Shown: piece by piece, positions 1 to 64,000 of the stretch
Layout: every line of letters begins with the position of its first letter
Position numbering within the stretch: position 1 is the first letter of the stretch
From: an uncultured Lachnospiraceae bacterium
GTDB lineage: Bacteria > Bacillota > Clostridia > Lachnospirales > Lachnospiraceae
Reading direction: 5' to 3'
Length of the DNA: 64,000 nt
NCBI GenBank assembly: GCA_947631955.1
Contig: CANRNJ010000007.1
Span: forward strand, 62,001 to 126,000
Made by a program: the position numbers and the translations under genes
The notes under the pieces: generated by a model
What the model saw: the letters and a program-made list of their open reading frames with translations, nothing else
Database searches by the model: none
What the model was told of the DNA's origin: nothing

Positions 1-1570
1 ATGTAATGATGCCTCTACATTATCTCCGTACAGATGATATGTCGTTGCATAGGCGTACCCGCCCAATTCATCGTATGTGTTTAAAAACGGGCAAAAAGAA
101 AGCAGCTCATTTAAAACAGACTGTTGGTCACAGCTGTTAAGAATACAGACAATTAATTCCCTATCCATACAATAATCCTGACTCCTTATGGCATCCATAT
201 TATTGACATTCCAAAAGACGACGCTGTTATACTTTGATACCTCATAATAGGACGGCCTCACTTTCCATATAGCATCATAAATATACACACAGTCTACATC
301 TCCATATCCCTCCGCCGTACGCAGAAGAGCTTCCGTATCTTTATATAAATAATCCCAAGTACACAGTTTCCAGCCGCTCACCAGAGTAATACTCAACAGG
401 ACCGCCGCAGCCGTATATTGATACTGCGGCTGTATCAGCCGTCTGCCTAGCTTGTACAGCAGGCACACTGTCCACGTCAACACTACCGCATATACCGGAA
501 AAATATATCTGTCCGTCTTGTAAACTGCCATCTTGGCTACGAGTAAAAAGTAACAGGCGCTTGGCAGGATCAGCACGATCCAATCAATGTGCTCCGTAAA
601 TCCTCTTAAGATATGCCCCCCCCCCAAGTTTATGAGCAAAGGAAGTTAAAATCAGTAAAATCAAAATGAATGCCGCTAAATAAGTAAAGCAGCTACCAAA
701 TAATTCTTTATTCACAATGCCATAAAAAGTCTTTAACCTCTCTGCATAATCCGCAGCATTGGCCAAATTGCTGATAGATTCCTCACCCCTTACCCCGCCA
801 AAAAACATGTGCCGCAGCATAGCCGGAAATATAAGCACAGAAGCGCTACCTGCCGCTGCCATGGATAAGGCCAACATGCCTAACTGCCTATAATTCTTCC
901 TGATCAGCAGATAAATTCCCATCAGCAGGCAGCTGAAAAACAAATACACAATGACATAATAATGCGTTAACGCTCCCAAGACGGAAACGATTGTGACAAT
1001 TTCCAACGTCTTTATCGACACCCCGGTTTTGATCAGTTTGATCATCAGATAGGTAATATATGTCACAAAGAACAACGCCATAACGTACATCCGTAAGAAG
1101 GCCATGTTGGATAATATTCCGGCAGAAACGGCAAAGGCAAGGGAAACAGCCAAAACAGCACTGTCGCTGTGCGTCATTTCCGCAGCGATCCTCCGAATAC
1201 ACCACAGGGTCAGCGCGGCAAAAACAATATTGATAATCCCGGCATACCAGATGCTGAACGTTTCCGGAAACAGGGAACATATCATATGTAAAAGCAGATA
1301 ATAGAGCGGCGGGTGGGTATCCTGGCTCTGATTATACCAGACATTGAGGGCATTGAACCTCTGTCCGGGCTGTACCGTCATATATTCTAAATAGGCGTCC
1401 CCTGCTGGCTCGTACATATATCCCTCTTTCTGATAATCTGTCCCTACGCAATTAGCCAATCTGTAAGAAGACACTTCGTCTACATGTAAATTTTTTTTCC
1501 CTAAAATCACAAATATCAAAACAATAATTAGAACTATGTAACACCAAGTTGACTCTATCTTTTTTTTCAT
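1..1570 (-). CDS. GT39-like membrane glycosyltransferase, frameshifted at a G10 tract
   Basis: Likely polyprenyl-phosphate-sugar glycosyltransferase of the GT39/PMT type acting at the membrane. The start at 1570 follows a GAGG-type site. Residues 1-25 form a membrane segment, followed by a lumenal HVDE motif (about residue 29) and HPPLYY (about 86), both typical of this superfamily, then many hydrophobic segments. The frame stops at 584 soon after a run of ten G (616-625). With one G fewer the reading frame continues, and I read it open through about 205 more codons to base 1 with no stop, including further membrane segments. The gene therefore leaves the window on the left and is either phase-OFF here, mutated, or mis-sequenced. 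It is the last visible gene of the minus-strand polysaccharide cluster. The family call is moderately sure; the sugar is unknown. Confidence 0.7.
616..625 (-). repeat. Poly-G tract (10 G) inside a glycosyltransferase gene
   Basis: Ten consecutive G on the coding strand encode Gly-Gly-Gly plus one base. Ten gives a stop within about ten codons; nine restores the long frame. Tracts of this length are classic slipped-strand mispairing sites. Confidence 0.85.
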
Positions 1571-1709
1571 ACCTATGCCCTCAACAAAATATTAAGATCC
1601 CAACTAATCACTACCATACGAATATCCATAACTTAATCTTTCATCCACAAACAAGCAAGTTTGTCATCTTAATTGCCCATAAAACATCATTTTTCTTTCA
1701 ATTGCTTTT

Positions 1710-3122
1710 CTATATTTTTAAATATTTTATTTGCCTAGTTACCAATAGTGCAATCACAAATGTTGACCCACTTAACACTAAATTATAAATTAAAACAATG
1801 ATATTGCTTTCAATTTCAATTCTTCTTCCCACAATCATACTGCAATAGCAAACAATAAATAGCACAGGCTCCATTTTAAAATTTTCTAAAAATTTAACAA
1901 AAGAATATTTGAATCCTCGCTTAATCAATATTATATAATCAATAAAAAATTTTATAATTAATCCTGTTGCTGCTGCGACTGCAATCGCCTCAATTCTTTT
2001 TCTGCCGATAGCAATAATCACCAAAAGAATTTGAATCGGTATATAAATCATTCCACTTTTTAACATTAACTTAGTTTTATTTATACTGGCATAAATTGCA
2101 CCTGTTGATGAATTTGTTATTTGAAACCATATCGATATACTCAATATTTTAAAAGCCTGAATTGCATTTTCCCATTGCTTACCAAAAATCACAAAAATAA
2201 TTTCTCTTCCATTAAACAAACAAAAAGCTTCAATATATATGCCAATAATGGATAAAATTTTTAATACTTTTACATAATTTCTGTATACTATTTTTAAATC
2301 AGTCTGATATTTAGCTAAAATTGGATGAAGAATGGGATTCAACACATATGTCAAATTTTGTACTGGATACAGCATTAATTTATAGGCTTTATCATAGTAT
2401 CCAAGTGCTGTTGCACCTAAAAATTTCCCCGTCAATAGGTTGTCTACATTTCTTGCGAAATAATTAAAAACATTGAATCCAAACCAGTAGACTGAGAAAT
2501 CTTTAACTTTTTTAACACAAGAAAAATCAATTTTTTTTCTAATCCTTAATCTTGTGTTACTAAAATTCCATATAAAAATCATAGCAGAACAACATACAGA
2601 TTGTATTACAAGTGAATAATACCCAACACCCCTTAAGGCAAAATAAATTGCACACAAGCCGCTAAACAAATTACTTGTAATTGTCCGTATTCCCACCGAA
2701 ACAAATTTTTCATTTTTCATTAAAACTGCATTTGGCACTGTATTTAAGGCATTAAAGAAAAGCGACAATGATAATGCTGCTCCAATCCTTATATACACGT
2801 CATTACCATAAAAACCGGCAATGCCAAAGGAAAAGATTATAAAAAAAACTGTAAGAAACATTGAAAAATACAAAGTGAGTGTAAATAGCATATCAACATC
2901 ATTTTGACTCAATTCTCTATTTTGTACTATCGCACTCCCTATTCCTATATCCGCTACAATATTAAAGAATGTTATAAAAACAGAAATTGCCGCCACAATG
3001 CCAAATTCTTCTGGCGATAAAATTCTGGCTAATACAGCATTAACAACCAGTATTATAAATACTGAAATATATTTTGAGAAAAAAACAAATATTGTTTGTG
3101 TTTTGATATTTTTTCTATTCAT
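1710..3122 (-). CDS. Polysaccharide flippase (Wzx/RfbX-like, MATE/PST superfamily)
   Basis: Probable flippase that moves undecaprenyl-linked oligosaccharide units across the cytoplasmic membrane. The roughly 470-residue product has about 12-14 hydrophobic segments. It carries an N-terminal LARILSPEEFGIVA block and a central NVDNLLTGKFLGATALGYYDKAY block, which are characteristic of oligosaccharide flippases. I chose the ATG at 3122 (MNRKNIK...), where homology begins; the frame is open 26 codons further, to 3200, and neither start has a strong ribosome site. Strongly AT-rich, like its neighbours. It lies downstream of a decayed methyltransferase and upstream of the GT39-like gene. Confidence 0.85.
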   Translation of the reverse strand: MNRKNIKTQTIFVFFSKYISVFIILVVNAVLARILSPEEFGIVAAISVFITFFNIVADIGIGSAIVQNRELSQNDVDMLFTLTLYFSMFLTVFFIIFSFGIAGFYGNDVYIRIGAALSLSLFFNALNTVPNAVLMKNEKFVSVGIRTITSNLFSGLCAIYFALRGVGYYSLVIQSVCCSAMIFIWNFSNTRLRIRKKIDFSCVKKVKDFSVYWFGFNVFNYFARNVDNLLTGKFLGATALGYYDKAYKLMLYPVQNLTYVLNPILHPILAKYQTDLKIVYRNYVKVLKILSIIGIYIEAFCLFNGREIIFVIFGKQWENAIQAFKILSISIWFQITNSSTGAIYASINKTKLMLKSGMIYIPIQILLVIIAIGRKRIEAIAVAAATGLIIKFFIDYIILIKRGFKYSFVKFLENFKMEPVLFIVCYCSMIVGRRIEIESNIIVLIYNLVLSGSTFVIALLVTRQIKYLKI

Positions 3123-3214
3123 TTTACAATCTGGGGCTACCAAAAATCCAAGCGCCCAATCTTTTCCTTTCTTCCGCAAAAATTCTAAATCTTTTATCAT
3201 TCATAATCTTTATG

Positions 3215-3991
3215 CTAAAATATTTTTCCGACAAAAATCCTATCATCCTGAATTATCCTCATATCGCGGATTTCTTTTTCGGTTAACAATTTATACGGCT
3301 TATATTCAGTAATCTGATATCCATATTTTTCCATATGTTCTTTCACATCTTTACCATAAAGCCTCACATGATCCTTTTGACCGTACATCCTCAAACATGC
3401 TTCTTCGCTTAGATTACCATCAGTTTCATACTGTATCCTCAACTTCACATATTGGCATTGAAAAAATAATCTTTCCCTTAGGCTTTAAGACCCTTTTTAT
3501 CTCAAGCATTGCTTTACACTCATCTTTATATGCTCTAAAACATGATTAATTATTACATAGTCAAAAATTTTTTCGGGATAACATATATCTGTTACATCTA
3601 CTACTTTATCCGCAACTCCATATCTTATATCGCCTGTAACATCCCCCCCAGATATAATTCTTATTCTATTTTCTATACATTTTTCTGGTGCAAAATGGAG
3701 AATATGGTTCTGTAGATTAGTATATATATCCGTTTTATTGCACAAAACATCATCCTAAAACCTCATTCTGTCATTAGCTCAACATATCGGACAACGAACA
3801 TGCTTGCGATACCCTGCCCCTATAATTTGCTTCTCACTTAATATTTCAGCCTTGACACCTGCTGGCAGAAAATATGTGACAGCATTACCACATACGGTAC
3901 AGTGATATTTTGGGAGCAGCATCGGTATAAAGGCTAGAGCCTTCTTAATTGTAGAAATTGCCTTTCTTTTTGTTCCATTAATTTTCTCCAA
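3215..3991 (-). pseudogene. SAM-dependent methyltransferase, multiply broken
   Basis: Remnant of a class I methyltransferase of the kind found in glycan clusters. It has an N-terminal zinc-ribbon-like part (CTVCGN ... CPIC), then HFAPEKC, a VVDVTDICYPEKIFDYVIINHVLEH motif-I/II region, and a C-terminal YGQKDHVRLYGKDVKE block. Reading along one frame I find TGA at 3779-3781 where Gly is expected and TAG at 3755-3757 where Gln is expected. A one-base loss follows near 3518, just after VLEHIK, and a second frameshift lies near 3440. Restoring these gives a continuous protein. A G7 run lies at 3643-3649. Four independent lesions mean a true pseudogene, not one sequencing error. Confidence 0.8.
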
Positions 3992-3993
3992 AC

Positions 3994-4148
3994 TTAATAG
4001 ATAATTTTATACATATGCATTGTTATTTGCAAACTTTTAAGAACATTAACAACATTGCCCATTACTATTTCAAGATGATTACCTATATCAGCTACTACAT
4101 TTGCATACGTCCTACAGTTTACCAATTTCCCAAATAAAAATATTCTCT
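3994..4148 (-). pseudogene. Unidentified 3' gene remnant
   Basis: About 50 sense codons bounded by stops (RIFLFGKLVNCRTYANVVAD ... MHMYKIIY). It has protein-like composition but no start and no family I recognise. It sits between two decayed genes, so it is probably another scrap. Confidence 0.3.
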
Positions 4149-4360
4149 AATGCATAAAATTCACAAACGATATGCTAAACTGCATGAGTACGCAAATAGT
4201 CAAAATTGTCCTATAAATAATAATAGGATTATTTGTTAGTGAAAAACCAAAAACAATGAATAAAATCCTTGGCCATAATAGCTGGCATTAGAAACAACAG
4301 CACTCCAATCATGCCCGGCAAAATATGCCGCTCCTGATATAGCATTACCAATAGCATGCG
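4147..4360 (-). pseudogene. Remnant of a GT39-like membrane protein
   Basis: The fragment SGAAYFAGHDWSAVVSNASY followed, after a frameshift near 4240, by SLTNNPIIIYRTILTICVLM aligns by eye to residues 40-90 of the intact membrane protein encoded at 16406-18130 (WASAARIAGYDWSDVASLGS ... AAYRAAIAVNALLM). It lacks both ends and its 5' edge is fused into the 3' end of the preceding gene. This is evidence of past recombination or deletion in the cluster. Confidence 0.55.
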
Positions 4361-5298
4361 TTTTCTACTTTCTCACTTTCTGGAGGAGTTTCATCTAATG
4401 ATGGTCTAACCCAATATTCATTATATAATAGAGCCGCCGTAGGATGCTTGTCCCATCTCCCACCTTTTATACCAAACAACACCTGTAGCACGCCACCCAT
4501 ATGTATTGCACTTTTTCCACTTTGCTTTAATTTAGCAGCAAGTGGAAGGCCATATGCACCAGCAGCAATCAAAGCAATATCAAAGCTTTCTGACATACAT
4601 TGTGCATACATTGCATTTAATGCTTCAAACCAGTTTTCATATTTAATATCTTCATTATTGCCCCCCCCCACCGTTTGCACAGCCTTCACAGTAATCAATT
4701 CAAATGGAGGCAATATTAGGGGATTTTCAAATAAATACTCTCTCTTTGCATATTGACATTCTATTGTTTCCGAAAATGGATGAACTACCAATACTCTTTT
4801 GTCTTTTAACGCATACGTCCATGGGATTTCATATTCCCAAAAATCATACACGCTTCTAGGCATTAACTGATACTCGCTATTCCCGTATTTTTTTATAAAA
4901 TAGTCTTCTAGCGGATTGTACCATACCCCGACTATATCTGCCATATTTATAGCACTTTTATATTCATCTACAAATAACTTGTAATCTTTCTGACATAATC
5001 TTGAAGCAAAAAAACCCGCATTATTTTTAATTGCATATATTGTAGATTGTTTTAAAGATTTACGGAAATGGAAATCCGCTTCAATATTTTCTTTAATAAA
5101 CCTCATTTCATTAGCTCCAATTCTACATGCCATAAATATTCTGTTGTCTTGTAATATATTGCTAAGCAATGCATTACCTGCTCGATCCGATAATACTATC
5201 TGACCCGCATAATGTAATGAACGTAATTTTTTTGCAAATAATACTTTATATAATCTCCTAAATATCCATACTATTTCATAATAAATAAATTGAAGCAT
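4345..5298 (-). CDS. GT-D-fold-like glycosyltransferase/unknown surface-glycan protein
   Basis: A 317-residue cytoplasmic protein. The block FMACRIGANEMRF near residue 55 and the C-terminal DIALIAAGAYGLPLAAKLK ... KSAIHMGGVLQVLFGIKG block resemble the GT-D/DUF1792-type glycosyltransferases found in capsule loci; the assignment is from pattern only. The last residues (ENACYW) read into the remnant of another gene, so the native C-terminus may be lost. A G9 tract encodes Gly-Gly-Gly near residue 210 and is in frame. The start ATG is preceded by an unusual G8 run in place of a normal Shine-Dalgarno. It lies 15 nt downstream of a GT4 gene, so it is probably co-transcribed. Confidence 0.6.
   Translation of the reverse strand: MLQFIYYEIVWIFRRLYKVLFAKKLRSLHYAGQIVLSDRAGNALLSNILQDNRIFMACRIGANEMRFIKENIEADFHFRKSLKQSTIYAIKNNAGFFASRLCQKDYKLFVDEYKSAINMADIVGVWYNPLEDYFIKKYGNSEYQLMPRSVYDFWEYEIPWTYALKDKRVLVVHPFSETIECQYAKREYLFENPLILPPFELITVKAVQTVGGGNNEDIKYENWFEALNAMYAQCMSESFDIALIAAGAYGLPLAAKLKQSGKSAIHMGGVLQVLFGIKGGRWDKHPTAALLYNEYWVRPSLDETPPESEKVENACYW
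4661..4669 (-). repeat. Poly-G tract (9 G), in frame
   Basis: Nine G on the coding strand inside the GT-D-like gene, read as three Gly codons. Loss or gain of one base would truncate the product in its last third. Confidence 0.8.
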
Positions 5299-5305
5299 TA
5301 TCTAT

Positions 5306-5313
5306 CCCCCCCC
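5306..5313 (-). promoter_or_regulatory. Poly-G (8 G) at the Shine-Dalgarno position
   Basis: Directly after the stop of the GT4 gene the minus strand reads TAA, eight G, seven bases, then the ATG at 5298. No other purine-rich site exists, so the G run must serve as the ribosome site. Its length would alter strength and spacing. Confidence 0.55.
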
Positions 5314-6450
5314 TTACTGCATCAATTCTGTATAAAGTTCATAAACGTTTTCAGCATTTTGGCGTACGGTAAATTTTTCAGAAAAGCATCTGGCTTTCTC
5401 CCCCATTTTTGATAGATTTTTTCTGTCCAATAAAAATCTCTCCATACATATGGCTAATTTTTCTATATTCCCAGATTCATATAAATATCCATTACGATAA
5501 GGCTCTATTAGTTCTAAAGTTCCGCCGTCTGCCGAACCAATCACTGGCATATAGTTGCTCATATATTCAATAGTTGTTCGCCCGAAAGCTTCCTTGACAG
5601 AGGTAACAATACCTACATCCATATCAACTAAATATTCGTCGATCTGTTTTATATAACCTGTAAATTCTATATAATTTTCTAATCCACTTTCTCTCACATA
5701 CGACTTTAATTGATTTTTAATATCCTCTTTCCCATCACCCACTATATGCAATTTAAAATCTGTTATATTATGCGAAACTAAAACCTGTGCAGCCTTAATG
5801 ACATCAATTTGCCTTTTGTTGGGAGAAATTAAACCTACGATGCAAAAATGCAATTTGCCTTTAGCAAAATATTTTTTTTTATACGGCTCGCAAACATGTA
5901 TGCCATTGTAAATAACTCTTATATTAATACTAGGTGACATATTTTTTAGCATTTTTTCAATTGCTTTTGAAATTGCAATTACATATGCTGTTTCACGATA
6001 TTTCATAGTTATTTTGTTTATAGAATCAATTTGAATAAGGTTGTAATCCTCTTTGCCAAATTCTCGGACATGCCAAATATGCGGACAACACATATATTTA
6101 CTCAAATAATACCCAATATCAATAGTACTAGAATTAGAATGTATAATATCCACTTTTTCACTATGCTTTAATACTTTAAATATAAACGGATATATAAACA
6201 CGCGTATCAGTTTTTTGATTCCTTTCTTAATAGCAATGTTTGATTTTGTTGAATTTATAGTACATTTAGGATATTTATATAATAAGTAACGTATACTATT
6301 TTTTTCTAATTCCTTTTGAAAAGCACCAGTTTCATTTATCAAAACAATAGGTTCAACACCAAATTTTTCACGTAAATAAAGCATCATATTTAATAACGAT
6401 AAATTAGCACCATACATGGCGCTATAATGTGTTATATACAAAACTTTCAT
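5314..6450 (-). CDS. Glycosyltransferase family 4 (GT-B)
   Basis: Probably transfers a hexose from a nucleotide-sugar during repeat-unit assembly at the inner face of the membrane. The 378 residues have an N-terminal acceptor domain (MKVLYITHYSAMYGANLSLL) and a C-terminal donor domain with VGLISPNKRQIDVIKA, the HIVGDG block, and a FGRTTIEYMSNYMPVIG region that matches the GT4 EX7E signature. The start ATG overlaps the stop of the upstream GT2 gene by four bases (ATGA), indicating translational coupling. AT-rich like its neighbours; donor and acceptor unknown. Confidence 0.85.
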   Translation of the reverse strand: MKVLYITHYSAMYGANLSLLNMMLYLREKFGVEPIVLINETGAFQKELEKNSIRYLLYKYPKCTINSTKSNIAIKKGIKKLIRVFIYPFIFKVLKHSEKVDIIHSNSSTIDIGYYLSKYMCCPHIWHVREFGKEDYNLIQIDSINKITMKYRETAYVIAISKAIEKMLKNMSPSINIRVIYNGIHVCEPYKKKYFAKGKLHFCIVGLISPNKRQIDVIKAAQVLVSHNITDFKLHIVGDGKEDIKNQLKSYVRESGLENYIEFTGYIKQIDEYLVDMDVGIVTSVKEAFGRTTIEYMSNYMPVIGSADGGTLELIEPYRNGYLYESGNIEKLAICMERFLLDRKNLSKMGEKARCFSEKFTVRQNAENVYELYTELMQ

Positions 6451-7181
6451 GACATTGAATACCTCTTTGGTAAAAAAATTCTTATTATTTTATGGATATA
6501 AAAATATTTCTTACAGTATTTTTTTTGCAGTTTATATCTCTCCTCAATAATTTCTCTTTTTGCATCAGGTGCAGAACTAAAACCGGTACCCTCATAAAAA
6601 GCAATATCCTCATCTATATATGCAAAATATTTTCTTTTCACAAACATGTAATACAACCAATCTCGATCTGCACAATACTTAAATGTTTCATCAAAAATAT
6701 ATTCATTAAATAATGTTGCCTTAGCAAATACACCTTGATGACAAACAGTATTAGCTATTAAAAAGAGTCTTTTTCCAAATTTTTTTCGTTCAATTTTTTT
6801 GATTCCTCTTGAGGTATATACAATAACATTCCCATTAATTACATCTGGATATTCCATATCACAAATAAATTTTTGTATATGCTCCAACGTTTCATCTGAA
6901 AAGAAATAATCCCCGGCATTCAAAAAAATCACATAATCTCCTGAAAGATACTTTAATGCCTTATTCATGGCATTATAGATTCCTGTATCAGGCTCAGATA
7001 AAAACACCATCCGACTATCCGCCTCAGCTGCGTTACTAATCAGAGTGCAAGTAGCGTCTGTAGAACAGCCATCAATAATTATGTGTTCCAACTCTCTATG
7101 TGTTTGCCTTGCCACTGAATCAATCGTTTTCTGTATCAATTTTTCACAATTGTAAGTAACTGTAACAATACTATATTTCAT
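6447..7181 (-). CDS. Glycosyltransferase family 2 (WcaE-like)
   Basis: A 244-residue GT-A enzyme. It has the N-terminal YSIVTVTYNCEKLI nucleotide-binding strand, IIIDGCSTDATC, the LSEPDTGIYNAMNKALKY motif and a FLNAGDYFF variant of the DXD metal site. This arrangement is typical of colanic-acid WcaE-type transferases. It is the first intact gene of a tightly packed pair with the GT4 gene (4-nt overlap). Upstream (7182-7236) is a short spacer and then glycosyltransferase debris, so a promoter may lie in the debris. The sugar is unknown. Confidence 0.85.
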   Translation of the reverse strand: MKYSIVTVTYNCEKLIQKTIDSVARQTHRELEHIIIDGCSTDATCTLISNAAEADSRMVFLSEPDTGIYNAMNKALKYLSGDYVIFLNAGDYFFSDETLEHIQKFICDMEYPDVINGNVIVYTSRGIKKIERKKFGKRLFLIANTVCHQGVFAKATLFNEYIFDETFKYCADRDWLYYMFVKRKYFAYIDEDIAFYEGTGFSSAPDAKREIIEERYKLQKKYCKKYFYIHKIIRIFLPKRYSMS

Positions 7182-7236
7182 ATTTTCTCCATACTCTTCT
7201 TAAAGGTATTCTCAACAAATAATACATATTGCCATG

Positions 7237-7549
7237 TTACTTAATTTTAGATAACAACCATCGTGTTTCAAATCCAAGTGCTCCCTTTATCCATATGTAC
7301 AATCTGCACATTCTAATCACCATAGAAGCATTCACACAAGCAAGCAAACGATTCATGGACTTACAGTTTTTTTAACACAGCAAAATCAGCAGTGCTTATA
7401 TATTTCAGCAATTCTTGTTTGTAATTTTTTATTTCCGGCTCTTTCCATATTCTACAAGCATAATCTATCGCTAATATAAAGAGTTTGGCACAAACTGTAT
7501 CTATTATCTCCCCCTCCTGCTGTGCAACATCTTCTAATATTTTCTTCAT
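7237..7549 (-). pseudogene. C-terminal remnant of a GT2 glycosyltransferase
   Basis: The frame AKLFILAIDYACRIW ... LLKYISTADFAVLKKL aligns to the C-terminal third of the intact GT2 encoded just upstream (AKLFITALDICSRIW ... LLSHIRTVDGIILK). It stops after an A7 run near 7370. Dropping one A lets the match continue (CKSMNRLLACVNAS ... MCRLYIW) to a stop at 7237. The catalytic domain is absent. A tandem duplicate that was deleted and decayed is the simplest explanation. Confidence 0.65.
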
Positions 7550-7599
7550 ATGTGTTGTTATCCCAACAAAAGCACAGCGAAATATTGATATGCTTGCTT

Positions 7600-7765
7600 T
7601 TAATAAATTTTTAGTCGGCTTTTCAAGCGCTCTATGACCGTCAAATCAATAATGATATATACAGAATCCATATATTTCATATTTTTTGCCAACCCCACCT
7701 GCCACCGCATGACATCTACATTCGACAGATTATAGTAATTACCATTTAACGGTATTCTTGGCTAA
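7600..7765 (-). pseudogene. Unidentified coding remnant
   Basis: An open stretch of about 50 codons bounded by stops (PRIPLNGNYYNLSNVDVMRW ... SVYIIIDLTVIERLKSRL). The tail weakly resembles the C-terminus of polyprenyl glycosylphosphotransferases, but I cannot confirm this. No start or ribosome site. Confidence 0.25.
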
Positions 7766-7949
7766 TTCTGTCTTTTTTTAGAGGAAGTGTTTTCTTCAAT
7801 TGATAATTGTCGCATTTTATTTCATAGAATATCTTATATTCCAACAGTTCTCATAATCTTATGCAGAACCAACACGATTTTACCGGATCTTTTCTCCTGC
7901 ATTGCGCTCCTGTTTCAATTTAAGCTTCAAATCCATAACCCTCACACAG

Positions 7950-8966
7950 TTATAGTGAATGTCGCATATTAAACTTAAAATGTTGCATCATCCATGTAAA
8001 CGTCCTACACATTTTAATTAACCCCACGGCATTAATACAACTAAGCAATGCCAAAACGCGATTTGTCTGTTTACACTTTTTATCTTTCAAGATAATGCCA
8101 TCTACTGTCCGTATATGACTCAACAATTCTCGTCTGAAATCTGCGGTTTCTTTGATATTCCATATTCTACTACATATATCAAGAGCAGTAATAAACAATT
8201 TAGCTTGCGCTGCATAAAAACACTCCGAATTCTCATCATTGACATATCCCATAATCTCTTCTCGCATCATCGCCCAGGTTCTTTGGTATTGCTCTGCATT
8301 GTTGCTATAATGTGTTGCACTGGTAAAATGTTGGTAATAAATGTATAGTGTCCTATTACCATATACGATCTGATTACATTGTCTGAATGCTTGCATAGTA
8401 AAAATCGTGTCTTCTCCATAAATAACATCTTTTACAAATCGCACGTTTTTAAGCACACTGGATTTATATAATTTCAAGCATGGATATCCTGTCATATTTT
8501 TGCGGTATAATAAATCTTCTATTGCTGCAGCATTCGTATATAAAACCTCCTGTAATGAATCATTAAATATTGGCATTTTTTCCGAATCCCACATTTTATA
8601 ATATCCGCAGCATGACGCATCAACCCTGTATTTCGTAATAAGCTTATATAGGTAAGTAAAATAATCCGATAAAATGTAGTCATCGGCATCAATAAATGCA
8701 ATATATTCTCCTGTCGCTAACTCTAATCCATCGTTTCTTGCTGCAGATACCCCACGATTTTCCTTGTGTTTCACCCGTATCCTCTTATCTTCTTTTGCAT
8801 AATTATCACATATTTCGCCCGATCGATCACAAGAACCGTCATCAATTAAAATAATTTCTAAATTTTGATAGGTCTGGCATATAATGGAATCTAAACATTT
8901 CACTAGATACCGCTCCGCATTATAAATGGGTACAATCACACTGATTAAGTCTGTTTCACACTGCAT
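7950..8966 (-). CDS. Glycosyltransferase family 2
   Basis: A 338-residue GT-A glycosyltransferase. It has the N-terminal ISVIVPIYNAERYLVKCLDS strand and loop, LIDDGSCDRSGEICDNYA, NRGVSAARNDGLE, and the IDADDY metal-binding motif near residue 93. The C-terminal helical region (about 200-338) matches the remnant at 7237-7549, which shows that a second copy of this gene family once lay downstream. It acts on cytosolic nucleotide-sugars in surface-glycan assembly; the specificity cannot be read. It stands between two debris stretches and may have its own promoter in the long upstream spacer. Confidence 0.85.
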   Translation of the reverse strand: MQCETDLISVIVPIYNAERYLVKCLDSIICQTYQNLEIILIDDGSCDRSGEICDNYAKEDKRIRVKHKENRGVSAARNDGLELATGEYIAFIDADDYILSDYFTYLYKLITKYRVDASCCGYYKMWDSEKMPIFNDSLQEVLYTNAAAIEDLLYRKNMTGYPCLKLYKSSVLKNVRFVKDVIYGEDTIFTMQAFRQCNQIVYGNRTLYIYYQHFTSATHYSNNAEQYQRTWAMMREEIMGYVNDENSECFYAAQAKLFITALDICSRIWNIKETADFRRELLSHIRTVDGIILKDKKCKQTNRVLALLSCINAVGLIKMCRTFTWMMQHFKFNMRHSL

Positions 8967-9411
8967 AATAATCTCCCGGCAGCATGGAAAATTACACCTT
9001 TATACAAGTTCGACACTGCACAACCTCGTCAGATTCCCTTCAGTACAAATTCATGCCGAAGCATAACACCGCATCTAAAACAAGTAACGATAGGCGATAT
9101 CTATCCGGCCAATCCCAACAGTTGCCTGACAGCAGGATTCTTTCCATCACAAAAGCGCTTTCCCCATTCTGCTTTATAAATATATAATTTATTTAAAGAC
9201 TCAGCATTAGTCTTTCTGTCTTATATTCTGGACACATCCTTCAATAGCCTGCATATAGCATCTTTCCAATATCTCCCTTATTCCTTCTTTATAGAATAGA
9301 TAACTATTATTCTGCATCTATAATTATTGGCGCCTATATCTATATACTACATTTCCTTTGAGGACTGTTAATATTTGTCAGGTTCATATTCTTTGTTCTC
9401 CAACAAAAAAA
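8967..9411. other. Gene-free AT-rich spacer
   Basis: About 445 bases with no convincing gene. The minus strand holds one short open stretch (ESLNKLYIYKAEWGKRFCDG... near 9110-9210) bounded by stops that could be another scrap of a glycan gene. I see no RNA gene or clear promoter pair. Confidence 0.4.
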
Positions 9412-9472
9412 TTCCGGCATAAAGTATATTTGATATTTCACCTTTTAGTCAATTCCATACTTTATACCGGGA
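9412..9472 (-). terminator. Hairpin at the left end of unit A
   Basis: Arms TTCCGGCATAAAGTAT and CATACTTTATACCGGGA pair across about 28 nt. In minus-strand sense the stem is followed by a T-rich run (opposite 9405-9411), so it can terminate the rpn transcript. Confidence 0.6.
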
Positions 9473-9531
9473 TTTTTACAAATCCTTATTTAATTTTCCA
9501 CAGCTGAACAGCAGCCGATCAACGTCCGCTT

Positions 9532-10440
9532 TTATTCTACGCTTCTATAATACTTCTCAACTTCCTCACGGGTGTATTCAGAGTACACTTTATTTCGGAT
9601 AACCGCGGCATATACTGCCTCAAAATCAGGCAGCAGGGATTTCAAAGAACCCACAAGCACAGCAAGACCTTCTTTTCGTCCTTCTTCTATCCCCTCTGCC
9701 CGGCTTTCTTCCAGTTCCGCCCTGTGGTCCGCCTGATCCGCATAGTACGACATGTACTCCACCATCAGTCTTGGATCTCTCTTTGCTGTTTCCACCGCTT
9801 CCACCAGCCTTTCTGTATATTCGTCTGCTGCCGTCCCTTCCGCCAGATACTTAAGAAAATTTCCAAGTTCCGGCGTGACGTCGTTCATCTCCGAATAGGG
9901 ATTCAGGAAGATCTTCACCGCTCCGTCGCCGAGCGCCAGATCCGGCTCTTCCCTGCACCGGTCCTCAAAGGTGTAGATGTGCCTGCCCCTATGGAAGATG
10001 TCCTCCATGCAGATAAAGATCACAAAACTCTTATTGAGCCGCCGGTAATCCTCTCCTCTGCCGAGCAGGTCCACATCGATCAGGTTCTGGTAATACCGGC
10101 TCCTCTGGGGCAGGTTTGCCGCGTGCGCCGCCTGCATCTCCACATTGTAGACAGTGGATCTCTCGTCTTTCACATAGACGTCCAGACGGATGCCCTTGGC
10201 GTCATACCGGGCTTCGATGGTCTTCTCGCCCTCCAGATACTCGATCCGCTCGATCTCCACATTCAGGATGATCTCCAGAAGCCGTCTGCACAGCTCCGCA
10301 TCCTGCATCACCTTATAGAAGATGAAGCGGTCGGCGAGGGTCAGTTCCGCAAGCGCCTTTGGCAGCGCGTTTTCCTGTCTGCCTTTATTATATGGCGCGG
10401 CAGGAGTTTTTACAATGATCTCCCGTGTGTTTTTTGCCAA
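9532..10440 (-). CDS. Rpn/PD-(D/E)XK nuclease family protein, copy A
   Basis: Member of the Rpn (recombination-promoting nuclease, PDDEXK_2, often labelled transposase) family; relatives are DNA endonucleases. The 302 residues include an N-terminal ELTLADRFIFYKVM block and the catalytic core RLDVYVKDE ... VYNVEMQ near residues 83-102 (Asp and Glu-X-Gln, the usual variant). The FVIFICMEDIF and YTFEDRCREE region follows, and the variable tail contains SRAEGIEEGRKEGLAVLV. The start is TTG at 10440 behind AGAGG. Compared with copy B the core is nearly identical but the tail has 11 extra residues. The role (transposition, recombination or phage defence) cannot be decided from sequence. Confidence 0.85.
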   Translation of the reverse strand: MAKNTREIIVKTPAAPYNKGRQENALPKALAELTLADRFIFYKVMQDAELCRRLLEIILNVEIERIEYLEGEKTIEARYDAKGIRLDVYVKDERSTVYNVEMQAAHAANLPQRSRYYQNLIDVDLLGRGEDYRRLNKSFVIFICMEDIFHRGRHIYTFEDRCREEPDLALGDGAVKIFLNPYSEMNDVTPELGNFLKYLAEGTAADEYTERLVEAVETAKRDPRLMVEYMSYYADQADHRAELEESRAEGIEEGRKEGLAVLVGSLKSLLPDFEAVYAAVIRNKVYSEYTREEVEKYYRSVE

Positions 10441-10702
10441 TCTTTCCTCTCTTTCCGCGTGGGAAAGCCGGGATGACGGTCAGGTCAGTCCTGCCGTCCT
10501 TTTCCTGAAAAGCAGTCTTCATCCGCAGTATGCGCTTGTCCCACACTCTGTTATGCTGTCTGTTCTTTCCGTTGGGATACCTGCTTGAAATATGGGATAT
10601 CCGTCGATATCTCATAAGCACGATTCCTGTTGCGAAACGGCGGAAACTGAATGGATCATGTCTTCCGCCATATCCGGCAGCAAGACCGCTGCCGATAGAA
10701 AC

Positions 10703-10731
10703 AATATAACAAATGCGTATATGAATTGCAA
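10703..10731 (-). promoter_or_regulatory. Promoter of rpn copy A
   Basis: TTGCAA, 17 nt, TATATT on the minus strand. The same pair (TTGCAG-17-TATATT) is conserved upstream of copy B, giving a leader of about 260 nt. Confidence 0.55.
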
Positions 10732-10903
10732 GTAATTTAAGGTACAAACTTTACAACAACTTTACATAGTTTCTGCAATTTACATAGCAATCCATCTTGA
10801 AACTTACACGGGTCAATGTCTGTAACTGTTCCTGATATAAAGTATGAAATTGTCAAGGTGCTAAACCATCCATATCTATGTTAAATATTTTGTAGATGTC
10901 ATA

Positions 10904-11164
10904 TCATTCTATCTGTTCTGCAAATCCTTCTATCGTTTCCGCCATTCGATCCCACGAAAAACAATATGCTTCTTGGTTTACATTTTGTATAAATTCTTTT
11001 TCTTTACCCTGTAGAAAATAATCTGCGACTGCGTCCGCTAACGCTATCGGACTTTCTGCTTCCACCACATATCCAACTTTCCCATCATCTATTACATCCG
11101 ACAGTCCTTCCACATTTATAACAATCACAGTTTTATCAAAACTGTTATATATTCCTTTTTTCAT
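10904..11164 (-). pseudogene. C-terminal remnant of a GT4 glycosyltransferase
   Basis: The frame VIVINVEGLSDVIDDGKVGY ... CFSWDRMAETIEGFAEQ is the C-terminal donor-domain end of a GT4 enzyme. It lacks the first three quarters, including the EX7E motif, and begins just downstream of the radical SAM gene. Probably the scar of a deletion next to unit A. Confidence 0.65.
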
Positions 11165-11177
11165 TTCTTTTCCCGAT

Positions 11178-12035
11178 TTATGTCCATTCGCTGATATCCC
11201 TCTTGGAATTTTCCCACTTATTCCCATAAGTCCGTTCTTTGACCGCACAATACTTGCACAACGGTATAGGTTGTGTCAGTTTTCTTATAACTTCTTCGGT
11301 GCTATAATCTTGATATATATCTACCCCATCTGCTTCTGTGACTGGAATATTTTTATGAAAATATTTATTAAAACGATCCATACATGCAGCATATGAACAA
11401 GTGTAAAGATGTCCATGCGCCAAGTTGATGCAATTTCCCGCCATATGGCAATGCGTAAATCCATACACTTCATCTTGGTTTCCCGTTTCATCTAACGGTA
11501 ATTTATACTGTTTCTTTTTCAGAAACTTTGTCCGGCCCTTATAAATAATTTTTACCTTTCCCTTTTGATCCTGCATAATCTTTTTGATTTTTGCATAATC
11601 ATAATTTACCGGATATTTTGTGATTTCAATGACAATATTATATTGATTACAAACATTCCAGAATTTATCATCCATTTGTTCTAGCAAAAAACCATTTGTT
11701 ATAATATATATAGGGGTTTTTCTATATGCTTCTCTGGCAATAACAAGCATTTCACTGATTCGTTTATGTAATAAAGGCTCTCCTCCCAAAATATAAAACC
11801 GTTTAACACAGCCATCTGGCAGGAGTTCACTTGTCCTTTGCACATCCTTTCTAAAATCCTCTACATCAATAAACCATTTTTCTGCAATAGGAGAAAAATG
11901 CGTACATCCCTTACAATTCAAATTACAATGACTAGCTAAGTCTATTTCTATAGAATCAATCTGTACAACTTTTTTATTTAAATTACGCGGAATCCAACTT
12001 TTATACGGTTTTTGAAAATAATTAATTATGTTCAT
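11178..12035 (-). CDS. Radical SAM enzyme in a polysaccharide cluster
   Basis: A 285-residue radical SAM protein. The CNLNCKGC motif (CxxxCxxC, residues about 37-44) binds the 4Fe-4S cluster and S-adenosylmethionine. The GGEPLLH motif (about 84-90) is the usual GGE strand. Later cysteines (CHMAGNC, LYTCSYAAC and C-terminal LCKYCAVKER) look like a SPASM-type auxiliary cluster. Good GAGG site before the ATG. It lies 16 nt downstream of a GT2 gene and is probably co-transcribed. Such enzymes occur in capsule loci, but the substrate here (sugar, lipid carrier or peptide) is unknown. Confidence 0.8.
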   Translation of the reverse strand: MNIINYFQKPYKSWIPRNLNKKVVQIDSIEIDLASHCNLNCKGCTHFSPIAEKWFIDVEDFRKDVQRTSELLPDGCVKRFYILGGEPLLHKRISEMLVIAREAYRKTPIYIITNGFLLEQMDDKFWNVCNQYNIVIEITKYPVNYDYAKIKKIMQDQKGKVKIIYKGRTKFLKKKQYKLPLDETGNQDEVYGFTHCHMAGNCINLAHGHLYTCSYAACMDRFNKYFHKNIPVTEADGVDIYQDYSTEEVIRKLTQPIPLCKYCAVKERTYGNKWENSKRDISEWT

Positions 12036-12051
12036 ATCGTGCTAACCTCTT

Positions 12052-13056
12052 TCATAATTTATAAAATATTTTTACAAACAATTTTTCGCAATTCCAGTGG
12101 ATCATATGTGCAAAAACAGCAACAGCCATCTTCTGCTTCATTTCAATATCGTTCTTTTTCCAAAGAGATAAATATGGATTATGTGTATACGATGGGCAGT
12201 AGCTTTCAAGAATCATACGCGCATAATCACATAATTCCCCTATAAGTTTCATGTCACTTTTTCTATCTGCCAACTTAAAATATCTGTGTTTCCTGTTCGC
12301 TTCCAATATAAAATATGTAAAGAAACTCATTAACGTATATACAAAAATGTCATAATTATTGGGTTGGTGATTAATTACATATCTTACTGATTCTTCCAAT
12401 TCCTTAAACGGTACATCACTTTCCAGAATCTTTCTTGTGGTAATACTATTCAAATGAACCAATTGATAGTATCCTTCATATTGCAAAAAGCTGATGCGTT
12501 CGGTCAGGAAAAAAGCTGCCAGATTAAATGGATTGTCTTCGTATGTCTTTCCTTCAGGGAATCGTAGATTATGTTTTCGCAAATAATCCACCCGATATAA
12601 TTTTCCATGCATATTTAGATGCCTGAGAACACATTTTCCCTCTCTATCCAAATGGTACTGCACATGAGAAATAATCTTTCCATCTTCCGTAATGCGATAC
12701 TGTCCGCTGCATACAACATCTGCCTGATTGCTTTCGGCTTTCTCTACCAATACAGATAAATACCGAGAGTCCAGATAATCGTCACTGTCTAAAAAAACCA
12801 CATATTTACTATTCTTTAATTGATCCATGCCATAATTTCTTGCACTGGATAATCCGCCGTTTTCCTTATTGCGATATGAAATATAAGAATACTTATTGGT
12901 ATACTCTTTAAGAATATGCTCTGTATTATCCGTACTTCCATCATTCACAACAAGAACATCATAACTATGAAAACTTTGCTGCACGACAGACTCCAAACAC
13001 TGATATATATATTTTTCTGCATTATAGGCAGGAATTATAACCGTCACAAGACTCAT
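12052..13056 (-). CDS. Glycosyltransferase family 2
   Basis: A 334-residue GT-A transferase. It has VTVIIPAYNAEKYIYQCLES at the N-terminus, VVNDGSTDNTEHIL, ENGGLSSARNYGMD, and the metal-binding FLDSDDYLDSRY near residue 90. The C-terminal half is helical with no membrane segment. It is the first gene of a two-gene unit with the radical SAM enzyme, and both are boxed in by the two Rpn units in the same orientation. Specificity unknown. Confidence 0.85.
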   Translation of the reverse strand: MSLVTVIIPAYNAEKYIYQCLESVVQQSFHSYDVLVVNDGSTDNTEHILKEYTNKYSYISYRNKENGGLSSARNYGMDQLKNSKYVVFLDSDDYLDSRYLSVLVEKAESNQADVVCSGQYRITEDGKIISHVQYHLDREGKCVLRHLNMHGKLYRVDYLRKHNLRFPEGKTYEDNPFNLAAFFLTERISFLQYEGYYQLVHLNSITTRKILESDVPFKELEESVRYVINHQPNNYDIFVYTLMSFFTYFILEANRKHRYFKLADRKSDMKLIGELCDYARMILESYCPSYTHNPYLSLWKKNDIEMKQKMAVAVFAHMIHWNCEKLFVKIFYKL

Positions 13057-13130
13057 TTAACACTCCTCTTTCTCGATTTTACAAGTCCGATAGTATACAC
13101 TAAACATATAATTCTTCTTTGCGCATAAAA

Positions 13131-13189
13131 CCCGGTACAAAGTATGTTTTATGCCGCGCTTTTTAGTCAATTTCATACTTTATACCGGG
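13131..13189 (-). terminator. Hairpin at the left end of unit B
   Basis: CCCGGTACAAAGTATG pairs with CATACTTTATACCGGG; minus-strand transcripts then read TTTTATG. It differs from the unit A hairpin at bases on both arms while keeping the stem, which suggests the fold matters. Confidence 0.6.
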
Positions 13190-13249
13190 ATTTTTACAAA
13201 CCCTTATTTAATTGTCCACAGCTAAACAGCAGCCGATCAACGTCTGCTT

Positions 13250-14125
13250 TTATTCTACGCTTCTATAATACTTCTCGACTTCTTCACGAGTGTATTCAGA
13301 ATACACTTTATTTCGGATAACCGCGGCATATACTGCCTCAAAATCAGGAAGTATAGATTTCAAAGTTTCCACAAGTGCAGCAAGCCCCTCTTCTATTCCT
13401 TCCGCACGGCTATCCGCCTGATCCGCATAGTACGACATGTACTCCACCATCAGTCTTGGATCTCTCTTTGCTGTTTCCACCGCTTCCACCAGCCTTTCTG
13501 TATATTCGTCTGCTGCCGTCCCTTCCGCCAGATACTTAAGAAAATTTCCAAGTTCCGGCGTGACGTCGTTCATCTCCGAATAGGGATTCAGGAAGATCTT
13601 CACCGCTCCGTCGCCGAGCGCCAGATCCGGCTCTTCCCTGCACCGGTCCTCAAAGGTGTAGATGTGCCTGCCCCTATGGAAGATGTCCTCCATGCAGATA
13701 AAGATCACAAAACTCTTATTGAGCCGCCGGTAATCCTCTCCTCTGCCGAGCAGGTCCACATCGATCAGGTTCTGGTAATACCGGCTCCTCTGGGGCAGAT
13801 TTGCCGCGTGCGCCGCCTGCATCTCCACGTTGTATACGGTAGATCTCTCGTCCTTCACATAGACGTCCAGACGGATGCCTTTGGCGTCATACCGGACTTC
13901 GATGGTCTTCTCGCCTTCCAGATACTCGATCCGCTCGATCTCCACATTCAGGATGATCTCCAGAAGCCGTCTGCACAGTTCCGCATCCTGCATCACCTTA
14001 TAGAAAATAAATCGGTCGGCGAGGGTCAGTTCCGCAAGCGCCTTTGGCAGCTCGTTTTCCTGTCTGCCTTTATTATATGGCGCGGCAGGAGTTTTTACAA
14101 TGGTCTCCCGTGTGTTTTTTGCCAA
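13250..14125 (-). CDS. Rpn/PD-(D/E)XK nuclease family protein, copy B
   Basis: A 291-residue near-twin of copy A. The catalytic core RLDVYVKDE ... YNVEMQ and the following 120 residues are almost unchanged (for example Ile8 to Thr, Ala25 to Glu). The tail lacks two blocks (HRAELEE and RKEG) and carries several substitutions in the LAALVETLKSILPD segment. Change is therefore concentrated in the C-terminal tail, the part that varies most in this family. TTG start behind AGAGG as in copy A. Both copies look intact. Confidence 0.85.
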   Translation of the reverse strand: MAKNTRETIVKTPAAPYNKGRQENELPKALAELTLADRFIFYKVMQDAELCRRLLEIILNVEIERIEYLEGEKTIEVRYDAKGIRLDVYVKDERSTVYNVEMQAAHAANLPQRSRYYQNLIDVDLLGRGEDYRRLNKSFVIFICMEDIFHRGRHIYTFEDRCREEPDLALGDGAVKIFLNPYSEMNDVTPELGNFLKYLAEGTAADEYTERLVEAVETAKRDPRLMVEYMSYYADQADSRAEGIEEGLAALVETLKSILPDFEAVYAAVIRNKVYSEYTREEVEKYYRSVE

Positions 14126-14387
14126 TCTTTCCTCTCTTTCCGCGCGGGAAAGCCGGGATGACGGTCAGGTCAGTCCTGCCGTCCTTTTCCTGAAAAGCAG
14201 TCTTCATCCGCAGTATGCGCTTGTCCCACACTCTGTTATGCTGTCTGTTCTTTCCGTTGGGATACCTGCTTGAAATATGGGATATCCGTCGATATCTCAT
14301 AAGCACGATTCCTGTTGCGAAACGGCGGAAACTGAATGGATCATATCTTCCGCCATATCCGGCAGCAAGACCGCTGCCGATAGAAAC

Positions 14388-14416
14388 AATATAACAGATG
14401 CGTATATGAACTGCAA
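14388..14416 (-). promoter_or_regulatory. Promoter of rpn copy B
   Basis: TTGCAG, 17 nt, TATATT on the minus strand, at the same place as in copy A. Confidence 0.5.
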
Positions 14417-14579
14417 GTGGTTTTTCGTTCTTCTTCTTTTCTTCACCGTAGAAGATTCCGTTCAAAACACACATGATTTACCTCTGATTTTTGTTCCCTA
14501 TATAAAGTATGAAATTGTCAAAGTGCGCTACTGTCTGTATCTTGTTAAATTCACCCCGGCCACTCCAAAAAACAACAAA

Positions 14580-14619
14580 ATTCCCAACATAAGACAATTG
14601 CATATCTTACGTTGGGAAT
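14580..14619 (-). terminator. Hairpin/terminator after the coiled-coil gene
   Basis: ATTCCCAACATAAGA pairs with TCTTACGTTGGGAAT (14 of 15) around a 10-nt loop. In minus sense it is followed by TTTTGTTGTTTTTT, a good rho-independent terminator. Confidence 0.75.
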
Positions 14620-14657
14620 CTTTTATTTTAACTATGTCTTTGATCGACTCTGCCCGC

Positions 14658-15053
14658 TTATACCGGTATTTTCTCTAATTTCTGGCTATGCTTCTCAACA
14701 ACGCATTTTAATACTTCAATATCCGATGCCATGCCGTCTATCTGCTCTGTGCGCTCTATATATTTCCGGGAAGTATCCAGATAACAGGATTCTATAGTAG
14801 CAAGCCGCGGCATCACATTATTTTCCAACTGTACTATCCTGATATACCGCAATTCTTCCTTTAAACTTCCTGTTTCTGACTTCAAGCCATTGACTTCCTG
14901 TTTCAAGCCGCTGACTTCTGAATCCAAACCATCGACCTTTAACTTCAAGCCGCTAATCTCCGTCCTCAAGCCATCGAACTTATTTTCCAGTTTCTGGTCC
15001 AGCTTCTCTTCCAACAACTCTGATATTGCCGAAAGCATTTCCATGTCTACCAT
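14658..15053 (-). CDS. Small coiled-coil protein
   Basis: About 131 residues, cytoplasmic and very charged. After an N-terminal helix (MLSAISELLEEKLDQKLENK) come four to five seven-residue repeats of the type GLKxEVx (GLKLKVD, GLDSEVS, GLKQEVN, GLKSETG), giving an ideal heptad coiled coil. A second helical stretch with a conserved NNVMPRLATIESCY segment follows. The ATG at 15053 has a perfect AAGGAGG site; the frame is open further upstream without support. No enzyme motif. A TATAAT -10 box lies at 15182-15187. Function unknown; similar heptad-repeat proteins are frequent in Lachnospiraceae. Confidence 0.7.
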   Translation of the reverse strand: MVDMEMLSAISELLEEKLDQKLENKFDGLRTEISGLKLKVDGLDSEVSGLKQEVNGLKSETGSLKEELRYIRIVQLENNVMPRLATIESCYLDTSRKYIERTEQIDGMASDIEVLKCVVEKHSQKLEKIPV

Positions 15054-15403
15054 TTGTTTTCCTCCTTTAATGTGCTGCTGCGGAAGAAACCGCCTTCCGC
15101 TCTGCATATAATCGTAACTATGAAATTTTGGCGAAAGGCCTGACACCGAAACAATTGGTGTGTCGCACATCAGAATTGAACATTATACAGTGCGAGAATT
15201 CATTTCATGTTTCCAATCTATCACACTAATGAGAAAAATGCAAGCAGATTTTAAATTTATTATAATCGTTATTTCGTTAATATTAGTATCGTTCTGTTCC
15301 CTGCCGTAAGATATGCAATTGTCAAGGTGCTTTGGCTGTCATACTGATCCGCATGACATCTGCCGGGTTGAATACAAAGCCTTATCTGGCAACATCTGCC
15401 ATT

Positions 15404-16378
15404 CTATGAATTATGCTCTACTTTCTGCTGTCTGTAGAGCGCGTCGTATTCTGTCTTTCTGGCGTGATACTGAGTATCCTGAAGAAGTTTTCTGTTCGCG
15501 GCGATCACATCCGCCATCAGGCCGATCATAAAGGTCAAAAAACCCATAATGATCAATGTGCACGCCAGTATCAGCGACTGTATATGCCCTCCGGGTCTTC
15601 CGATGACCATATAGTACAGGAAACGGAAACCAATGATAAGACCGATGCCGACCGGTCCTGCCGCCAGAAACGTAAAAGATTTCAACGGTTTGTACATCAT
15701 ATACGCCCGCAGGATAGTGACCATGCTTTTCTTCACATAACTCCAGATACTTTGAAACAGTCTGGATGGGCGGAGTTCCGCGTTGGTGTGTACCGGGACG
15801 CTGGTGATTGCGATCTTCTCACGGCCGGCCTGAACGATCGTTTCCAACGTGTATGTATAGTCGTTTACCACGTTGATCCGCATGGCGGCTTCTCTGGAGA
15901 AAGCCCTAAACCCGCTTGGCGCATCGGGGATATCCGTATTGGAGGCCCGGCGTACCGCCCAGCTTCCAAGATGCTGCAGTTTCTTCTTAATAAAAGAAAA
16001 ATGCTCCGTATCGTCAATGGGCCGCGCGCCGATGACCATGTCCGCCTTGCCGTCCAAGATTGGTCTGATCAGGGTAGCGATATCCTCCGCACAGTATTGA
16101 TTGTCCGCATCGGTGTTGACGATAATATCCGCCCCGTTCCGCAGGCACCCGTCCAGTCCCGCCATAAATCCCTTGGCCAGACCTTTATTCTGTTTAAAGT
16201 TCACAACATAATTTACGCCCCACTTCCGGGCCACTTCCACCGTATTGTCTTTACTTCCGTCATTGATGATGAGATATTCGATCTCATCGATCCCTTCCAA
16301 CTTCTTGGGGAGATCATTCAGCGCTACCTCCAACGTTTCCGCTTCGTTATAGCAGGGTATCTGAATGATAAGCTTCAT
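15404..16378 (-). CDS. Polyprenyl-phosphate glycosyltransferase (DPM1/GtrB-like GT2)
   Basis: Likely loads a sugar from a nucleotide donor onto undecaprenyl phosphate, making the lipid donor used by GT39-type enzymes such as the one encoded next to it. The 324 residues have IIQIPCYNEAETL at the N-terminus, LIINDGSKDNTVEVA, GLAKGFMAGLDGCL, VNTDADNQY (the DXD site, about 93-101) and SGFRAFSREAAMRIN, all typical of the DPM1 branch. Two C-terminal membrane helices span about 232-285. The ATG at 16378 has AAGGTG six bases before it. It lies 27 nt downstream of the GT39-like gene, so the two form a functional pair. Confidence 0.85.
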   Translation of the reverse strand: MKLIIQIPCYNEAETLEVALNDLPKKLEGIDEIEYLIINDGSKDNTVEVARKWGVNYVVNFKQNKGLAKGFMAGLDGCLRNGADIIVNTDADNQYCAEDIATLIRPILDGKADMVIGARPIDDTEHFSFIKKKLQHLGSWAVRRASNTDIPDAPSGFRAFSREAAMRINVVNDYTYTLETIVQAGREKIAITSVPVHTNAELRPSRLFQSIWSYVKKSMVTILRAYMMYKPLKSFTFLAAGPVGIGLIIGFRFLYYMVIGRPGGHIQSLILACTLIIMGFLTFMIGLMADVIAANRKLLQDTQYHARKTEYDALYRQQKVEHNS

Positions 16379-16405
16379 GTGAATCACCTTTTGATCTTTT
16401 CTGTT

Positions 16406-18130
16406 TTAATTGCTTTCGTTATAGTAAAGGCAAAAAAGATTTGCCGTTATATTCTTATTAAAAGTCTGCTCCAGTCGATCCTTCTGCTGCGTTTCTGCCG
16501 AAGTAACCACCACACTTTCCGGCGGATCGATCCGTTCCAGTTCTTCCGTATTTATCACTCGGATCGTTTGTTCCGGGATCTGCATCTGAAGGAAATCCAC
16601 AAAAGGGGCCGACCCTTCGTCCAGATACCATATCTCTGCTCCTTCTGCAGCGCTTGCTTTCAGCTGATCGGCTATTCTGAGATTGTCATAGACGACCTCG
16701 TTTAATGTATAGGTGTAATGCGTACTGATCTGCATCCCGGCGGCAGCCTCCATGACCAGTATCCCGGAAAGCAGCCACCCCGTACTGTTTCTCCACCGTC
16801 CAAGCCACACACAGGCACAGACCAGAAACATCATGCCAAGTCCGAGGAGCCATGTGTTTCGAAAGAAAGGTTCGAAGTCCACGCTTCCGTCTTCAAGCAG
16901 ATAGCTGAGGCATGGGACATGAAAACCTCGTATATGACCCAGATTCCTTCTTTCGATCTCACCAAGCAGAAACCAAGTCCCGGCTCCCAGAGCCGCTCCT
17001 GTCAATACAGTGCCGCGGATCAAAAACCTGCTTTTCAACATGGCTGCAAGTCCGATGGCCATCATTATCGGCACTAACAGCTCGTTGTACCGCCCATATA
17101 CTAAGCCATCGGCCAATGGTGAATTATACATATATATGCTGCTCACCGCGATCTGACCCGCTGCCGCCAACAGCAAAAACAGCGCCGTCCACTGAGCCGG
17201 AGCCGCCTCCTGCCGATTTCTGATTTCCCTTACAAGCGACACGCACTCTTTCAGGCACCAGCCAAGCCCCCAGTAAAATGTCCCGAAACTGGCAATGCCC
17301 AGATAATAGAGTTTTCCTGCCATCTCCTTGATCAACTGCAGGATTCCCGACGGGGTAAAGATCTTTGCTAACTTTGCTATCTGCCCGCTGTAATCGTTGA
17401 CCGCCAACTGCTCCGCCGATGCGTTGGTGAAGATCTCCGCAGTCGTCCGATCCTTCAGCCACAGCGCCGCTATACCAGACGCAAGCAGTACCGCACAGCC
17501 GATCACCACGCCGCGCTTTTTCCCTTTTCCAAAAGCACACCAACACAAAACAGCCAGTACGCAGGCCGCTGCCACGCCAACCGTCCGCATATGGACACAA
17601 TAGCCGTATATCAGGGAAACGGCCAGTGCCACAGCCGTCCGGATCTTCTTCGTTTCCATATAGCGTTGGAACAGATAGATGTCCAAAATAAACGCAAAAA
17701 AAAGAACGGCTTCCGTCATCGTCATCTGCATGTAATAGATCCACGCAGGATACAGTATTGCCGCTCCTCCTAACAGAAATCTAAACTCCGTCCGGATATC
17801 AGGAAAGAGTTTATTCAAGATCTCCGCTGTCAGAAACAGACTGCCGCACATCAAGAGCGCATTGACAGCGATCGCAGCACGATACGCCGCGATACCGCCG
17901 CCGAACACTTTCAATATCGGGAATAATATCAGGCTGTATCCAAAAGAATAATATGAGCCCAGTGACGCCACATCCGACCAGTCATAGCCTGCTATCCGCG
18001 CGGCGCTGGCCCAATAACCGAATTCATCCGGATACATGCTGAATCCGTAGATCTTTCGTATCCCATACTGAAAAATGCAGAAAATAATCAGCAGCACCCA
18101 TACTGCATATCTGTTCACTCTTACCCGCAT
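16406..18130 (-). CDS. GT39-like integral membrane glycosyltransferase
   Basis: About 574 residues with 11 or more hydrophobic segments. The N-terminal loop YPDEFGYWASAARIAGYDWS carries the acidic DE pair expected in polyprenol-sugar-dependent (GT-C) transferases, and a soluble C-terminal domain follows (about 490-570). The ATG at 18130 follows a purine-rich site; the alternative TTG at 18163 lies inside a hairpin and is unlikely. The neighbouring GT2 probably supplies its lipid-linked sugar. A remnant of a paralogue lies at 4147-4360. The acceptor (wall polymer, protein or glycan) is not readable. Confidence 0.75.
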   Translation of the reverse strand: MRVRVNRYAVWVLLIIFCIFQYGIRKIYGFSMYPDEFGYWASAARIAGYDWSDVASLGSYYSFGYSLILFPILKVFGGGIAAYRAAIAVNALLMCGSLFLTAEILNKLFPDIRTEFRFLLGGAAILYPAWIYYMQMTMTEAVLFFAFILDIYLFQRYMETKKIRTAVALAVSLIYGYCVHMRTVGVAAACVLAVLCWCAFGKGKKRGVVIGCAVLLASGIAALWLKDRTTAEIFTNASAEQLAVNDYSGQIAKLAKIFTPSGILQLIKEMAGKLYYLGIASFGTFYWGLGWCLKECVSLVREIRNRQEAAPAQWTALFLLLAAAGQIAVSSIYMYNSPLADGLVYGRYNELLVPIMMAIGLAAMLKSRFLIRGTVLTGAALGAGTWFLLGEIERRNLGHIRGFHVPCLSYLLEDGSVDFEPFFRNTWLLGLGMMFLVCACVWLGRWRNSTGWLLSGILVMEAAAGMQISTHYTYTLNEVVYDNLRIADQLKASAAEGAEIWYLDEGSAPFVDFLQMQIPEQTIRVINTEELERIDPPESVVVTSAETQQKDRLEQTFNKNITANLFCLYYNESN

Positions 18131-18164
18131 ATCAATCCGCTTTCCGCTGTCAATCCATTCCAAT

Positions 18165-18200
18165 GCTACGGCTCATTAAATGAGCCATAGCATGGTTGGA
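18165..18200 (-). terminator. Hairpin between the secreted-protein gene and the GT39-like gene
   Basis: ATGCTACGGCTCAT pairs with ATGAGCCATAGCAT around a two-base turn. No T run follows on either strand, so it may be an intercistronic stem or partial terminator rather than a full stop. Confidence 0.45.
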
Positions 18201-18222
18201 AAGTTTGACTGATTTTTTTACC

Positions 18223-18909
18223 TTAATACCGGATAATAGCATATGCGCCAGCGCCGGCCGTTGTTTCAAAGGTCACCGTGCTAGGATTTGTATCCAGATC
18301 CTCAAGGATCGCTACCTCACCGCCTGTACGCACACGAACTACCGCATAAGTCCTGCCGTTCTGTACGAAATTGCCGGGAAGTCCGATTGCTACGCGGATC
18401 CCCGGTCCGTCAGTAGGAAGCAGGCTGTACTTTCCGCCTGACATCTTACCGAACTCAATGTTCAGCATGGGGCCAACAACTGCTCCGCGGGAAGCCGCTG
18501 CCATGTCGATGACCTGTTTTGCCAGATAGCTCTTCTTGGGATCCATGTTGGAGAACTTAGCATAAGGCCTTTCTCCTGCTGCAAGGCCATAGCCCTGAGC
18601 AATGCTTGCTACCGGTGTGCTTACCGCTGTGCCGCTTACACTTGTCGCCAAGTAAACGCCGCTGACAGTGGACTGTACTCCGGCTACCGAACTGATGTGG
18701 GGAATCTCTGCAACAGATGTTACTGCACCGTCTGTAGACTGTGCAACGGCTGCTGCGACAATTGCTGTTACAGAACTGTCCGGACCCGCAGGGTCAGAAC
18801 CAGGCAACGGTGCTGTAGTAGATGCGAACACGCCCATTGCAGGAGCCATTGCCAGAGATGCTGCCAGTGCGCCCATCATCAGCTTTTTGATGATACTTGT
18901 TTTCATCAT
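18223..18909 (-). CDS. Secreted protein of unknown function
   Basis: About 228 residues. A signal peptide (MMKTSIIKKLMMGALAASLA, then cleavage after VFA) is followed by a Ser/Thr/Ala/Val-rich stretch (about 30-105). The C-terminal domain (about 110-228) contains SYLAKQVIDMAAASRGAVVG and a final beta-rich part ending in TAGAGAYAIIRY. No anchor or catalytic motif was seen. The start has AGGAGG five to eight bases upstream. The 5' leader contains a G10 run. It is transcribed away from an XRE regulator across a 316-bp divergent region. Family not recognised. Confidence 0.7.
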   Translation of the reverse strand: MMKTSIIKKLMMGALAASLAMAPAMGVFASTTAPLPGSDPAGPDSSVTAIVAAAVAQSTDGAVTSVAEIPHISSVAGVQSTVSGVYLATSVSGTAVSTPVASIAQGYGLAAGERPYAKFSNMDPKKSYLAKQVIDMAAASRGAVVGPMLNIEFGKMSGGKYSLLPTDGPGIRVAIGLPGNFVQNGRTYAVVRVRTGGEVAILEDLDTNPSTVTFETTAGAGAYAIIRY

Positions 18910-19225
18910 TCTCTCCTCCTTGTTCTTTTTTGTGTTGCGAAAGCAGAGGGGAAGATACCGATCTCCCCCCCCCCTCGCAAGCACACATACAACTTATGAA
19001 CCGCGTTCCCGCCCAGTCAAACAGGCACGCGCAAATGCTATTATTACTAGCATTTAGCTTATTATATGATATCATTAATATATTTTCAAGTATTTTTTTA
19101 GATACAATATAAAATGTGAAGAAAATCATAGAATATGGATGCTTCGGACCTCGGCAGAGGCAATCCGCAGCTTTGTTGAACCGGCTTAGGCGGAAAGCGC
19201 CGCTTTGAGCAGATTGTGTGAGCAA
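18910..19225. promoter_or_regulatory. Divergent regulatory region with a C10 tract
   Basis: Spacer of 316 bp between a secreted-protein gene (minus) and an XRE regulator (plus). It contains ten consecutive C (18965-18974), an AT-rich core with the near-palindrome TATATGATATCATTAATATA around 19055-19080, and candidate -10 boxes. The arrangement suggests that the regulator controls the secreted protein; this is inference. Confidence 0.45.
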
Positions 19226-19699
19226 ATGAACGATTTAACTTTGGAACAGTATTTGAAGCAGCTGCGGAAATCCTGCAACTATTCGCAGGAATTCGTAGCT
19301 TCGCATCTGAACATCACAAGACAGACTTATTCCCACTACGAAACGGGACGAATCAGTCCGCCTGTCAATTCCCTTTATAACCTTGCCAGACTGTATGGGA
19401 TCCCTGTGGAGAATCTGTTGGATTTGGTGGTGACCTACAATATTAGTAAAGACTTTACACTTGAGAACAGGCTTCGCAGCGACGGTATCGAAATGACTGA
19501 TGAACTGGATTCTTTTCTGAAATATATCAACGCTCCCGAAAATAGCAAAAAATTTAAAAATCTTGAGCGGCACGAAAAACTCTTACTTTATTATTATTCC
19601 ATGCTGGATGCCAGAGATCAGGACGATATCCTGACATTCATGAAAGTAAAACATCAAAAAAGGACTCCGGCGCAGCAAAGAGCCGGAGTCCAAAAGTAA
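19226..19699 (+). CDS. XRE-family transcriptional regulator
   Basis: A 157-residue DNA-binding protein. The HTH_3 domain spans about residues 5-65: LKQLRKSCNYSQEFVASHLN, ITRQTYSHYETGRISP (recognition helix) and LARLYGIPVENLLDL. The C-terminal part is helical with no known sensor. ATG chosen at 19226; a TTG lies seven codons upstream. Its 3' end overlaps a perfect ten-base-pair hairpin that terminates the convergent addBA operon, so the last 13 codons (RTPAQQRAGVQK) are shaped by that terminator. Probably regulates the divergent secreted-protein gene. Confidence 0.85.
   Translation: MNDLTLEQYLKQLRKSCNYSQEFVASHLNITRQTYSHYETGRISPPVNSLYNLARLYGIPVENLLDLVVTYNISKDFTLENRLRSDGIEMTDELDSFLKYINAPENSKKFKNLERHEKLLLYYYSMLDARDQDDILTFMKVKHQKRTPAQQRAGVQK
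19656..19691 (-). terminator. Terminator of addBA
   Basis: On the minus strand GGACTCCGGC, a 10-nt loop, GCCGGAGTCC, then TTTTTT. It is embedded in the 3' coding end of the plus-strand XRE gene. A second weaker hairpin (TCCGGCTT/AAGCCGGA) lies nearer the addA stop. Confidence 0.9.
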
Positions 19700-19732
19700 G
19701 CGGTCCGGCTTCCTTTTGAAAGCCGGATCCGT

Positions 19733-22700
19733 TTACAGTCTGATCTCTTCACCGAGTTTAAACGAATACAGGATACGTTCCGTACCATGGTATCCAAAAG
19801 CCTGCTCCAGCGCTTCCGCATAATAATCCAGCTGCACCCGGTAACGCTTGACAAGTTCCTGCGCCGTATCCACCGCGTCCGTCTTGTAATCCAGAAGGAC
19901 ATATCTTCCGTCTTCCTCAAAAAACACGTCGATGATCCCCTGTATGAGCACGGTTTCTTTGTCAGGAAAGCCGCTGTTCAGACGGCTGGCCGGCAGCCCC
20001 ATCACGAAAGGCTGTTCTTTGTAAAGCCTTCCTTTCCGCGCAGCTTCCCCCATTCTTCCGGCGGCCGCTCCTGTCAGGAACTTCACGATCTTCGGGATCG
20101 AAACGACCGCACGGTAATCTTCCGACAGCCTTCCCGTACCTCTCATATCCGCAAGCTGCTCTTCCAACAGGGCAGCGGCAGCCTGTTCATCCTTATTTAC
20201 TTCGGCAGTCAGCCTTGTGAAGTCAAACAGTTCCATCACCTTATGGAAAGCGCTTCCGCGCATGGACCCGCTGACGCTTTCGTCTTTTGCCAGAAAAGCA
20301 GGCAGGTAGGGGACCACCGTTTCTTCCTCAAACAGTTTCCGGGAAAAGTCGGTTTCTTCCTCCATTCCCGCCAATTTCAGTTCCGAAACGGTCGTCTTTG
20401 TATACAGCTGTTCCAGATTGCCATGCGGATACCGGTAGGAAAAATTATGTGACAGTTCTGTCATAAGTCCTGTATCCGCGTCTTTCGCGGCATCCGACAG
20501 GAGCAGTCTGCGTTTTGCATCCGCCATGCGCACGGTTTCTTCCAGTTTTTCTTCCACGGTTTCTTCCCATCCGGACAGGGTCACGCGGATATTCATATCC
20601 CGCTCATACAGAGGGCCGCCGCCTTCTGCCGGAAGGCCATACGCCTCATACAGCGAATCCGCACACCGGTTTCTCGCGATGGCCGCCAGAATCAGATCCA
20701 TAAATCCATTCGCCCGAAGGAGCGCATCATAGGGCAGAAGCGTTCTTGTATGCCGCCTTATGGGCAGCAGCGATGCGATCGTTTTGTCCGGCGACCGCAG
20801 AGTTCCTGTCAGGATCAGCTTTTCTTTTGCTCTCGTCATGGCCACATACAGCACGCGCATCTCCTCCGCCAGATTATCGGTCTTAAGCTTCTCCGCGATC
20901 ACATTTTTACGCAGGTCGCGCCCGCGGACCCGCCTGACAGGATCCACATAATCCACGCCTATGCCTTCGTCTATATCCAAGACCATGGAGCCGGTCCTAT
21001 CACGCATCTGGAACCCTTTGGACAATCCCGACACAAAGCAGACCGGGAACTCCAGTCCTTTGCTTTTATGGATGCTCATGATCCGCACAACGTCCGAATT
21101 TTCATCCTCAAGCCCCGCTTCCCCGTAATCCACTTCGTACTTTTCAAGCTGCTCAATATAGCGCAAGAAGTGATACAATCCGAAATAGCTGGTCCTCTCA
21201 TAATCGGCCGCCTTGGTGAGCAGCATTTCCACATTGGCGCGCCGCTTGCCGCCTTCCGGCTTTACCGCCGCATAATGCAGATAATCGGTTTCCCGCAGGA
21301 TCACCTGTATCAGTTCCTGCACGGAGAGGTACACGGCCATGGCGCGGTAACGTTCTATCCGCTCCAAAAAAGAGGCGGCCTTTTTTACAAGTTCCGGCGG
21401 CACGCCGGTATCCGGGCCCTGTGCGGTATCCGGCTCCTGCACAGCGTTATCCGCCTGCTGCGAGGTATCCGGACCCTGCACGGCGTTATCTGCCTGCTGC
21501 ACGGTATCCGGGCCCTGTGCGGCGGCGCAGGCCCGCAGCGCGTCATACAGATAATGTTTCTTGGGAAAGGCGGCGCGGATCCTTGCGATCTCTTCCTCCT
21601 CGAACCCGCCCAGATAGGCATGCAGGACGCCGTACAGCGGTATGTCTTGAAGGGGATTGTCCAACACCCGCAGAAACTGCAGCAGTTCCTGAACTTCAGC
21701 CGCCTCAAAATACCCGGTACGGGAAGTCATATGCACCGGGATTCCTTCTTCTTCCAGTGCTTTTTTAAAGATTTCATCCCAACCGGAAACGGTCCGCAGC
21801 AGAATGACCATGTCCCGGTAAGCTGCGGGCCTGAGTTTTCCGCTGCTCTTATCCGTCACCTGAAGACTGCGCATAAGTTCCTTGATCTTCGCCGCAACGC
21901 CGTACGCTTCCTGCTCTTTAGCCGACAGGTCCTCCGGCTTCTCATCCGTCCGGAAAAGAAGAAGTTCGGTATCGTCCGCCTGCGGATCCGGCTGTTCCGG
22001 ATAGACCGCGCCTTCATGGAGGGCCGCCAGATCGTCGTATACAATGCCGCCGATATCCTTGCCCATGATCTGCTCAAACAGGGTATTGACACTGTTAAGC
22101 ACCTGCGGGCGGCTTCGGAAATTCTGATGAAGATCGACTTTCTCCAGAGGCGGCTGATCGCCGTAGGTTTCATATTTTTCCAGAAAAAGTTCCGGTCGTG
22201 CCAGACGGAACTTATAGATGCTCTGCTTTACGTCGCCTACCATGAAGCGGTTGTATCTTCCCTCCTGCTCCCCTGAAATACAGGAAAGAATACATTCCTG
22301 AATGAGATTGCTGTCCTGATATTCGTCGATCAGGATCTCATGAAAACAGCTGCGGTATTCGAGCGCCGTCTGCGTCGGCACATAGCTGCCGTTTTCATCG
22401 GCATCGGCGAGGACCGTAAGCGCCAGATGCTCTATATCGTCAAAATCAAGAATGTTCCTGCTGCGTTTCTTCTCATCATATGCCTTTTTGAACGCAAGCG
22501 TCAGATCCGCCAGCGCCGATACGGCCGCCCCGCACGCCTCCATATGCCTCACGGTCTGTTCTTTTTCCTCGAAGAAAAAATTCTGCTGTATATCGGTAAG
22601 TTTCTCCTTTACCTCCGTTCGGATGCCTTTGACCATCTCTCTTACGACGGCGCTAACGGCCTCGTCTTTTTTGGAAGGCAGACGATCGAACCGCATCTCT

Positions 22701-23548
22701 TTGAAAGCGGCGTACATTGCGTCCCAGCCCTTCCCGGATGCATCCAGCAGCGCCCGCACCATGGCCCGTTCCCGTTCAAGGACCTCTTCATACATATACG
22801 GTCCGCCTTCTTCGCCGCACATCCGTACCGCCTCGTCCAGTTCTTCTTCACAGTCCTCCAACATGAGTCGCGTCCTGCGCATCATATCCCGGATCCACGG
22901 GATCTGTTCAAGATCCGGCCCTTCTCCCTGTGTTTCTTCCAATATAATGCGGTAATCTTTCTTTCTCTCTTCAAGCCACCTCTCCGGGAACGGCGTGCTC
23001 ATGGCAAAATCATAGAGTTTCCACACAATATCCTCCACGGCGCTGTCCCTGCTGCCCGTGCTGAAATATTCCATGCACCGGATGAAATCCGGCTCCTGTG
23101 CGGCATAACACCGCTCCAGTACATCTTCCAGCACTTCCTGCCGCAGCAGCCTGTCTTCACCCTCCTCGGCGATCCGGAACCCCGGATCCAGTCCGATCGT
23201 ATGGAACTGGCTGCGCAGTACGAAAAGGCAGAAACTGTCTATCGTTGTGATCTTTGCATTGTGCATCAGTGCGTTCTGTTTCTGCAGATGCTCGTTTTCC
23301 GGCTCCGCGGCCAGTCTTTCGGCCAGCGCATCGGCAACACGCTCCCGCATCTCCGCGGCTGCGGCGTTCGTAAACGTCACCACAAGCAGCCTGTCTATGT
23401 CTACGGGATGTTCGGGATCGCTCACCATCTTAACGATACGTTCCGTCAGCACCGCCGTCTTACCCGATCCGGCGGCGGCCGACACGAGCAGATTGCAGTT
23501 CCTTGCGTCGATAATATGCTGCTGCTTTTCCGTAAAAGAAACGCTCAT
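19733..23548 (-). CDS. addA: ATP-dependent helicase/nuclease subunit A (AddA)
   Basis: Subunit of the AddAB (RexAB) helicase-nuclease that processes double-strand breaks for RecA loading. At 1271 residues it is normal in size. UvrD-type helicase domains open with LVSAAAGSGKTAVLTERIV (Walker A, about 20-38), then DFDDIEHL, ILIDEYQDSN (Walker B), GDVKQSIYKFR, VRIMSIHKSKGLEFPVC and LYVAMTRAKEKL. The C-terminal RecB-like nuclease domain includes YVLLDYKTDAV. Start behind GGAAAGGA, 24 nt after addB. An extra tract near residues 675-710 contains tandem GPDTxQQADNAV repeats, not part of the conserved fold. Confidence 0.97.
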   Translation of the reverse strand: MSVSFTEKQQHIIDARNCNLLVSAAAGSGKTAVLTERIVKMVSDPEHPVDIDRLLVVTFTNAAAAEMRERVADALAERLAAEPENEHLQKQNALMHNAKITTIDSFCLFVLRSQFHTIGLDPGFRIAEEGEDRLLRQEVLEDVLERCYAAQEPDFIRCMEYFSTGSRDSAVEDIVWKLYDFAMSTPFPERWLEERKKDYRIILEETQGEGPDLEQIPWIRDMMRRTRLMLEDCEEELDEAVRMCGEEGGPYMYEEVLERERAMVRALLDASGKGWDAMYAAFKEMRFDRLPSKKDEAVSAVVREMVKGIRTEVKEKLTDIQQNFFFEEKEQTVRHMEACGAAVSALADLTLAFKKAYDEKKRSRNILDFDDIEHLALTVLADADENGSYVPTQTALEYRSCFHEILIDEYQDSNLIQECILSCISGEQEGRYNRFMVGDVKQSIYKFRLARPELFLEKYETYGDQPPLEKVDLHQNFRSRPQVLNSVNTLFEQIMGKDIGGIVYDDLAALHEGAVYPEQPDPQADDTELLLFRTDEKPEDLSAKEQEAYGVAAKIKELMRSLQVTDKSSGKLRPAAYRDMVILLRTVSGWDEIFKKALEEEGIPVHMTSRTGYFEAAEVQELLQFLRVLDNPLQDIPLYGVLHAYLGGFEEEEIARIRAAFPKKHYLYDALRACAAAQGPDTVQQADNAVQGPDTSQQADNAVQEPDTAQGPDTGVPPELVKKAASFLERIERYRAMAVYLSVQELIQVILRETDYLHYAAVKPEGGKRRANVEMLLTKAADYERTSYFGLYHFLRYIEQLEKYEVDYGEAGLEDENSDVVRIMSIHKSKGLEFPVCFVSGLSKGFQMRDRTGSMVLDIDEGIGVDYVDPVRRVRGRDLRKNVIAEKLKTDNLAEEMRVLYVAMTRAKEKLILTGTLRSPDKTIASLLPIRRHTRTLLPYDALLRANGFMDLILAAIARNRCADSLYEAYGLPAEGGGPLYERDMNIRVTLSGWEETVEEKLEETVRMADAKRRLLLSDAAKDADTGLMTELSHNFSYRYPHGNLEQLYTKTTVSELKLAGMEEETDFSRKLFEEETVVPYLPAFLAKDESVSGSMRGSAFHKVMELFDFTRLTAEVNKDEQAAAALLEEQLADMRGTGRLSEDYRAVVSIPKIVKFLTGAAAGRMGEAARKGRLYKEQPFVMGLPASRLNSGFPDKETVLIQGIIDVFFEEDGRYVLLDYKTDAVDTAQELVKRYRVQLDYYAEALEQAFGYHGTERILYSFKLGEEIRL
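21410..21525 (-). repeat. Tandem repeat inside addA
   Basis: About 42-bp units (TATCCGG..CCTG and GCGTTATCYGCCTGCTGC on the plus strand) repeated about two and a half times, coding in frame for QGPDTxQQADNAV. Probably a slippage-prone linker. Confidence 0.7.
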
Positions 23549-23572
23549 AGGATTCCTTTCCTGTCCGTCCGG

Positions 23573-26500
23573 CTACTCCCCGCCGTCCAGTTCCTTGTGT
23601 ATCATCTCCATCGCTTCATCAAAACTCATCTTGGGCAGCCGCCGCATCCGATATCCCGCGACCCGCCCGTCAAAACCGCATACGCTCTTGTAGGAACAGT
23701 AGGTACACGCCTGATTCCCGCCCTGTTCATACGGATTGACCGAGATAGTCCCGTCAAGGATCTCGGTTCCGATCTGGCGGATCTTTTGGTTTACATAATT
23801 TGATACTGCTGCCATGTCTTCTTCATTTATGACACTTGAGCCAGCTGTGAAGCTCCCGTCTTTTTTCCGCTCCAGAGGCAGGATATCCGATTTTGTGCTA
23901 AAATCCCGGTCCAATAATCTAACACTCGTGTCATTTTCATTGACTATTCCGGTCATCGCCAGTCTGCGCAGCAGTTCGCCGTTGATCTCCTCCGGTGTCA
24001 TATCGGCTCCGTTCTCCACCACCGGATCGTCGATGTGATAGTACAGCATTGCCGCAGGCACTATCTTTTTGTCCGGATGTTTTTTCTGTTCCATTTCCAC
24101 CGCCGCGTTCATGTAGACCACCAACTGCAGCTGCAGCCCGTAGTAGAGCGCCGCCAGATCGAATCTGCGGCTGCCCGATTTATAATCGATGACCTTGACA
24201 TAGACCGTATCGTTGTCCTCGCACGCATCCACCCTGTCGATACGCCCGCTCAGGCGCATTTTCTCCTGATCGTTCAGCGCAATGTTGAACGAATCCAGAT
24301 CATCCGTCACAGAGAAGGACATCTCAAAACGTTCCGGAACGAAGGATCCTTTTTTGAGCTGCTGCTGTAACGTCAGCACGGTACGCGTCAGGATCCTCGT
24401 CATTCTCTCTATAAGATACCGGTTGCGCGCGCTGCTGTATAAGATTGTTTCGCCGTAGACCGCCGCATACGCTTCGACAGCCTCCGTTACCATGCGCCGC
24501 GCCTCTTGGCTCGGAAAATCGAACCATGTATATCCGTTTTCCTCCAGTTTCCGGGCAAACAGTTCCAATACGCTGTGAAAAACATTTCCTATATCCACAT
24601 CCTTGAAGCTGTATTCTCCCCGCTCTTTCAGCGCCAGTCCATACTGCAGGAAATGTGCATACGCACACGCCGCATACCGCTCCAGACGGCTGACGCTGTT
24701 CTTTAAGACGGTGCCGTAGAGCATCCGGGTCACCGTCTTGGAAAGCGGCGTATCCCGATAGCAATAGAACGCCGTATCCGTCAGCTGTCCCACGATCCTG
24801 CGGTATTCCGGCAGATCTTTATAACTGTGGTACAAAGCGTACATGCGCCGCCCGGCTTCCCCGGACAGCCGGCCGCCGGCATAATCCCTCAGCATATCCG
24901 CCAACACGCCTATCCCGTCCGCGCCGCACACGATCTGCTCTTCGGCCGGGTCCTCCTCCGGCCTCTTAGGCGTCAGGGACGGATAAAGTTTGCGCACCAG
25001 ATCGATCAGGTAAGCGGGACGGATGCTGTGCCCGTTGTTATCTACTTTGGCGTAGGACAGATACAGTTTCCCGGACGGTTTGGTCATATTCAGATACAGA
25101 TACAATCTCTGGATATACATCTGCTGTCTGGGCGTAGGCGCCAGTTCTAGCCCGGATCCTTGAAGGAACTCTCTGTCCATGTCCGAGATGATGCCGCCGT
25201 TATCCGCCTCTTTGGGAATGTTGCCGTCATTGATGCCTAGGAAAAACAAGATTTTGACCTGTTTCAGACGGGTCCTTTCTATGTCGCCTGCCAGAACGCG
25301 GTCCACATTCTGGGGGATCGTCCCCACGCTGATCTCCGCAAGCCCCGAATCCAAAATATCCGAAAACTCCTTCAATTCCATCTCTTCGTCCGCAAGAAGT
25401 TCATGGATCTGATCCAGCAGATCGACCACCAACACATAGATCTGCCCATATTCCTTGGCGCGGGCAAGATCCCCCTCCTCTTTAAACTGCTGCTCGTAAT
25501 GCGCCAGTTTCTGCTGTGATCCGTTTACGACCAGAAAGTCATAGAGCGCCCGCACCATGCCGCCTGCCGTCTGCGCCGGTTCAAGAAGCGGGGCAAGCTG
25601 TTCCAGCAGTTGTACACGCATGGCATTGTATTGTTCCAGACGCTGCAGCGCGGACTCTTCCCCTTCCGGATCTTCCTCTTTATAGACGAAGATGTCGTTC
25701 CATCTCTTCTTTCCGCGGATGCCGAATCTGCGGATATAATTCTCCAGACGGTCTATATCTTCCGTTTCAAATCCCGTCAGGCCCGTGCGGAGATAATGGA
25801 ACACCGATTCGTAACTAAAGTCCTGAAGAACGATCTGAAGCGCGCTTCTGATATATTCCGCAAAAGGATTGTGCAGTATCCCGCGCGTGCGGTCCAGATA
25901 GATGGGGATGCCAAATTTGGCAAATTCCTCCTCAATGGCGCTGCCGTATGCTTCCATGTCGCCGGTAACGACCGCGATATCTCTGTAATACAGATCCTGA
26001 CCGCTGTTTTCGGCGTCCGCGAGCAGTCTGCGGACAGCGATGCAGGTCTGGCGCACTTCTTCCCGCGGAGTGGACGCCTCGCTCAGATTCAAATGCTCCA
26101 CCGGCCCCTCGTACACATCCGACGGATAACGGAATAAATTGCGCTCCATATGCGACAATTCCGGATTGTCGGCAAAACGCGGCAGCCTGCCGTTTATCCT
26201 GTCAAGACACCACACCGCCTTCTCCTCCTCCGCCTCGATCTGCCGGGTAAGTCTGCGAAGATCCGACACGGTCTTTTTGCTCAGATGAAAAAGTCTGTGT
26301 TCCCCGTCAAGCTGATAGGGATTCTCCCTGTCGTCGATCGTCACCGTGACGATAACTTTTTTACTCAATCCGATCAGTTCCTGGATCACGCGGTACTGCA
26401 CCGGGGTAAACCCGGTAAAGCCGTCAAATGCGACTACGCTGTTACGGATGATCCCGGATTTGGGCAGCGCCTCCCGCAGACGGTCCAGCGTTTCCTCCGT

Positions 26501-27028
26501 CGTGATGAACCTGTCGTGAATGTAGTCCAAAAAAGCCTGATACAGCACAGTAAGATCCTGAAGCTTATAGTACAGTGCCCCGCGGGCCTGCGCATGTTCC
26601 GTCAGCCGCTCCATCTCCCGGATACCGATGCCGTACTGCATAAATTCCGAGATGGCGGATTTTACCTCATGGATATAGCCGATCTTGTGCAGATGCGTCC
26701 CCATGACCTGAAGCTGCCCCAGATACTGCTGCGCCACTTTGCGCAGCACCAGACTCTTCCCTGTATCATCCAGCACGGGGATGTTTTCATATCCGACTTC
26801 TTCCAGAATACGATGGGTCAGTCTGCCAAAACTTAAGACGTCTATATTCATGATGATATGGCGGGGATGCTCCAGAACAAGATCCATCTGCGTCTGCATG
26901 GTAAACTGGTCCGGCACGATCAACAGATAATTGACTTCCGGATTTTTCTGCGCCGCCCGGATGATATCCTCATGAAGTTTTCTGCTTTTGCCGGAGCCCG
27001 ATGCCCCGAAATAAAACTGCAGCGACAT
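23573..27028 (-). CDS. addB: ATP-dependent helicase/nuclease subunit B (AddB)
   Basis: Partner of AddA. About 1151 residues. Walker A FGASGSGKSRKL at the N-terminus, an inactivated helicase-like body, and a C-terminal nuclease domain with VIDYKSG. Four cysteines fit the 4Fe-4S cluster of AddB: one in YAACAYAHF (about 780) and CTYCSYKSVC near the end. The ATG at 27028 is preceded by AGGAGG at a long spacing; a TTG three codons upstream is the alternative. First gene of the addBA operon, closed by the strong terminator at 19656-19691. Confidence 0.95.
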   Translation of the reverse strand: MSLQFYFGASGSGKSRKLHEDIIRAAQKNPEVNYLLIVPDQFTMQTQMDLVLEHPRHIIMNIDVLSFGRLTHRILEEVGYENIPVLDDTGKSLVLRKVAQQYLGQLQVMGTHLHKIGYIHEVKSAISEFMQYGIGIREMERLTEHAQARGALYYKLQDLTVLYQAFLDYIHDRFITTEETLDRLREALPKSGIIRNSVVAFDGFTGFTPVQYRVIQELIGLSKKVIVTVTIDDRENPYQLDGEHRLFHLSKKTVSDLRRLTRQIEAEEEKAVWCLDRINGRLPRFADNPELSHMERNLFRYPSDVYEGPVEHLNLSEASTPREEVRQTCIAVRRLLADAENSGQDLYYRDIAVVTGDMEAYGSAIEEEFAKFGIPIYLDRTRGILHNPFAEYIRSALQIVLQDFSYESVFHYLRTGLTGFETEDIDRLENYIRRFGIRGKKRWNDIFVYKEEDPEGEESALQRLEQYNAMRVQLLEQLAPLLEPAQTAGGMVRALYDFLVVNGSQQKLAHYEQQFKEEGDLARAKEYGQIYVLVVDLLDQIHELLADEEMELKEFSDILDSGLAEISVGTIPQNVDRVLAGDIERTRLKQVKILFFLGINDGNIPKEADNGGIISDMDREFLQGSGLELAPTPRQQMYIQRLYLYLNMTKPSGKLYLSYAKVDNNGHSIRPAYLIDLVRKLYPSLTPKRPEEDPAEEQIVCGADGIGVLADMLRDYAGGRLSGEAGRRMYALYHSYKDLPEYRRIVGQLTDTAFYCYRDTPLSKTVTRMLYGTVLKNSVSRLERYAACAYAHFLQYGLALKERGEYSFKDVDIGNVFHSVLELFARKLEENGYTWFDFPSQEARRMVTEAVEAYAAVYGETILYSSARNRYLIERMTRILTRTVLTLQQQLKKGSFVPERFEMSFSVTDDLDSFNIALNDQEKMRLSGRIDRVDACEDNDTVYVKVIDYKSGSRRFDLAALYYGLQLQLVVYMNAAVEMEQKKHPDKKIVPAAMLYYHIDDPVVENGADMTPEEINGELLRRLAMTGIVNENDTSVRLLDRDFSTKSDILPLERKKDGSFTAGSSVINEEDMAAVSNYVNQKIRQIGTEILDGTISVNPYEQGGNQACTYCSYKSVCGFDGRVAGYRMRRLPKMSFDEAMEMIHKELDGGE

Positions 27029-27137
27029 TCTGTACAATGCCTCCTATACGGTATCGAATCTATTTTATCACATTTGAAGAAAATTGAAAAACAGGGAATC
27101 CGTTTTCTGTATACAGGTCAGAATCCATTGCCCGCGC

Positions 27138-27222
27138 AAAAAAGACACCTATTGCGGGAACGCTGTCTGTAAGCCATGCCGGCCGCGGACAGTCTTCCGC
27201 ATATAGGTGTCTTTTCTTTTTT
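27138..27222 (-). terminator. Large branched terminator after metQ
   Basis: AAAAGACACCTAT pairs with ATAGGTGTCTTTT. Inside are a second stem (GCGGGAA/TTCCGC) and a third (CTGTC/GACAG). T runs follow on both sides, so it can end transcription in either direction between metQ and addB. Confidence 0.8.
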
Positions 27223-27282
27223 TACGTTATCTGTTTCCGGCCTGCGGCGCTGCCGTTCATTCCGCCGGTGTTAAGCCGCCGC

Positions 27283-28227
27283 TTACTCGGTAAAAGGGAT
27301 AACGCCGCCGTCGTATGTGTTATTGATATAATCCACAATGGCGTCAGACTTTAACGCCTCTATCAGCGCTTTGATCCCTTCGTTGTTCTCGTTGCCTTCT
27401 TTTACGGCGATCACGTTCACATAGGTCTGCGCCGCTTCCGAATCGGACTTCTCATAGGCCACCGCGTCTTTGCTTACGGAGAAACCTGCCTCCATAGCAT
27501 AGTTGCCGTTCATGACCGCAAACGCTACCTCGTCTTTTACTCTGGGAACCTGCGCTGCCTCCAATTCCTGAATCGTGATATCGTACGGATTGTCAACGAT
27601 ATCTCTTACGGTCGCCTCCAGTCCGACGCCGTCTTTCAGCGTGAGGATCCCGTTATCCTGCAGCAGCAGGAGCGCTCTCGCCTCGTTGGTCGTATCGTTG
27701 GGCACCGCGATCACATCGCCGCTCTCCAACGTGGTCAGGTCGCTCTTTGTTCCCGGATAGATGCCGAACGGCTCATAGTGGATACCGCCCGCATTTACCA
27801 GATGCGTCCCCTGTTCCTCGTTAAAAGAATTCAAATACGGAATATGCTGGAAGTAGTTTGCATCAAACTCGCCGCTCTCCACAACCAGATTGGGCTGTAC
27901 ATAATCGTCAAATACCGTGACATCCAGTTCCCATCCCTGCTCTGCAAGAATCGGCTTGACCTGCTCTAAGATCTCCGCATGGGGTGTCGCAGAAGCTGCG
28001 ATCTTGATCGTGCCTTTGGACTCTGTCTGTGCGCTTTCGTCCGCCGCAGCATCTTCCGTCGGAGCTGCTGTGTCCGCCGCAGCATCTTCCGTCGGAGCTG
28101 CTGTGTCCGCCGCAGTATCTTCCGTTGGAGCTGCTGTGTCCGCCGCAGCATCGCTGCTGCCGCATGCTGTCAGTGTGCCGACGGCCAGTGCCGCCGCCAA
28201 AATACCTGCAATCCATTTTTTCTTCAT
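27283..28227 (-). CDS. metQ: Methionine-binding lipoprotein (MetQ/NlpA)
   Basis: Extracytoplasmic substrate-binding lipoprotein of the D/L-methionine importer. The signal peptide MKKKWIAGILAAALAVGTLT ends in a lipobox with Cys22. A linker of about 50 residues contains repeated TAAPTEDAAAD units. The NlpA domain follows (IKIAASATPHAEILEQVKPI ... FDANYFQHIPYLNSFNEE ... VAFAVMNGNYAMEAGF). Start at 28227 with AAGGAGGAG. Third gene of metNIQ. The tandem linker suggests length variation between strains. Confidence 0.93.
   Translation of the reverse strand: MKKKWIAGILAAALAVGTLTACGSSDAAADTAAPTEDTAADTAAPTEDAAADTAAPTEDAAADESAQTESKGTIKIAASATPHAEILEQVKPILAEQGWELDVTVFDDYVQPNLVVESGEFDANYFQHIPYLNSFNEEQGTHLVNAGGIHYEPFGIYPGTKSDLTTLESGDVIAVPNDTTNEARALLLLQDNGILTLKDGVGLEATVRDIVDNPYDITIQELEAAQVPRVKDEVAFAVMNGNYAMEAGFSVSKDAVAYEKSDSEAAQTYVNVIAVKEGNENNEGIKALIEALKSDAIVDYINNTYDGGVIPFTE
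28036..28150 (-). repeat. 33-bp tandem repeat in the metQ linker
   Basis: Units of 33 bp (GCAGCATCTTCCGTCGGAGC on the plus strand, continuing TGCTGTGTCCGCC) repeated about three and a half times in frame, encoding DTAAPTEDAAA. Confidence 0.8.
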
Positions 28228-28331
28228 AACTTTCTCCTCCTTAGGCGCCTTCAGCGTCTTTTTTCCTATATAAAAAGCAGTCCGGCTGCTTCTTATATGC
28301 AATGCTGCATCAATAATGATATCCTTTATGC

Positions 28332-28994
28332 TCAGCGTTTTCTTCGGTCCAGTTTCACCGACATCCGCATACCCAGCGTCTGGAAGATCTGCACCAGTAT
28401 GACCAAAAGCACCACGGCCGCAAGCATGATATCCGACTCGTAACGATAGTACCCGTAGCGCATCGCGATGTCGCCGAGTCCGCCGCCGCCGACAATACCC
28501 GCCATCGCGGAATAGCCGAGGATCGTGCCCAGAGCGATCGTCACGCCTACCAGTATCGAGGTCCTCGCCTCCACGAGCAGCACCCGGACGATGATCGTCA
28601 TGGTACCGGCGCCCATACTCTGCGCTGCCTCGATCACACCGTGATCCACCTCCTTCAGGGAGGACTCTATCATACGCCCGATAAAAGGCGCCGCCGCAAC
28701 GGTAAGCGGCACAACGGTCGCCGCCGTTCCATAACTTCTTCCCACGATCAGTTTGGTGAACGGCATGATCAGAATGAGCAGGATCAAAAACGGGATGCTT
28801 CGGACGATATTGGCGATGATATCCAATATCTTATATACGACCGCGTTCGGTCTGATCCCGTCCCTGTCCGTCACGGCGAGGGCGATCCCCATGGGGAGTC
28901 CCAGAAGATAGCCGAAAAATGTTGACAACAGTGTCATAAACAAGGTATCCAACGTACCTTCCCACATCATCAGTGTCATTTCTTTAGTCCACAT
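28332..28994 (-). CDS. metI: Methionine ABC transporter permease (MetI)
   Basis: Inner-membrane permease of the methionine importer. The 220 residues have about five helices and the EAA loop EAAQSMGAGTMTIIVRVLLV that contacts the ATPase. The MAGIVGGGGLGDIAMRYGYY block is a hallmark of MetI. The start overlaps the metN stop by about 11 nt, so translation is coupled. Confidence 0.95.
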   Translation of the reverse strand: MWTKEMTLMMWEGTLDTLFMTLLSTFFGYLLGLPMGIALAVTDRDGIRPNAVVYKILDIIANIVRSIPFLILLILIMPFTKLIVGRSYGTAATVVPLTVAAAPFIGRMIESSLKEVDHGVIEAAQSMGAGTMTIIVRVLLVEARTSILVGVTIALGTILGYSAMAGIVGGGGLGDIAMRYGYYRYESDIMLAAVVLLVILVQIFQTLGMRMSVKLDRRKR

Positions 28995-30054
28995 ATCCGT
29001 CCACCTCCTCTACCGCAAGACCTCTTTCTATCAGATAATCCTTCATTTCCTGTTGTATCTGCGCGTCGTCGGGCAGGCTTAAGATCATCTCGCCCCTCGC
29101 AATGCCCTCCACGTTTTTTGTGTCGGCCCGCAGGATGTTGATCGGCTGTCCGAAGCGCAGCACCATATTGGCGATGACCGGCTCAAAAGAAGAATTGACG
29201 GAAAAGACGATACGGATACAGCACTTGCCTTTCATCAAATCTTTCTGACGATCCTCCAGAGTCCGGCGCTCCTCGCCTTTCCCCTTGACGATCAGTTCTT
29301 TTGCTTCCTGAGTCTTCGGGTGTTCAAAGATATCCGCCACCCTTCCCTGTTCCACCAATCTGCCGCCGCCGATGATCGCCACATGAGAGCAGATCTCCCT
29401 GACCACCGACATCTCATGAGTGATGATCACGATCGTAATGCCGTAATCCCTATTGATCTGCTTCAACAGCTGCAGAATGGACTGCGTCGTCTGCGGATCG
29501 AGCGCGCTCGTAGCCTCGTCGCACAACAGTATCTTCGGATTCGCCGCCAAGGCTCTTGCGATCGCCACACGCTGCTTCTGACCGCCGGACAGCTGCGAAG
29601 GATACGCCTTTGCCTTTTCCGACATGCCCACGATCTCCAACAGTTCCGCGGCGCGTTTCCTTGCATCCTTCTTACTGATCGTGCCCCTTTTGCCGCCGTC
29701 CTTTTTACCGACACCGCCATACAGCAGGGGAAAACAGATGTTGTCCGTAACGTTCTTCTGCATCAGCAGATTAAAATGCTGGAAGATCATAGCGATCTCC
29801 GCCCGCTGCGCCCGGAGTTCTTTCTCCGATAATGCGCTTAGATCCCTGCCTTCTATCTCAACGGTACCGGAAGTCGGCCGTTCGAGAAAGTTCAGGCAGC
29901 GCACCAGCGTACTCTTGCCGGCGCCCGACATACCGATGATACCGTATATGTCCCCCGCTTGGATCGACAGGCTGATGTCCTGAAGCGCCTCGACGTCCGC
30001 ATCCTTGGTCACAAAGGTTTTGCTAAGATTATGAACTTCTATGATTCCCGCCAT
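28984..30054 (-). CDS. metN: Methionine ABC transporter ATPase (MetN)
   Basis: ATPase of MetNIQ. About 356 residues. Walker A GMSGAGKSTLVRC, Q-loop IFQHFNLL, signature LSGGQKQRVAIARAL, Walker B ILLCDEATSALD, H-loop ITHEMSVV, and the C-terminal NIL domain (about 265-350, SSFEPVIANMVLRFGQPINI) that senses methionine for trans-inhibition. An insert GGVGKKDGGKRGTISKKD lies between Q-loop and signature. The ATG at 30054 has GGAG upstream; the frame is open 20 codons further. No SAM riboswitch is visible upstream. Confidence 0.95.
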   Translation of the reverse strand: MAGIIEVHNLSKTFVTKDADVEALQDISLSIQAGDIYGIIGMSGAGKSTLVRCLNFLERPTSGTVEIEGRDLSALSEKELRAQRAEIAMIFQHFNLLMQKNVTDNICFPLLYGGVGKKDGGKRGTISKKDARKRAAELLEIVGMSEKAKAYPSQLSGGQKQRVAIARALAANPKILLCDEATSALDPQTTQSILQLLKQINRDYGITIVIITHEMSVVREICSHVAIIGGGRLVEQGRVADIFEHPKTQEAKELIVKGKGEERRTLEDRQKDLMKGKCCIRIVFSVNSSFEPVIANMVLRFGQPINILRADTKNVEGIARGEMILSLPDDAQIQQEMKDYLIERGLAVEEVDGYVD

Positions 30055-30123
30055 TATGCTCAACTCCATTCCCGCAGGCCGATCTGACCGGCCCGCCATA
30101 CATACTTCATACATTCCTGACTA

Positions 30124-30151
30124 CTTTAGTATGAATGTCGGAATTTGTCAA
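30124..30151 (-). promoter_or_regulatory. Candidate promoter of metNIQ
   Basis: TTGACA (30146-30151) with a weak -10-like TACTAA/CTAAAG about 16 nt downstream on the minus strand, about 75 nt before the metN start. Confidence 0.4.
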
Positions 30152-30345
30152 GCCGTTCGTACCGCGCTGCTGCCTAAATCGTACCGGCGCCGCTGTCCGG
30201 ATCTCTTCCGCTTACTTTATGGACGATATTTGGCTTAAACATATTTCCTACTTTTTTGATATGTTTAATATGATTAGATGATACATCCATATCCTGCAGC
30301 TGTCAACTACTATTTTAAAAAATATTAAAACTTGAAATAAATAAA

Positions 30346-32130
30346 CTACTTAAGCCTGATATATCTTCGATTTTTAGTTGCAGCAGTACACGCCAACACA
30401 CCCAACTCTATTAATTCATTTAAAAGCTGCCTCGTTCTTGGCCCTTTAAGTCCTATTTGGGCAGCAATTTCTTCTGTACTATATTCCACCCCGATTTCCA
30501 TACATTTCAAAATCTGATTTTGCCGGGCAGATAAAGTCCTTCCATTATATTCTGCTGATTCTGCTGATTTTTCTGCTGATTCTGCTGATTTTTCTGCTAG
30601 CAATTCGGCAAATCGCTCAGCATTTAATGTCAAATCATTTTCCAACGGCAATTTATCAGTAATAACTTTTAGAGAGTTCCTGACCGCTTCAAATTGACTG
30701 GTCGTTAGAACAGGTATAGCTTCTGTCAATGCTTTAAGTCCTTCTTCCATATTATCAATTTTAGATATGGCGATTTTATTGAGTGAAGATTGCAGCAGGC
30801 TCGATATCTCCTGAGCCTGCTGAGGCAGATCATTAAGGTTTGTGACGATTTGCTCTTCTAATTCAGTCAATCCATTCAGCCACGTTGGTTCATGTATAAA
30901 TAATCTGGTAATAAAGTAACTTCTGTCTTCATCCGTTTCAAATTCCGGTTTGGGCGAACCATTAGCTTCCAAAGCATCTAAGATCTTTTTAAATCCGGTA
31001 TTTCTGCCCTCAGTCAAATGCAGTTCTTTCAGGAAATCTCCGATACGGCGATTCCGATATCTGCGGTTAGAAACACGATAATTTTTTAATCCTTCCTGCG
31101 TTACGGAACGATCCGGTCCCGGATAGCTTACTATCTCTATCCTATCCGGCTCTACACGCACTTCTATCGGTTCCCTGACATCATATGCCCGATGATATAC
31201 CGCATTTGACAGGGCTTCCTCTATCGCTGCATACGGATAATTGAAAAAACGGTCTGCTTCCGCCCGGTCCGAATGTTTTACCACCCGCTCCGTAATAATA
31301 GTATTTTTGATAAATTGCAGGGCATCCCTGAGTTGTTGATGAATCGGACCTTTAAACGTATTTTCAATAATGGCATTTCCACCCAATCCTTCCGGGAATT
31401 GGACGACATCTATCTGTGTATAGGGAAAAAACTTGTCCGGTTCCATGCAGAAAAACATCAATCCCACATTTTTGGGTTTCACATATTCCGGAAGATTGTT
31501 GATGATATTCATATCGCTGCACACTTCTGCAAAATCCCCTGTTTTTGCTTTTTCATACAAGGAACTCTTGATTTCTTTCAAATAATTCTGGATCAGTGTT
31601 ATATTCAGATCAGACAATTCTGCCTGAGGATTCATCTGATCATCAAAAGGAACTCTGTTGGCAAGGCTGAACAAATCTTTCACTTCATCGTCCGTAGGTT
31701 GTACCGTATTGGAGGCTTTGCGGATATAATAAATATGTTCCCTGCTATCCTTAGCCATTGTTTTCGGCGAAGAATACGGTCTGCTATCTCCACCCGGACA
31801 CCAGAGAACAAGAAACTGTTTATCCTGATAGGTTTCCACACTGATAACAGGCGTATAATTAGGCCGGATCAGCTTGCACTTCGCATAAATATCTTTCTGA
31901 TATGCATCAAGTTTATCTGCCGGAACACCCTGAAGCGGATAAACAGGCCGCCCATTCTCTTCCTTTACGCCAATTATAATATACCCGCTGCCCCAATTGT
32001 CTAAGTCATTTGCGAATGCGCAGACGGTTTTCAGGGAAACTGCCGGATCCCAGCTTTCTTTGAATTCAATCCTTGCCCATTCAACTACTTCACCGGATAA
32101 TAACGTTTTTACACTCGTTGGAATTGCCAT
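30346..32130 (-). CDS. AlbA_2/Schlafen-type putative ATP-binding protein
   Basis: A 594-residue protein of the divergent-AAA/Schlafen AlbA_2 group, often called RecG-like transcriptional regulators. The N-terminal AlbA_2 domain (about 15-150) has EFKESWDP, FANDLDNWGSGYIIIGV and HIYYIRKASNT. A GHKL/HATPase_c_4-type middle (about 280-400) has YPYAAIEEALSNAVYHRAYD and GRNTGFKKILDALE. A repeat linker (AEKSAESAEKSAESAE) leads to a C-terminal winged helix (about 535-594, EYSTEEIAAQIGLKGPRTRQ). The ribosome site is distant. The gene stands alone. A regulatory or defence role is possible; neither is shown. Confidence 0.75.
   Translation of the reverse strand: MAIPTSVKTLLSGEVVEWARIEFKESWDPAVSLKTVCAFANDLDNWGSGYIIIGVKEENGRPVYPLQGVPADKLDAYQKDIYAKCKLIRPNYTPVISVETYQDKQFLVLWCPGGDSRPYSSPKTMAKDSREHIYYIRKASNTVQPTDDEVKDLFSLANRVPFDDQMNPQAELSDLNITLIQNYLKEIKSSLYEKAKTGDFAEVCSDMNIINNLPEYVKPKNVGLMFFCMEPDKFFPYTQIDVVQFPEGLGGNAIIENTFKGPIHQQLRDALQFIKNTIITERVVKHSDRAEADRFFNYPYAAIEEALSNAVYHRAYDVREPIEVRVEPDRIEIVSYPGPDRSVTQEGLKNYRVSNRRYRNRRIGDFLKELHLTEGRNTGFKKILDALEANGSPKPEFETDEDRSYFITRLFIHEPTWLNGLTELEEQIVTNLNDLPQQAQEISSLLQSSLNKIAISKIDNMEEGLKALTEAIPVLTTSQFEAVRNSLKVITDKLPLENDLTLNAERFAELLAEKSAESAEKSAESAEYNGRTLSARQNQILKCMEIGVEYSTEEIAAQIGLKGPRTRQLLNELIELGVLACTAATKNRRYIRLK
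30551..30598 (-). repeat. 24-bp tandem repeat in the AlbA_2 gene
   Basis: TCTGCTGATTCTGCTGATTT repeated twice plus a partial, encoding AEKSAESA in frame between the helical part and the C-terminal winged helix. Confidence 0.7.
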
Positions 32131-32404
32131 AAATTCACTCGATTCCTCTCTTTTTGCAAAATATGTTTTAGGAGTCTTCTGTTTATCGTGTAATAATTAT
32201 CTGCTTTAAATAGATTTGTTTCAGTCTGATGTATAATAATCTTTTGAAACTTATTTCAATCATTTTAGCATATTTCCCTATCAAATTCATTATAATTCCC
32301 ATAAAAAACGAACAGCCAAAAATATTAAAATCAAAACCCCCAACTATCAAAACCGCATGACCGCATATTCCCGCCATCCGGCGCATCCGCCCGCGCAGGC
32401 ATAC

Positions 32405-32439
32405 AAAAAAGGCCGGAAATATATCTCATATCTCCGGCC
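32405..32439 (-). terminator. Terminator of glgP
   Basis: On the minus strand GGCCGGAGATATGA, then TATATTTCCGGCC, then TTTTTT. The stem is seven or more base pairs, placed about 55 nt after the glgP stop. Confidence 0.88.
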
Positions 32440-32492
32440 GTGCGCACTATCCCGCAGCTTATCGGATATCCTTTATGCCGGGACCGCTCTTT

Positions 32493-34802
32493 TTACCGCA
32501 GCTTCCAGATATCTCTGTTATATTCTTCAATGGTTCTGTCAGACGAGAAGAATCCTGCCTTGGCGATATTGACCAACATCATTCTGCGCCATTTCGCCTG
32601 ATCTTCATAATCCGCGATCATCCTGTCTTTCGTCTTGATATAATCCTCCAGATCGAGCAGCGTCATGAACCAGTCCTTGTTGAGCAGTTCGTCGTGCAGT
32701 CTTTTCAGGTTTTCTTTATGACCGGCTTTCATCGCCTGTCTGCCGATGATAAAATCGACCGCCTCTTTGATGACCGGACTCTTCTTATAATAATCCTTCG
32801 ACACATAATCCATCTTCTCGTAATGCTTGATGACCTGCTCGGACTTCTCGCCGAAAATATAAATATTGTCGTCGCCCACCAGTTCATGGATCTCCACGTT
32901 GGCCCCGTCAGACGTTCCGAGAGTGACAGCGCCGTTCAGCATATACTTCATATTGCCCGTGCCGGAAGCTTCCTTCGAGGCAAGGGAGATCTGCTCGGAG
33001 ATATCGCATGCGGGGATCATCTTCTCCGCATAGGCCACGTTGTAGTTTTCCACCATCAGCACCGTCATGTAAGGGCTTACGTCCGGATCGTTGTTGACGA
33101 TCTCCTGCAGCACAAGGATCAGGTGGATGATGTCCTGTGCGATCACATAAGCGGGAGCGGCCTTGGCGCCGAACATGAAGGTCAGCGGTCTTACCGGCTT
33201 CTTTCCGGCTTTGATCTCCAGATATTTATGAATAATGTAAAGCGCGTTCATCTGCTGGCGCTTATACTCGTGCAGCCGTTTACTCTGCAGATCGAAGATC
33301 GAGTCCGGATTTAAGGTGATCCCTTCTTTTTCCTTGATATATGCGGCAAGATCTTTCTTACGGTTCATCTTGATCTGCGCGATACGGTTCAGCACAGCCT
33401 CGTCGTCGATGTAGTCCAGAAGCTTCTCCAGTTTGTCCGCATCCTTCTTGAAGCTGTCGCCGATCGTTTCGGAAAGGAAATTGGACAGTTCATGATTACA
33501 GGACATGAGCCATCTCCGGAATGTGATGCCGTTCGTCTTGTTATTGAATTTCTCCGGATAGATCTTATAGAACGAATTCAGTTCGCTGTTCTTCAAGATC
33601 TCCGTATGGATCGCCGCCACGCCGTTTACCGAAAATCCATAGTGGATATCGATGTGCGCCATATGCACCCTCTTGTCCTTGTCAATGATCTGGACCTTGG
33701 GATCTTTGTACTTTTTGGCCACGCGCTTATCCAGTTCTTTAATGATCGGAACAAGCTGCGGCACTACCTTCTCCAGATACTTGAGCGGCCATTTTTCCAA
33801 GGCCTCTGCAAGGATGGTGTGGTTTGTATACGCGCAGGTCCTGCTGACCACATCGATGGCTTCATCCATCGTAAATGCCTTCTCCTCTACCAAGATCCGG
33901 ATCAATTCGGGAATGATCATCGTCGGATGGGTATCGTTGATCTGGATCACGGCATGATCATACATTCTGCGCAGATCGTACTGTTTCTCCTTCATCTCTT
34001 TTAAAATAAACTGCGCCGCATTGCTCACCATAAAATACTGCTGATAGATACGGAGCAGATTTCCCGCTTCATCCGAATCGTCCGGATACAAAAACAGCGT
34101 CAGGTTCTTCTCGATGTCTTCCTTGTCGAAATCGATCCCTTTCTTGACAAGCGCTTCATCAACCGATTCAATATCGAACAATCTCAGCTTGTTTACGCCG
34201 TTATCATATCCTATGACATCTATGTCATAAAGTCTGGAAGTTACCTTTTTGTCGCCGAAAGCCACCTCGAACGTCGTATCCGTCCGGGTCAGCCACGACT
34301 CTTCCTCGATCCAGTCGTTCTTCTCCGCCGTCTGCAGTCTGTCCTTAAAGACCTGTTTAAAAAGGCCGAAATGGTAATTCAGACCGATTCCATCTCCGGG
34401 GAGTCCCAGCGTTGCGATCGAATCGAGGAAACATGCCGCCAACCGGCCGAGTCCGCCGTTTCCCAGAGAAGGTTCCGGCTCTGCCTCTTCGATCTCGCTC
34501 AGTTTCTTCCCGTTCTTAAGAAGGATCTCGTTCAGCTTGTCGTAGATCCCCAGATTGATCAGATTGTTGGATAAAAGTTTTCCGATCAGGAACTCTGCCG
34601 AGATATAGTAGACCTTTTTCTCTCCCTCTATCGGCTCGGAAACCGCCATCAGCTTCTTGGTAAGCTTCAAAAGGCTGTAGTACAGCTCTTTGCTGTCACA
34701 TTCCGCCACGCTCCTGCCGTAGTCGTTTTCGGTCTGTTCCTCCAGTTCTTTCTCAATGTTCAGTACCAGTACATCCCTTTTCATGTTGCTTGCCTGCGTC
34801 AT
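32493..34802 (-). CDS. glgP: Glycogen/alpha-glucan phosphorylase
   Basis: Phosphorolyses alpha-1,4-glucans to glucose-1-phosphate (GT35). About 769 residues. It carries [51 protein letters not shown], and the pyridoxal-phosphate site [20 protein letters not shown] in which the Lys binds the cofactor. Shorter than typical bacterial enzymes because the N-terminal regulatory region is compact. I chose the ATG at 34802, which has AGGAGGG six bases upstream; the ATG at 34808 would abut that site. It follows a LacI-family gene by 40 nt. Confidence 0.95.
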
Positions 34803-34842
34803 TTTCATCCCTCCTATATTTTTTGCCGCTCTGTTGTTTTCA

Positions 34843-35832
34843 TCAGCATATGATATCCATATATTTCATCCGCACCAGCTGGTAATCGAGCACGATCTGC
34901 TTTCCCTCGCCGCCGTCCAGAAGGCGTTTCAGTTCTTTCACCGCTTCGGATGCAATGCGCTTAAAATCCTGTCTGACCGTATTCATCTGCTTACCGGCAT
35001 ACCCCATCAGCGTAATGCCGTCGAAGCCGCATACCGGCCGGAAAATATCCATTTCGATCAGGGCTTTCATCGCGCCGATCGCCATCAGATCTGAGGCGCA
35101 AACGACGATATCTTTCCTTGCCGCATATTTAAAAGTAAGGTTGCGGGCCCGCAGTTCCGAAAATTCCCCGTCGCGTACAAGCAGCTTTACGTTTTTCTCT
35201 TCCGCAAGCCTCTTGATCCCTTTAAGCCGTTCCTCCGTCACATACCCGTTTTTCTTTCCGGACAGATACAGGATGCTTTTGCCTTTGTTTTCCATCAGCG
35301 TTTTCTTGGCCACATCGTACTGCGCTTTTTCCTGATCGATCCAGATCGATGAAGTGCTGGCGTTCACAAGCGGCGCGTCCACCACCACGATCTTGAAGAT
35401 CTGCGCCTCGATCAGTTTGTGCAGCACTTTATTGTCTTTTGACATGCCGAAGATAATGAGCCCTGTGATGCTCTGCGACTGCAGATAGCGTATTACCTCG
35501 TCGAAACTCTTGTTCCTGAGCATCGAGTAAAAAACCGTGATCACATCCAGATTGATGTCCACCGCCTGCCCGATCGTCCCCGACATATACTGCATATTGA
35601 TCTCGTCCACCGCCTGCGACACATTGTCCAGATTCAAAAGGAGAGCCACCCTGCCGGACTGTTTCGACGACAGCGCCGCCGCTACGGAATTGGGAACAAA
35701 ATTCAGCTCGGCTACCGCCTGATTTACCTTTTTTTTCGTTTCTTCGCTGACATTAGGGTAATGATTCAACACCTTCGACACCGTGGAGATCGCCACACCC
35801 GCATGTTTCGCAACGTCTTTGATCGATACCAT
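34843..35832 (-). CDS. LacI-family transcriptional regulator
   Basis: A 329-residue repressor. The N-terminal [23 protein letters not shown] and hinge [16 protein letters not shown] precede a periplasmic-binding-protein-like effector domain (about 60-329) with [12 protein letters not shown] and [15 protein letters not shown] palindrome TTGGAAATCGTTTTCCAA with a central CG, typical of LacI-family operators, lies 26-43 nt upstream of its start, pointing to autoregulation. Immediately upstream of glgP, so it may regulate glycogen breakdown; the effector is unknown. Confidence 0.9.
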
Positions 35833-35857
35833 ATTATCTTATGCACTCCGGATCGTA

Positions 35858-35875
35858 TTGGAAATCGTTTTCCAA
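35858..35875. promoter_or_regulatory. Putative LacI-family operator
   Basis: TTGGAAATCGTTTTCCAA, an 18-bp near-perfect palindrome centred on CG, just upstream of the lacI-type gene. Confidence 0.6.
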
Positions 35876-35947
35876 AAACATCATATAACAAATCGAAGGA
35901 TTTGTAAACCTCTGTTTGAAAAAAAATCGCAAACCTTTTGATCTTTC

Positions 35948-36772
35948 CTAATCCCTCTTGAGCCGATACAGGACTTCCTCAAAGCACACACCGTCATTTG
36001 GCGGAATGTCCAATTCCACCGACTTCACAATGCACTTTTTCACAAAATCGGCCGCCTTGCGGACCGACTTGTCAAACGGCACGCCGTTGACGCTGTCCGC
36101 AGCTATGACAGAGGAAAACACGTCCCCTGTCCCGCAGCGCTGCGTCCCCGCCTTACGGGTGCGCACCCATTGCGGCGCCCTGCCCTGCTCGTAAACATAA
36201 TTGGCGATGTAACCGCCCTGCTCTATGCCCGTGATAACAACGCACTTCGGGCCCCGTGCCGCGAGCATTTCCGCCATATGACGCAGTTCGTCCTCATGCC
36301 ATCCCTCGCTTTTATATGACACATCTGTCAGTTTGCAGCACTCCGTCAGATTCGGCGTAACGATATCCGCAAGTTCCGTCAGTCTTTTCATCTCCCCGCA
36401 CAGTTCGTCGTTATAGGTCACATACAGCCTTCCCTGATCTCCCATTATGGGATCCACGATGACTTTTGTATTTTTCCCGCGAAAATCACGGATAAAATCC
36501 CGGACGATCCGCATTTGCCGGACCGACCCCAGAAAACCTGTCGCGATCCCGTCAAAACGAAGTCCTATCTTCTTCCACTGGTCGATATACTCCTGCATCC
36601 GGTCCGTGTAATCGTCATAGAAATAATCCGGATACGCTGTGTTGTTGGAAAAGATCGACGTGGGCACCGGGCAGCACTGTACGCCCAAATACGATATAAC
36701 AGGCAGCGCCACGCTGATCGCGCATCTCCCGAATCCCGCTATGTCATTGATCACCGCAATTTTTTTCTGCAT
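35948..36772 (-). CDS. Pyridoxal/pyridoxamine kinase-like protein (PfkB/ThiD fold)
   Basis: A 274-residue ribokinase-superfamily enzyme predicted to phosphorylate pyridoxal or pyridoxamine. Motifs: IAVINDIAGFGRCAISVALP at the N-terminus, VIVDPIMGDQGRLY (about 105-118), DIVTPNLTECCKLT, and the catalytic RCGTGDVFSSVIAA anion-hole/Asp motif near 212-225. Such enzymes are annotated PdxY/PdxK in Clostridia. It follows a half-size EamA gene by about 40 nt. Phosphorylase GlgP downstream uses PLP, which gives a loose functional link. Confidence 0.8.
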   Translation of the reverse strand: MQKKIAVINDIAGFGRCAISVALPVISYLGVQCCPVPTSIFSNNTAYPDYFYDDYTDRMQEYIDQWKKIGLRFDGIATGFLGSVRQMRIVRDFIRDFRGKNTKVIVDPIMGDQGRLYVTYNDELCGEMKRLTELADIVTPNLTECCKLTDVSYKSEGWHEDELRHMAEMLAARGPKCVVITGIEQGGYIANYVYEQGRAPQWVRTRKAGTQRCGTGDVFSSVIAADSVNGVPFDKSVRKAADFVKKCIVKSVELDIPPNDGVCFEEVLYRLKRD

Positions 36773-36811
36773 CGTTCACACCCCGCCATCCACAGTCCCT
36801 GCCTGCATCCG

Positions 36812-37225
36812 TCACAGCACCATCAAAAGCGTCCCGGCCGTGATCAACACACAGCCCGCCAAAGACTTCACAGTGAATTGCTCGTGCAGGAATACAAAAG
36901 CCAAGATCAGCGTGATCACTACGCTCATCTTGTCTACCGGAACCACCTTGGACGCCTCGCCCACCTGCAGCGCCCTGTAATAGCAGAGCCATGACGCGCC
37001 CGTCGCAAGCCCCGACAGGATAAGGAAGATCCAGCTTTTCTTATCGATATGGGCGATCCCGCTCTGGGTGTTCGTAAGAAAGACCATGCCCCACGCCAAT
37101 ATGACCGCAACCACGCTCCTGACGGCCGTCGCCAGATTTGAGTTGACGTTCTCGATGCCGATCTTGGCCAATATCGATGTGAGCGCGGCAAACACCGCCG
37201 ATAACAATGCAAAAACAAACCACAT
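36812..37225 (-). CDS. Half-size EamA/DMT-family transporter
   Basis: About 137 residues with four to five hydrophobic segments and a single EamA repeat: WFVFALLSAVFAALTSILAK ... GLATGASWLCYYRALQVGEA ... KMSVVITLILAFVFLHEQFT. Ten-helix DMT carriers have two such repeats, so this protein must dimerise like small DMT members. The ATG at 37225 has GGAG six bases upstream. Substrate unknown. Confidence 0.8.
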   Translation of the reverse strand: MWFVFALLSAVFAALTSILAKIGIENVNSNLATAVRSVVAVILAWGMVFLTNTQSGIAHIDKKSWIFLILSGLATGASWLCYYRALQVGEASKVVPVDKMSVVITLILAFVFLHEQFTVKSLAGCVLITAGTLLMVL

Positions 37226-37264
37226 ACTAATCTCCATTCCGGAGCGTTTTCGCGGCGAGGCCAG

Positions 37265-37289
37265 AAGTAAATTCCTTCGGAATTAACTT
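37265..37289. repeat. Short dispersed hairpin
   Basis: AAGTAAATTCC, three bases, GGAATTAACTT forms a 10-11 bp stem. Related hairpins occur at 57228-57252 and 57253-57276 with different stem bases but the same flanks (AAGTAAAT/ATTAACTT). Confidence 0.5.
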
Positions 37290-37340
37290 CGCCATCAGAG
37301 GAATTTGTGACGCTCCGGCACAAATTCCTGTGTGAGCCGC

Positions 37341-37370
37341 AAAAGAGCACCCGGCTGACCCGGATGCTCT
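37341..37370 (-). terminator. Terminator of the pfp gene
   Basis: GAGCATCCGG, short loop, CCGGGTGCTC, then TTTT on the minus strand, about 30 nt after the stop. Confidence 0.8.
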
Positions 37371-37398
37371 CCTAATCGTTTTATTTCACAGACCGCTG

Positions 37399-38625
37399 TT
37401 ATTTTCTTACCAGATGTCTGGGCAGACCGTTTACGAAAAGCGGCTGCAGTTCGCCCATAATCAACGGTCTTGCATATTTCTCATAGCCTTCCGTCAGGCC
37501 CTTGCCGTCCGCCGTGATCCACTCGTCGGGCACGTTTCTCTCCACGTTTGCAATGGCGTGGATGTCATACGCGCTGGTACCGCACTGATAAGGATCCTCG
37601 CCGTTTCTGTTCAGCGTGATCATCATGCCGGTCTTGCCCTCTTCGGCTGCCATGACCGCATCGTGGCCGACCTGAAACGCCTCGTTGATATCCGTAAGAG
37701 AAGCGATGTGTGTAGCCGCTCTCTGCAGGGTGGAAAACTCGATCGCACGGGTCTTAAGACCTGTTTCCGCTGCGATCTTGTCCGCCAGCATAACAGCCGT
37801 GCCGGACATCTGCTTGTGGCCGAAAGCGTCCACCGCTACTTCTCTGCCGATCTCACATACATATCTGCCGTCCGCGACCTTAACGCCCTCGGATACTGCA
37901 ATGACTACGGAAGATTTTCTTGCCGCCAGATCTTTTACGTCCGCAACGAACTTATCGATATCAAATACTCTCTCCGGAAGGTAGATGGCGTCGCATCCGC
38001 TGCAGTCGTCGCCCTTGGCAAGCGCCGCCGCCGCCGTAAGCCATCCTGCGTTACGTCCCATGATCTCCACGATACAGATCGTAGGCTTCTTCGCGCCGAA
38101 AGACTCGTTATCGCGGATGATCTCTTTGATGGATGTGGCGATATATTTCGCCGCGGAACCGTAACCCGGACAGTGATCCGTCACAGGAAGGTCATTGTCG
38201 ATGGTCTTGGGCACGCCCATGAATCTCTGCGGTTTATTGTGCGCCGCCGCATAATCGGACAGCATCTTGACAGTATCCATGGAGTCGTTGCCGCCCGCAT
38301 AGAACAGGCACTCGATGTCGTGTTTCTCCATGATCTCAAAAATCTTCTCGTATACGTCCTCATGTCCCTCGATCTTGGGCATCTTGAAACGGCAGGAGCC
38401 GAGGAAAGCGGAAGGCGTTCTCTTCAGCAGTTCGATTCCCGTTTCATCATCCAGATACTCGCCCAGATCGATCATTTTATCCTCTAAGAATCCTTCGATG
38501 CCGTGAACCATACCATAGATCTTCTTAACCCCCAGTTTCTTAGCTGCGGCATAAACGCCCGCAACGGAGGAATTGATAACGGCTGTAGGGCCGCCTGACT
38601 GACCAACAACAATATTTCCTTTCAT
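37399..38625 (-). CDS. pfp: PPi-type 6-phosphofructokinase
   Basis: Interconverts fructose-6-phosphate and fructose-1,6-bisphosphate, probably with pyrophosphate. The 408 residues include VGQSGGPTAVINSSVAGVY, FYAGGNDSMDTVKML (Asp where ATP enzymes have Gly, favouring PPi), GVPKTIDNDLPVTDHCPGYG, and VEIMGRNAGWLTAAAAL. AAAGGAGAGG site before the ATG. Single-gene unit with its own terminator. Consistent with the PPi-linked glycolysis found in many Lachnospiraceae. Confidence 0.93.
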   Translation of the reverse strand: MKGNIVVGQSGGPTAVINSSVAGVYAAAKKLGVKKIYGMVHGIEGFLEDKMIDLGEYLDDETGIELLKRTPSAFLGSCRFKMPKIEGHEDVYEKIFEIMEKHDIECLFYAGGNDSMDTVKMLSDYAAAHNKPQRFMGVPKTIDNDLPVTDHCPGYGSAAKYIATSIKEIIRDNESFGAKKPTICIVEIMGRNAGWLTAAAALAKGDDCSGCDAIYLPERVFDIDKFVADVKDLAARKSSVVIAVSEGVKVADGRYVCEIGREVAVDAFGHKQMSGTAVMLADKIAAETGLKTRAIEFSTLQRAATHIASLTDINEAFQVGHDAVMAAEEGKTGMMITLNRNGEDPYQCGTSAYDIHAIANVERNVPDEWITADGKGLTEGYEKYARPLIMGELQPLFVNGLPRHLVRK

Positions 38626-38780
38626 TGTTACCTCTCCTTTGACTGTTATAATATTCTCTGCCTGTCCGCGCCTGCGGAAACAGATCGGTTAAGTCTGCGT
38701 CTATGATACCACATTCTCCCAGACAAGACAAGGGCAAACAAAAACGTTGGCCCCTATCCTGTAAAACAGCGCACGAAAAA

Positions 38781-38852
38781 CGGCAGCGCCAAACGAACGG
38801 TACATGCAAAACGACAGCGCCAAACGAACAATACATACAAAGCGGCAGCGCC
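38781..38852. repeat. 31-bp tandem repeat
   Basis: Units beginning at 38781, 38812 and 38843 (CGGCAGCGCCAAACGAACGG, then TACATGCAAAA with variation). Two full copies and the start of a third, which is also the arm of the adjacent inverted repeat. Confidence 0.75.
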
Positions 38853-38972
38853 GATATCTTTTAGGCAGACCGTCTGTGAGCGCCGGCACTTAGCGAGGTA
38901 TTATCGAGCTTAGTACCGCTGCGTGAACAGTCGAGCGGAAGCGTGTCTGCCGGAAAGATACCGGCGCTGCCG
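38843..38972. repeat. MITE-like element with 28-bp inverted repeats
   Basis: 38843-38870 (CGGCAGCGCCGATATCTTTT then AGGCAGAC) is the inverted copy, with four mismatches, of 38945-38972. The 74 bp between contain GC-rich self-complementary segments (GAGCGCCGGCACTTAGCGAG). No coding capacity. Confidence 0.65.
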
Positions 38973-38992
38973 TATATGTTATATACATATAT

Positions 38993-39072
38993 TATATGTA
39001 TATGCGTGTGTATATACGTGTGTATATACGTGTGTATACACGTGTGTATATACATATGCGTATGTATATATA
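38993..39072. repeat. 80-bp perfect alternating pyrimidine-purine tract
   Basis: Every base from 38993 to 39072 alternates pyrimidine and purine (TATACGTGTGTATATACGTG and variants). It includes a 12-bp period TATATACGTGTG and local palindromes. It ends seven bases from the GH130 stop codon. Such sequence can adopt Z-DNA or cruciform forms and can form stems in RNA. Confidence 0.85.
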
Positions 39073-39078
39073 ACTTTT

Positions 39079-40101
39079 TTACCGCATACCGATCTCCGTA
39101 TCCGTTTCGGTCACATGGCTGTGTTCCTTGATGTAAGCCACGATCTCATCAAGCTTGGTGAACGCCAGTCCTACATAGCTGTCCGCGCAGCCATAGTAGA
39201 GCGCGATCTTACCGCTCTCGGAATCATGAATGGTAGCGCAGGGGAAGCATACGTTAGGCACAAAACCTCTCTCCTCGTACCACTCTTCGGGCGTCAGCAG
39301 GAAATTCTCGCAGCGGTACAGCACCTTGGACGGTTCGTCGATATCCAAGATCGCGCCGCCGATGGAATAGACGAAACCGTTGCACGTTCCGCTCACGCCG
39401 TGATAGAACAGCAGCCATCCTTCGGTCGTTTCAATGGGCGCCGCGCCGCCGCCGATCTTGACGGACTCCCACCACTCGCTGCCTCTGCTCATTACATGCC
39501 TGTGTCTGCCCCAGTATACCATGTCCGGGCTTTCGCTTAAGAAGATATCTCCGAAAGGCGTATGGCCCGAATCAGAAGGACGGCTTAAGAGCATATACTT
39601 GCCGTTGATCTTGCGGGGGAACAGTACCGCATTTCTGTTAAAAGGAATAAACGGATTCTCGATCCTTGTAAACGTCTTAAAGTCCGTGGTCTTCGCCATG
39701 CCGATGGACGCGCCGTAGAAGTCCTGACACCAGATGATATAGTAGGTGTCCTCTACTTTCACCAGACGGGGATCGTAAGCATAGATCGGCATAAAGTCTT
39801 TGCCGTTTTCATCTTTAAAAGGGATCTTCTCCGGATCGAATTCCCAATGGATGGCGTCCTTGCTGTGTCCCAGATAGATATAGGGGATCCCGTTGGTCTG
39901 CTCGCCGCGGAACACGCCGATAAATTCGTCGCCGTAAGGCATGACCGCGCTGTTGAAGATCCTCGCCACTCCCTCGACCGGATTTCTTCCGATAATGGGA
40001 TTCTCATTGTAACGCCAGATCGGCGCTCCCTTTAAGCCTGCCGGTCTCTCCTGCCACGGGATATTTTTTACCGCAGGACTGATCATTTTGATTTCGCTCA
40101 T
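39079..40101 (-). CDS. GH130 beta-mannoside phosphorylase
   Basis: About 340 residues of a five-bladed GH130 glycoside phosphorylase. The blades carry PIWRYNENPIIGRNP, the acid/base loop IYAYDPRLVK (Asp about 110), NAVLFPRKINGKYMLLSRPS and HGVSGTCNGFVYSIGGAILD. Likely phosphorolyses beta-1,4-mannooligosaccharides (or a related mannoside) to mannose-1-phosphate. The subfamily cannot be fixed by eye. The ATG at 40101 has GGAGGG upstream. Last gene of the mannoside operon, 63 nt after the second GH130. Confidence 0.9.
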   Translation of the reverse strand: MSEIKMISPAVKNIPWQERPAGLKGAPIWRYNENPIIGRNPVEGVARIFNSAVMPYGDEFIGVFRGEQTNGIPYIYLGHSKDAIHWEFDPEKIPFKDENGKDFMPIYAYDPRLVKVEDTYYIIWCQDFYGASIGMAKTTDFKTFTRIENPFIPFNRNAVLFPRKINGKYMLLSRPSDSGHTPFGDIFLSESPDMVYWGRHRHVMSRGSEWWESVKIGGGAAPIETTEGWLLFYHGVSGTCNGFVYSIGGAILDIDEPSKVLYRCENFLLTPEEWYEERGFVPNVCFPCATIHDSESGKIALYYGCADSYVGLAFTKLDEIVAYIKEHSHVTETDTEIGMR

Positions 40102-40121
40102 TTTCAATTTCCCTCCATTCC

Positions 40122-40133
40122 GAGAACGTTTTC
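40122..40133. promoter_or_regulatory. LacI-type operator-like palindrome
   Basis: GAGAACGTTTTC with central CG between the two GH130 genes. Could be a cre/LacI-type site or chance. Confidence 0.3.
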
Positions 40134-40163
40134 GTTCAAGTTCAACTTATACCATTTTTTATA

Positions 40164-41336
40164 TTACTGTCTTTCCAGATACTCCAGATTCTTCCTGATC
40201 AGATCGCATCTCTGCGCCACGCACTCCACGCTTCTTAACGGATCTTCGGGCGTATGGAACACATAATCGATCAGCTTATCGATCGTCGTCGTCGCCACAT
40301 GCATCCTTGTGTCACTGGACGCATAATAGATGTAGACCTGTCCGTCTTCCGCCGCCACCGCGCCGTTGGTGAACACCACGTTGGACACATCGCCCACGCG
40401 CTCTTCGCCTCTGGGGCCGATCAGCAGTCCCGAAGGCTGTGCGATCACTCTTGAAGGATCGTCCAGTGCCGTGGCAAACGCATAGATCACATAGCGCAGA
40501 CCGGCCGCCGTATTGCGCACGCCGTGGGCGATATGGATCCACCCCTTGTCCGTCTTGATTGGCACGGCTCCCGCGCCGTTCTTTGCCTCGGTAATCGTGT
40601 GATATCTGCGGAGAGAAGTCATCTTCTCCTCGTCGATCACCGCATGGGTGATATCGTCGCACAGGCCGAAACCGATGCCGCCGCCGGATCCCGTTTCGAT
40701 AAAGTCGTCCATGGGTCTGGTATAAAAAGCATATTTTCCGTTTACAAATTCCGGATGCAGCACCACGTTGCGCTGCTGAGGCGAGCGGCGCGTCACCAGA
40801 TTGGGGAGCCGCTCCCAGTTCTTTAAGTCTTTGGTCCTGACGATTCCGGCCGCCGCCACCGCCGCGGACAGATCGTTCACGGAAGTATCCTTGCTCTCGG
40901 AGCAGAACACGCCGTAGATATAGCCGTCTTCATGCTTGGTCAGCCGCATATCGTACACGTTCGTTTCTTCCGGGCAGGTGTCCGGCAGCAGGATCGGATA
41001 ATCCCAGAAACGGAATCCGTCGATGCCGTTATCGCTCTCGGCCACGCCGAAGAACGATTTCCGATCGTTTCCCTCGATCCGCGCCACCAGATAAAATTTA
41101 CCGTTCATCCGGATCGCGCCGGAATTCATCACCGCGTTGACTCCCAGCCGCTCCATAAAGTACGGATTTGTTTCAGGGTTCAAGTCATACCGCCATGTAA
41201 GCGGAATGTGCTCTCTTGTCAGCACCGGATACTCGTAACGGTCAAAAACGCCGTTATAGAAATCCGTCTTACTGTTCTTTCGCGCGATCAGCTTCTCGTA
41301 TTTTGCCTGTTCCACATAATATCTCTCATGCAGCAT
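40164..41336 (-). CDS. GH130 4-O-beta-D-mannosyl-D-glucose phosphorylase
   Basis: Converts mannosyl-beta-1,4-glucose plus phosphate to mannose-1-phosphate and glucose. The 390 residues match the GH130_1 layout: an N-terminal helix ([20 protein letters not shown]), [20 protein letters not shown], the acid/base [13 protein letters not shown] (Asp129, near the family catalytic Asp), [20 protein letters not shown] and [27 protein letters not shown] site. The start overlaps the upstream epimerase stop by 11 nt, so the two enzymes that act in sequence are translationally coupled. Confidence 0.93.
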
Positions 41337-42501
41337 CGATATTCCTCCTTATGACCTCAAAACACATCCTGCCGTTGTGATACGGGCACTTCCACGGCTC
41401 CACGATCGGTTCGCCCGCCACGGGATCGCCGTTCTTATCTACCATCCAGTACCACTCCGAACCTGCCCGCTTATCGATCACATGCTCTTTGATAAATTCC
41501 CATTCCGCCCTTGCGGCTTCCAGATATTCCTTGTGCTCAGGCGCCGCCTGATAGCCGTTCAGGAAACCGACAACGGTTTCCGCCTGCACCCACCAGATCC
41601 GGTTCTCGTTGACCACGCCCTTCTCGCACTCGTTGGCGAGGGAGTGTCCGTCAAAGGCCGTCTTATATACCTGTGCGGTCAGGTCGAGAATGATCGGTCT
41701 GATCTTCTTTGCACAGGCTTCGTCGCCGAGGACCGCCAGCCCTCTGTCTAAGAGCCATGCCGTTTCAATATCATGTCCGTAGGAATGTAGATCCAGAATG
41801 GAATTCATCTCCCTGTCAAAAAACACTTCCTGTCTGTGCAGCTTGGGATTGTAGATCTTATCCGCAATCGTGTCGAGGATCCACATAAGCCTTTTTTTCA
41901 CATCGGCATTGCCGCTGACGCGGTACAGTTCCGTATACGCCTCAAACACATGCAGCAGCGTATTCATGGTCTTCTCCGCCATCACGCCGTTCTCGGACAG
42001 CTTGTCATTATCGACTTCCTTAAATTCCCTGTCAAAGGCTTCCTTGTAACCGATCTCGTCCATACAGCGTTCTTCAATGATGTGAAAAAGCTGCACGGCC
42101 GTATCAAGCGCTTCTTTATCTCCCGACGCATCATAATAGGAAGACAGCGCATAGATGGAAAACGCCTGATTGTAAGTATGTTTGGTCGTATCTTCGGGCG
42201 TACCGTCATAGGCCACTGACCAATATACACCGCCTTTCTCCCGGTCCACGCAGTACTTCTGCATGAACTCATAGCCATGGCGGGCATAGTCAAGCAGCTT
42301 TTCATCCTTAAGAAGCAGGTAGGCGTTTGCAAAAAACCATGTGATGCGGCTGTTTAAGATACAGCCCTTGACCGCCTTCTTATCTACCTTCAGATCATAA
42401 TCCATATAGCCGTAATACCCGCCGGACACGTCGTCCCGCATGTTTTCCCAGAAAGGAATGATCCCTTCCGTCAGATGTTTCTTTACCTCTTCCACCATCA
42501 T
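41326..42501 (-). CDS. Cellobiose/mannobiose 2-epimerase (AGE superfamily)
   Basis: Epimerises the reducing-end sugar of beta-1,4-disaccharides, turning mannobiose into mannosyl-glucose for the phosphorylase encoded next. The 391 residues form an (alpha/alpha)6 barrel with [65 protein letters not shown] (catalytic His candidate), [20 protein letters not shown] and [13 protein letters not shown]. These match bacterial cellobiose 2-epimerases. Directly downstream of the permeases and coupled to the GH130 gene. Confidence 0.92.
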
Positions 42502-42580
42502 GACCCTATCCGTCCTTTTTTCCTGTTATTTCCATATTACCCTTTACCGCTTTCGGAGTCAAACATTGTTTTTGCCGTTT

Positions 42581-43429
42581 TTATCCTTTGACCGAACCCG
42601 CCGTCAGGCCGCTGTAGATCTGCTTCTGGCAGGTGATAAAGACGATCAGCGCAGGAAGCAGCGAGATGATAACGCCCGCGCAGATCAGATTGTACTTGCT
42701 GCCAAGCGGTCCCACGAAGGTGTACAGGGATGTCGCCACGGTTCCCAGTCTTTTCTGGTCCTGCAGATACAGGTGCGCCATGTAGTATTCATTGTAAGTG
42801 CCCACGCCCTTTAAGATGCAGGAAGTCACGATCGCCGGTTTTAACAGCGGCAGCAGGATCTTATAGAAGATCGTAAAATAAGAGGCCCCGTCCATGATCG
42901 CCGACTCGTCCAGTGAGAAATCGATATTCTCAAAGAACTGAATGTAAATATAGATCGAAATGACGTCCGTGCCGCACATCAGCACGATGTAACCCGGCAG
43001 GGTATTGATAAAGTGCAGTTTCCACATGATCTCATACACCGATACCTGCATCGCAACGCCCGGAAGCAGGGATGCAAACAAAAACAGGTTGCGGATCAGG
43101 CTGTTGCCCGGAAACTTAAAGCGGTTCAGCACATAGGCAAGCTGCGTACCGATCAGCACGGAAGCCGCCAGCGTGCAGATAAGGATGATCGTGGAATTTA
43201 CGAACGCCCTTCCCATGTTGGCTTTTACAAACGCCTGCGTAAAATTGCTGAAATTCAGCCAGCTCTCCGGCAGGGTCATTACGTTGGTCTGCTGATACTC
43301 CGTATCCGTCTTAAAAGCCGTGATCAGGACAGACACGAGGGGCAGCACCGCCACGATGGAAAAGAACACCAGTGACAGATATTTTAGGAACACCAATACA
43401 TATTTGGATATTTTCTGTACAGCCGTCAT
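42581..43429 (-). CDS. Carbohydrate ABC transporter permease (MalG-like)
   Basis: A 282-residue inner-membrane protein with six helices. The EAA loop reads DESAIMDGASYFTIFYKILL near 175-195, and the C-terminal ITCQKQIYSGLTAGSVKG is characteristic of MalG-type CUT1 permeases. Its ATG directly follows the stop of the MalF-like gene. With that gene and the binding protein it forms a mannooligosaccharide importer. No ATPase is encoded here, so a shared MsmK-type ATPase elsewhere is expected. Confidence 0.92.
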   Translation of the reverse strand: MTAVQKISKYVLVFLKYLSLVFFSIVAVLPLVSVLITAFKTDTEYQQTNVMTLPESWLNFSNFTQAFVKANMGRAFVNSTIILICTLAASVLIGTQLAYVLNRFKFPGNSLIRNLFLFASLLPGVAMQVSVYEIMWKLHFINTLPGYIVLMCGTDVISIYIYIQFFENIDFSLDESAIMDGASYFTIFYKILLPLLKPAIVTSCILKGVGTYNEYYMAHLYLQDQKRLGTVATSLYTFVGPLGSKYNLICAGVIISLLPALIVFITCQKQIYSGLTAGSVKG

Positions 43430-44434
43430 TTATCTCCCCGCCTTTCTTGCCGCCAGCTTCGCCAGCTTTTTATCTCTCTTTGCCGCAGCGTTTAAGTCTT
43501 CATCCTCGGCGTTCTTAAAGACATATTTGAAGAACAGCTTCTGTAAGATCGTCGCCGCAAAAATGATCAACAGCAGGACGATCGCCATGGCCGAAGCCAG
43601 ACCTACTTTCTGCTGCGTGTGCGCGATCTCGTTCATGACCACGAAATAAGTGCCCGTGCCGTTTGCACCGTCCGTAATAACGTAAGGCGGTTCAAATGCG
43701 CTCAGGGAACCGGTGATCGACAAGATCACATTCAGAGTGATGATCGTCTTGATACTGGGCATGATAATGTATTTAAACTGCTGAAACTTGTTGGCGCCGT
43801 CCAACATGGCCGCTTCGTACAGTTCGGAATCCACCGACATGATCGCGCCGATGAAAAGCACCATGTTCTGTCCGAAATAACGCCACACCGATGTTGCTAC
43901 CAGAGAAATATTGTTAATCCGCTTATCTCTTAACCAATACGGAAGATTATCCAGTTGAAAGCCGCACCACTGAAGCACCGTATCGAACACGAAGCCTCTG
44001 GTGTAGAAGAATTTAAAAATAAAACCGATCGCGATACCGTTGACCAGAAAAGGGAAGAACATAAATCCTTTGAAAATACTGCCGCCCTTTACCTTGAAGC
44101 TTAAGATGGTCGCCAGATAAAGCGCCAGCACCAGCTGAACCACCGAACCCGCCATATAATAAAGGCTCAGCTTCAAAGCGCCAAAGCAGTCGTCACGCTG
44201 AAATACCTTGATGTAATTTTTCATACCGACAAATTTTCTTGTGCCGATATACTTCATATCATAAAAACTGAAACCGAACATTTCGGCAAAAGGCAGATAG
44301 GTGAAAGTAAACAAAAGCGCCAGCGGAATGATCATAAAAGCTATCATAACAAGCACTTTCTGACCGTCCCTGCTCTTAAGCCACTGTCCGAATGTCCTGC
44401 CCGCCGGTTTTGCACTCCGAGTCGTCGCCGTCAT
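43430..44434 (-). CDS. Carbohydrate ABC transporter permease (MalF-like)
   Basis: A 334-residue CUT1 permease with six main helices. The EAA loop ELYEAAMLDGANKFQQFKYI lies near 208-227. Motifs YLPFAEMFGFSFYDMKYIGT at the N-terminus and a long charged C-terminal tail (KRDKKLAKLAARK). Starts after an AGGAGG site. A stem-loop in the 117-nt gap after the binding-protein gene probably sets the ratio between binding protein and permeases. Confidence 0.92.
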   Translation of the reverse strand: MTATTRSAKPAGRTFGQWLKSRDGQKVLVMIAFMIIPLALLFTFTYLPFAEMFGFSFYDMKYIGTRKFVGMKNYIKVFQRDDCFGALKLSLYYMAGSVVQLVLALYLATILSFKVKGGSIFKGFMFFPFLVNGIAIGFIFKFFYTRGFVFDTVLQWCGFQLDNLPYWLRDKRINNISLVATSVWRYFGQNMVLFIGAIMSVDSELYEAAMLDGANKFQQFKYIIMPSIKTIITLNVILSITGSLSAFEPPYVITDGANGTGTYFVVMNEIAHTQQKVGLASAMAIVLLLIIFAATILQKLFFKYVFKNAEDEDLNAAAKRDKKLAKLAARKAGR

Positions 44435-44458
44435 ACACGCATCCTCCTGATAATTCGA

Positions 44459-44482
44459 GCCAAGGAGAACCCTCCCCTTGGC
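44459..44482 (-). terminator. Intercistronic stem-loop after the binding-protein gene
   Basis: GCCAAGG pairs with CCTTGGC around about ten bases with no T run. A typical mRNA-stabilising stem between an abundant binding protein and its permeases. Confidence 0.5.
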
Positions 44483-44551
44483 CCGGTTATTTACTGCATA
44501 CCGCTTACGGCCGTTTCCGGCGCAAGCGTCAAGCGTTTTACCGCTTACTTT

Positions 44552-46051
44552 TTAATATGTTACCTCAATGCCGAGGCTCTCCTGTGCATCGTTCCATGCA
44601 GCCGTCCAGTCAGCCATGATATCATCATAGGACTCGGAACCTGTTGCTGCAGCCTCTACGATCCGCTGAACCTTAGCGTCGCCGCCAGAGTTGAAGGAAA
44701 GCTCAGACTCTGCATTGATCTCGCCAAGCAGATCTTCTTCGCCTGCAATGGCAGGAAGATCGGAAAGCATCGTACATCCGTCAAATGCGGAATACATGGT
44801 AGGATTCTCACCGTTCTTGGAGGTTGCGTAAGTACCTTCCGAAACGTTCCAGCCGGATTCCTCGACCAGCCATTTTACAAATACCAACGCTGCGGTCTTG
44901 TTATCATCCGAAGCATTTACATTGATGCCGTAGTTATAGTCGCCGCCTGCCGCTACATACTGAGTGCCGCCTACCGTCATAGGGAAAGGCATATAACCGA
45001 TATCATCACCGTGGTCGCCTGCTTCTACCATCTGGGAGAAAGCCCAGGAACCAAGTACCATCGTACCGATCTCGCCTCTGTTGATCATACCTTTGCAGCC
45101 TTCCCAGTCGGTCGTGGTGTAGTCGTCCTCGATCAGACCGTTTGCAACCGCATCATACAGGATCTTGTACAGAGCATATGCGCCGGTGCCGTCGCCTTTA
45201 TCCTTGAAAGGCTCTGCCGTATGTGCGAACTTCTGGTTCATGAAGGTGTCGTCGCCCTCTGCTACCACGCCCATGTAAGCATCCCATGCGCCCATGGTCC
45301 ATCCTGCTGCATAGTTGGTGTAGAGCGGGATCGCGTCCGTGTTGTCCTTGATCAGCTGCAAATCTGCGATGAACTCATCGGGAGTCTTCGGAAGATCCGT
45401 GATGCCTGCAGCCTCAAATACCGCCTTGTTGTAAACGACGCCCTGCGCGTTGCCCCACATGGGAATACCGTAGCATACATTGTCGTAAGACCAAGCGTTT
45501 ACAAAGTTGAGCTGCTCGCTCATTGCATCCAGATCGCCAAGCGGCTGGAAGTATGTGCTCAGCTCTTTGGTGTCGATTGCCGGGATCAACATGATGTCGC
45601 CCCAGTCGCCGGTGCTCAGACGAAGCAGAGCATCCTCTGCGTAATCCGTAACGCCTTCCGTTTCAACCGTGATGTTCGGATACGTTTCGTTGAATTTGGC
45701 AACCAGATCCGCGATCGTACCGTCTTCCTCACGGTCTGTTCTACAGTGAAGGAACTTGATCGTAGCGGTCAGATCCGTGTAATCCTCACCAAGAGTGATA
45801 TCCAGATATCCGGGAACGCCGCCTGCTGCCGCATCATCTGCCGGAGCCTCTGCGCTGTCGTCTGCCGCAGGTTCTTCCGCTTCCGTGCTGTCAGCAGCCG
45901 CTGCATCGTCTGCGCTGTCGTCCGCTGCAGGCGCCTGATCCTGTGTCGTGTCTGCTGCCGGAGCATCCGCTGTACCGTCGGAACCACAGCCAACCATGGA
46001 TAAAGTCATCATCGCTGCCATTCCGAGAGCCAGAACTTTTTTCAGTTTCAT
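44552..46051 (-). CDS. Extracellular sugar-binding lipoprotein (CUT1, family 1)
   Basis: Captures the oligosaccharide outside the cell for the MalF/MalG-like permeases. The 499 residues start with a signal peptide MKLKKVLALGMAAMMTLSMV and lipobox Cys22. A 60-residue Asp/Ala/Pro-rich linker follows, then the two-lobed binding domain with TIKFLHCRTDREEDGTIADL, YGIPMWGNAQGVVYNKAVFE and GEIGTMVLGSWAFSQM. First gene of the operon that also carries the mannoside enzymes, so the ligand is probably beta-1,4-mannooligosaccharide. Confidence 0.92.
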   Translation of the reverse strand: MKLKKVLALGMAAMMTLSMVGCGSDGTADAPAADTTQDQAPAADDSADDAAAADSTEAEEPAADDSAEAPADDAAAGGVPGYLDITLGEDYTDLTATIKFLHCRTDREEDGTIADLVAKFNETYPNITVETEGVTDYAEDALLRLSTGDWGDIMLIPAIDTKELSTYFQPLGDLDAMSEQLNFVNAWSYDNVCYGIPMWGNAQGVVYNKAVFEAAGITDLPKTPDEFIADLQLIKDNTDAIPLYTNYAAGWTMGAWDAYMGVVAEGDDTFMNQKFAHTAEPFKDKGDGTGAYALYKILYDAVANGLIEDDYTTTDWEGCKGMINRGEIGTMVLGSWAFSQMVEAGDHGDDIGYMPFPMTVGGTQYVAAGGDYNYGINVNASDDNKTAALVFVKWLVEESGWNVSEGTYATSKNGENPTMYSAFDGCTMLSDLPAIAGEEDLLGEINAESELSFNSGGDAKVQRIVEAAATGSESYDDIMADWTAAWNDAQESLGIEVTY

Positions 46052-46375
46052 AATAACATCCTCCTATCTTTATTTGTCTGCTGTATAACAGACGTGTACT
46101 AAATCCACGCTAGTGATTTAGCTTAATTTAAGTATACATTTCTTTATTTTTTAGTCATCAATTAATATTGTTATTTATCATTCATTATTGCACGGTGGGA
46201 TATTTTCCCCTATTTACACAATTTTTATATGCTCTTTTTGTGCATTATCACCCACAAAATATTGTTTTGTATGCAATTAAGTATTTACAACTTAATTTAA
46301 GCTAACTATAATTAAAATAGTAATTTAAGTTAGCTGTAATTAAATGTAAGCTAATATTTTACATGCAGGAAAACT
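46052..46375. promoter_or_regulatory. Divergent control region of the mannoside operon
   Basis: AT-rich 324-bp region between the binding-protein gene (minus) and an AraC regulator (plus). The palindrome CTTAATTTAAG occurs twice (46122-46132, 46291-46301), and related TTTAAGCTAAC, TTTAAGTTAGC and TGTAAGCTAA motifs cluster at 46295-46356. They are likely binding sites of the AraC or LacI protein encoded nearby. Confidence 0.5.
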
Positions 46376-47296
46376 ATGGAAAAATATACAGACGCCTTTT
46401 TCAAGGCATTAGAAAAACCGCCAGTCCTTCCGGCGCATATCCCGGCCGATATTTTTCTGGGACGGCCCTATCATATAATGGAAGAAACCGAAAACCGTTT
46501 CCTGACCATCCTTTCCGGCGGGATCGTGGAAGCCCAAGAACCATATTCGTATGTCCTGCGCGCTTTTTCACCCCCCCCCACAACACGGATGCTGCTCTAT
46601 ACAAAGGAAGGCGGCGGCGTTCTGCGCGCCGGAAACAAGGACCATGCGCTGACGCCGCAGACGCTTCTGTATTTCGACTGCTCGTCCGCCGGACTTTCTC
46701 CTTGGAAAGTGGAGATCACAGGCCCTGTCTGGAAATATATCGTCTTCTTTATCACGGGAAATGATCTGGACGCTTATGAAAAGCTGCTGACGGGAAAAGA
46801 TCCTCTTCTGATCCATGTAAAGCCGCATGGGACGATCCTTCCCTGTATTGAAAAACTGCTTGCCGGAGCGGAGGGGACTACCCTTCTCGACAAGCTGACG
46901 GATGCGGCGCTGCTGCACGGCATCCTTACGGAGCTTTGGACGCAGGCTTTGTCCCTGACGAACACCTATGCGTCCTGTCCGCCCTATTTATTGGAGATCA
47001 AATATACTCTTGACACGCTCTTCATGAATCCTTTTCGCCTTCAGGATCTGGAAGACCATTACCATATCAGCAAATACCGCATATGCAGGGAATTTGCCGC
47101 CGCTTTCGGCAAGCCGCCCCTGCGGTACTTAAACGATGTGCGCATTGAAGCCGCCAAAAACCTGCTGCTCACCGGCGATAAACGGATCCATGAGATCGCG
47201 GCGCAGGTCGGCATCGAAAGCGCCACCCATTTCATCAATCTTTTTAAGCAGCGCACGGGAATGACCCCGCTGGCTTTTCGGGATTCGATGCACTGA
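46376..47296 (+). CDS. AraC-family transcriptional regulator
   Basis: A 306-residue regulator. A cupin-like N-terminal sensing domain (about 1-165, with LLYTKEGGGVLRAGNK) precedes a C-terminal double HTH (about 205-303): LQDLEDHYHISKYRICREFA and the signature IHEIAAQVGIESATHFINLF followed by KQRTGMTPLAFRDS. A C9 run encodes Pro66-68 in frame. Divergent from the mannoside operon, so probably its activator. ATG at 46376 after CAGGAAAACT; the weak site leaves the start a little uncertain. Confidence 0.9.
   Translation: MEKYTDAFFKALEKPPVLPAHIPADIFLGRPYHIMEETENRFLTILSGGIVEAQEPYSYVLRAFSPPPTTRMLLYTKEGGGVLRAGNKDHALTPQTLLYFDCSSAGLSPWKVEITGPVWKYIVFFITGNDLDAYEKLLTGKDPLLIHVKPHGTILPCIEKLLAGAEGTTLLDKLTDAALLHGILTELWTQALSLTNTYASCPPYLLEIKYTLDTLFMNPFRLQDLEDHYHISKYRICREFAAAFGKPPLRYLNDVRIEAAKNLLLTGDKRIHEIAAQVGIESATHFINLFKQRTGMTPLAFRDSMH
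46571..46579 (+). repeat. Poly-C tract (9 C) inside the AraC gene
   Basis: Nine C read as three Pro codons in the sensing domain. A one-base slip would remove the DNA-binding domain. Confidence 0.8.
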
Positions 47297-47322
47297 TCCC
47301 GTGAGGCGGTCGCATCCGGATC

Positions 47323-48384
47323 TTATTCCGGCTCTTTTGACGGCGCTTTGCGGGGCCCTTTGTATTCCGCCACGCTGTCTTTGTAGATGATCGAACCGTT
47401 GATCACATTGATCCCCTGTTTATAATGTTCGCCGGAGATCTTGCGGATCATATTTTTGACCGCCCGTCTGGCCATCTCCCGCATGTCCACCTCATAGGTA
47501 GTGATGCGGACGTCGCACAGCCCCGGCGGCTGATAATTGTCATACCCCACAACAGAGATGTCTTCGGGCACCCGGTACCCGTTCTTTTCCAGCGCGCGCA
47601 CGAGCATAGACGCCGCCACGTCGCTGTTGCAGGCAAACGCGGTGGGCATCCGTTCCGGGAGCCGAATCTCGAACCCCTGATCTGACCTTCCCGTATCCGG
47701 ATCCCTGTCGTCGATGATCCATTCCCTGTCCACCTCAACGCCGTGCTCCTGAAGAGATTTCATATATCCGAAGAAACGGTCCGTAATGCTGTCCGTGCAC
47801 AGCATGTTCCCGACGAATCCGATATCGCGGTGGCCCATATCAAACAGATGGTTGGTCATGACGTACATTCCAAAAAAGCTGTTGGACACCACCGCATCGT
47901 AGGCTCCGTCCCTGTCGTAAAAATCCACAAAAAATACCGGTACGTCGATATCCTCCAGAAGTTTTTCCAGATACGCATCCGCCAGCCGGCCGATGATCAT
48001 CAGCCCTTCGATCTTCTTCTCCTGCGTGATCCTCGGCATGACCATTTCGTTCTCGTCCCTGCTCTGCAGGATCTCCAGCATGGTGAAACACCCTCTTTGA
48101 ACCGCCGCCGCCGCCACGTCCTGATACAGCGTCCAATAAAAAGCCTCGTATTTATCCAGCCATCGGTCCGACAGCACCACCCCGATAGTGTAACTGGCAT
48201 TTTTCTTTGCGCGCTCCTGATTCATGGCAGATATGGTCCGATACCCCATCTCGTCGGCCTTCTTCTTGATCTTGGCGCGCAGTTCCTCGCTGACTCCCTT
48301 TTGGTTCGAGAGAGCCTTTGACACCGTCACGGTACTGACGCCCATCGTCTTCGCTATATCCGCCATTTTTACTGATTTTGCCAT
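47323..48384 (-). CDS. LacI-family transcriptional regulator
   Basis: About 353 residues. HTH VKMADIAKTMGVSTVTVSKA and hinge MGYRTISAMNQERA at the N-terminus. The effector domain spans about 65-340, with EGLMIIGRLADAYLEKLLED, GHRDIGFVGNMLCTDSITDR and ISVVGYDNYQPPGLCDVRIT. ATG chosen at 48384; the TTG six codons upstream has no ribosome site. It converges on the AraC gene with a 26-nt gap. Two direct TATGTTAATAAA repeats sit just upstream of its start and may be its own operator. Likely a second control of mannoside use. Confidence 0.88.
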   Translation of the reverse strand: MAKSVKMADIAKTMGVSTVTVSKALSNQKGVSEELRAKIKKKADEMGYRTISAMNQERAKKNASYTIGVVLSDRWLDKYEAFYWTLYQDVAAAAVQRGCFTMLEILQSRDENEMVMPRITQEKKIEGLMIIGRLADAYLEKLLEDIDVPVFFVDFYDRDGAYDAVVSNSFFGMYVMTNHLFDMGHRDIGFVGNMLCTDSITDRFFGYMKSLQEHGVEVDREWIIDDRDPDTGRSDQGFEIRLPERMPTAFACNSDVAASMLVRALEKNGYRVPEDISVVGYDNYQPPGLCDVRITTYEVDMREMARRAVKNMIRKISGEHYKQGINVINGSIIYKDSVAEYKGPRKAPSKEPE

Positions 48385-48408
48385 AGTATCACGCCGTCCC
48401 AATCCATA

Positions 48409-48434
48409 TATGTTAATAAATATGTTAATAAAAT
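48409..48434. repeat. Direct repeat upstream of the lacI-type gene
   Basis: TATGTTAATAAA occurs twice in tandem in the promoter zone of the LacI-type gene; a candidate operator. Confidence 0.4.
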
Positions 48435-48581
48435 AAAGTTCTATATTAAAATTATAAAGTAATTACAAAACTTGTCAACACTTTTCACGGAAAAGAACAC
48501 CTGCCCGGCACGATATTTGATTTGAATTTACCACGGGAAAGTGTTACACTTTTTTTATCGAATTCAACAGGAGGGTTCTCT

Positions 48582-49469
48582 ATGAGCGATTACATTCTCA
48601 GCTGCTGTTCGACAGCCGATCTGACCAAAGAACATTTTCAGAAACGCGGCATCTCGTACATATGCTTCCACTACGAACTGGACGGGACGGAATACATGGA
48701 CGATCTGGGCGAGTCGATGCCGTTCGACCGTTTTTATGCCGCCATGGCAAACGGGGCGGACACCAAGACGTCCCAGATCAATACCGACGAATTCATCGCC
48801 TATTTTGAACCTTTCCTGAAAGAGGGAAAGGACATCCTGCATCTGTGCCTTTCCTCCGGCATAACCGGCGTCGTAAATTCCGCCATGATCGCCAAAGACA
48901 TGCTGGAAGAAAAATATCCCGGCCGGAAGATATATATCTTAGATTCTCTGGCGGCATCCTCCGGCTACGGCCTGCTGATGGACAGGCTCGCGGACCTGCG
49001 GGACGAAGGCATGAGCATCGACGATCTGTACGAGTGGGCGCAGAACAACCGGCTGAAGCTGAACCACTGGTTCTTCTCCACGGACCTGACTTTCTTCATC
49101 AAAGGCGGCCGCATATCCAAGACTTCCGGTTTTATCGGCGGCATGTTGAACATCTGCCCGCTTCTGAACGTGGATTATCAGGGACGGCTGATCCCCCGCT
49201 ATAAGATACGGACGAAGAGAAAAGTGATCCAGACCATCGTGGACAAAATGGAAGAATGTCTGGAAGAAGGCCGCGATTACAGCGGCAAATGCTATATGTC
49301 CAATTCTGCATGTTATGAAGACGCACGGGCCGTCGCCGATCTGATCGAAGAACGTTTTCCGAAACTCGACGGCAAAGTCCTTATCAACAGCATCGGCACC
49401 ACTATCGGCTCCCACACGGGGCCCGGCACGGTGGCCGTGTTCTTCTGGGGCAAAGAAAGGGTCGACTGA
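48582..49469 (+). CDS. DegV family fatty-acid-binding protein
   Basis: A 295-residue DegV protein. In Gram-positives, DegV/FakB proteins bind a fatty acid and present it to the FakA kinase. Two lobes: CSTADLTKEHFQKRGISYIC and KTSQINTDEFIAYFEPFLKE, LCLSSGITGVVNSAMIAKDM, ILDSLAASSGYGLLMDRLAD and GGRISKTSGFIGGMLNICPL, then SIGTTIGSHTGPGTVAVFFW. The ATG at 48582 has AGGAGGG; the frame is open 20 codons upstream without support. Monocistronic with its own terminator. Confidence 0.93.
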   Translation: MSDYILSCCSTADLTKEHFQKRGISYICFHYELDGTEYMDDLGESMPFDRFYAAMANGADTKTSQINTDEFIAYFEPFLKEGKDILHLCLSSGITGVVNSAMIAKDMLEEKYPGRKIYILDSLAASSGYGLLMDRLADLRDEGMSIDDLYEWAQNNRLKLNHWFFSTDLTFFIKGGRISKTSGFIGGMLNICPLLNVDYQGRLIPRYKIRTKRKVIQTIVDKMEECLEEGRDYSGKCYMSNSACYEDARAVADLIEERFPKLDGKVLINSIGTTIGSHTGPGTVAVFFWGKERVD

Positions 49470-49492
49470 CAAGCCGGCCCTTTCTCGTTTTT
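49455..49492 (+). terminator. Terminator of the degV gene
   Basis: AGAAAGGG pairs with CCCTTTCT, then TCGTTTTTT. The left arm lies within the last codons of degV. Confidence 0.8.
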
Positions 49493-49541
49493 TATGTGCC
49501 GCAGTTCCTGACTGACAGCGCCTTTCATCCGCGGTTTTCCG

Positions 49542-50483
49542 TCAGCGGATCAGGTAGACAAAATACGCCGCGTAACATACCAGCATACACGCGCCGCCCA
49601 GCCGGCCGAGCCGCTTGCGTCTGACGACCAGAAGCCACAGCAGTACCGCGGTGGCTATGCACCAGATATTGTCGATGAAAAAGATCTCCTCATACGCCAC
49701 GGGCGTTATGACCGCGGAAGTGCCGACCACAAAAAGGATGTTAAAAATATTGCTCCCCACGATATTGCCCACCGCGATATCCGCTTTTCCTTTGATCGCC
49801 GCCGTCACGCTGGTCACCAGTTCCGGCAGGGAAGTCCCGAAGGCGACGATGGTCAATCCGATCAATCTCTCAGTCATGCCGAATATCCTCGCAAGCGCCG
49901 TGGCCGCATCGACCGCCACATCCGAACCCAAAACAATCATCCCGGCGCCGATCAGGATCAACAGAAGCATCTTCCACACCGGCATCGGCCCCTCTTCGGT
50001 TTCCGTTTTTTCCGTAAGCGCCTCTCCCTTTTTTGACATGGCAAGCAGATAGGCCAGATACAGGCACATCAGCCCCCACAGTATCAGTCCTTCCGAGCGG
50101 CTCACCACGTTGCCGTCGGAACCGGCCCACAGCAGGAACGCCGACACGGCGATCACAAAAGGCATCTCATATCGGACCGTAGACCTTTGGACGGCTATCG
50201 GCCGGATCAGTGCGGTCAGTCCCAATATCACCAGTATATTCATGATATTGCTCCCTACCACATTGCCCACCGTGATCTCTGCGCTTCCTTTCAGTGCCGC
50301 CGATATGCTGACCGCCGCTTCCGGCAGCGAGGTCCCGATCGCCACGATCGTCAGCCCGATCACAAGCTGGGGAATACCGAACCTCTCCGCCAGCCTGCCT
50401 GCGCCTTCCACAAACCAGTCCGCGCCTTTGACCAAAAGCACGAAACCCAGCGCCAGAAGTACCAGTTGAATCACTACTTCCAT
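49542..50483 (-). CDS. Calcium/sodium antiporter (CaCA, YrbG-like)
   Basis: Cation exchanger in the cytoplasmic membrane. About 313 residues with ten hydrophobic segments in two inverted halves. Each half carries the alpha-repeat: IVAIGTSLPEAAVSISAALK ... VGNVVGSNIMNILVILG and IVAFGTSLPELVTSVTAAIK ... VGNIVGSNIFNILFVVG. The ATG at 50483 has GGAGGGG upstream. The preceding leader contains a probable yybP-ykoY riboswitch and terminator, suggesting Mn-linked control; the transported ion may therefore be Mn as well as Ca. Confidence 0.93.
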   Translation of the reverse strand: MEVVIQLVLLALGFVLLVKGADWFVEGAGRLAERFGIPQLVIGLTIVAIGTSLPEAAVSISAALKGSAEITVGNVVGSNIMNILVILGLTALIRPIAVQRSTVRYEMPFVIAVSAFLLWAGSDGNVVSRSEGLILWGLMCLYLAYLLAMSKKGEALTEKTETEEGPMPVWKMLLLILIGAGMIVLGSDVAVDAATALARIFGMTERLIGLTIVAFGTSLPELVTSVTAAIKGKADIAVGNIVGSNIFNILFVVGTSAVITPVAYEEIFFIDNIWCIATAVLLWLLVVRRKRLGRLGGACMLVCYAAYFVYLIR

Positions 50484-50540
50484 TTTCCCCTCCGTTCCGA
50501 GGCGCACGGCGCCTCAATCATATTTCCTTCATTAAAATTA

Positions 50541-50576
50541 AAAAAGACTTTCAGCATCTTAAATGCTAAAAGTCTT
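50541..50576 (-). terminator. Riboswitch expression-platform terminator
   Basis: AAGACTTTTAGCAT pairs with ATGCTGAAAGTCTT, then TTTTTT. Its first arm overlaps the 3' strand of the aptamer P1 helix (AAGACTTTT), the classic mutually exclusive arrangement. Confidence 0.85.
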
Positions 50577-50704
50577 GTTCTTTCCATTCCGCGTTTCACC
50601 AAAAGCCCCAGATACACGGGCGGCCGTTCAGAAAACAGAAAGCGTGTAAACACGACTCTCGTCAGGGTATGTTGCTTACACAGGATAACTACTCCCTTTT
50701 AACT
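50566..50704 (-). ncRNA. Probable yybP-ykoY (Mn2+-sensing) riboswitch
   Basis: The minus-strand leader begins AAAAGGGAGTAG (yybP-ykoY has AAAGGGGAGUAG). It continues with CCCTGACGAGAGTCG and CTGGGGCTTTTGGTGAAACG, and closes with AACAAGACTTTT, which pairs with the opening A/G-rich strand (family GCAAGACCUUU). A terminator that competes with this last helix follows, then a cation antiporter gene. The match is from memory of the family, not from a covariance search. Confidence 0.68.
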
Positions 50705-50778
50705 TGTACCATAATGTACCATAACTGCGCAGGATTGTCAAGATTTTTACGGATTTTCCTTTCAGCCCGACGCCAAAA

Positions 50779-50858
50779 TTTCCGCCAGACCCTTGCAAGT
50801 ATCCGCCGAATCTGCTACGCTGATTGGGACGCCAGACCCTTGCAAGCATCTGGCGGAT
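50779..50858. repeat. 17-bp direct repeat upstream of the lipase-like gene
   Basis: CGCCAGACCCTTGCAAG occurs at about 50782 and again at about 50831; the second copy runs into TCTGGCG, forming a hairpin. It lies between the riboswitch promoter and the lipase-like gene. Confidence 0.55.
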
Positions 50859-50883
50859 ACCAAATCTACGGATAGGAGAACTC

Positions 50884-52341
50884 ATGAAAGCACACCGGCA
50901 GACACCCTGTAAAATACTGTCCGCACTGATCGTCCTGACTACTTTGAACATCAGGCTGATCGACGTACATGCGCGCCTTTGGATCCCCTCATACCGGCCT
51001 CTTCAAAACGCCGCGGATGGGTCTTTTTCCATATCTTGGCCGGGTCCGCTGCCGCCCGCTCTGCGCATCATGGAAATATGCGGCTGGCTGCTGATTTTGT
51101 ATATCCATGTCTTTCCCGCCCTGACGCCCCGTAAGATCTCCACCACGCGCGGCAAGATCTTGGAGGACGGCGTGTCATTGTTACAGATCTTTCTGGGAAC
51201 GACGGTAATCGAATCCGTCTTCAGCATCGCCGTGCTGAGCGCCGGACTGGCTGCCCTTAACGGTCCCGCGGCTCCATATGACGGCAGAGAGTACGCTCTG
51301 GTGTGGCTGCGGCACCTGCTCATTGTATTTCTGACGGAGCTTACCCTGTTCTGGAACGGCATCCTGCGCGTCTATCTGACCTCGGTGCAGCTGGGCGTCA
51401 AATGGCGCGTTATCGGCATTATCTGCGGATGGATCCCGATCGTCCACATTTATGCGCTGCACAGGATCATATCCATCACCTCAAACGAAGTATTCTATGA
51501 AAATGAAAAATATCTTCTGGATCAGGTGCGCGCCGAAAACGAGGAATGTAAGACGCGCTATCCGATCCTGCTTGTCCACGGCGTATTTTTCCGCGATTTT
51601 CGTTTTTTCAACTATTGGGGGCGTATTCCCGCCGAACTGATCCGAAACGGCGCCACGGTCTATTACGGAAATCAGCAGTCCGCCGCGTCCGTGGCTGACT
51701 GCGGCGCGGAACTCGCAGAGCGCATCCGGCAGATCGTTCAGGACACCGGCTGCGGCAAAGTCAATATCATCGCCCACTCCAAAGGCGGACTGGACAGCCG
51801 TTTCGCTGTCGCAAAATGCGGCGCCGCGGACTATGTGGCGTCCCTGACCACCGTCAACACGCCCCACCGGGGATGCATGTTTGCGGATCACCTGCTGCAT
51901 ACGATCCCCGACCGGATCTGCCAGAGCGTCGCCGCAAAATATAACGCCGCGCTTAAGCGTTTCGGTGATTCCGATCCCGATTTCATGGAAGCCGTGCAGG
52001 ATCTGACCGCCTCCTCCTGCGCCCGGTTCAACGAAACGGTCCCCGACAGCCCGAAGGTGTATTATCAGAGTATCGGGAGCGTGATGAACCATGCCTCCGG
52101 CGGGAGATTCCCGCTGAACGTGATGTATCCGTATGTCCGGCATTACGACGGCGCAAACGACGGACTGGTGGCGGCCGAGAGCATGAAATGGGGCTCCGGA
52201 TTCCACTCTCTGAGCGTTCCCAAAGGAAGAGGGATATCCCACGGCGACATGATCGACCTGAACAGGGAAAACATTCCCGGCTTCGATGTGCGGGAATTCT
52301 ATGTGCGTCTGGTGCACGATTTAAAAGGGATGGGTTTTTGA
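50884..52341 (+). CDS. Membrane-anchored alpha/beta hydrolase (lipase/esterase-like)
   Basis: A 485-residue protein. The N-terminal 190 residues contain about five hydrophobic segments. A cytoplasmic-type link (RIISITSNEVFYENEKYLLD) leads to an alpha/beta hydrolase: PILLVHGVFFRDFRFFNYWG (oxyanion HG), nucleophile elbow IIAHSKGGLDSRF (AHSKG, a G-x-S-x-G variant with Ala first), and a late RHYDGANDGLVAAESMKWG with a candidate Asp and ISHGDM His. ATG at 50884 with GGAG. The substrate is probably a lipid or ester at the membrane; unproven. Confidence 0.8.
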   Translation: MKAHRQTPCKILSALIVLTTLNIRLIDVHARLWIPSYRPLQNAADGSFSISWPGPLPPALRIMEICGWLLILYIHVFPALTPRKISTTRGKILEDGVSLLQIFLGTTVIESVFSIAVLSAGLAALNGPAAPYDGREYALVWLRHLLIVFLTELTLFWNGILRVYLTSVQLGVKWRVIGIICGWIPIVHIYALHRIISITSNEVFYENEKYLLDQVRAENEECKTRYPILLVHGVFFRDFRFFNYWGRIPAELIRNGATVYYGNQQSAASVADCGAELAERIRQIVQDTGCGKVNIIAHSKGGLDSRFAVAKCGAADYVASLTTVNTPHRGCMFADHLLHTIPDRICQSVAAKYNAALKRFGDSDPDFMEAVQDLTASSCARFNETVPDSPKVYYQSIGSVMNHASGGRFPLNVMYPYVRHYDGANDGLVAAESMKWGSGFHSLSVPKGRGISHGDMIDLNRENIPGFDVREFYVRLVHDLKGMGF

Positions 52342-52355
52342 CCCCTCCCTTTTTA
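52323..52355 (+). terminator. Terminator of the lipase-like gene
   Basis: AAAAGGGATGGGT pairs with ACCCCTCCCTTTTT around a short loop, overlapping the stop codon. Confidence 0.75.
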
Positions 52356-52378
52356 TCCTGAATAAATCCCGCGTGTCC

Positions 52379-52466
52379 GTGCCGTTTCCGGCAGGATCTC
52401 CTTCCCATGCGTTTCCGGCAGGATCTCCTTCCCGTGCCGTTTCCGGCAGGATCTCTTTCCGCGCTT
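52379..52466. repeat. 27-28-bp tandem repeat
   Basis: GTTTCCGGCAGGATCTCCTT starts at 52384, 52411 and 52439 with short spacers; copies differ by one or two bases. Convergent intergenic position. Confidence 0.8.
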
Positions 52467-52475
52467 TTCTATTCT

Positions 52476-54920
52476 CTACTCCGCCATATAGATGGCCAGC
52501 CTTTTCTCTATATCGCCGAGGGTATTTTCCAGAGAACGGTTTCCCTGTATATATTCGCCGCCCAGCGTAAACACCGCATCCTCCATCACGCTGTCGCGGA
52601 TGTAAGCGGTATCCACGGACGCAAGCTGATCCTTGAACGCCGCGAGCTGTTCGGCCGTGGGGAAATATACGTCAAACTCCACCATATTGCCCTCTTCATC
52701 GGTGGTCACCCAGCCGCCGTATTCGTTATTCTCTCCCAATACGTCCTCCTTCGGCGTAAACTGTATGTCGAACGCCTTTTGATTAAAGGGGATCCCCTCA
52801 TAGTTTCCCTGCGCCTCGGCGGACAGGAACACATCCATGAACTCCAATGCTTTCTCCGTCTGTCCCGACATGGCGTTGATGCCGAGCAGGGTATGGGGCA
52901 TAAAGATACCGCTGCACTGTCCCTGCATCGGAACCGCCGCCGTGTCCTCGTACCCTTCCGTTTTATCCACGGAAATGATCTGTTCGTATTCATATGTACT
53001 GGATATCCATCCCGCCAGCATATGGATCCCTCCGGTGATATAATCCATGATATCCATGTAAGCGCCCAAAGCGTACATACTGCCTTCATCCTCATAGGAT
53101 TCCATTATTCTGTTATACCGCTCCACCGACTGCTGTACGACATCCGCGTCCAGCCCTTCTCTCTGCGCTTCGTAGATCCGTCTGCACTGTTCCAGATACG
53201 CGCCGATGGCATCCATATCCATGCTTCCGTCCTCTTTGATCCATTCCGGCGCGCTCGTCGCGGCAAACCATTGTAAGATGTGCTTCTCGCCGCACAGGTG
53301 AAGGATCAGATCGTCCGGGTACGCGCCGCGCATTTTCTCTATGGCGTCGGCAATACCTGACATATCCGTCATATCTGCGGTATACCCGCTTCCGGCGGCA
53401 AGCACCGGCACAGACACGGTCGCCGGCGCCATATACGCTCTGCCGTCGATCATCATAGCTTCGGTCATATTGTCAAAGAGCGGCTCCGCCGCGCTGTACT
53501 GCTTCAGATAATCCGTCAGATCCAGCAGAAGTCCTTTTTCTACATAGGAATCGATCGGCATATCGTCCAGTATGATCAAATCGGGGCCCTTGCCCGCCAT
53601 GATCTCCGTGTTGAGTTTTTTCAGCGCGTCGTCCCTCGTCACCGCGCTGCCGCTTCCCATGGCTGTTTCATAGGATACGAAGGTGTCCGCGTGGCTGCTC
53701 TGGTAATAGGAGATCGCCTGCCGGATATTGTCGTTTTCCTTCAGACTATAGACCGTCAGCATGTTTTCCGGCACGGACGGCACATTCGGGTCATAGGTAA
53801 ACCGCACAAGCTTAGAGTTGGCGCACAGCGCCAGAAATACGTTTTCTTCCGGCTGCAGGACGGAAACCGTGGCCGCATATCTGGGGTTGCCAAGCAGCGA
53901 CAGTTTGCCGTCAACCACCTGTTCCACCATGTTTCCGCCCACCACATGCCGGTGGATGCCTTTCTGCCCTATCACATACACGGTGCCGTCCGCCGCAGGC
54001 ATCAGCATCATATCGCCGTAATCGGTTCCGTTATAGTGGTGCCCGCTGTAATTCTCCGCCACAAAATCCTGCAGCACTTCATCCTCCACATAATCGCCCT
54101 TATCCAGATCATAGATCATCGGCGTTCTGACATCCTCCCAGTCACTGTCTATGTAGAGCAGATCATCCTTGACCCATATATAGGAAGAGTATTCGGGCGC
54201 CACCAGTTTTTCCGACGTGCCGTCCTGAAAGATCTGATAAATGCCCGCAGCCGTCCGCGCAAAGAAACGGCCGTCGCCGCTGGAAACCACCTGATAAATA
54301 TATTTGTCTTCTTCCGGCAGCGCAATGTCCACAGGCGTTTCCACGCCGTCCGGCGTGATGAATTTCAGACTTGTATAGTAATCGTCCGCTCCTGCGTTTT
54401 GGCTGTCCGTTTCTGCATAATAGACCACCGCCATCGTTTTGTCGGGGCCCATGGCAAGCGACGTAATATATGCGTCCCCGCTGCCGTCCAAAGATTTGAA
54501 CCACTCCGGCGTCTGCTCACTCCATGTGGAGCCTTTGTCCTCCGACACGAGAAAACCCGCACCATTATCCACAATGACAATGCTGCCGTCGTCCATCATA
54601 CCCGCAAAAAGCGGACGCCACAACTCTGCCGGAAGCTCGATCTCTTCCTCCACATAACGCCCCATAGCAGTCTGGCCGCCGTCGGAACCGGCCGCATCCG
54701 TACCGTCTCCGGCAGATCCTTCTGCCGCGCCGTCCGTCGTACCGTCCGCGCTGTCAGGCGAACCCGCGCAGCCCACCGCGCCAAACGCCATGGCCAGAGC
54801 CAGCAGCAGAGCCGGAACTCTGCTTTTTACCTTGTTCTTTATGATCCCGTTTCGCTGCTTCTTTTTCGATTTTTCCGATTTTTTCTCCTGATTTCTTATC
54901 CCGATCTCTTTTTTTGCCAT
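52476..54920 (-). CDS. Lipoprotein fusing a BNR/propeller-like domain to a solute-binding domain
   Basis: About 814 residues. A long basic start (34 residues) precedes a membrane segment and lipobox with Cys51. A Ser/Gly/Asp-rich linker follows. Residues about 85-400 read as propeller blades, including an Asp-box VSEDKGSTWSEQ and GRFFARTAAGIYQIFQDGTS. Residues about 410-814 resemble an extracellular solute-binding protein (LLLDLTDYLKQYSAAEPLFD, ALEFMDVFLSAEAQGNYEG). About 400 residues longer than usual binding proteins, with no permease nearby. ATG at 54920 after GGAGGG. Divergent from a two-component system, so it may be a ligand-sensing partner; inference. Confidence 0.8.
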   Translation of the reverse strand: MAKKEIGIRNQEKKSEKSKKKQRNGIIKNKVKSRVPALLLALAMAFGAVGCAGSPDSADGTTDGAAEGSAGDGTDAAGSDGGQTAMGRYVEEEIELPAELWRPLFAGMMDDGSIVIVDNGAGFLVSEDKGSTWSEQTPEWFKSLDGSGDAYITSLAMGPDKTMAVVYYAETDSQNAGADDYYTSLKFITPDGVETPVDIALPEEDKYIYQVVSSGDGRFFARTAAGIYQIFQDGTSEKLVAPEYSSYIWVKDDLLYIDSDWEDVRTPMIYDLDKGDYVEDEVLQDFVAENYSGHHYNGTDYGDMMLMPAADGTVYVIGQKGIHRHVVGGNMVEQVVDGKLSLLGNPRYAATVSVLQPEENVFLALCANSKLVRFTYDPNVPSVPENMLTVYSLKENDNIRQAISYYQSSHADTFVSYETAMGSGSAVTRDDALKKLNTEIMAGKGPDLIILDDMPIDSYVEKGLLLDLTDYLKQYSAAEPLFDNMTEAMMIDGRAYMAPATVSVPVLAAGSGYTADMTDMSGIADAIEKMRGAYPDDLILHLCGEKHILQWFAATSAPEWIKEDGSMDMDAIGAYLEQCRRIYEAQREGLDADVVQQSVERYNRIMESYEDEGSMYALGAYMDIMDYITGGIHMLAGWISSTYEYEQIISVDKTEGYEDTAAVPMQGQCSGIFMPHTLLGINAMSGQTEKALEFMDVFLSAEAQGNYEGIPFNQKAFDIQFTPKEDVLGENNEYGGWVTTDEEGNMVEFDVYFPTAEQLAAFKDQLASVDTAYIRDSVMEDAVFTLGGEYIQGNRSLENTLGDIEKRLAIYMAE

Positions 54921-55143
54921 AACTACCCTCCGTCGCCAAATTTTTGAGTTTTCTGCGCTTTCTGCGCTGTGAATCCTGTTTTTTACCGGCAAAAACAGCA
55001 TAACAGAGCAATCTCTAATATTTCTCTAACAGATATTAAGAAATTCTTAGAGAATATTTAAAGATTCGTATGGTAAGATATTAGTGTGGGTTTCGATCCT
55101 TTCGACGCCCGGTCATAAAACGAGAGCAAAAGGAGCATCCCCT

Positions 55144-55872
55144 ATGCGTATATTACTCGCCGAAGACGATAAAAACCTGAATAAAGCGATCACATGGCAG
55201 CTAAAACGGCAGGGCTACACCGTGGACTCCTGTTATGACGGCGAGGAAGCGCTCTATTACGGCACGCAGAACATCTACGATGTGATCCTTCTCGACCGTA
55301 TGCTTCCCGGATGCAACGGCACAGACGTACTGACCTCGCTGCGCAGGAAATCCTGCAGCGTTCCCGTCATACTGATCACGGCGCTCGGCACATTGCAGGA
55401 CAAAATAGAGGGGCTGGATCTGGGCGCGGACGATTATCTCGTGAAACCTTTTGAGTTTGAAGAACTGCTGGCCAGGATCCGCTGCGTCACCCGGCGCCCC
55501 GGCACGCTGACGCCGCAGTCCGACTTCCTGTGCTGCCATGACGTTACATGGTCCGCGCGCGATATGTGCCTCACCGGTCCCGCAGGCGCCACAACCCTCT
55601 CCAAACGGGAAGGACATCTCATGGAAAGCCTGCTGCATATGCCCGGCCAAACGCTCTCCCGCGAAATGCTCCTGTTAAAAGTCTGGGGCCCTGACAGCGA
55701 CGTGGAAGACGGCAATCTGGACAATTATATTTATTTTCTGCGCAGACGTCTTAAGACGGTCCGAAGCGCCCTGCAGATCAAGACCATACGCGGCGTAGGC
55801 TACAAACTGTCCTTTGATTCCGAGGCAGCCGCTCCCACGGAAAAAGGAACAGCGCCTTCCGACCACGATTAA
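55144..55872 (+). CDS. OmpR-family response regulator
   Basis: A 242-residue regulator. Receiver domain with MRILLAEDDKNLNKAI, phospho-acceptor Asp51 in VILLDRMLPGCNG, switch ITALGT and Lys in ADDYLVKPFEFEELLARIRC. The C-terminal winged helix (about 130-225) includes TTLSKREGHLMESLLHMPGQ and VEDGNLDNYIYFLRRRLKTV. ATG at 55144. The kinase start lies 13 nt after its stop. Probably controls the divergent lipoprotein gene. Confidence 0.93.
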   Translation: MRILLAEDDKNLNKAITWQLKRQGYTVDSCYDGEEALYYGTQNIYDVILLDRMLPGCNGTDVLTSLRRKSCSVPVILITALGTLQDKIEGLDLGADDYLVKPFEFEELLARIRCVTRRPGTLTPQSDFLCCHDVTWSARDMCLTGPAGATTLSKREGHLMESLLHMPGQTLSREMLLLKVWGPDSDVEDGNLDNYIYFLRRRLKTVRSALQIKTIRGVGYKLSFDSEAAAPTEKGTAPSDHD

Positions 55873-55885
55873 AGAAAGGCACGCC

Positions 55886-57193
55886 ATGTTTCGTAAAGCA
55901 CATTTCTTTTTTACCGCGCTGTACGGCGGCACGACATCCGCTATCATCGTTATCCTGTCACTGTTCTATCTGTATACCTCCCAGAAGAACCTGTGGGAGA
56001 ACCTGTTCGATTCGTTTGAAAATGACATCGGAACGATCGCCGCAAGCCTCGAACAGTCCTCCGACGTATCCATGCAATGGCTCGCGGGCATAGAGTTTCA
56101 AAACAGCTATGAGATATTTATCATCGACAACAACGTCCCTTTTCTGTATAACACGCTTCACGACCGGACAGGCGGCGGAAGCCTGACGCTGCTCACGGAA
56201 AGCCTGAACGCCGGAAGCGGCACGTCCGCGTCCACAGATACCGCGTCCCATGTAAACAATTATTCCGGCATCCGGCACTCCGAATACCGCTTTCATTCCC
56301 CTTCCGCCAACCGGTACTATTTCTGCTCCCTGATCAACATGGAACGGGATTCCTCCGCCTCGCAGATCGTGATCTTGGACTCTCTGGAATCGGTTCAGGA
56401 GTCCATCCGAAAACAGCGCCTGCTTTTCCTGTGTCTTGATCTGGGCGCGGCCGCCGTACTGTTTACGCTCGCATGGTTTTTTACGGGCTTTCTTCTGAAA
56501 CCGCTCCGCGAAAACCACGAAAAACAGACCCGGTTTATCGCCGCCGCATCACATGAACTGCGCACGCCCCTGGCCGTTATCCTCGCAAGCAGCGAGTGCT
56601 GCCGGACCTCCGATGAGGCACAGCGGGACGGCTTTTTCCAGACCATCGCCAAGGAAGGCCGCCGGATGAACAATCTTATCAACGATATGCTGACGCTCAC
56701 CCGCGCCGACATACAGAATTTTCCCTTAAACCGCCGGCCGTCGGAACTGGATACGATCTGCCTGAACGCATACGAATCCTTTGAACCGCTGTGCCGCAGG
56801 GAAGGTCTGTCCCTGTCGCTTGTCCTGCCGGATGCGCCAATAGAACGCTGTACATGCGATCCCGACGGCATCGCGCAGGCGCTGTCCGTCCTTCTGCACA
56901 ATGCCATCAGCTACACCCCGCCCGGCGGCTTTGTCCGGCTGACACTCAGCTACCATAAAGACCGCCATGCCTCCTTTGAGATCACCGTATCCGACACAGG
57001 CATCGGCATATCGGATGAAGATAAACGGCACATTTTTGACCGGTTTTACCGCTCGGAAAAATCCAGAAGCTCCAAAGAACATTTCGGGCTTGGACTGGCC
57101 ATCGCCCACGAGATCATACGGTCCCATCACGGAAGCATTACCGTGCAGGACAACCCCGGAGGCGGGAGCGTCTTTACGGTCAGGCTGCCGTGA
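55886..57193 (+). CDS. Sensor histidine kinase
   Basis: A 435-residue membrane kinase. Two membrane helices (about 8-32 and 178-200) flank an extracellular sensor of about 145 residues. HisKA: RFIAAASHELRTPLAVILAS with His near 223. HATPase: VLLHNAISYTPPGGFVRLTL (N box), VSDTGIGISDEDKRHIFDRF (G1/F) and HFGLGLAIAHEIIRSHHGSI (G2). ATG at 55886 with AAAGAAAGG. Signal unknown; possibly relayed by the neighbouring lipoprotein. Confidence 0.93.
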   Translation: MFRKAHFFFTALYGGTTSAIIVILSLFYLYTSQKNLWENLFDSFENDIGTIAASLEQSSDVSMQWLAGIEFQNSYEIFIIDNNVPFLYNTLHDRTGGGSLTLLTESLNAGSGTSASTDTASHVNNYSGIRHSEYRFHSPSANRYYFCSLINMERDSSASQIVILDSLESVQESIRKQRLLFLCLDLGAAAVLFTLAWFFTGFLLKPLRENHEKQTRFIAAASHELRTPLAVILASSECCRTSDEAQRDGFFQTIAKEGRRMNNLINDMLTLTRADIQNFPLNRRPSELDTICLNAYESFEPLCRREGLSLSLVLPDAPIERCTCDPDGIAQALSVLLHNAISYTPPGGFVRLTLSYHKDRHASFEITVSDTGIGISDEDKRHIFDRFYRSEKSRSSKEHFGLGLAIAHEIIRSHHGSITVQDNPGGGSVFTVRLP

Positions 57194-57227
57194 CACTTGA
57201 ATTTATTATGGGAATCCCCTATACTGT

Positions 57228-57276
57228 AAGTAAATCCCTGCGGGATTAACTTAGTAAATCCTTTCGGGATTAACTT
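57228..57276. repeat. Two tandem short hairpins of a dispersed family
   Basis: AAGTAAATCCCTGCGGGATT with AACTT, then AGTAAATCCTTTCGGGATTA with ACTT. Each forms a stem of about ten pairs. The related hairpin at 37265-37289 has a different stem. Confidence 0.55.
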
Positions 57277-57321
57277 GTAAATTTTTGCAAAAACTGTTTG
57301 ATTTGAAAGGAGAAAGTCATC

Positions 57322-57501
57322 ATGGCAGATACAACCCCTTCCGTATTTTTCCCGTCCAACAAATTCGAGGCGCTCACGCTGCTTTATCTGCAGCAGCAGG
57401 ATTTATCGGGACTAACGCCGGAGCAGGTCCTTGACAAATATCAGGACGCCTATTCAAAAATGCGCGATCACGAGAGAGCAAAAGGACAGGTCCAATATTA
57501 A
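57322..57501 (+). CDS. 59-residue conserved-looking small protein
   Basis: ATG at 57322 with AAAGGAGA eight bases before it; stop at 57499-57501. The product begins MADTTPSVFFPSNKFEALTL, continues LYLQQQDLSGLTPEQVLDKY and ends QDAYSKMRDHERAKGQVQY. It is soluble and mostly helical, with a proline-marked turn between two helices. A strong terminator follows four bases after the stop, so it is a single-gene unit. I believe similar small proteins occur in other Lachnospiraceae, but no function is known to me. Confidence 0.75.
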   Translation: MADTTPSVFFPSNKFEALTLLYLQQQDLSGLTPEQVLDKYQDAYSKMRDHERAKGQVQY

Positions 57502-57503
57502 AA

Positions 57504-57538
57504 AGGCGCAGACCAACCGGCCTGCGTCTTTTTACCCG
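57504..57538. terminator. Bidirectional terminator
   Basis: GGCGCAGACC, short loop, GGCCTGCGTC with TTTTT on the plus side and TTTTTAA on the minus side. Serves both the small gene and the convergent SDR gene. Confidence 0.8.
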
Positions 57539-57568
57539 TTCTGCACTCCTGCAGAAACTGCGTCTGCA

Positions 57569-58327
57569 TCAAAGGCTTGCGCCGAAATCCGTCACCATGA
57601 TCTGCCCCGTCATAGCACGGGATTCATCACTCGCAAGGAACAGCAGGATGTTCGCCACATCTTCCGGCATACACGGCTGCGTGCGCAGATTGGAATGAGT
57701 GGACATTGCGCCGAACATATCCTGATCCAAGGCATCGGCCTTCATAGAGGAAGTCATAGGCGTTACGATCGTTCCGGGGCATACCGCGTTGCAGCGGATC
57801 CCCTGCGCCTGAAAACGCAGCGCCGTGTGTTTGGTCACGCCGATAATGGCAGCCTTGGAGGAAACATAAGCTGCGCCGCCGCAGCCCTCATATCCCGCTA
57901 CAGAAGCCACATTGACGATGCTTGCGCCTGCCTTCATCCTGCTGCTTGCGGCACGCATACAGCGCATCGTACCTTTCTGGTTCGTTTCCACGATCCTGTC
58001 CAGATCCTCGTCGGAAAAACGGTCGATCGGTTTTAACCCCTCTTCGAGGATTCCCGCATTGTTGACAAGAATATCGATCTTACCGAACTTGTCCATAACA
58101 GTCTGCATCAGACGTTCCGGATCCTCCGGCTTGGAAATATCGGTAGAGATGGCAAGCACGGTCCCGCCCGCCTGTTTGATCTCGTCCGCGATCTGTTCAA
58201 GCGCCGCCTCTCTGCGGGCGGTAATGACAACGGCCGCGCCTTCTGCGGCAAACAGTTTGGCGGTCGCGGCGCCTACGCCGGAATTACCGCCTGTGATAAC
58301 AGCTACCTTGTCTTTTAATCGATTCAT
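57569..58327 (-). CDS. Short-chain dehydrogenase/reductase (SDR)
   Basis: A 252-residue classical SDR. NAD(P)-binding VITGGNSGVGAATAKLFAAE (TGxxxGxG, about 12-19), DILVNNAGIL (NNAG), catalytic Ser in IVNVASVAGYEG, and the YVSSKAAIIGVTKHTALRF Tyr-x-x-x-Lys pair (about 154-158). C-terminal LFLASDESRAMTGQIMVTDF is typical of FabG-like and sugar/steroid SDRs. AGGAGGA site. The substrate cannot be read. Monocistronic between two terminators. Confidence 0.9.
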   Translation of the reverse strand: MNRLKDKVAVITGGNSGVGAATAKLFAAEGAAVVITARREAALEQIADEIKQAGGTVLAISTDISKPEDPERLMQTVMDKFGKIDILVNNAGILEEGLKPIDRFSDEDLDRIVETNQKGTMRCMRAASSRMKAGASIVNVASVAGYEGCGGAAYVSSKAAIIGVTKHTALRFQAQGIRCNAVCPGTIVTPMTSSMKADALDQDMFGAMSTHSNLRTQPCMPEDVANILLFLASDESRAMTGQIMVTDFGASL

Positions 58328-58588
58328 GGTTCTCCTCCTTTTACATGATAATAGAATGTTTTTGATCCGCTTTTGTATGAATGAATGATGATAACAATCT
58401 TATTATATCGGTTCTGAGGGTGCAGGGCAAGTAGAGATGGTATGAAAAATACTTATTGGCGGTGGTTTTGTGTGGGACTGGGATGAATCATATTTGACTG
58501 GGATAAATTTTTTTGATATATTTAGGCAGGAGGGTTATGCTATGGAAAACTAAAATATGTTTATGTCAACACAACATCGTATCATTTG

Positions 58589-58612
58589 AAAAGGGACCCA
58601 ACAGGTCCCTTT
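58589..58612 (-). terminator. Terminator of tRNA-Leu
   Basis: GGGACC, TGTT, GGTCCC, then TTTT on the minus strand immediately after the tRNA. Confidence 0.85.
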
Positions 58613-58617
58613 TTTAT

Positions 58618-58696
<79 letters not shown>

Positions 58697-58771
58697 TGAA
58701 ATATACTCCACTCCCGCATCTAAAAGCAGGATCAAAGCCGTTATGTATCATATCATCCAGACAGGGCTCTG

Positions 58772-60151
58772 TCAATCCTGACCCGCCTGCTCTTCCCCGA
58801 TGCGGTTAATGACTTTGTTCCCCATGCGGATGCGGAAAACGATGGTCATACTGAGGGACATCAGCTCGGCGATGGGAAACGCCCACCACACATAGTCCAC
58901 ATTACCCAGCCTCGACAGCAGATACGCAATCGGAATCAATACCACAAGCTGTCTGGCCACCGACACCAACATACTGTACACACCGTTGCCAAGCGCCTGA
59001 AACACCGAACCTTCTATGATACAGAAACCCGCCAGAAGAAAACTTATGCTGATCGTGCGCAGCGCGGGAACCCCGATGGCAAGCATCGTTTCCGATGCAT
59101 CAAACAGCGCGAACAGCTGTGCAGGAAATATCTGGAATACCAAAAAGCCGACAAACATAATACTGACCGCATAAATCACGCTGAGTTTGATGGTTTTTAA
59201 CAGCCGCTCTTTTTTTGCCGCGCCATAGTTGTAAGCAACGATCGGCACCATGCCGTTATTCAGTCCGAAGATCGGCATAAAAACAAAACTCTGCAGTTTG
59301 AAATAGACGCCAAACACAGCGGCCGCCGTAGAGGTAAATACGATCAAGATCCTGTTCATACAGTAGGTCATCAGCGATCCGATCGCCTGCATGATAATGG
59401 AAGGGATACCCACCACATAGATCTGCCCGATCATAGACAGATCCGGTTTGAATCCCTTAAAACGCAGTTGAATATCCGTATTTTTCTTCAGATTAAGGAT
59501 CAGGGCGATAATGCCCGCCACGATCTGGCCAAACACGGTTGCCGCCGCCGCGCCTGCAACTCCCATCTTGGGAAAGCCAAAATAACCGAAAATCAGTATC
59601 GGATCCATAATGATATTGATGATCGCGCCCGTTCCCTGCGTAAACATGGTATAAAGCGTCCTGCCCGTGGACTGCAGAAGTCTTTCAAAAATAAACTGTG
59701 CATAAACGCCGAAACCGAAACAGCAAACAATCGTCAAATACTGGCAGCCATAGCCGATGATCTGCGCATCGTCCGTCTGGCTCATGTAAAAAGGTCTGAC
59801 CGCAAAAAGGCCCACCAACAGAAAAATCACAAAATTGACGCATGCGAGGAACACGCCGTTGACCGCCGCTTTGTTTGCCCTGTCATAATCTTTTTCTCCC
59901 AGTGCCTTGGACAGCACGGCATTGACACCGACGCCCATACCGCCGCCCAGAGCGATCATCAGCGTCTGCAGCGGGAAAGCAAGGGAAACCGCCGTAAGGG
60001 CGTTTTCGTTGATCCTCGACACAAAAATGCTGTCAACCACGTTATATAACGCCTGCACCAACATGGACACCATCATCGGGAACGACATCGTAAGCAGCAG
60101 CTTGTTTACGGGCATGACGCCCATCTTATTTTCTTCTCTGATCTCTTCCAT
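58772..60151 (-). CDS. MATE family efflux transporter
   Basis: A 459-residue exporter with 12 hydrophobic segments in two halves. MVSMLVQALYNVVDSIFVSR and LGGGMGVGVNAVLSKALGEK in the first half; FVFMPIFGLNNGMVPIVAYN in the second. This matches the NorM/DinF-type MATE group common in Clostridia, which exchanges cations for drugs or metabolites. Transcribed toward tRNA-Leu from a spacer with no clear promoter. The C-terminus (RIGEEQAGQD) ends close to the tRNA. Confidence 0.93.
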   Translation of the reverse strand: MEEIREENKMGVMPVNKLLLTMSFPMMVSMLVQALYNVVDSIFVSRINENALTAVSLAFPLQTLMIALGGGMGVGVNAVLSKALGEKDYDRANKAAVNGVFLACVNFVIFLLVGLFAVRPFYMSQTDDAQIIGYGCQYLTIVCCFGFGVYAQFIFERLLQSTGRTLYTMFTQGTGAIINIIMDPILIFGYFGFPKMGVAGAAAATVFGQIVAGIIALILNLKKNTDIQLRFKGFKPDLSMIGQIYVVGIPSIIMQAIGSLMTYCMNRILIVFTSTAAAVFGVYFKLQSFVFMPIFGLNNGMVPIVAYNYGAAKKERLLKTIKLSVIYAVSIMFVGFLVFQIFPAQLFALFDASETMLAIGVPALRTISISFLLAGFCIIEGSVFQALGNGVYSMLVSVARQLVVLIPIAYLLSRLGNVDYVWWAFPIAELMSLSMTIVFRIRMGNKVINRIGEEQAGQD

Positions 60152-60307
60152 AGATACACCTCTCTATTTACAAAAAGTTAAGCGAAAAAATGAGTCCGGA
60201 ACAACCGAACTCACATCCTCAAAGAAATCCCCGCCTATAAGCTTAGAGCCTATTCAATGAACAACAACCCTGCCTAGACAAACACCTCAGAGAAAAAATC
60301 AGCGTCT

Positions 60308-60590
60308 TCAACTCTCTGTTCCAAAAGGCTGTTCTTCATCCGATCCACTTTCCATATATGCTTCGGGATCATTAACACCGTCCACCAGATATGCATGATT
60401 TTCAATCATTTCAAGAGTTTCATCATAAGATAACTCCTGCTTATCACCAATGAAATGGAAAGTTACAATCATGCTGTCTTCATAAAGATATACCTTATCG
60501 ACAAAAATGTCAAGTACATAACGCCTTGCATCTTCATCACCTTGCTTTTCTTTTATCTTTTCTGCATCCGTGCAGCCGGATAATGTATCT
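60308..60590 (-). pseudogene. C-terminal remnant of a serine recombinase
   Basis: The open frame DEDARRYVLDIFVDKVYLYE, DSMIVTFHFIGDKQELSYDE ends at 60308. It looks like the C-terminal end of large serine recombinases, which commonly finish with an IFVDKVYVYED and VTFxY pattern. The resolvase catalytic domain is missing. A 27-codon frame at 60553-60636 (MKKVYQIQSRNEGEEEIHYP...) overlaps its start and could be an N-terminal scrap of the same gene joined by a deletion. Confidence 0.45.
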
Positions 60591-60650
60591 CTTCTTCGCC
60601 CTCATTCCTGCTCTGTATCTGATAGACTTTCTTCATCAGGAACACGCCTG

Positions 60651-60992
60651 TTACTTTACAAGCAGTTCCTCACGCTCCGCAAGCCACTCACGGACTGTAT
60701 CTATGCCTGCTTCTACAGCATAGGCTATTTTTTCAATAGGAAGCTCCATATCCTGCAGCTTATACGCTGTTTCTTTGGCCTGTTCCATCCTGCCCGCTGA
60801 AAGTCCTTTATTATAAACACCAACACTCAAGTTGCACACACTCTGCACCTCCTCGCTCATTTCCCTGCCCACACTGATCTTAAACTCATTCTTAAGCGCA
60901 TCCAGCTTATCCTCATAACTAAGATCCGCAGAAAACATCTTACTCAACAGCCGGACTGCATCATCCCCGCTGTTTTCTCCAAATCTATACCT
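60651..60992 (-). pseudogene. C-terminal remnant of an Rpn/PD-(D/E)XK family gene
   Basis: The frame opens directly after a TAA at 60993 (RFGENSGDDAVRLLSKMFSA) and ends at 60651. The segment EVQSVCNLSVGVYNKGLSAG and the tail IEKIAYAVEAGIDTVREWLA are typical of the C-terminal half of PD-(D/E)XK_2 transposase-family proteins. The nuclease core is missing. A different subfamily from copies A and B. Confidence 0.55.
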
Positions 60993-61035
60993 TTATCTTA
61001 TCATTGCTTTGGGCATAATGCAATAAGCACAGCAG

Positions 61036-62109
61036 TCAATATTCATCCGCGCATACCATTATTTTCAGATAATCTTCCGACTTGTCGAGCATGATGCGCA
61101 GTCCTTGTTCCAACTGCGGCATCCTCAGCCTGTGCGAGATCAGCCGCTGCGGCATGAGCCGCCCCTGTTCCAACAGATGCATTGCATATTGCCAGTCCGT
61201 ACACTCCCGTTCTTCTGGGATGCCAGCCGCAAAAAAGGATGAGTTCCATGTACCTGTCAGCGAAAGTTGGTTCCTCAAAATCTTCCAATATGTCTGCTTA
61301 TCCAACGTCATGTCCGTATATGGGTTTCCCACAAGGCAGATCTTTCCGCCCGCCGCTGCCAGATCCGTCGCCCAAGAAACTGTCTGGTTCCTGCCGACAC
61401 ATTCAAAAAACACATCTGTGCCGTTCCCGTCTGTGCGCCGTTTCATCCACTCCGGCACATTTTCCTTCCGGCAGTCGCAGAAATTTTCTTCCGGTATCCC
61501 CATTTCCAATGCTTTCTTTCGCTGATATTCCTTATTTCCTATAAGCAGGACATTCCCTATGCCGTGATCCATAAGAAGCATGGCAAGCAGCATTCCGATT
61601 GTCCCCAACCCGCATACTGTAACCGTTTCTTCCTGCGCAATAGGAACTCTGCGCATGGCATGTACTGCCACCGACAAGGGCTCCAGCATTGCTGCCTGCT
61701 CATAGGATATGGCATCAGGAAGCTCCATCAAATTTTTTTGTGGAACAATCGCATACTCTGCAAAACCACCGTCACGTCTGGAGCCAAGATAACTGTACTG
61801 TCTGCACATTTCATGACGCCCCTTTTGACATGCTATGCAGGAATGGCATGGAATCAGCGGATATATGCCCACTCGCTTGTGCAGCCATTTTTTGTCCGTC
61901 CATTTTCCCGCAGCAATGACCTCCCCGGCAAATTCATGTCCGGGAATCAGCGGCATTTTATGTGCACCGTCCCGGTAAATCCGCGGAATATCCGATCCGC
62001 AGATCCCGGCCGCTTTTATCCGGATCAACGCTTCCGCATCTCCCGGCTCCGGATCGTGGACATCCTTGTATGTGATTTTTCCGATATCCTGCAGTACCCA
62101 TGCTTTCAT
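61036..62109 (-). CDS. Zinc-dependent alcohol dehydrogenase, TarJ/GatD-like
   Basis: A 357-residue medium-chain dehydrogenase. GICGSDIPRI and GHEFAGEV give the catalytic zinc site, CHSCIACQKGRHEMC the structural zinc, and VTVCGLGTIGMLLAMLLMDH the nucleotide fold. It resembles galactitol-1-phosphate dehydrogenase. Because the next genes encode a TarI-like cytidylyltransferase and a pentose-phosphate epimerase, I favour ribulose-5-phosphate reductase (TarJ) making ribitol-5-phosphate. The role is inferred from context, not from residues. Confidence 0.7.
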   Translation of the reverse strand: MKAWVLQDIGKITYKDVHDPEPGDAEALIRIKAAGICGSDIPRIYRDGAHKMPLIPGHEFAGEVIAAGKWTDKKWLHKRVGIYPLIPCHSCIACQKGRHEMCRQYSYLGSRRDGGFAEYAIVPQKNLMELPDAISYEQAAMLEPLSVAVHAMRRVPIAQEETVTVCGLGTIGMLLAMLLMDHGIGNVLLIGNKEYQRKKALEMGIPEENFCDCRKENVPEWMKRRTDGNGTDVFFECVGRNQTVSWATDLAAAGGKICLVGNPYTDMTLDKQTYWKILRNQLSLTGTWNSSFFAAGIPEERECTDWQYAMHLLEQGRLMPQRLISHRLRMPQLEQGLRIMLDKSEDYLKIMVCADEY

Positions 62110-62175
62110 GTTTATACTCCTTGCTGCCGTGCTTCGTTTCCATGTAAAGCCGGTCGTCTGACCCGGCGCCCCGTA

Positions 62176-62898
62176 TCAGCCCGATCCGCCGCAGTTCACT
62201 GCATTGCGGAAGCGTTCCAGATCCTGCGGTGTCGTGATTTTAAAATTATTTTCATCGCCAGAAACCATTACAATATCCATACCTGCCATTACCGCAGGTT
62301 CTGTAGAGCCGTTAATGGCCGCCAGACGTTCCCGCGTCAATGCCATATTTGCCTGATAATACTTTCTGAAGCGAAACAGCTCCGGTGCCTGTCCCGCAAA
62401 AATGCAATCCCTGTCAAGCAATTCTGATACCGTCCTGCTGTCCCGGCTCAGATATACGGTGTCTTTCATCGGCAGCACAGGCAGTACACCATCATGCCCA
62501 TTTAGTGCCGCAAAGCAATCCTCAATCTGCCTCTGCGCGAGAAAAGGGCGGGCCGCATCATGAATGAATACGGTGTCATCATCCGAAATGCCGCCGTCAC
62601 CCGTCTGGCGCATGATCTCCCTCATTCCGTTTATGACAGATGCCTGACGGTTAAAACCCGGCATGGCAAACCCCATAACCTTATCAACCGGCACACCAGC
62701 CTCAGCAGCGTCTGACAGGATGGATTCCCGCCATACCTCCTCAGCCACGATCAACGTCCGATCAATAAAAGGCGACTCCGTAAGAGCCGCCAGCGCATAG
62801 GAAATCAACATCTTTCCGCCGACAGATATGTATTGTTTTGGTATGTCGGAATGCATCCTGCTTCCGACGCCGCCTGATAATAAAATCGCCGTGTTCAT
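62176..62898 (-). CDS. Ribitol-5-phosphate cytidylyltransferase-like (TarI/IspD family)
   Basis: A 240-residue nucleotidyltransferase. LLSGGVGSRMHSDIPKQYIS is the CTP-binding signature shared by IspD and TarI. DDTVFIHDAARPFLAQRQIE and the C-terminal VSGDENNFKITTPQDLERF region follow. No ispF or other isoprenoid gene is near, while a TarJ-like gene follows, so CDP-ribitol (or a related CDP-alditol) synthesis is more likely than the MEP pathway. Could still be a divergent IspD. Confidence 0.75.
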   Translation of the reverse strand: MNTAILLSGGVGSRMHSDIPKQYISVGGKMLISYALAALTESPFIDRTLIVAEEVWRESILSDAAEAGVPVDKVMGFAMPGFNRQASVINGMREIMRQTGDGGISDDDTVFIHDAARPFLAQRQIEDCFAALNGHDGVLPVLPMKDTVYLSRDSRTVSELLDRDCIFAGQAPELFRFRKYYQANMALTRERLAAINGSTEPAVMAGMDIVMVSGDENNFKITTPQDLERFRNAVNCGGSG

Positions 62899-62961
62899 AG
62901 ATTTCTCCTCATCTGCATCATAAAGGCATCATATCCACCGTGATATCCGGTCTTTCTGATA

Positions 62962-63624
62962 TCAGAATCTCAGCTCCCTGATATCGGAAATGGTGGCCCC
63001 ATAAGGCTTGTCCTTGCCAAACAGAAGCGTCGTACCAAGGACAAATCCTCTGACACCTTTGGGGGCATATTCCAAAATGCGCTCCGCACTGCAGGCCCCG
63101 TCCCAACAGATTTCAAAATCCATATCTTCTTTCAACGCAAGCAGCTTTGTAATCTTTTTCCCCACATATGGCAGATACATCTGGCCTGCGTTTCCCGGAT
63201 TGACCGACATCACAAGCACTTTTTTAACAATGCGCAGCATCTCCATGACCGTTTCCACACTTGTGCCGGGATTGATGGCAATGCCCGGTATCATGCCGGC
63301 ATTGATGATTTTCTGCAGCGTTGTGGAGGGATGGTACTCCGCCTCCGGATGAATATAGACCGTATCACCTTTGCGAAGATTCTCCAGAAAAAGCGCGATG
63401 GTATTATTTGGATGCTCGACCATAAGGTGAACATCCAATGGCTTTTTTGTGGCGCCTGCTATGTAGCGCATGTCATTTAGGGACATGGCAAAATTCGGCA
63501 CATAACGCCCATCCATGATATCGATATGGAAGGAATCGATGCCGCCTTCGTCTAGGTTTTTTACCTCGGTCTCCAAATGGGCGTAATTGGCGCACATCAT
63601 GGAGGCGGTTAATTCAAAGTTCAT
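62962..63624 (-). CDS. Ribulose-phosphate 3-epimerase family protein
   Basis: A 220-residue TIM barrel. Metal ligands are in FHIDIMDGRYVPNFAMS (His and Asp), LDVHLMVEHP (His) and FEICWDGACS (Asp), with VLVMSVNPGNAGQMYLPYVG for the phosphate loop. Sequence drift from housekeeping Rpe (for example WDGA instead of VDGG) suggests a pathway-specific or AlsE-like paralogue. First gene of the three-gene minus-strand run feeding the TarI/TarJ-like enzymes; it could supply ribulose-5-phosphate. Confidence 0.8.
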   Translation of the reverse strand: MNFELTASMMCANYAHLETEVKNLDEGGIDSFHIDIMDGRYVPNFAMSLNDMRYIAGATKKPLDVHLMVEHPNNTIALFLENLRKGDTVYIHPEAEYHPSTTLQKIINAGMIPGIAINPGTSVETVMEMLRIVKKVLVMSVNPGNAGQMYLPYVGKKITKLLALKEDMDFEICWDGACSAERILEYAPKGVRGFVLGTTLLFGKDKPYGATISDIRELRF

Positions 63625-63709
63625 CTTTGTATTTCACCATTACCTCTCTTTGGCGATTAGGAAAAGTATGTCTATTCTTCACCGCACTTTACATCAAAAT
63701 GCATTTAAA

Positions 63710-64000
63710 CTATGTCAGAAGTCTGCATCCGGCATGAACAATATTTAACTTGTCCTTATTTATCATAAAATAAAGTGTTTCCAATGTTTCACCTATATAA
63801 CCAATATATCTGTCCTTTCTCTCGCTCCCTTTCGGCACACTTAATTCTTCCGTCCTTCCAAGGATTGGAAACAACCAGTTACAGTAATCCCGCAACACAC
63901 TCTTTTTTGCTAACACTACATTATAGTTGTATAAATATTGTTGTTGAAAAACTTTCCCCAATGCCTGTGCATACGATGGCTGTAATTCTTCAAGTGCCTG
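63710..64000 (-). CDS. DUF4422 glycosyltransferase-like protein (partial)
   Basis: The open frame enters from the right window edge and stops at 63710, giving 97 C-terminal codons. YNVVLAKKSVLRDYCNWLFP, then ILGRTEELS and RYIGYIGETLETLYF match the C-terminal end of DUF4422 proteins found in capsule clusters (usual pattern: the writer's Tyr-Cys-x-Trp-Leu-Phe and Gly-Tyr-x-x-Glu-x-Leu). The N-terminal domain lies outside. It points to a surface-glycan locus continuing to the right. Confidence 0.7.
   Translation of the reverse strand, partial: QALEELQPSYAQALGKVFQQQYLYNYNVVLAKKSVLRDYCNWLFPILGRTEELSVPKGSERKDRYIGYIGETLETLYFMINKDKLNIVHAGCRLLT

Follow-up and report, generated by a model that had tools for sequence, protein, structure and literature searches.

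The window analysed here is a 64,000-nucleotide stretch of a contig from an uncultured Lachnospiraceae bacterium. Within a cell-surface sugar operon it contains a short unit, called unit C below, which spans 14567-15330 and carries its gene on the minus strand. Read along this strand, unit C consists of an upstream element L (GCACCTTGACAATTGCATATCTTACGGCAGGGAAC, 15296..15330), a coiled-coil gene from the ORF list (14658..15053, 131 amino acids plus stop, with the start taken at 15053), a terminator-like hairpin (R + R', 14577..14622) identified by the terminator scan and by folding, and a U-tract behind R' (14567..14576, tail GTTGTTTTTT in the scan). A glycosyltransferase gene (15404..16387, minus strand; ORF list and Pfam assignment of its homolog in genome G084) adjoins the unit upstream. 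Downstream, on the same strand, lie an Rpn unit (unit B) and then a second glycosyltransferase gene.

The first-pass annotation had described unit C as having matched ends. This is confirmed: a perfect 19-nucleotide inverted repeat, GACAATTGCATATCTTACG (14593-14611) and CGTAAGATATGCAATTGTC (15305-15323) with 693 nucleotides between the copies, joins the upstream end (L) to the downstream hairpin. The left copy is part of this hairpin (20 pairs and a loop of 6 in the scan), and the perfect complement of 19 nucleotides of L lies in its 5' arm and loop, the segment termed R. Homologous L elements were found in 72 units (see below). The unit does not encode Rpn according to Pfam and NCBIfam but a coiled coil, and the protein reaches no curated cut-off among the best 25 of 45 Pfam matches or among 23 NCBIfam matches. 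Of 36 further same-genus genomes searched, 27 have a homolog of the gene; a locus search with the coiled coil gave one weak match in a distant genome. The family has a second member in the same genome (G000:C3:133066-133404), with a longer repeated coil; no L:R pair was found at that locus.

Two further units in the window follow the same plan with different letters, again on the minus strand. Unit B consists of L (14491..14526), an Rpn gene (13250..14125) and R + R' (13140..13190), and unit A of L (10826..10861), an Rpn gene (9532..10440) and R + R' (9407..9472). The L elements were located by end-sequence comparison, the Rpn genes by PF12784 and TIGR01784, and the hairpins as inverted repeats, since both have loops longer than the terminator scan allows and were missed by it. 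Between the two units lie the second glycosyltransferase gene (12052..13056, minus strand, downstream of unit B; Pfam assignment of the G084 homolog) and, next in the operon, a gene (11178..12035, minus strand) with an 84% identical homolog in G084 and G085, whose sequence looks radical SAM-like. Units A and B are alike from a GCAC through the end of the hairpin, apart from divergence after L and in the hairpin loop. Outside this stretch the copies are unlike, and the unit boundaries coincide with the ends. The leader of both (10441-10735 and 14126-14420), located behind the likely promoter and ahead of the start codon, is long and nearly identical and holds a TATCGGCAG...CTGCCGGA inverted repeat that is possibly regulatory.

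The outermost part of L, the 14-mer AATTGTCAAGGTGC, has exact copies at 15317-15330 and 10848-10861 and a copy with one mismatch at 14513-14526. When no more than one mismatch is allowed, it has six matches in the whole genome; every one of them is on the plus strand and marks a unit end, and a seventh unit end carries two mismatches. When up to two mismatches are allowed genome-wide, the 14-mer is not enriched (16 matches versus 29 for the backwards pattern), nor is the 8-mer CAAGGTGC by itself in the window (3 found versus 1.48 expected). Such ends are present at five of the eight Rpn-family matches of this genome and at one YhgA-like gene. The earlier statements that unit C is built like the Rpn units of its own genome, and that its end type differs from theirs, both hold: the predicted duplex of L of unit C is -37.7 kcal/mol with its own R, compared with -15.7 kcal/mol with R of unit B and -18.3 kcal/mol with that of unit A.

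Further units were collected with sequence patterns. The pattern GCACNTTGACAATT gave 36 matches, some of which are not units, spread over 25 of 77 same-genus genomes, compared with 6 for its reversed control; a looser pattern gave 102 sites in 45 of the 77 (9 for the control). With one mismatch, TTGACAATTTCATACTTTAYATC turned up in 8 of 397 sampled genomes of the family, representing seven genera beyond this one; its reversed control was seen in none of the 397. A whole unit could be read in six of these seven genera. In all, 72 units (71 distinct) were read from this genus and six others of its family. They come from the window and 67 fetched regions (27 + 40) chosen from pattern matches, the 40 being picked from the 102 looser sites, and form set 1 (33 units) and set 2 (39 further units). 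Five of the 27 regions (L128, L140, L141, L145 and L147) and two of the 40 (L237 and L246) gave no unit. Seven false or mirror readings in set 1 and one mirror in set 2 were dropped before pooling. The automated finder located L by motif, required a minimum L:R match for acceptance and used a score that punished every mismatch alike; for L129:2644 and L129:4012 it assigned the R of the following unit.

When loci were selected by protein instead, the Rpn loci that scored highest in 30 further genomes of the genus (a sample of best matches, not a frequency) lacked the ends. Among the protein-selected loci, L021, L024, L048 and L049 were not parsed and L029 was given a wrong terminator. No Rfam model matches 9300-15500 at E values up to 1, and at gathering thresholds the whole window yields only a tRNA. 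Carriage of the units by phage was rejected, TTGACAATTTCATACTTTANATCAG having no exact match in IMG/VR. No description of such units was found in the literature searched by title and beginning of abstract, a scope that leaves out most subscription journals.

The cargo of the units is varied and includes Rpn, YhgA-like, AAA-ATPase/PD-(D/E)XK, BrnT, MNT-like and coiled-coil proteins. Among ten cargo proteins scanned, the Pfam families were Transposase_31 (PF04754), AAA-ATPase_like with PDDEXK_9 (PF09820, PF08011), AAA_35 and BrnT (PF04365), while three belonged to no Pfam family. The MNT-like cargo of G030 and a BrnA-like partner are presumed identities, named from their sequences. Several units carry no Rpn at all (for example, unit C, L125, L126, L134 and L137, with coiled-coil, AAA-ATPase or BrnT cargo). 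In one array (L129:2644-5500, G012:C17) a PDDEXK_2-type Rpn unit is followed by a YhgA-like unit with an identical C-terminal stretch and a nearly identical terminator, which looks like exchange of a 3' module between nuclease families.

The units have a regular position within operons. L lies a median of 53 nucleotides past a co-directional stop codon (66 units). ORF calling puts the upstream gene on the strand of the unit in 66 of 72 cases, and in 67 after correction, because at unit C an antisense ORF had been picked instead of the true glycosyltransferase gene. For the five others (L143, L215, L226, L238 and L243) the upstream neighbour was called on the other strand and read-through from there is doubtful. 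For 71 of the 72 units a gene was called downstream, and it is co-directional every time; in 42 it begins within 90 nucleotides of R, a distance that includes the hairpin arm and becomes negative where an ORF start was called within the hairpin. Among protein-selected loci, the next gene is co-directional in 31 of 51 without L:R compared with nine of nine with L:R. Of 20 flanking proteins scanned at ten loci, 17 have a Pfam family, including LicD, glycosyltransferases 1 and 2, acyltransferase, CDP-glycerol glycerophosphotransferase, cytidylyltransferase, GHMP kinase, GDPD and radical SAM. At these ten loci the picture is one of surface-polysaccharide or teichoic-acid operons. By eye, the surroundings of L144 (behind a transposase-like gene) and of L139 look different.

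One junction could be compared across species. Downstream of homologs of the upstream glycosyltransferase, L was present in three of 19 parsed loci of other genomes, with different cargo in each (YhgA-like in G013, two coiled coils in G021 and MNT-like in G030), and was found in none of the remaining 16; some of these 16 may not be orthologs, since the homologs are 67-87% identical in protein sequence. The script used found no glycosyltransferase at the unit's own locus (L056). Loci selected by L add G072, G084, G085, G093 and G097 at the same junction, where the glycosyltransferase is 82-88% identical to that of the window. The two genes that follow in G084 and G085 are also homologous to those of the window (77-78% and 84%), and in G093 this holds for at least the first. 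The same operon position is therefore empty or differently loaded across species. The first-pass annotation had set its reading against ends conserved simply as promoter and terminator of unrelated genes with no presence/absence polymorphism; at this junction presence and absence with exchanged cargo does exist. The empty and filled junctions are too diverged for a base-exact empty site.

Evidence on the nature of the ends comes from the way in which L and R match. Complementarity of L to R is found in the 72 units. For counting, a core of 15 columns (4-18) was fixed after set 1 had been seen and was then applied to set 2; L144, whose register differs, was excluded. In 70 distinct units 1018 of 1050 core cells pair (Watson-Crick or G.U), a level due in part to the minimum L:R match needed for acceptance. 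Reshuffling R among the units 5000 times gave 960.6 +/- 4.3 paired cells with a maximum of 982. Two-sided changes occur (T-A to C-G in columns 4, 12 and 16; T-A to A-T or G-C in column 6), the last including U-A to G-C in unit C and G030. The earlier claim that the two ends co-vary therefore stands.

The matching nevertheless follows the rules of sense-strand RNA, in which G.U is kept and A.C avoided, and not those of DNA, for which transitions on either side should be equally acceptable. Among the 70 distinct units, which are related, the core holds 82 G.U and 4 A.C mismatches. Numbers of G.U, A.C and other mismatches are 36, 1 and 10 in set 1 and 47, 3 and 19 in set 2; in columns 4-9, which form the terminator loop of most units, they are 19, 0 and 5 and 25, 0 and 10, respectively. 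Over all cells the G.U type accounts for 79 of 588 and the A.C type for 4 of 444. As L was found by motif, changes in L are hidden. This choice cannot matter when only cells with the consensus letter in L are counted, and these give U.G in 65 of 560 versus A.C or C.A in 4 of 388. The bias keeps its direction, though with smaller numbers and a falling ratio, when sequences are clustered (G.U to A.C of 46:4, 35:4, 30:4 and 15:3 for 31, 18, 12 and 4 clusters) and when each kind of mismatch is counted once (12 to 3). The hairpin arms R and R' show a similar bias (102 to 3 in 58 units). Transversion mismatches in the core number 28 and are most frequent in the edge column 18. Pairing of L with R as RNA is thus well supported by these alignments. 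The conserved letters at the outer tip of L, GCACCTTGA, have no pairing partner in R and are absent from it.

The variant L123:7372 (+ strand, G015:C70) carries CTTGATAT, common to L and R' and unmatched by R, as might be seen after conversion between L and R'; both of its L:R differences are transversions.

R + R' looks like an intrinsic terminator. The U-tract hairpin was recognised by the scan in unit C and by fold energy and by eye in the other units; terminator-like sites in the region overall are no more numerous than expected (3 versus 4.3 in shuffles). In the predicted fold of unit C, the terminator alone has -24.8 kcal/mol, while with L present the L:R helix forms instead (-34.0 kcal/mol). 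L:R is predicted to be more stable than R:R' in 53 of 72 units, and R:R' equal or stronger in 19. The distance from L to R is mostly 0.4-2 kb, so that L must find R before R' is made, and the fold prediction ignores this timing. Promoter-like sites between L and the ORF (at 9 of 12) occur in 60% of units compared with 21% of letter shuffles, and the rule yields no site in unit B. L itself was considered as a -35 box (TTGACA) and rejected, as no -10 box could be seen by eye at the right distance.

Three features suggest a switch. Since R belongs to both helices, L:R and R:R' are mutually exclusive; since the likely promoter follows L, messages begun at the cassette would not contain L; and since genes often start only tens of nucleotides behind the hairpin, there is little room for another promoter. 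We propose that each cassette, mostly with one gene, comprises L, its own promoter, the cargo gene and an R:R' terminator in which L can pair with the 5' arm and loop. A transcript starting at the cassette promoter would not contain L; its R would fold with R' and transcription would stop after the cargo. A transcript of the operon would contain L, which would capture R as it emerges and leave R' unpaired. The terminator would not form and the downstream genes of the operon would be made. The cassette would in this way be transparent to its host operon and its own output insulated. We give a probability of about 0.6 to the reading of L as a cis-acting antiterminator that lets operon transcripts pass the R:R' terminator of the cassette. 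The wider generalisation, that exchangeable toxin-antitoxin, nuclease and other cassettes hide from the operon by means of a private RNA lock and key, a form of ligand-free sensing of where a transcript started, stands for us at even odds.

Other explanations must be weighed against this. L and R could be the terminal inverted repeats, at the DNA level, of a mobile element cut or joined by Rpn or by another transposase, the terminator being incidental. Unrelated cargo enclosed by inverted repeats, presence and absence at one junction, a copy without a gene but with both ends (G012, L129:6573) and the A/B alignment, which places the unit boundaries at the ends, would all fit such an element. 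DNA recognition, however, gives no reason for the asymmetry between G.U and A.C, and the repeat is inverted over about 20 nucleotides, yet the outer tip GCACCTTGA of L is missing from R. A mobile element would also not lead one to expect that 71 of 71 units are oriented along the next gene, and no target-site signature was seen by eye. The first-pass annotation had concluded that the two ends must recognise each other and had supposed that unit C may be a non-autonomous relative or a partner mobilised by Rpn. The RNA-type matching, the terminator-like downstream end, the uniform orientation, the best-match Rpn loci without ends and the units without Rpn all speak against ends at which Rpn recombines; all of these but the downstream end also count against the mobile-element explanation as a whole. 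No support was found for Rpn-driven transposition through these ends, and we regard an element of this kind as distinctly unlikely.

The same pairing data would be expected if the L:R duplex (roughly 20 nucleotides) served in RNA processing or stability, through cleavage by RNase III or by looping out the cargo message, and its length fits an RNase III substrate. This explanation, which we consider unlikely, fails to account for the place of R in the 5' arm and loop of the terminator-like hairpin and for the closeness of the next gene start. L might otherwise be a processive antitermination RNA of the EAR or put kind that modifies the polymerase, with its complementarity to R secondary. The antitermination factors RfaH and LoaP are linked to polysaccharide operons, and the conserved unpaired GCACCTTGA could bind a factor; EAR, too, is described from exopolysaccharide operons (PMC8955417). 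But L covaries with its own R between unit types, which would be needless in a processive system, and, as noted, Rfam shows no match in the region. This origin of the pattern appears very unlikely.

Antitermination by L, the reading that we prefer, resembles known systems in part. In attenuators of the riboswitch or leader type, two exclusive RNA helices share a strand and one of them is an intrinsic terminator. The units also share R between exclusive helices, one of them terminator-like, but show no evident ligand, tRNA or leader peptide. Their antiterminator strand is in most cases separated from the terminator by 0.4-2 kb that include a gene and a likely promoter, and the switch would thus read the origin of the transcript. 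Prophage morons, which consist of an extra gene with its own promoter and terminator between co-directional operon genes, have the same placement and make-up, but depend on the general antitermination of the phage, whereas in the units the partner of the terminator is part of the cassette. Integron gene cassettes are likewise single-gene, with a 3' hairpin, one orientation and exchangeable cargo, features that the units share; the 25-30 nucleotide hairpin partner at the 5' end of the units is absent from integron cassettes.

A comparable problem is handled for whole operons by conAn and by LoaP/dfn, which change the polymerase, as described in PMC8955417 and PMC12691694. With conAn, only transcripts from the main promoter pass internal terminators and those from internal promoters stop (PMC8955417). 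The pass-through proposed here would similarly be limited to transcripts from the main promoter. In conAn, LoaP/dfn, EAR and put, however, an element at the start of the operon acts on many terminators through the polymerase, while in the units every terminator is served by a separate partner upstream, to which it is matched through base pairing. The Rpn papers (PMC5350276, PMC10327210) describe horizontal spread of these genes; the terms 'inverted repeat' and 'hairpin' occur in the main text of neither. Many units carry Rpn or YhgA-like cargo, but other cargo is found here too. E. coli rpnC, which is antisense to panC and panD, was rejected as an analogue because of this position.

If the proposal is correct, it would show why long operons can take up defence-like genes, terminators included, in their middle without silencing of the genes downstream, and it would represent a compact RNA device of two parts by which read-through is kept apart from local transcription. 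The ends also provide a sequence handle by which these cassettes, together with the unknown coiled-coil family, can be collected as a set.

Some minor observations concern the ends and arrays. The sequence GCACCTTGACAATTCACATAYGATT, with 14 nucleotides identical to outer L, occurs at two loci (L078, G063:C148; L090, G092:C12) in elements that look IS66-like from their sequences; in G063 it forms an inverted pair flanking a gene that is presumably TnpC-like. IS66 was set aside as a mobiliser, as its match to L consists of the 14 nucleotides chosen by the search plus little more. A miniature without a gene (L129:6573-6680, G012:C17) contains only L, R and R' and lies 9 nucleotides behind a stop codon. 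In two tandem arrays (L129:4012/6573 and, on the reverse strand, L134 5307/7132) the 20-40 nucleotides that flank L upstream are duplicated before the second unit, a possible trace of unit addition.
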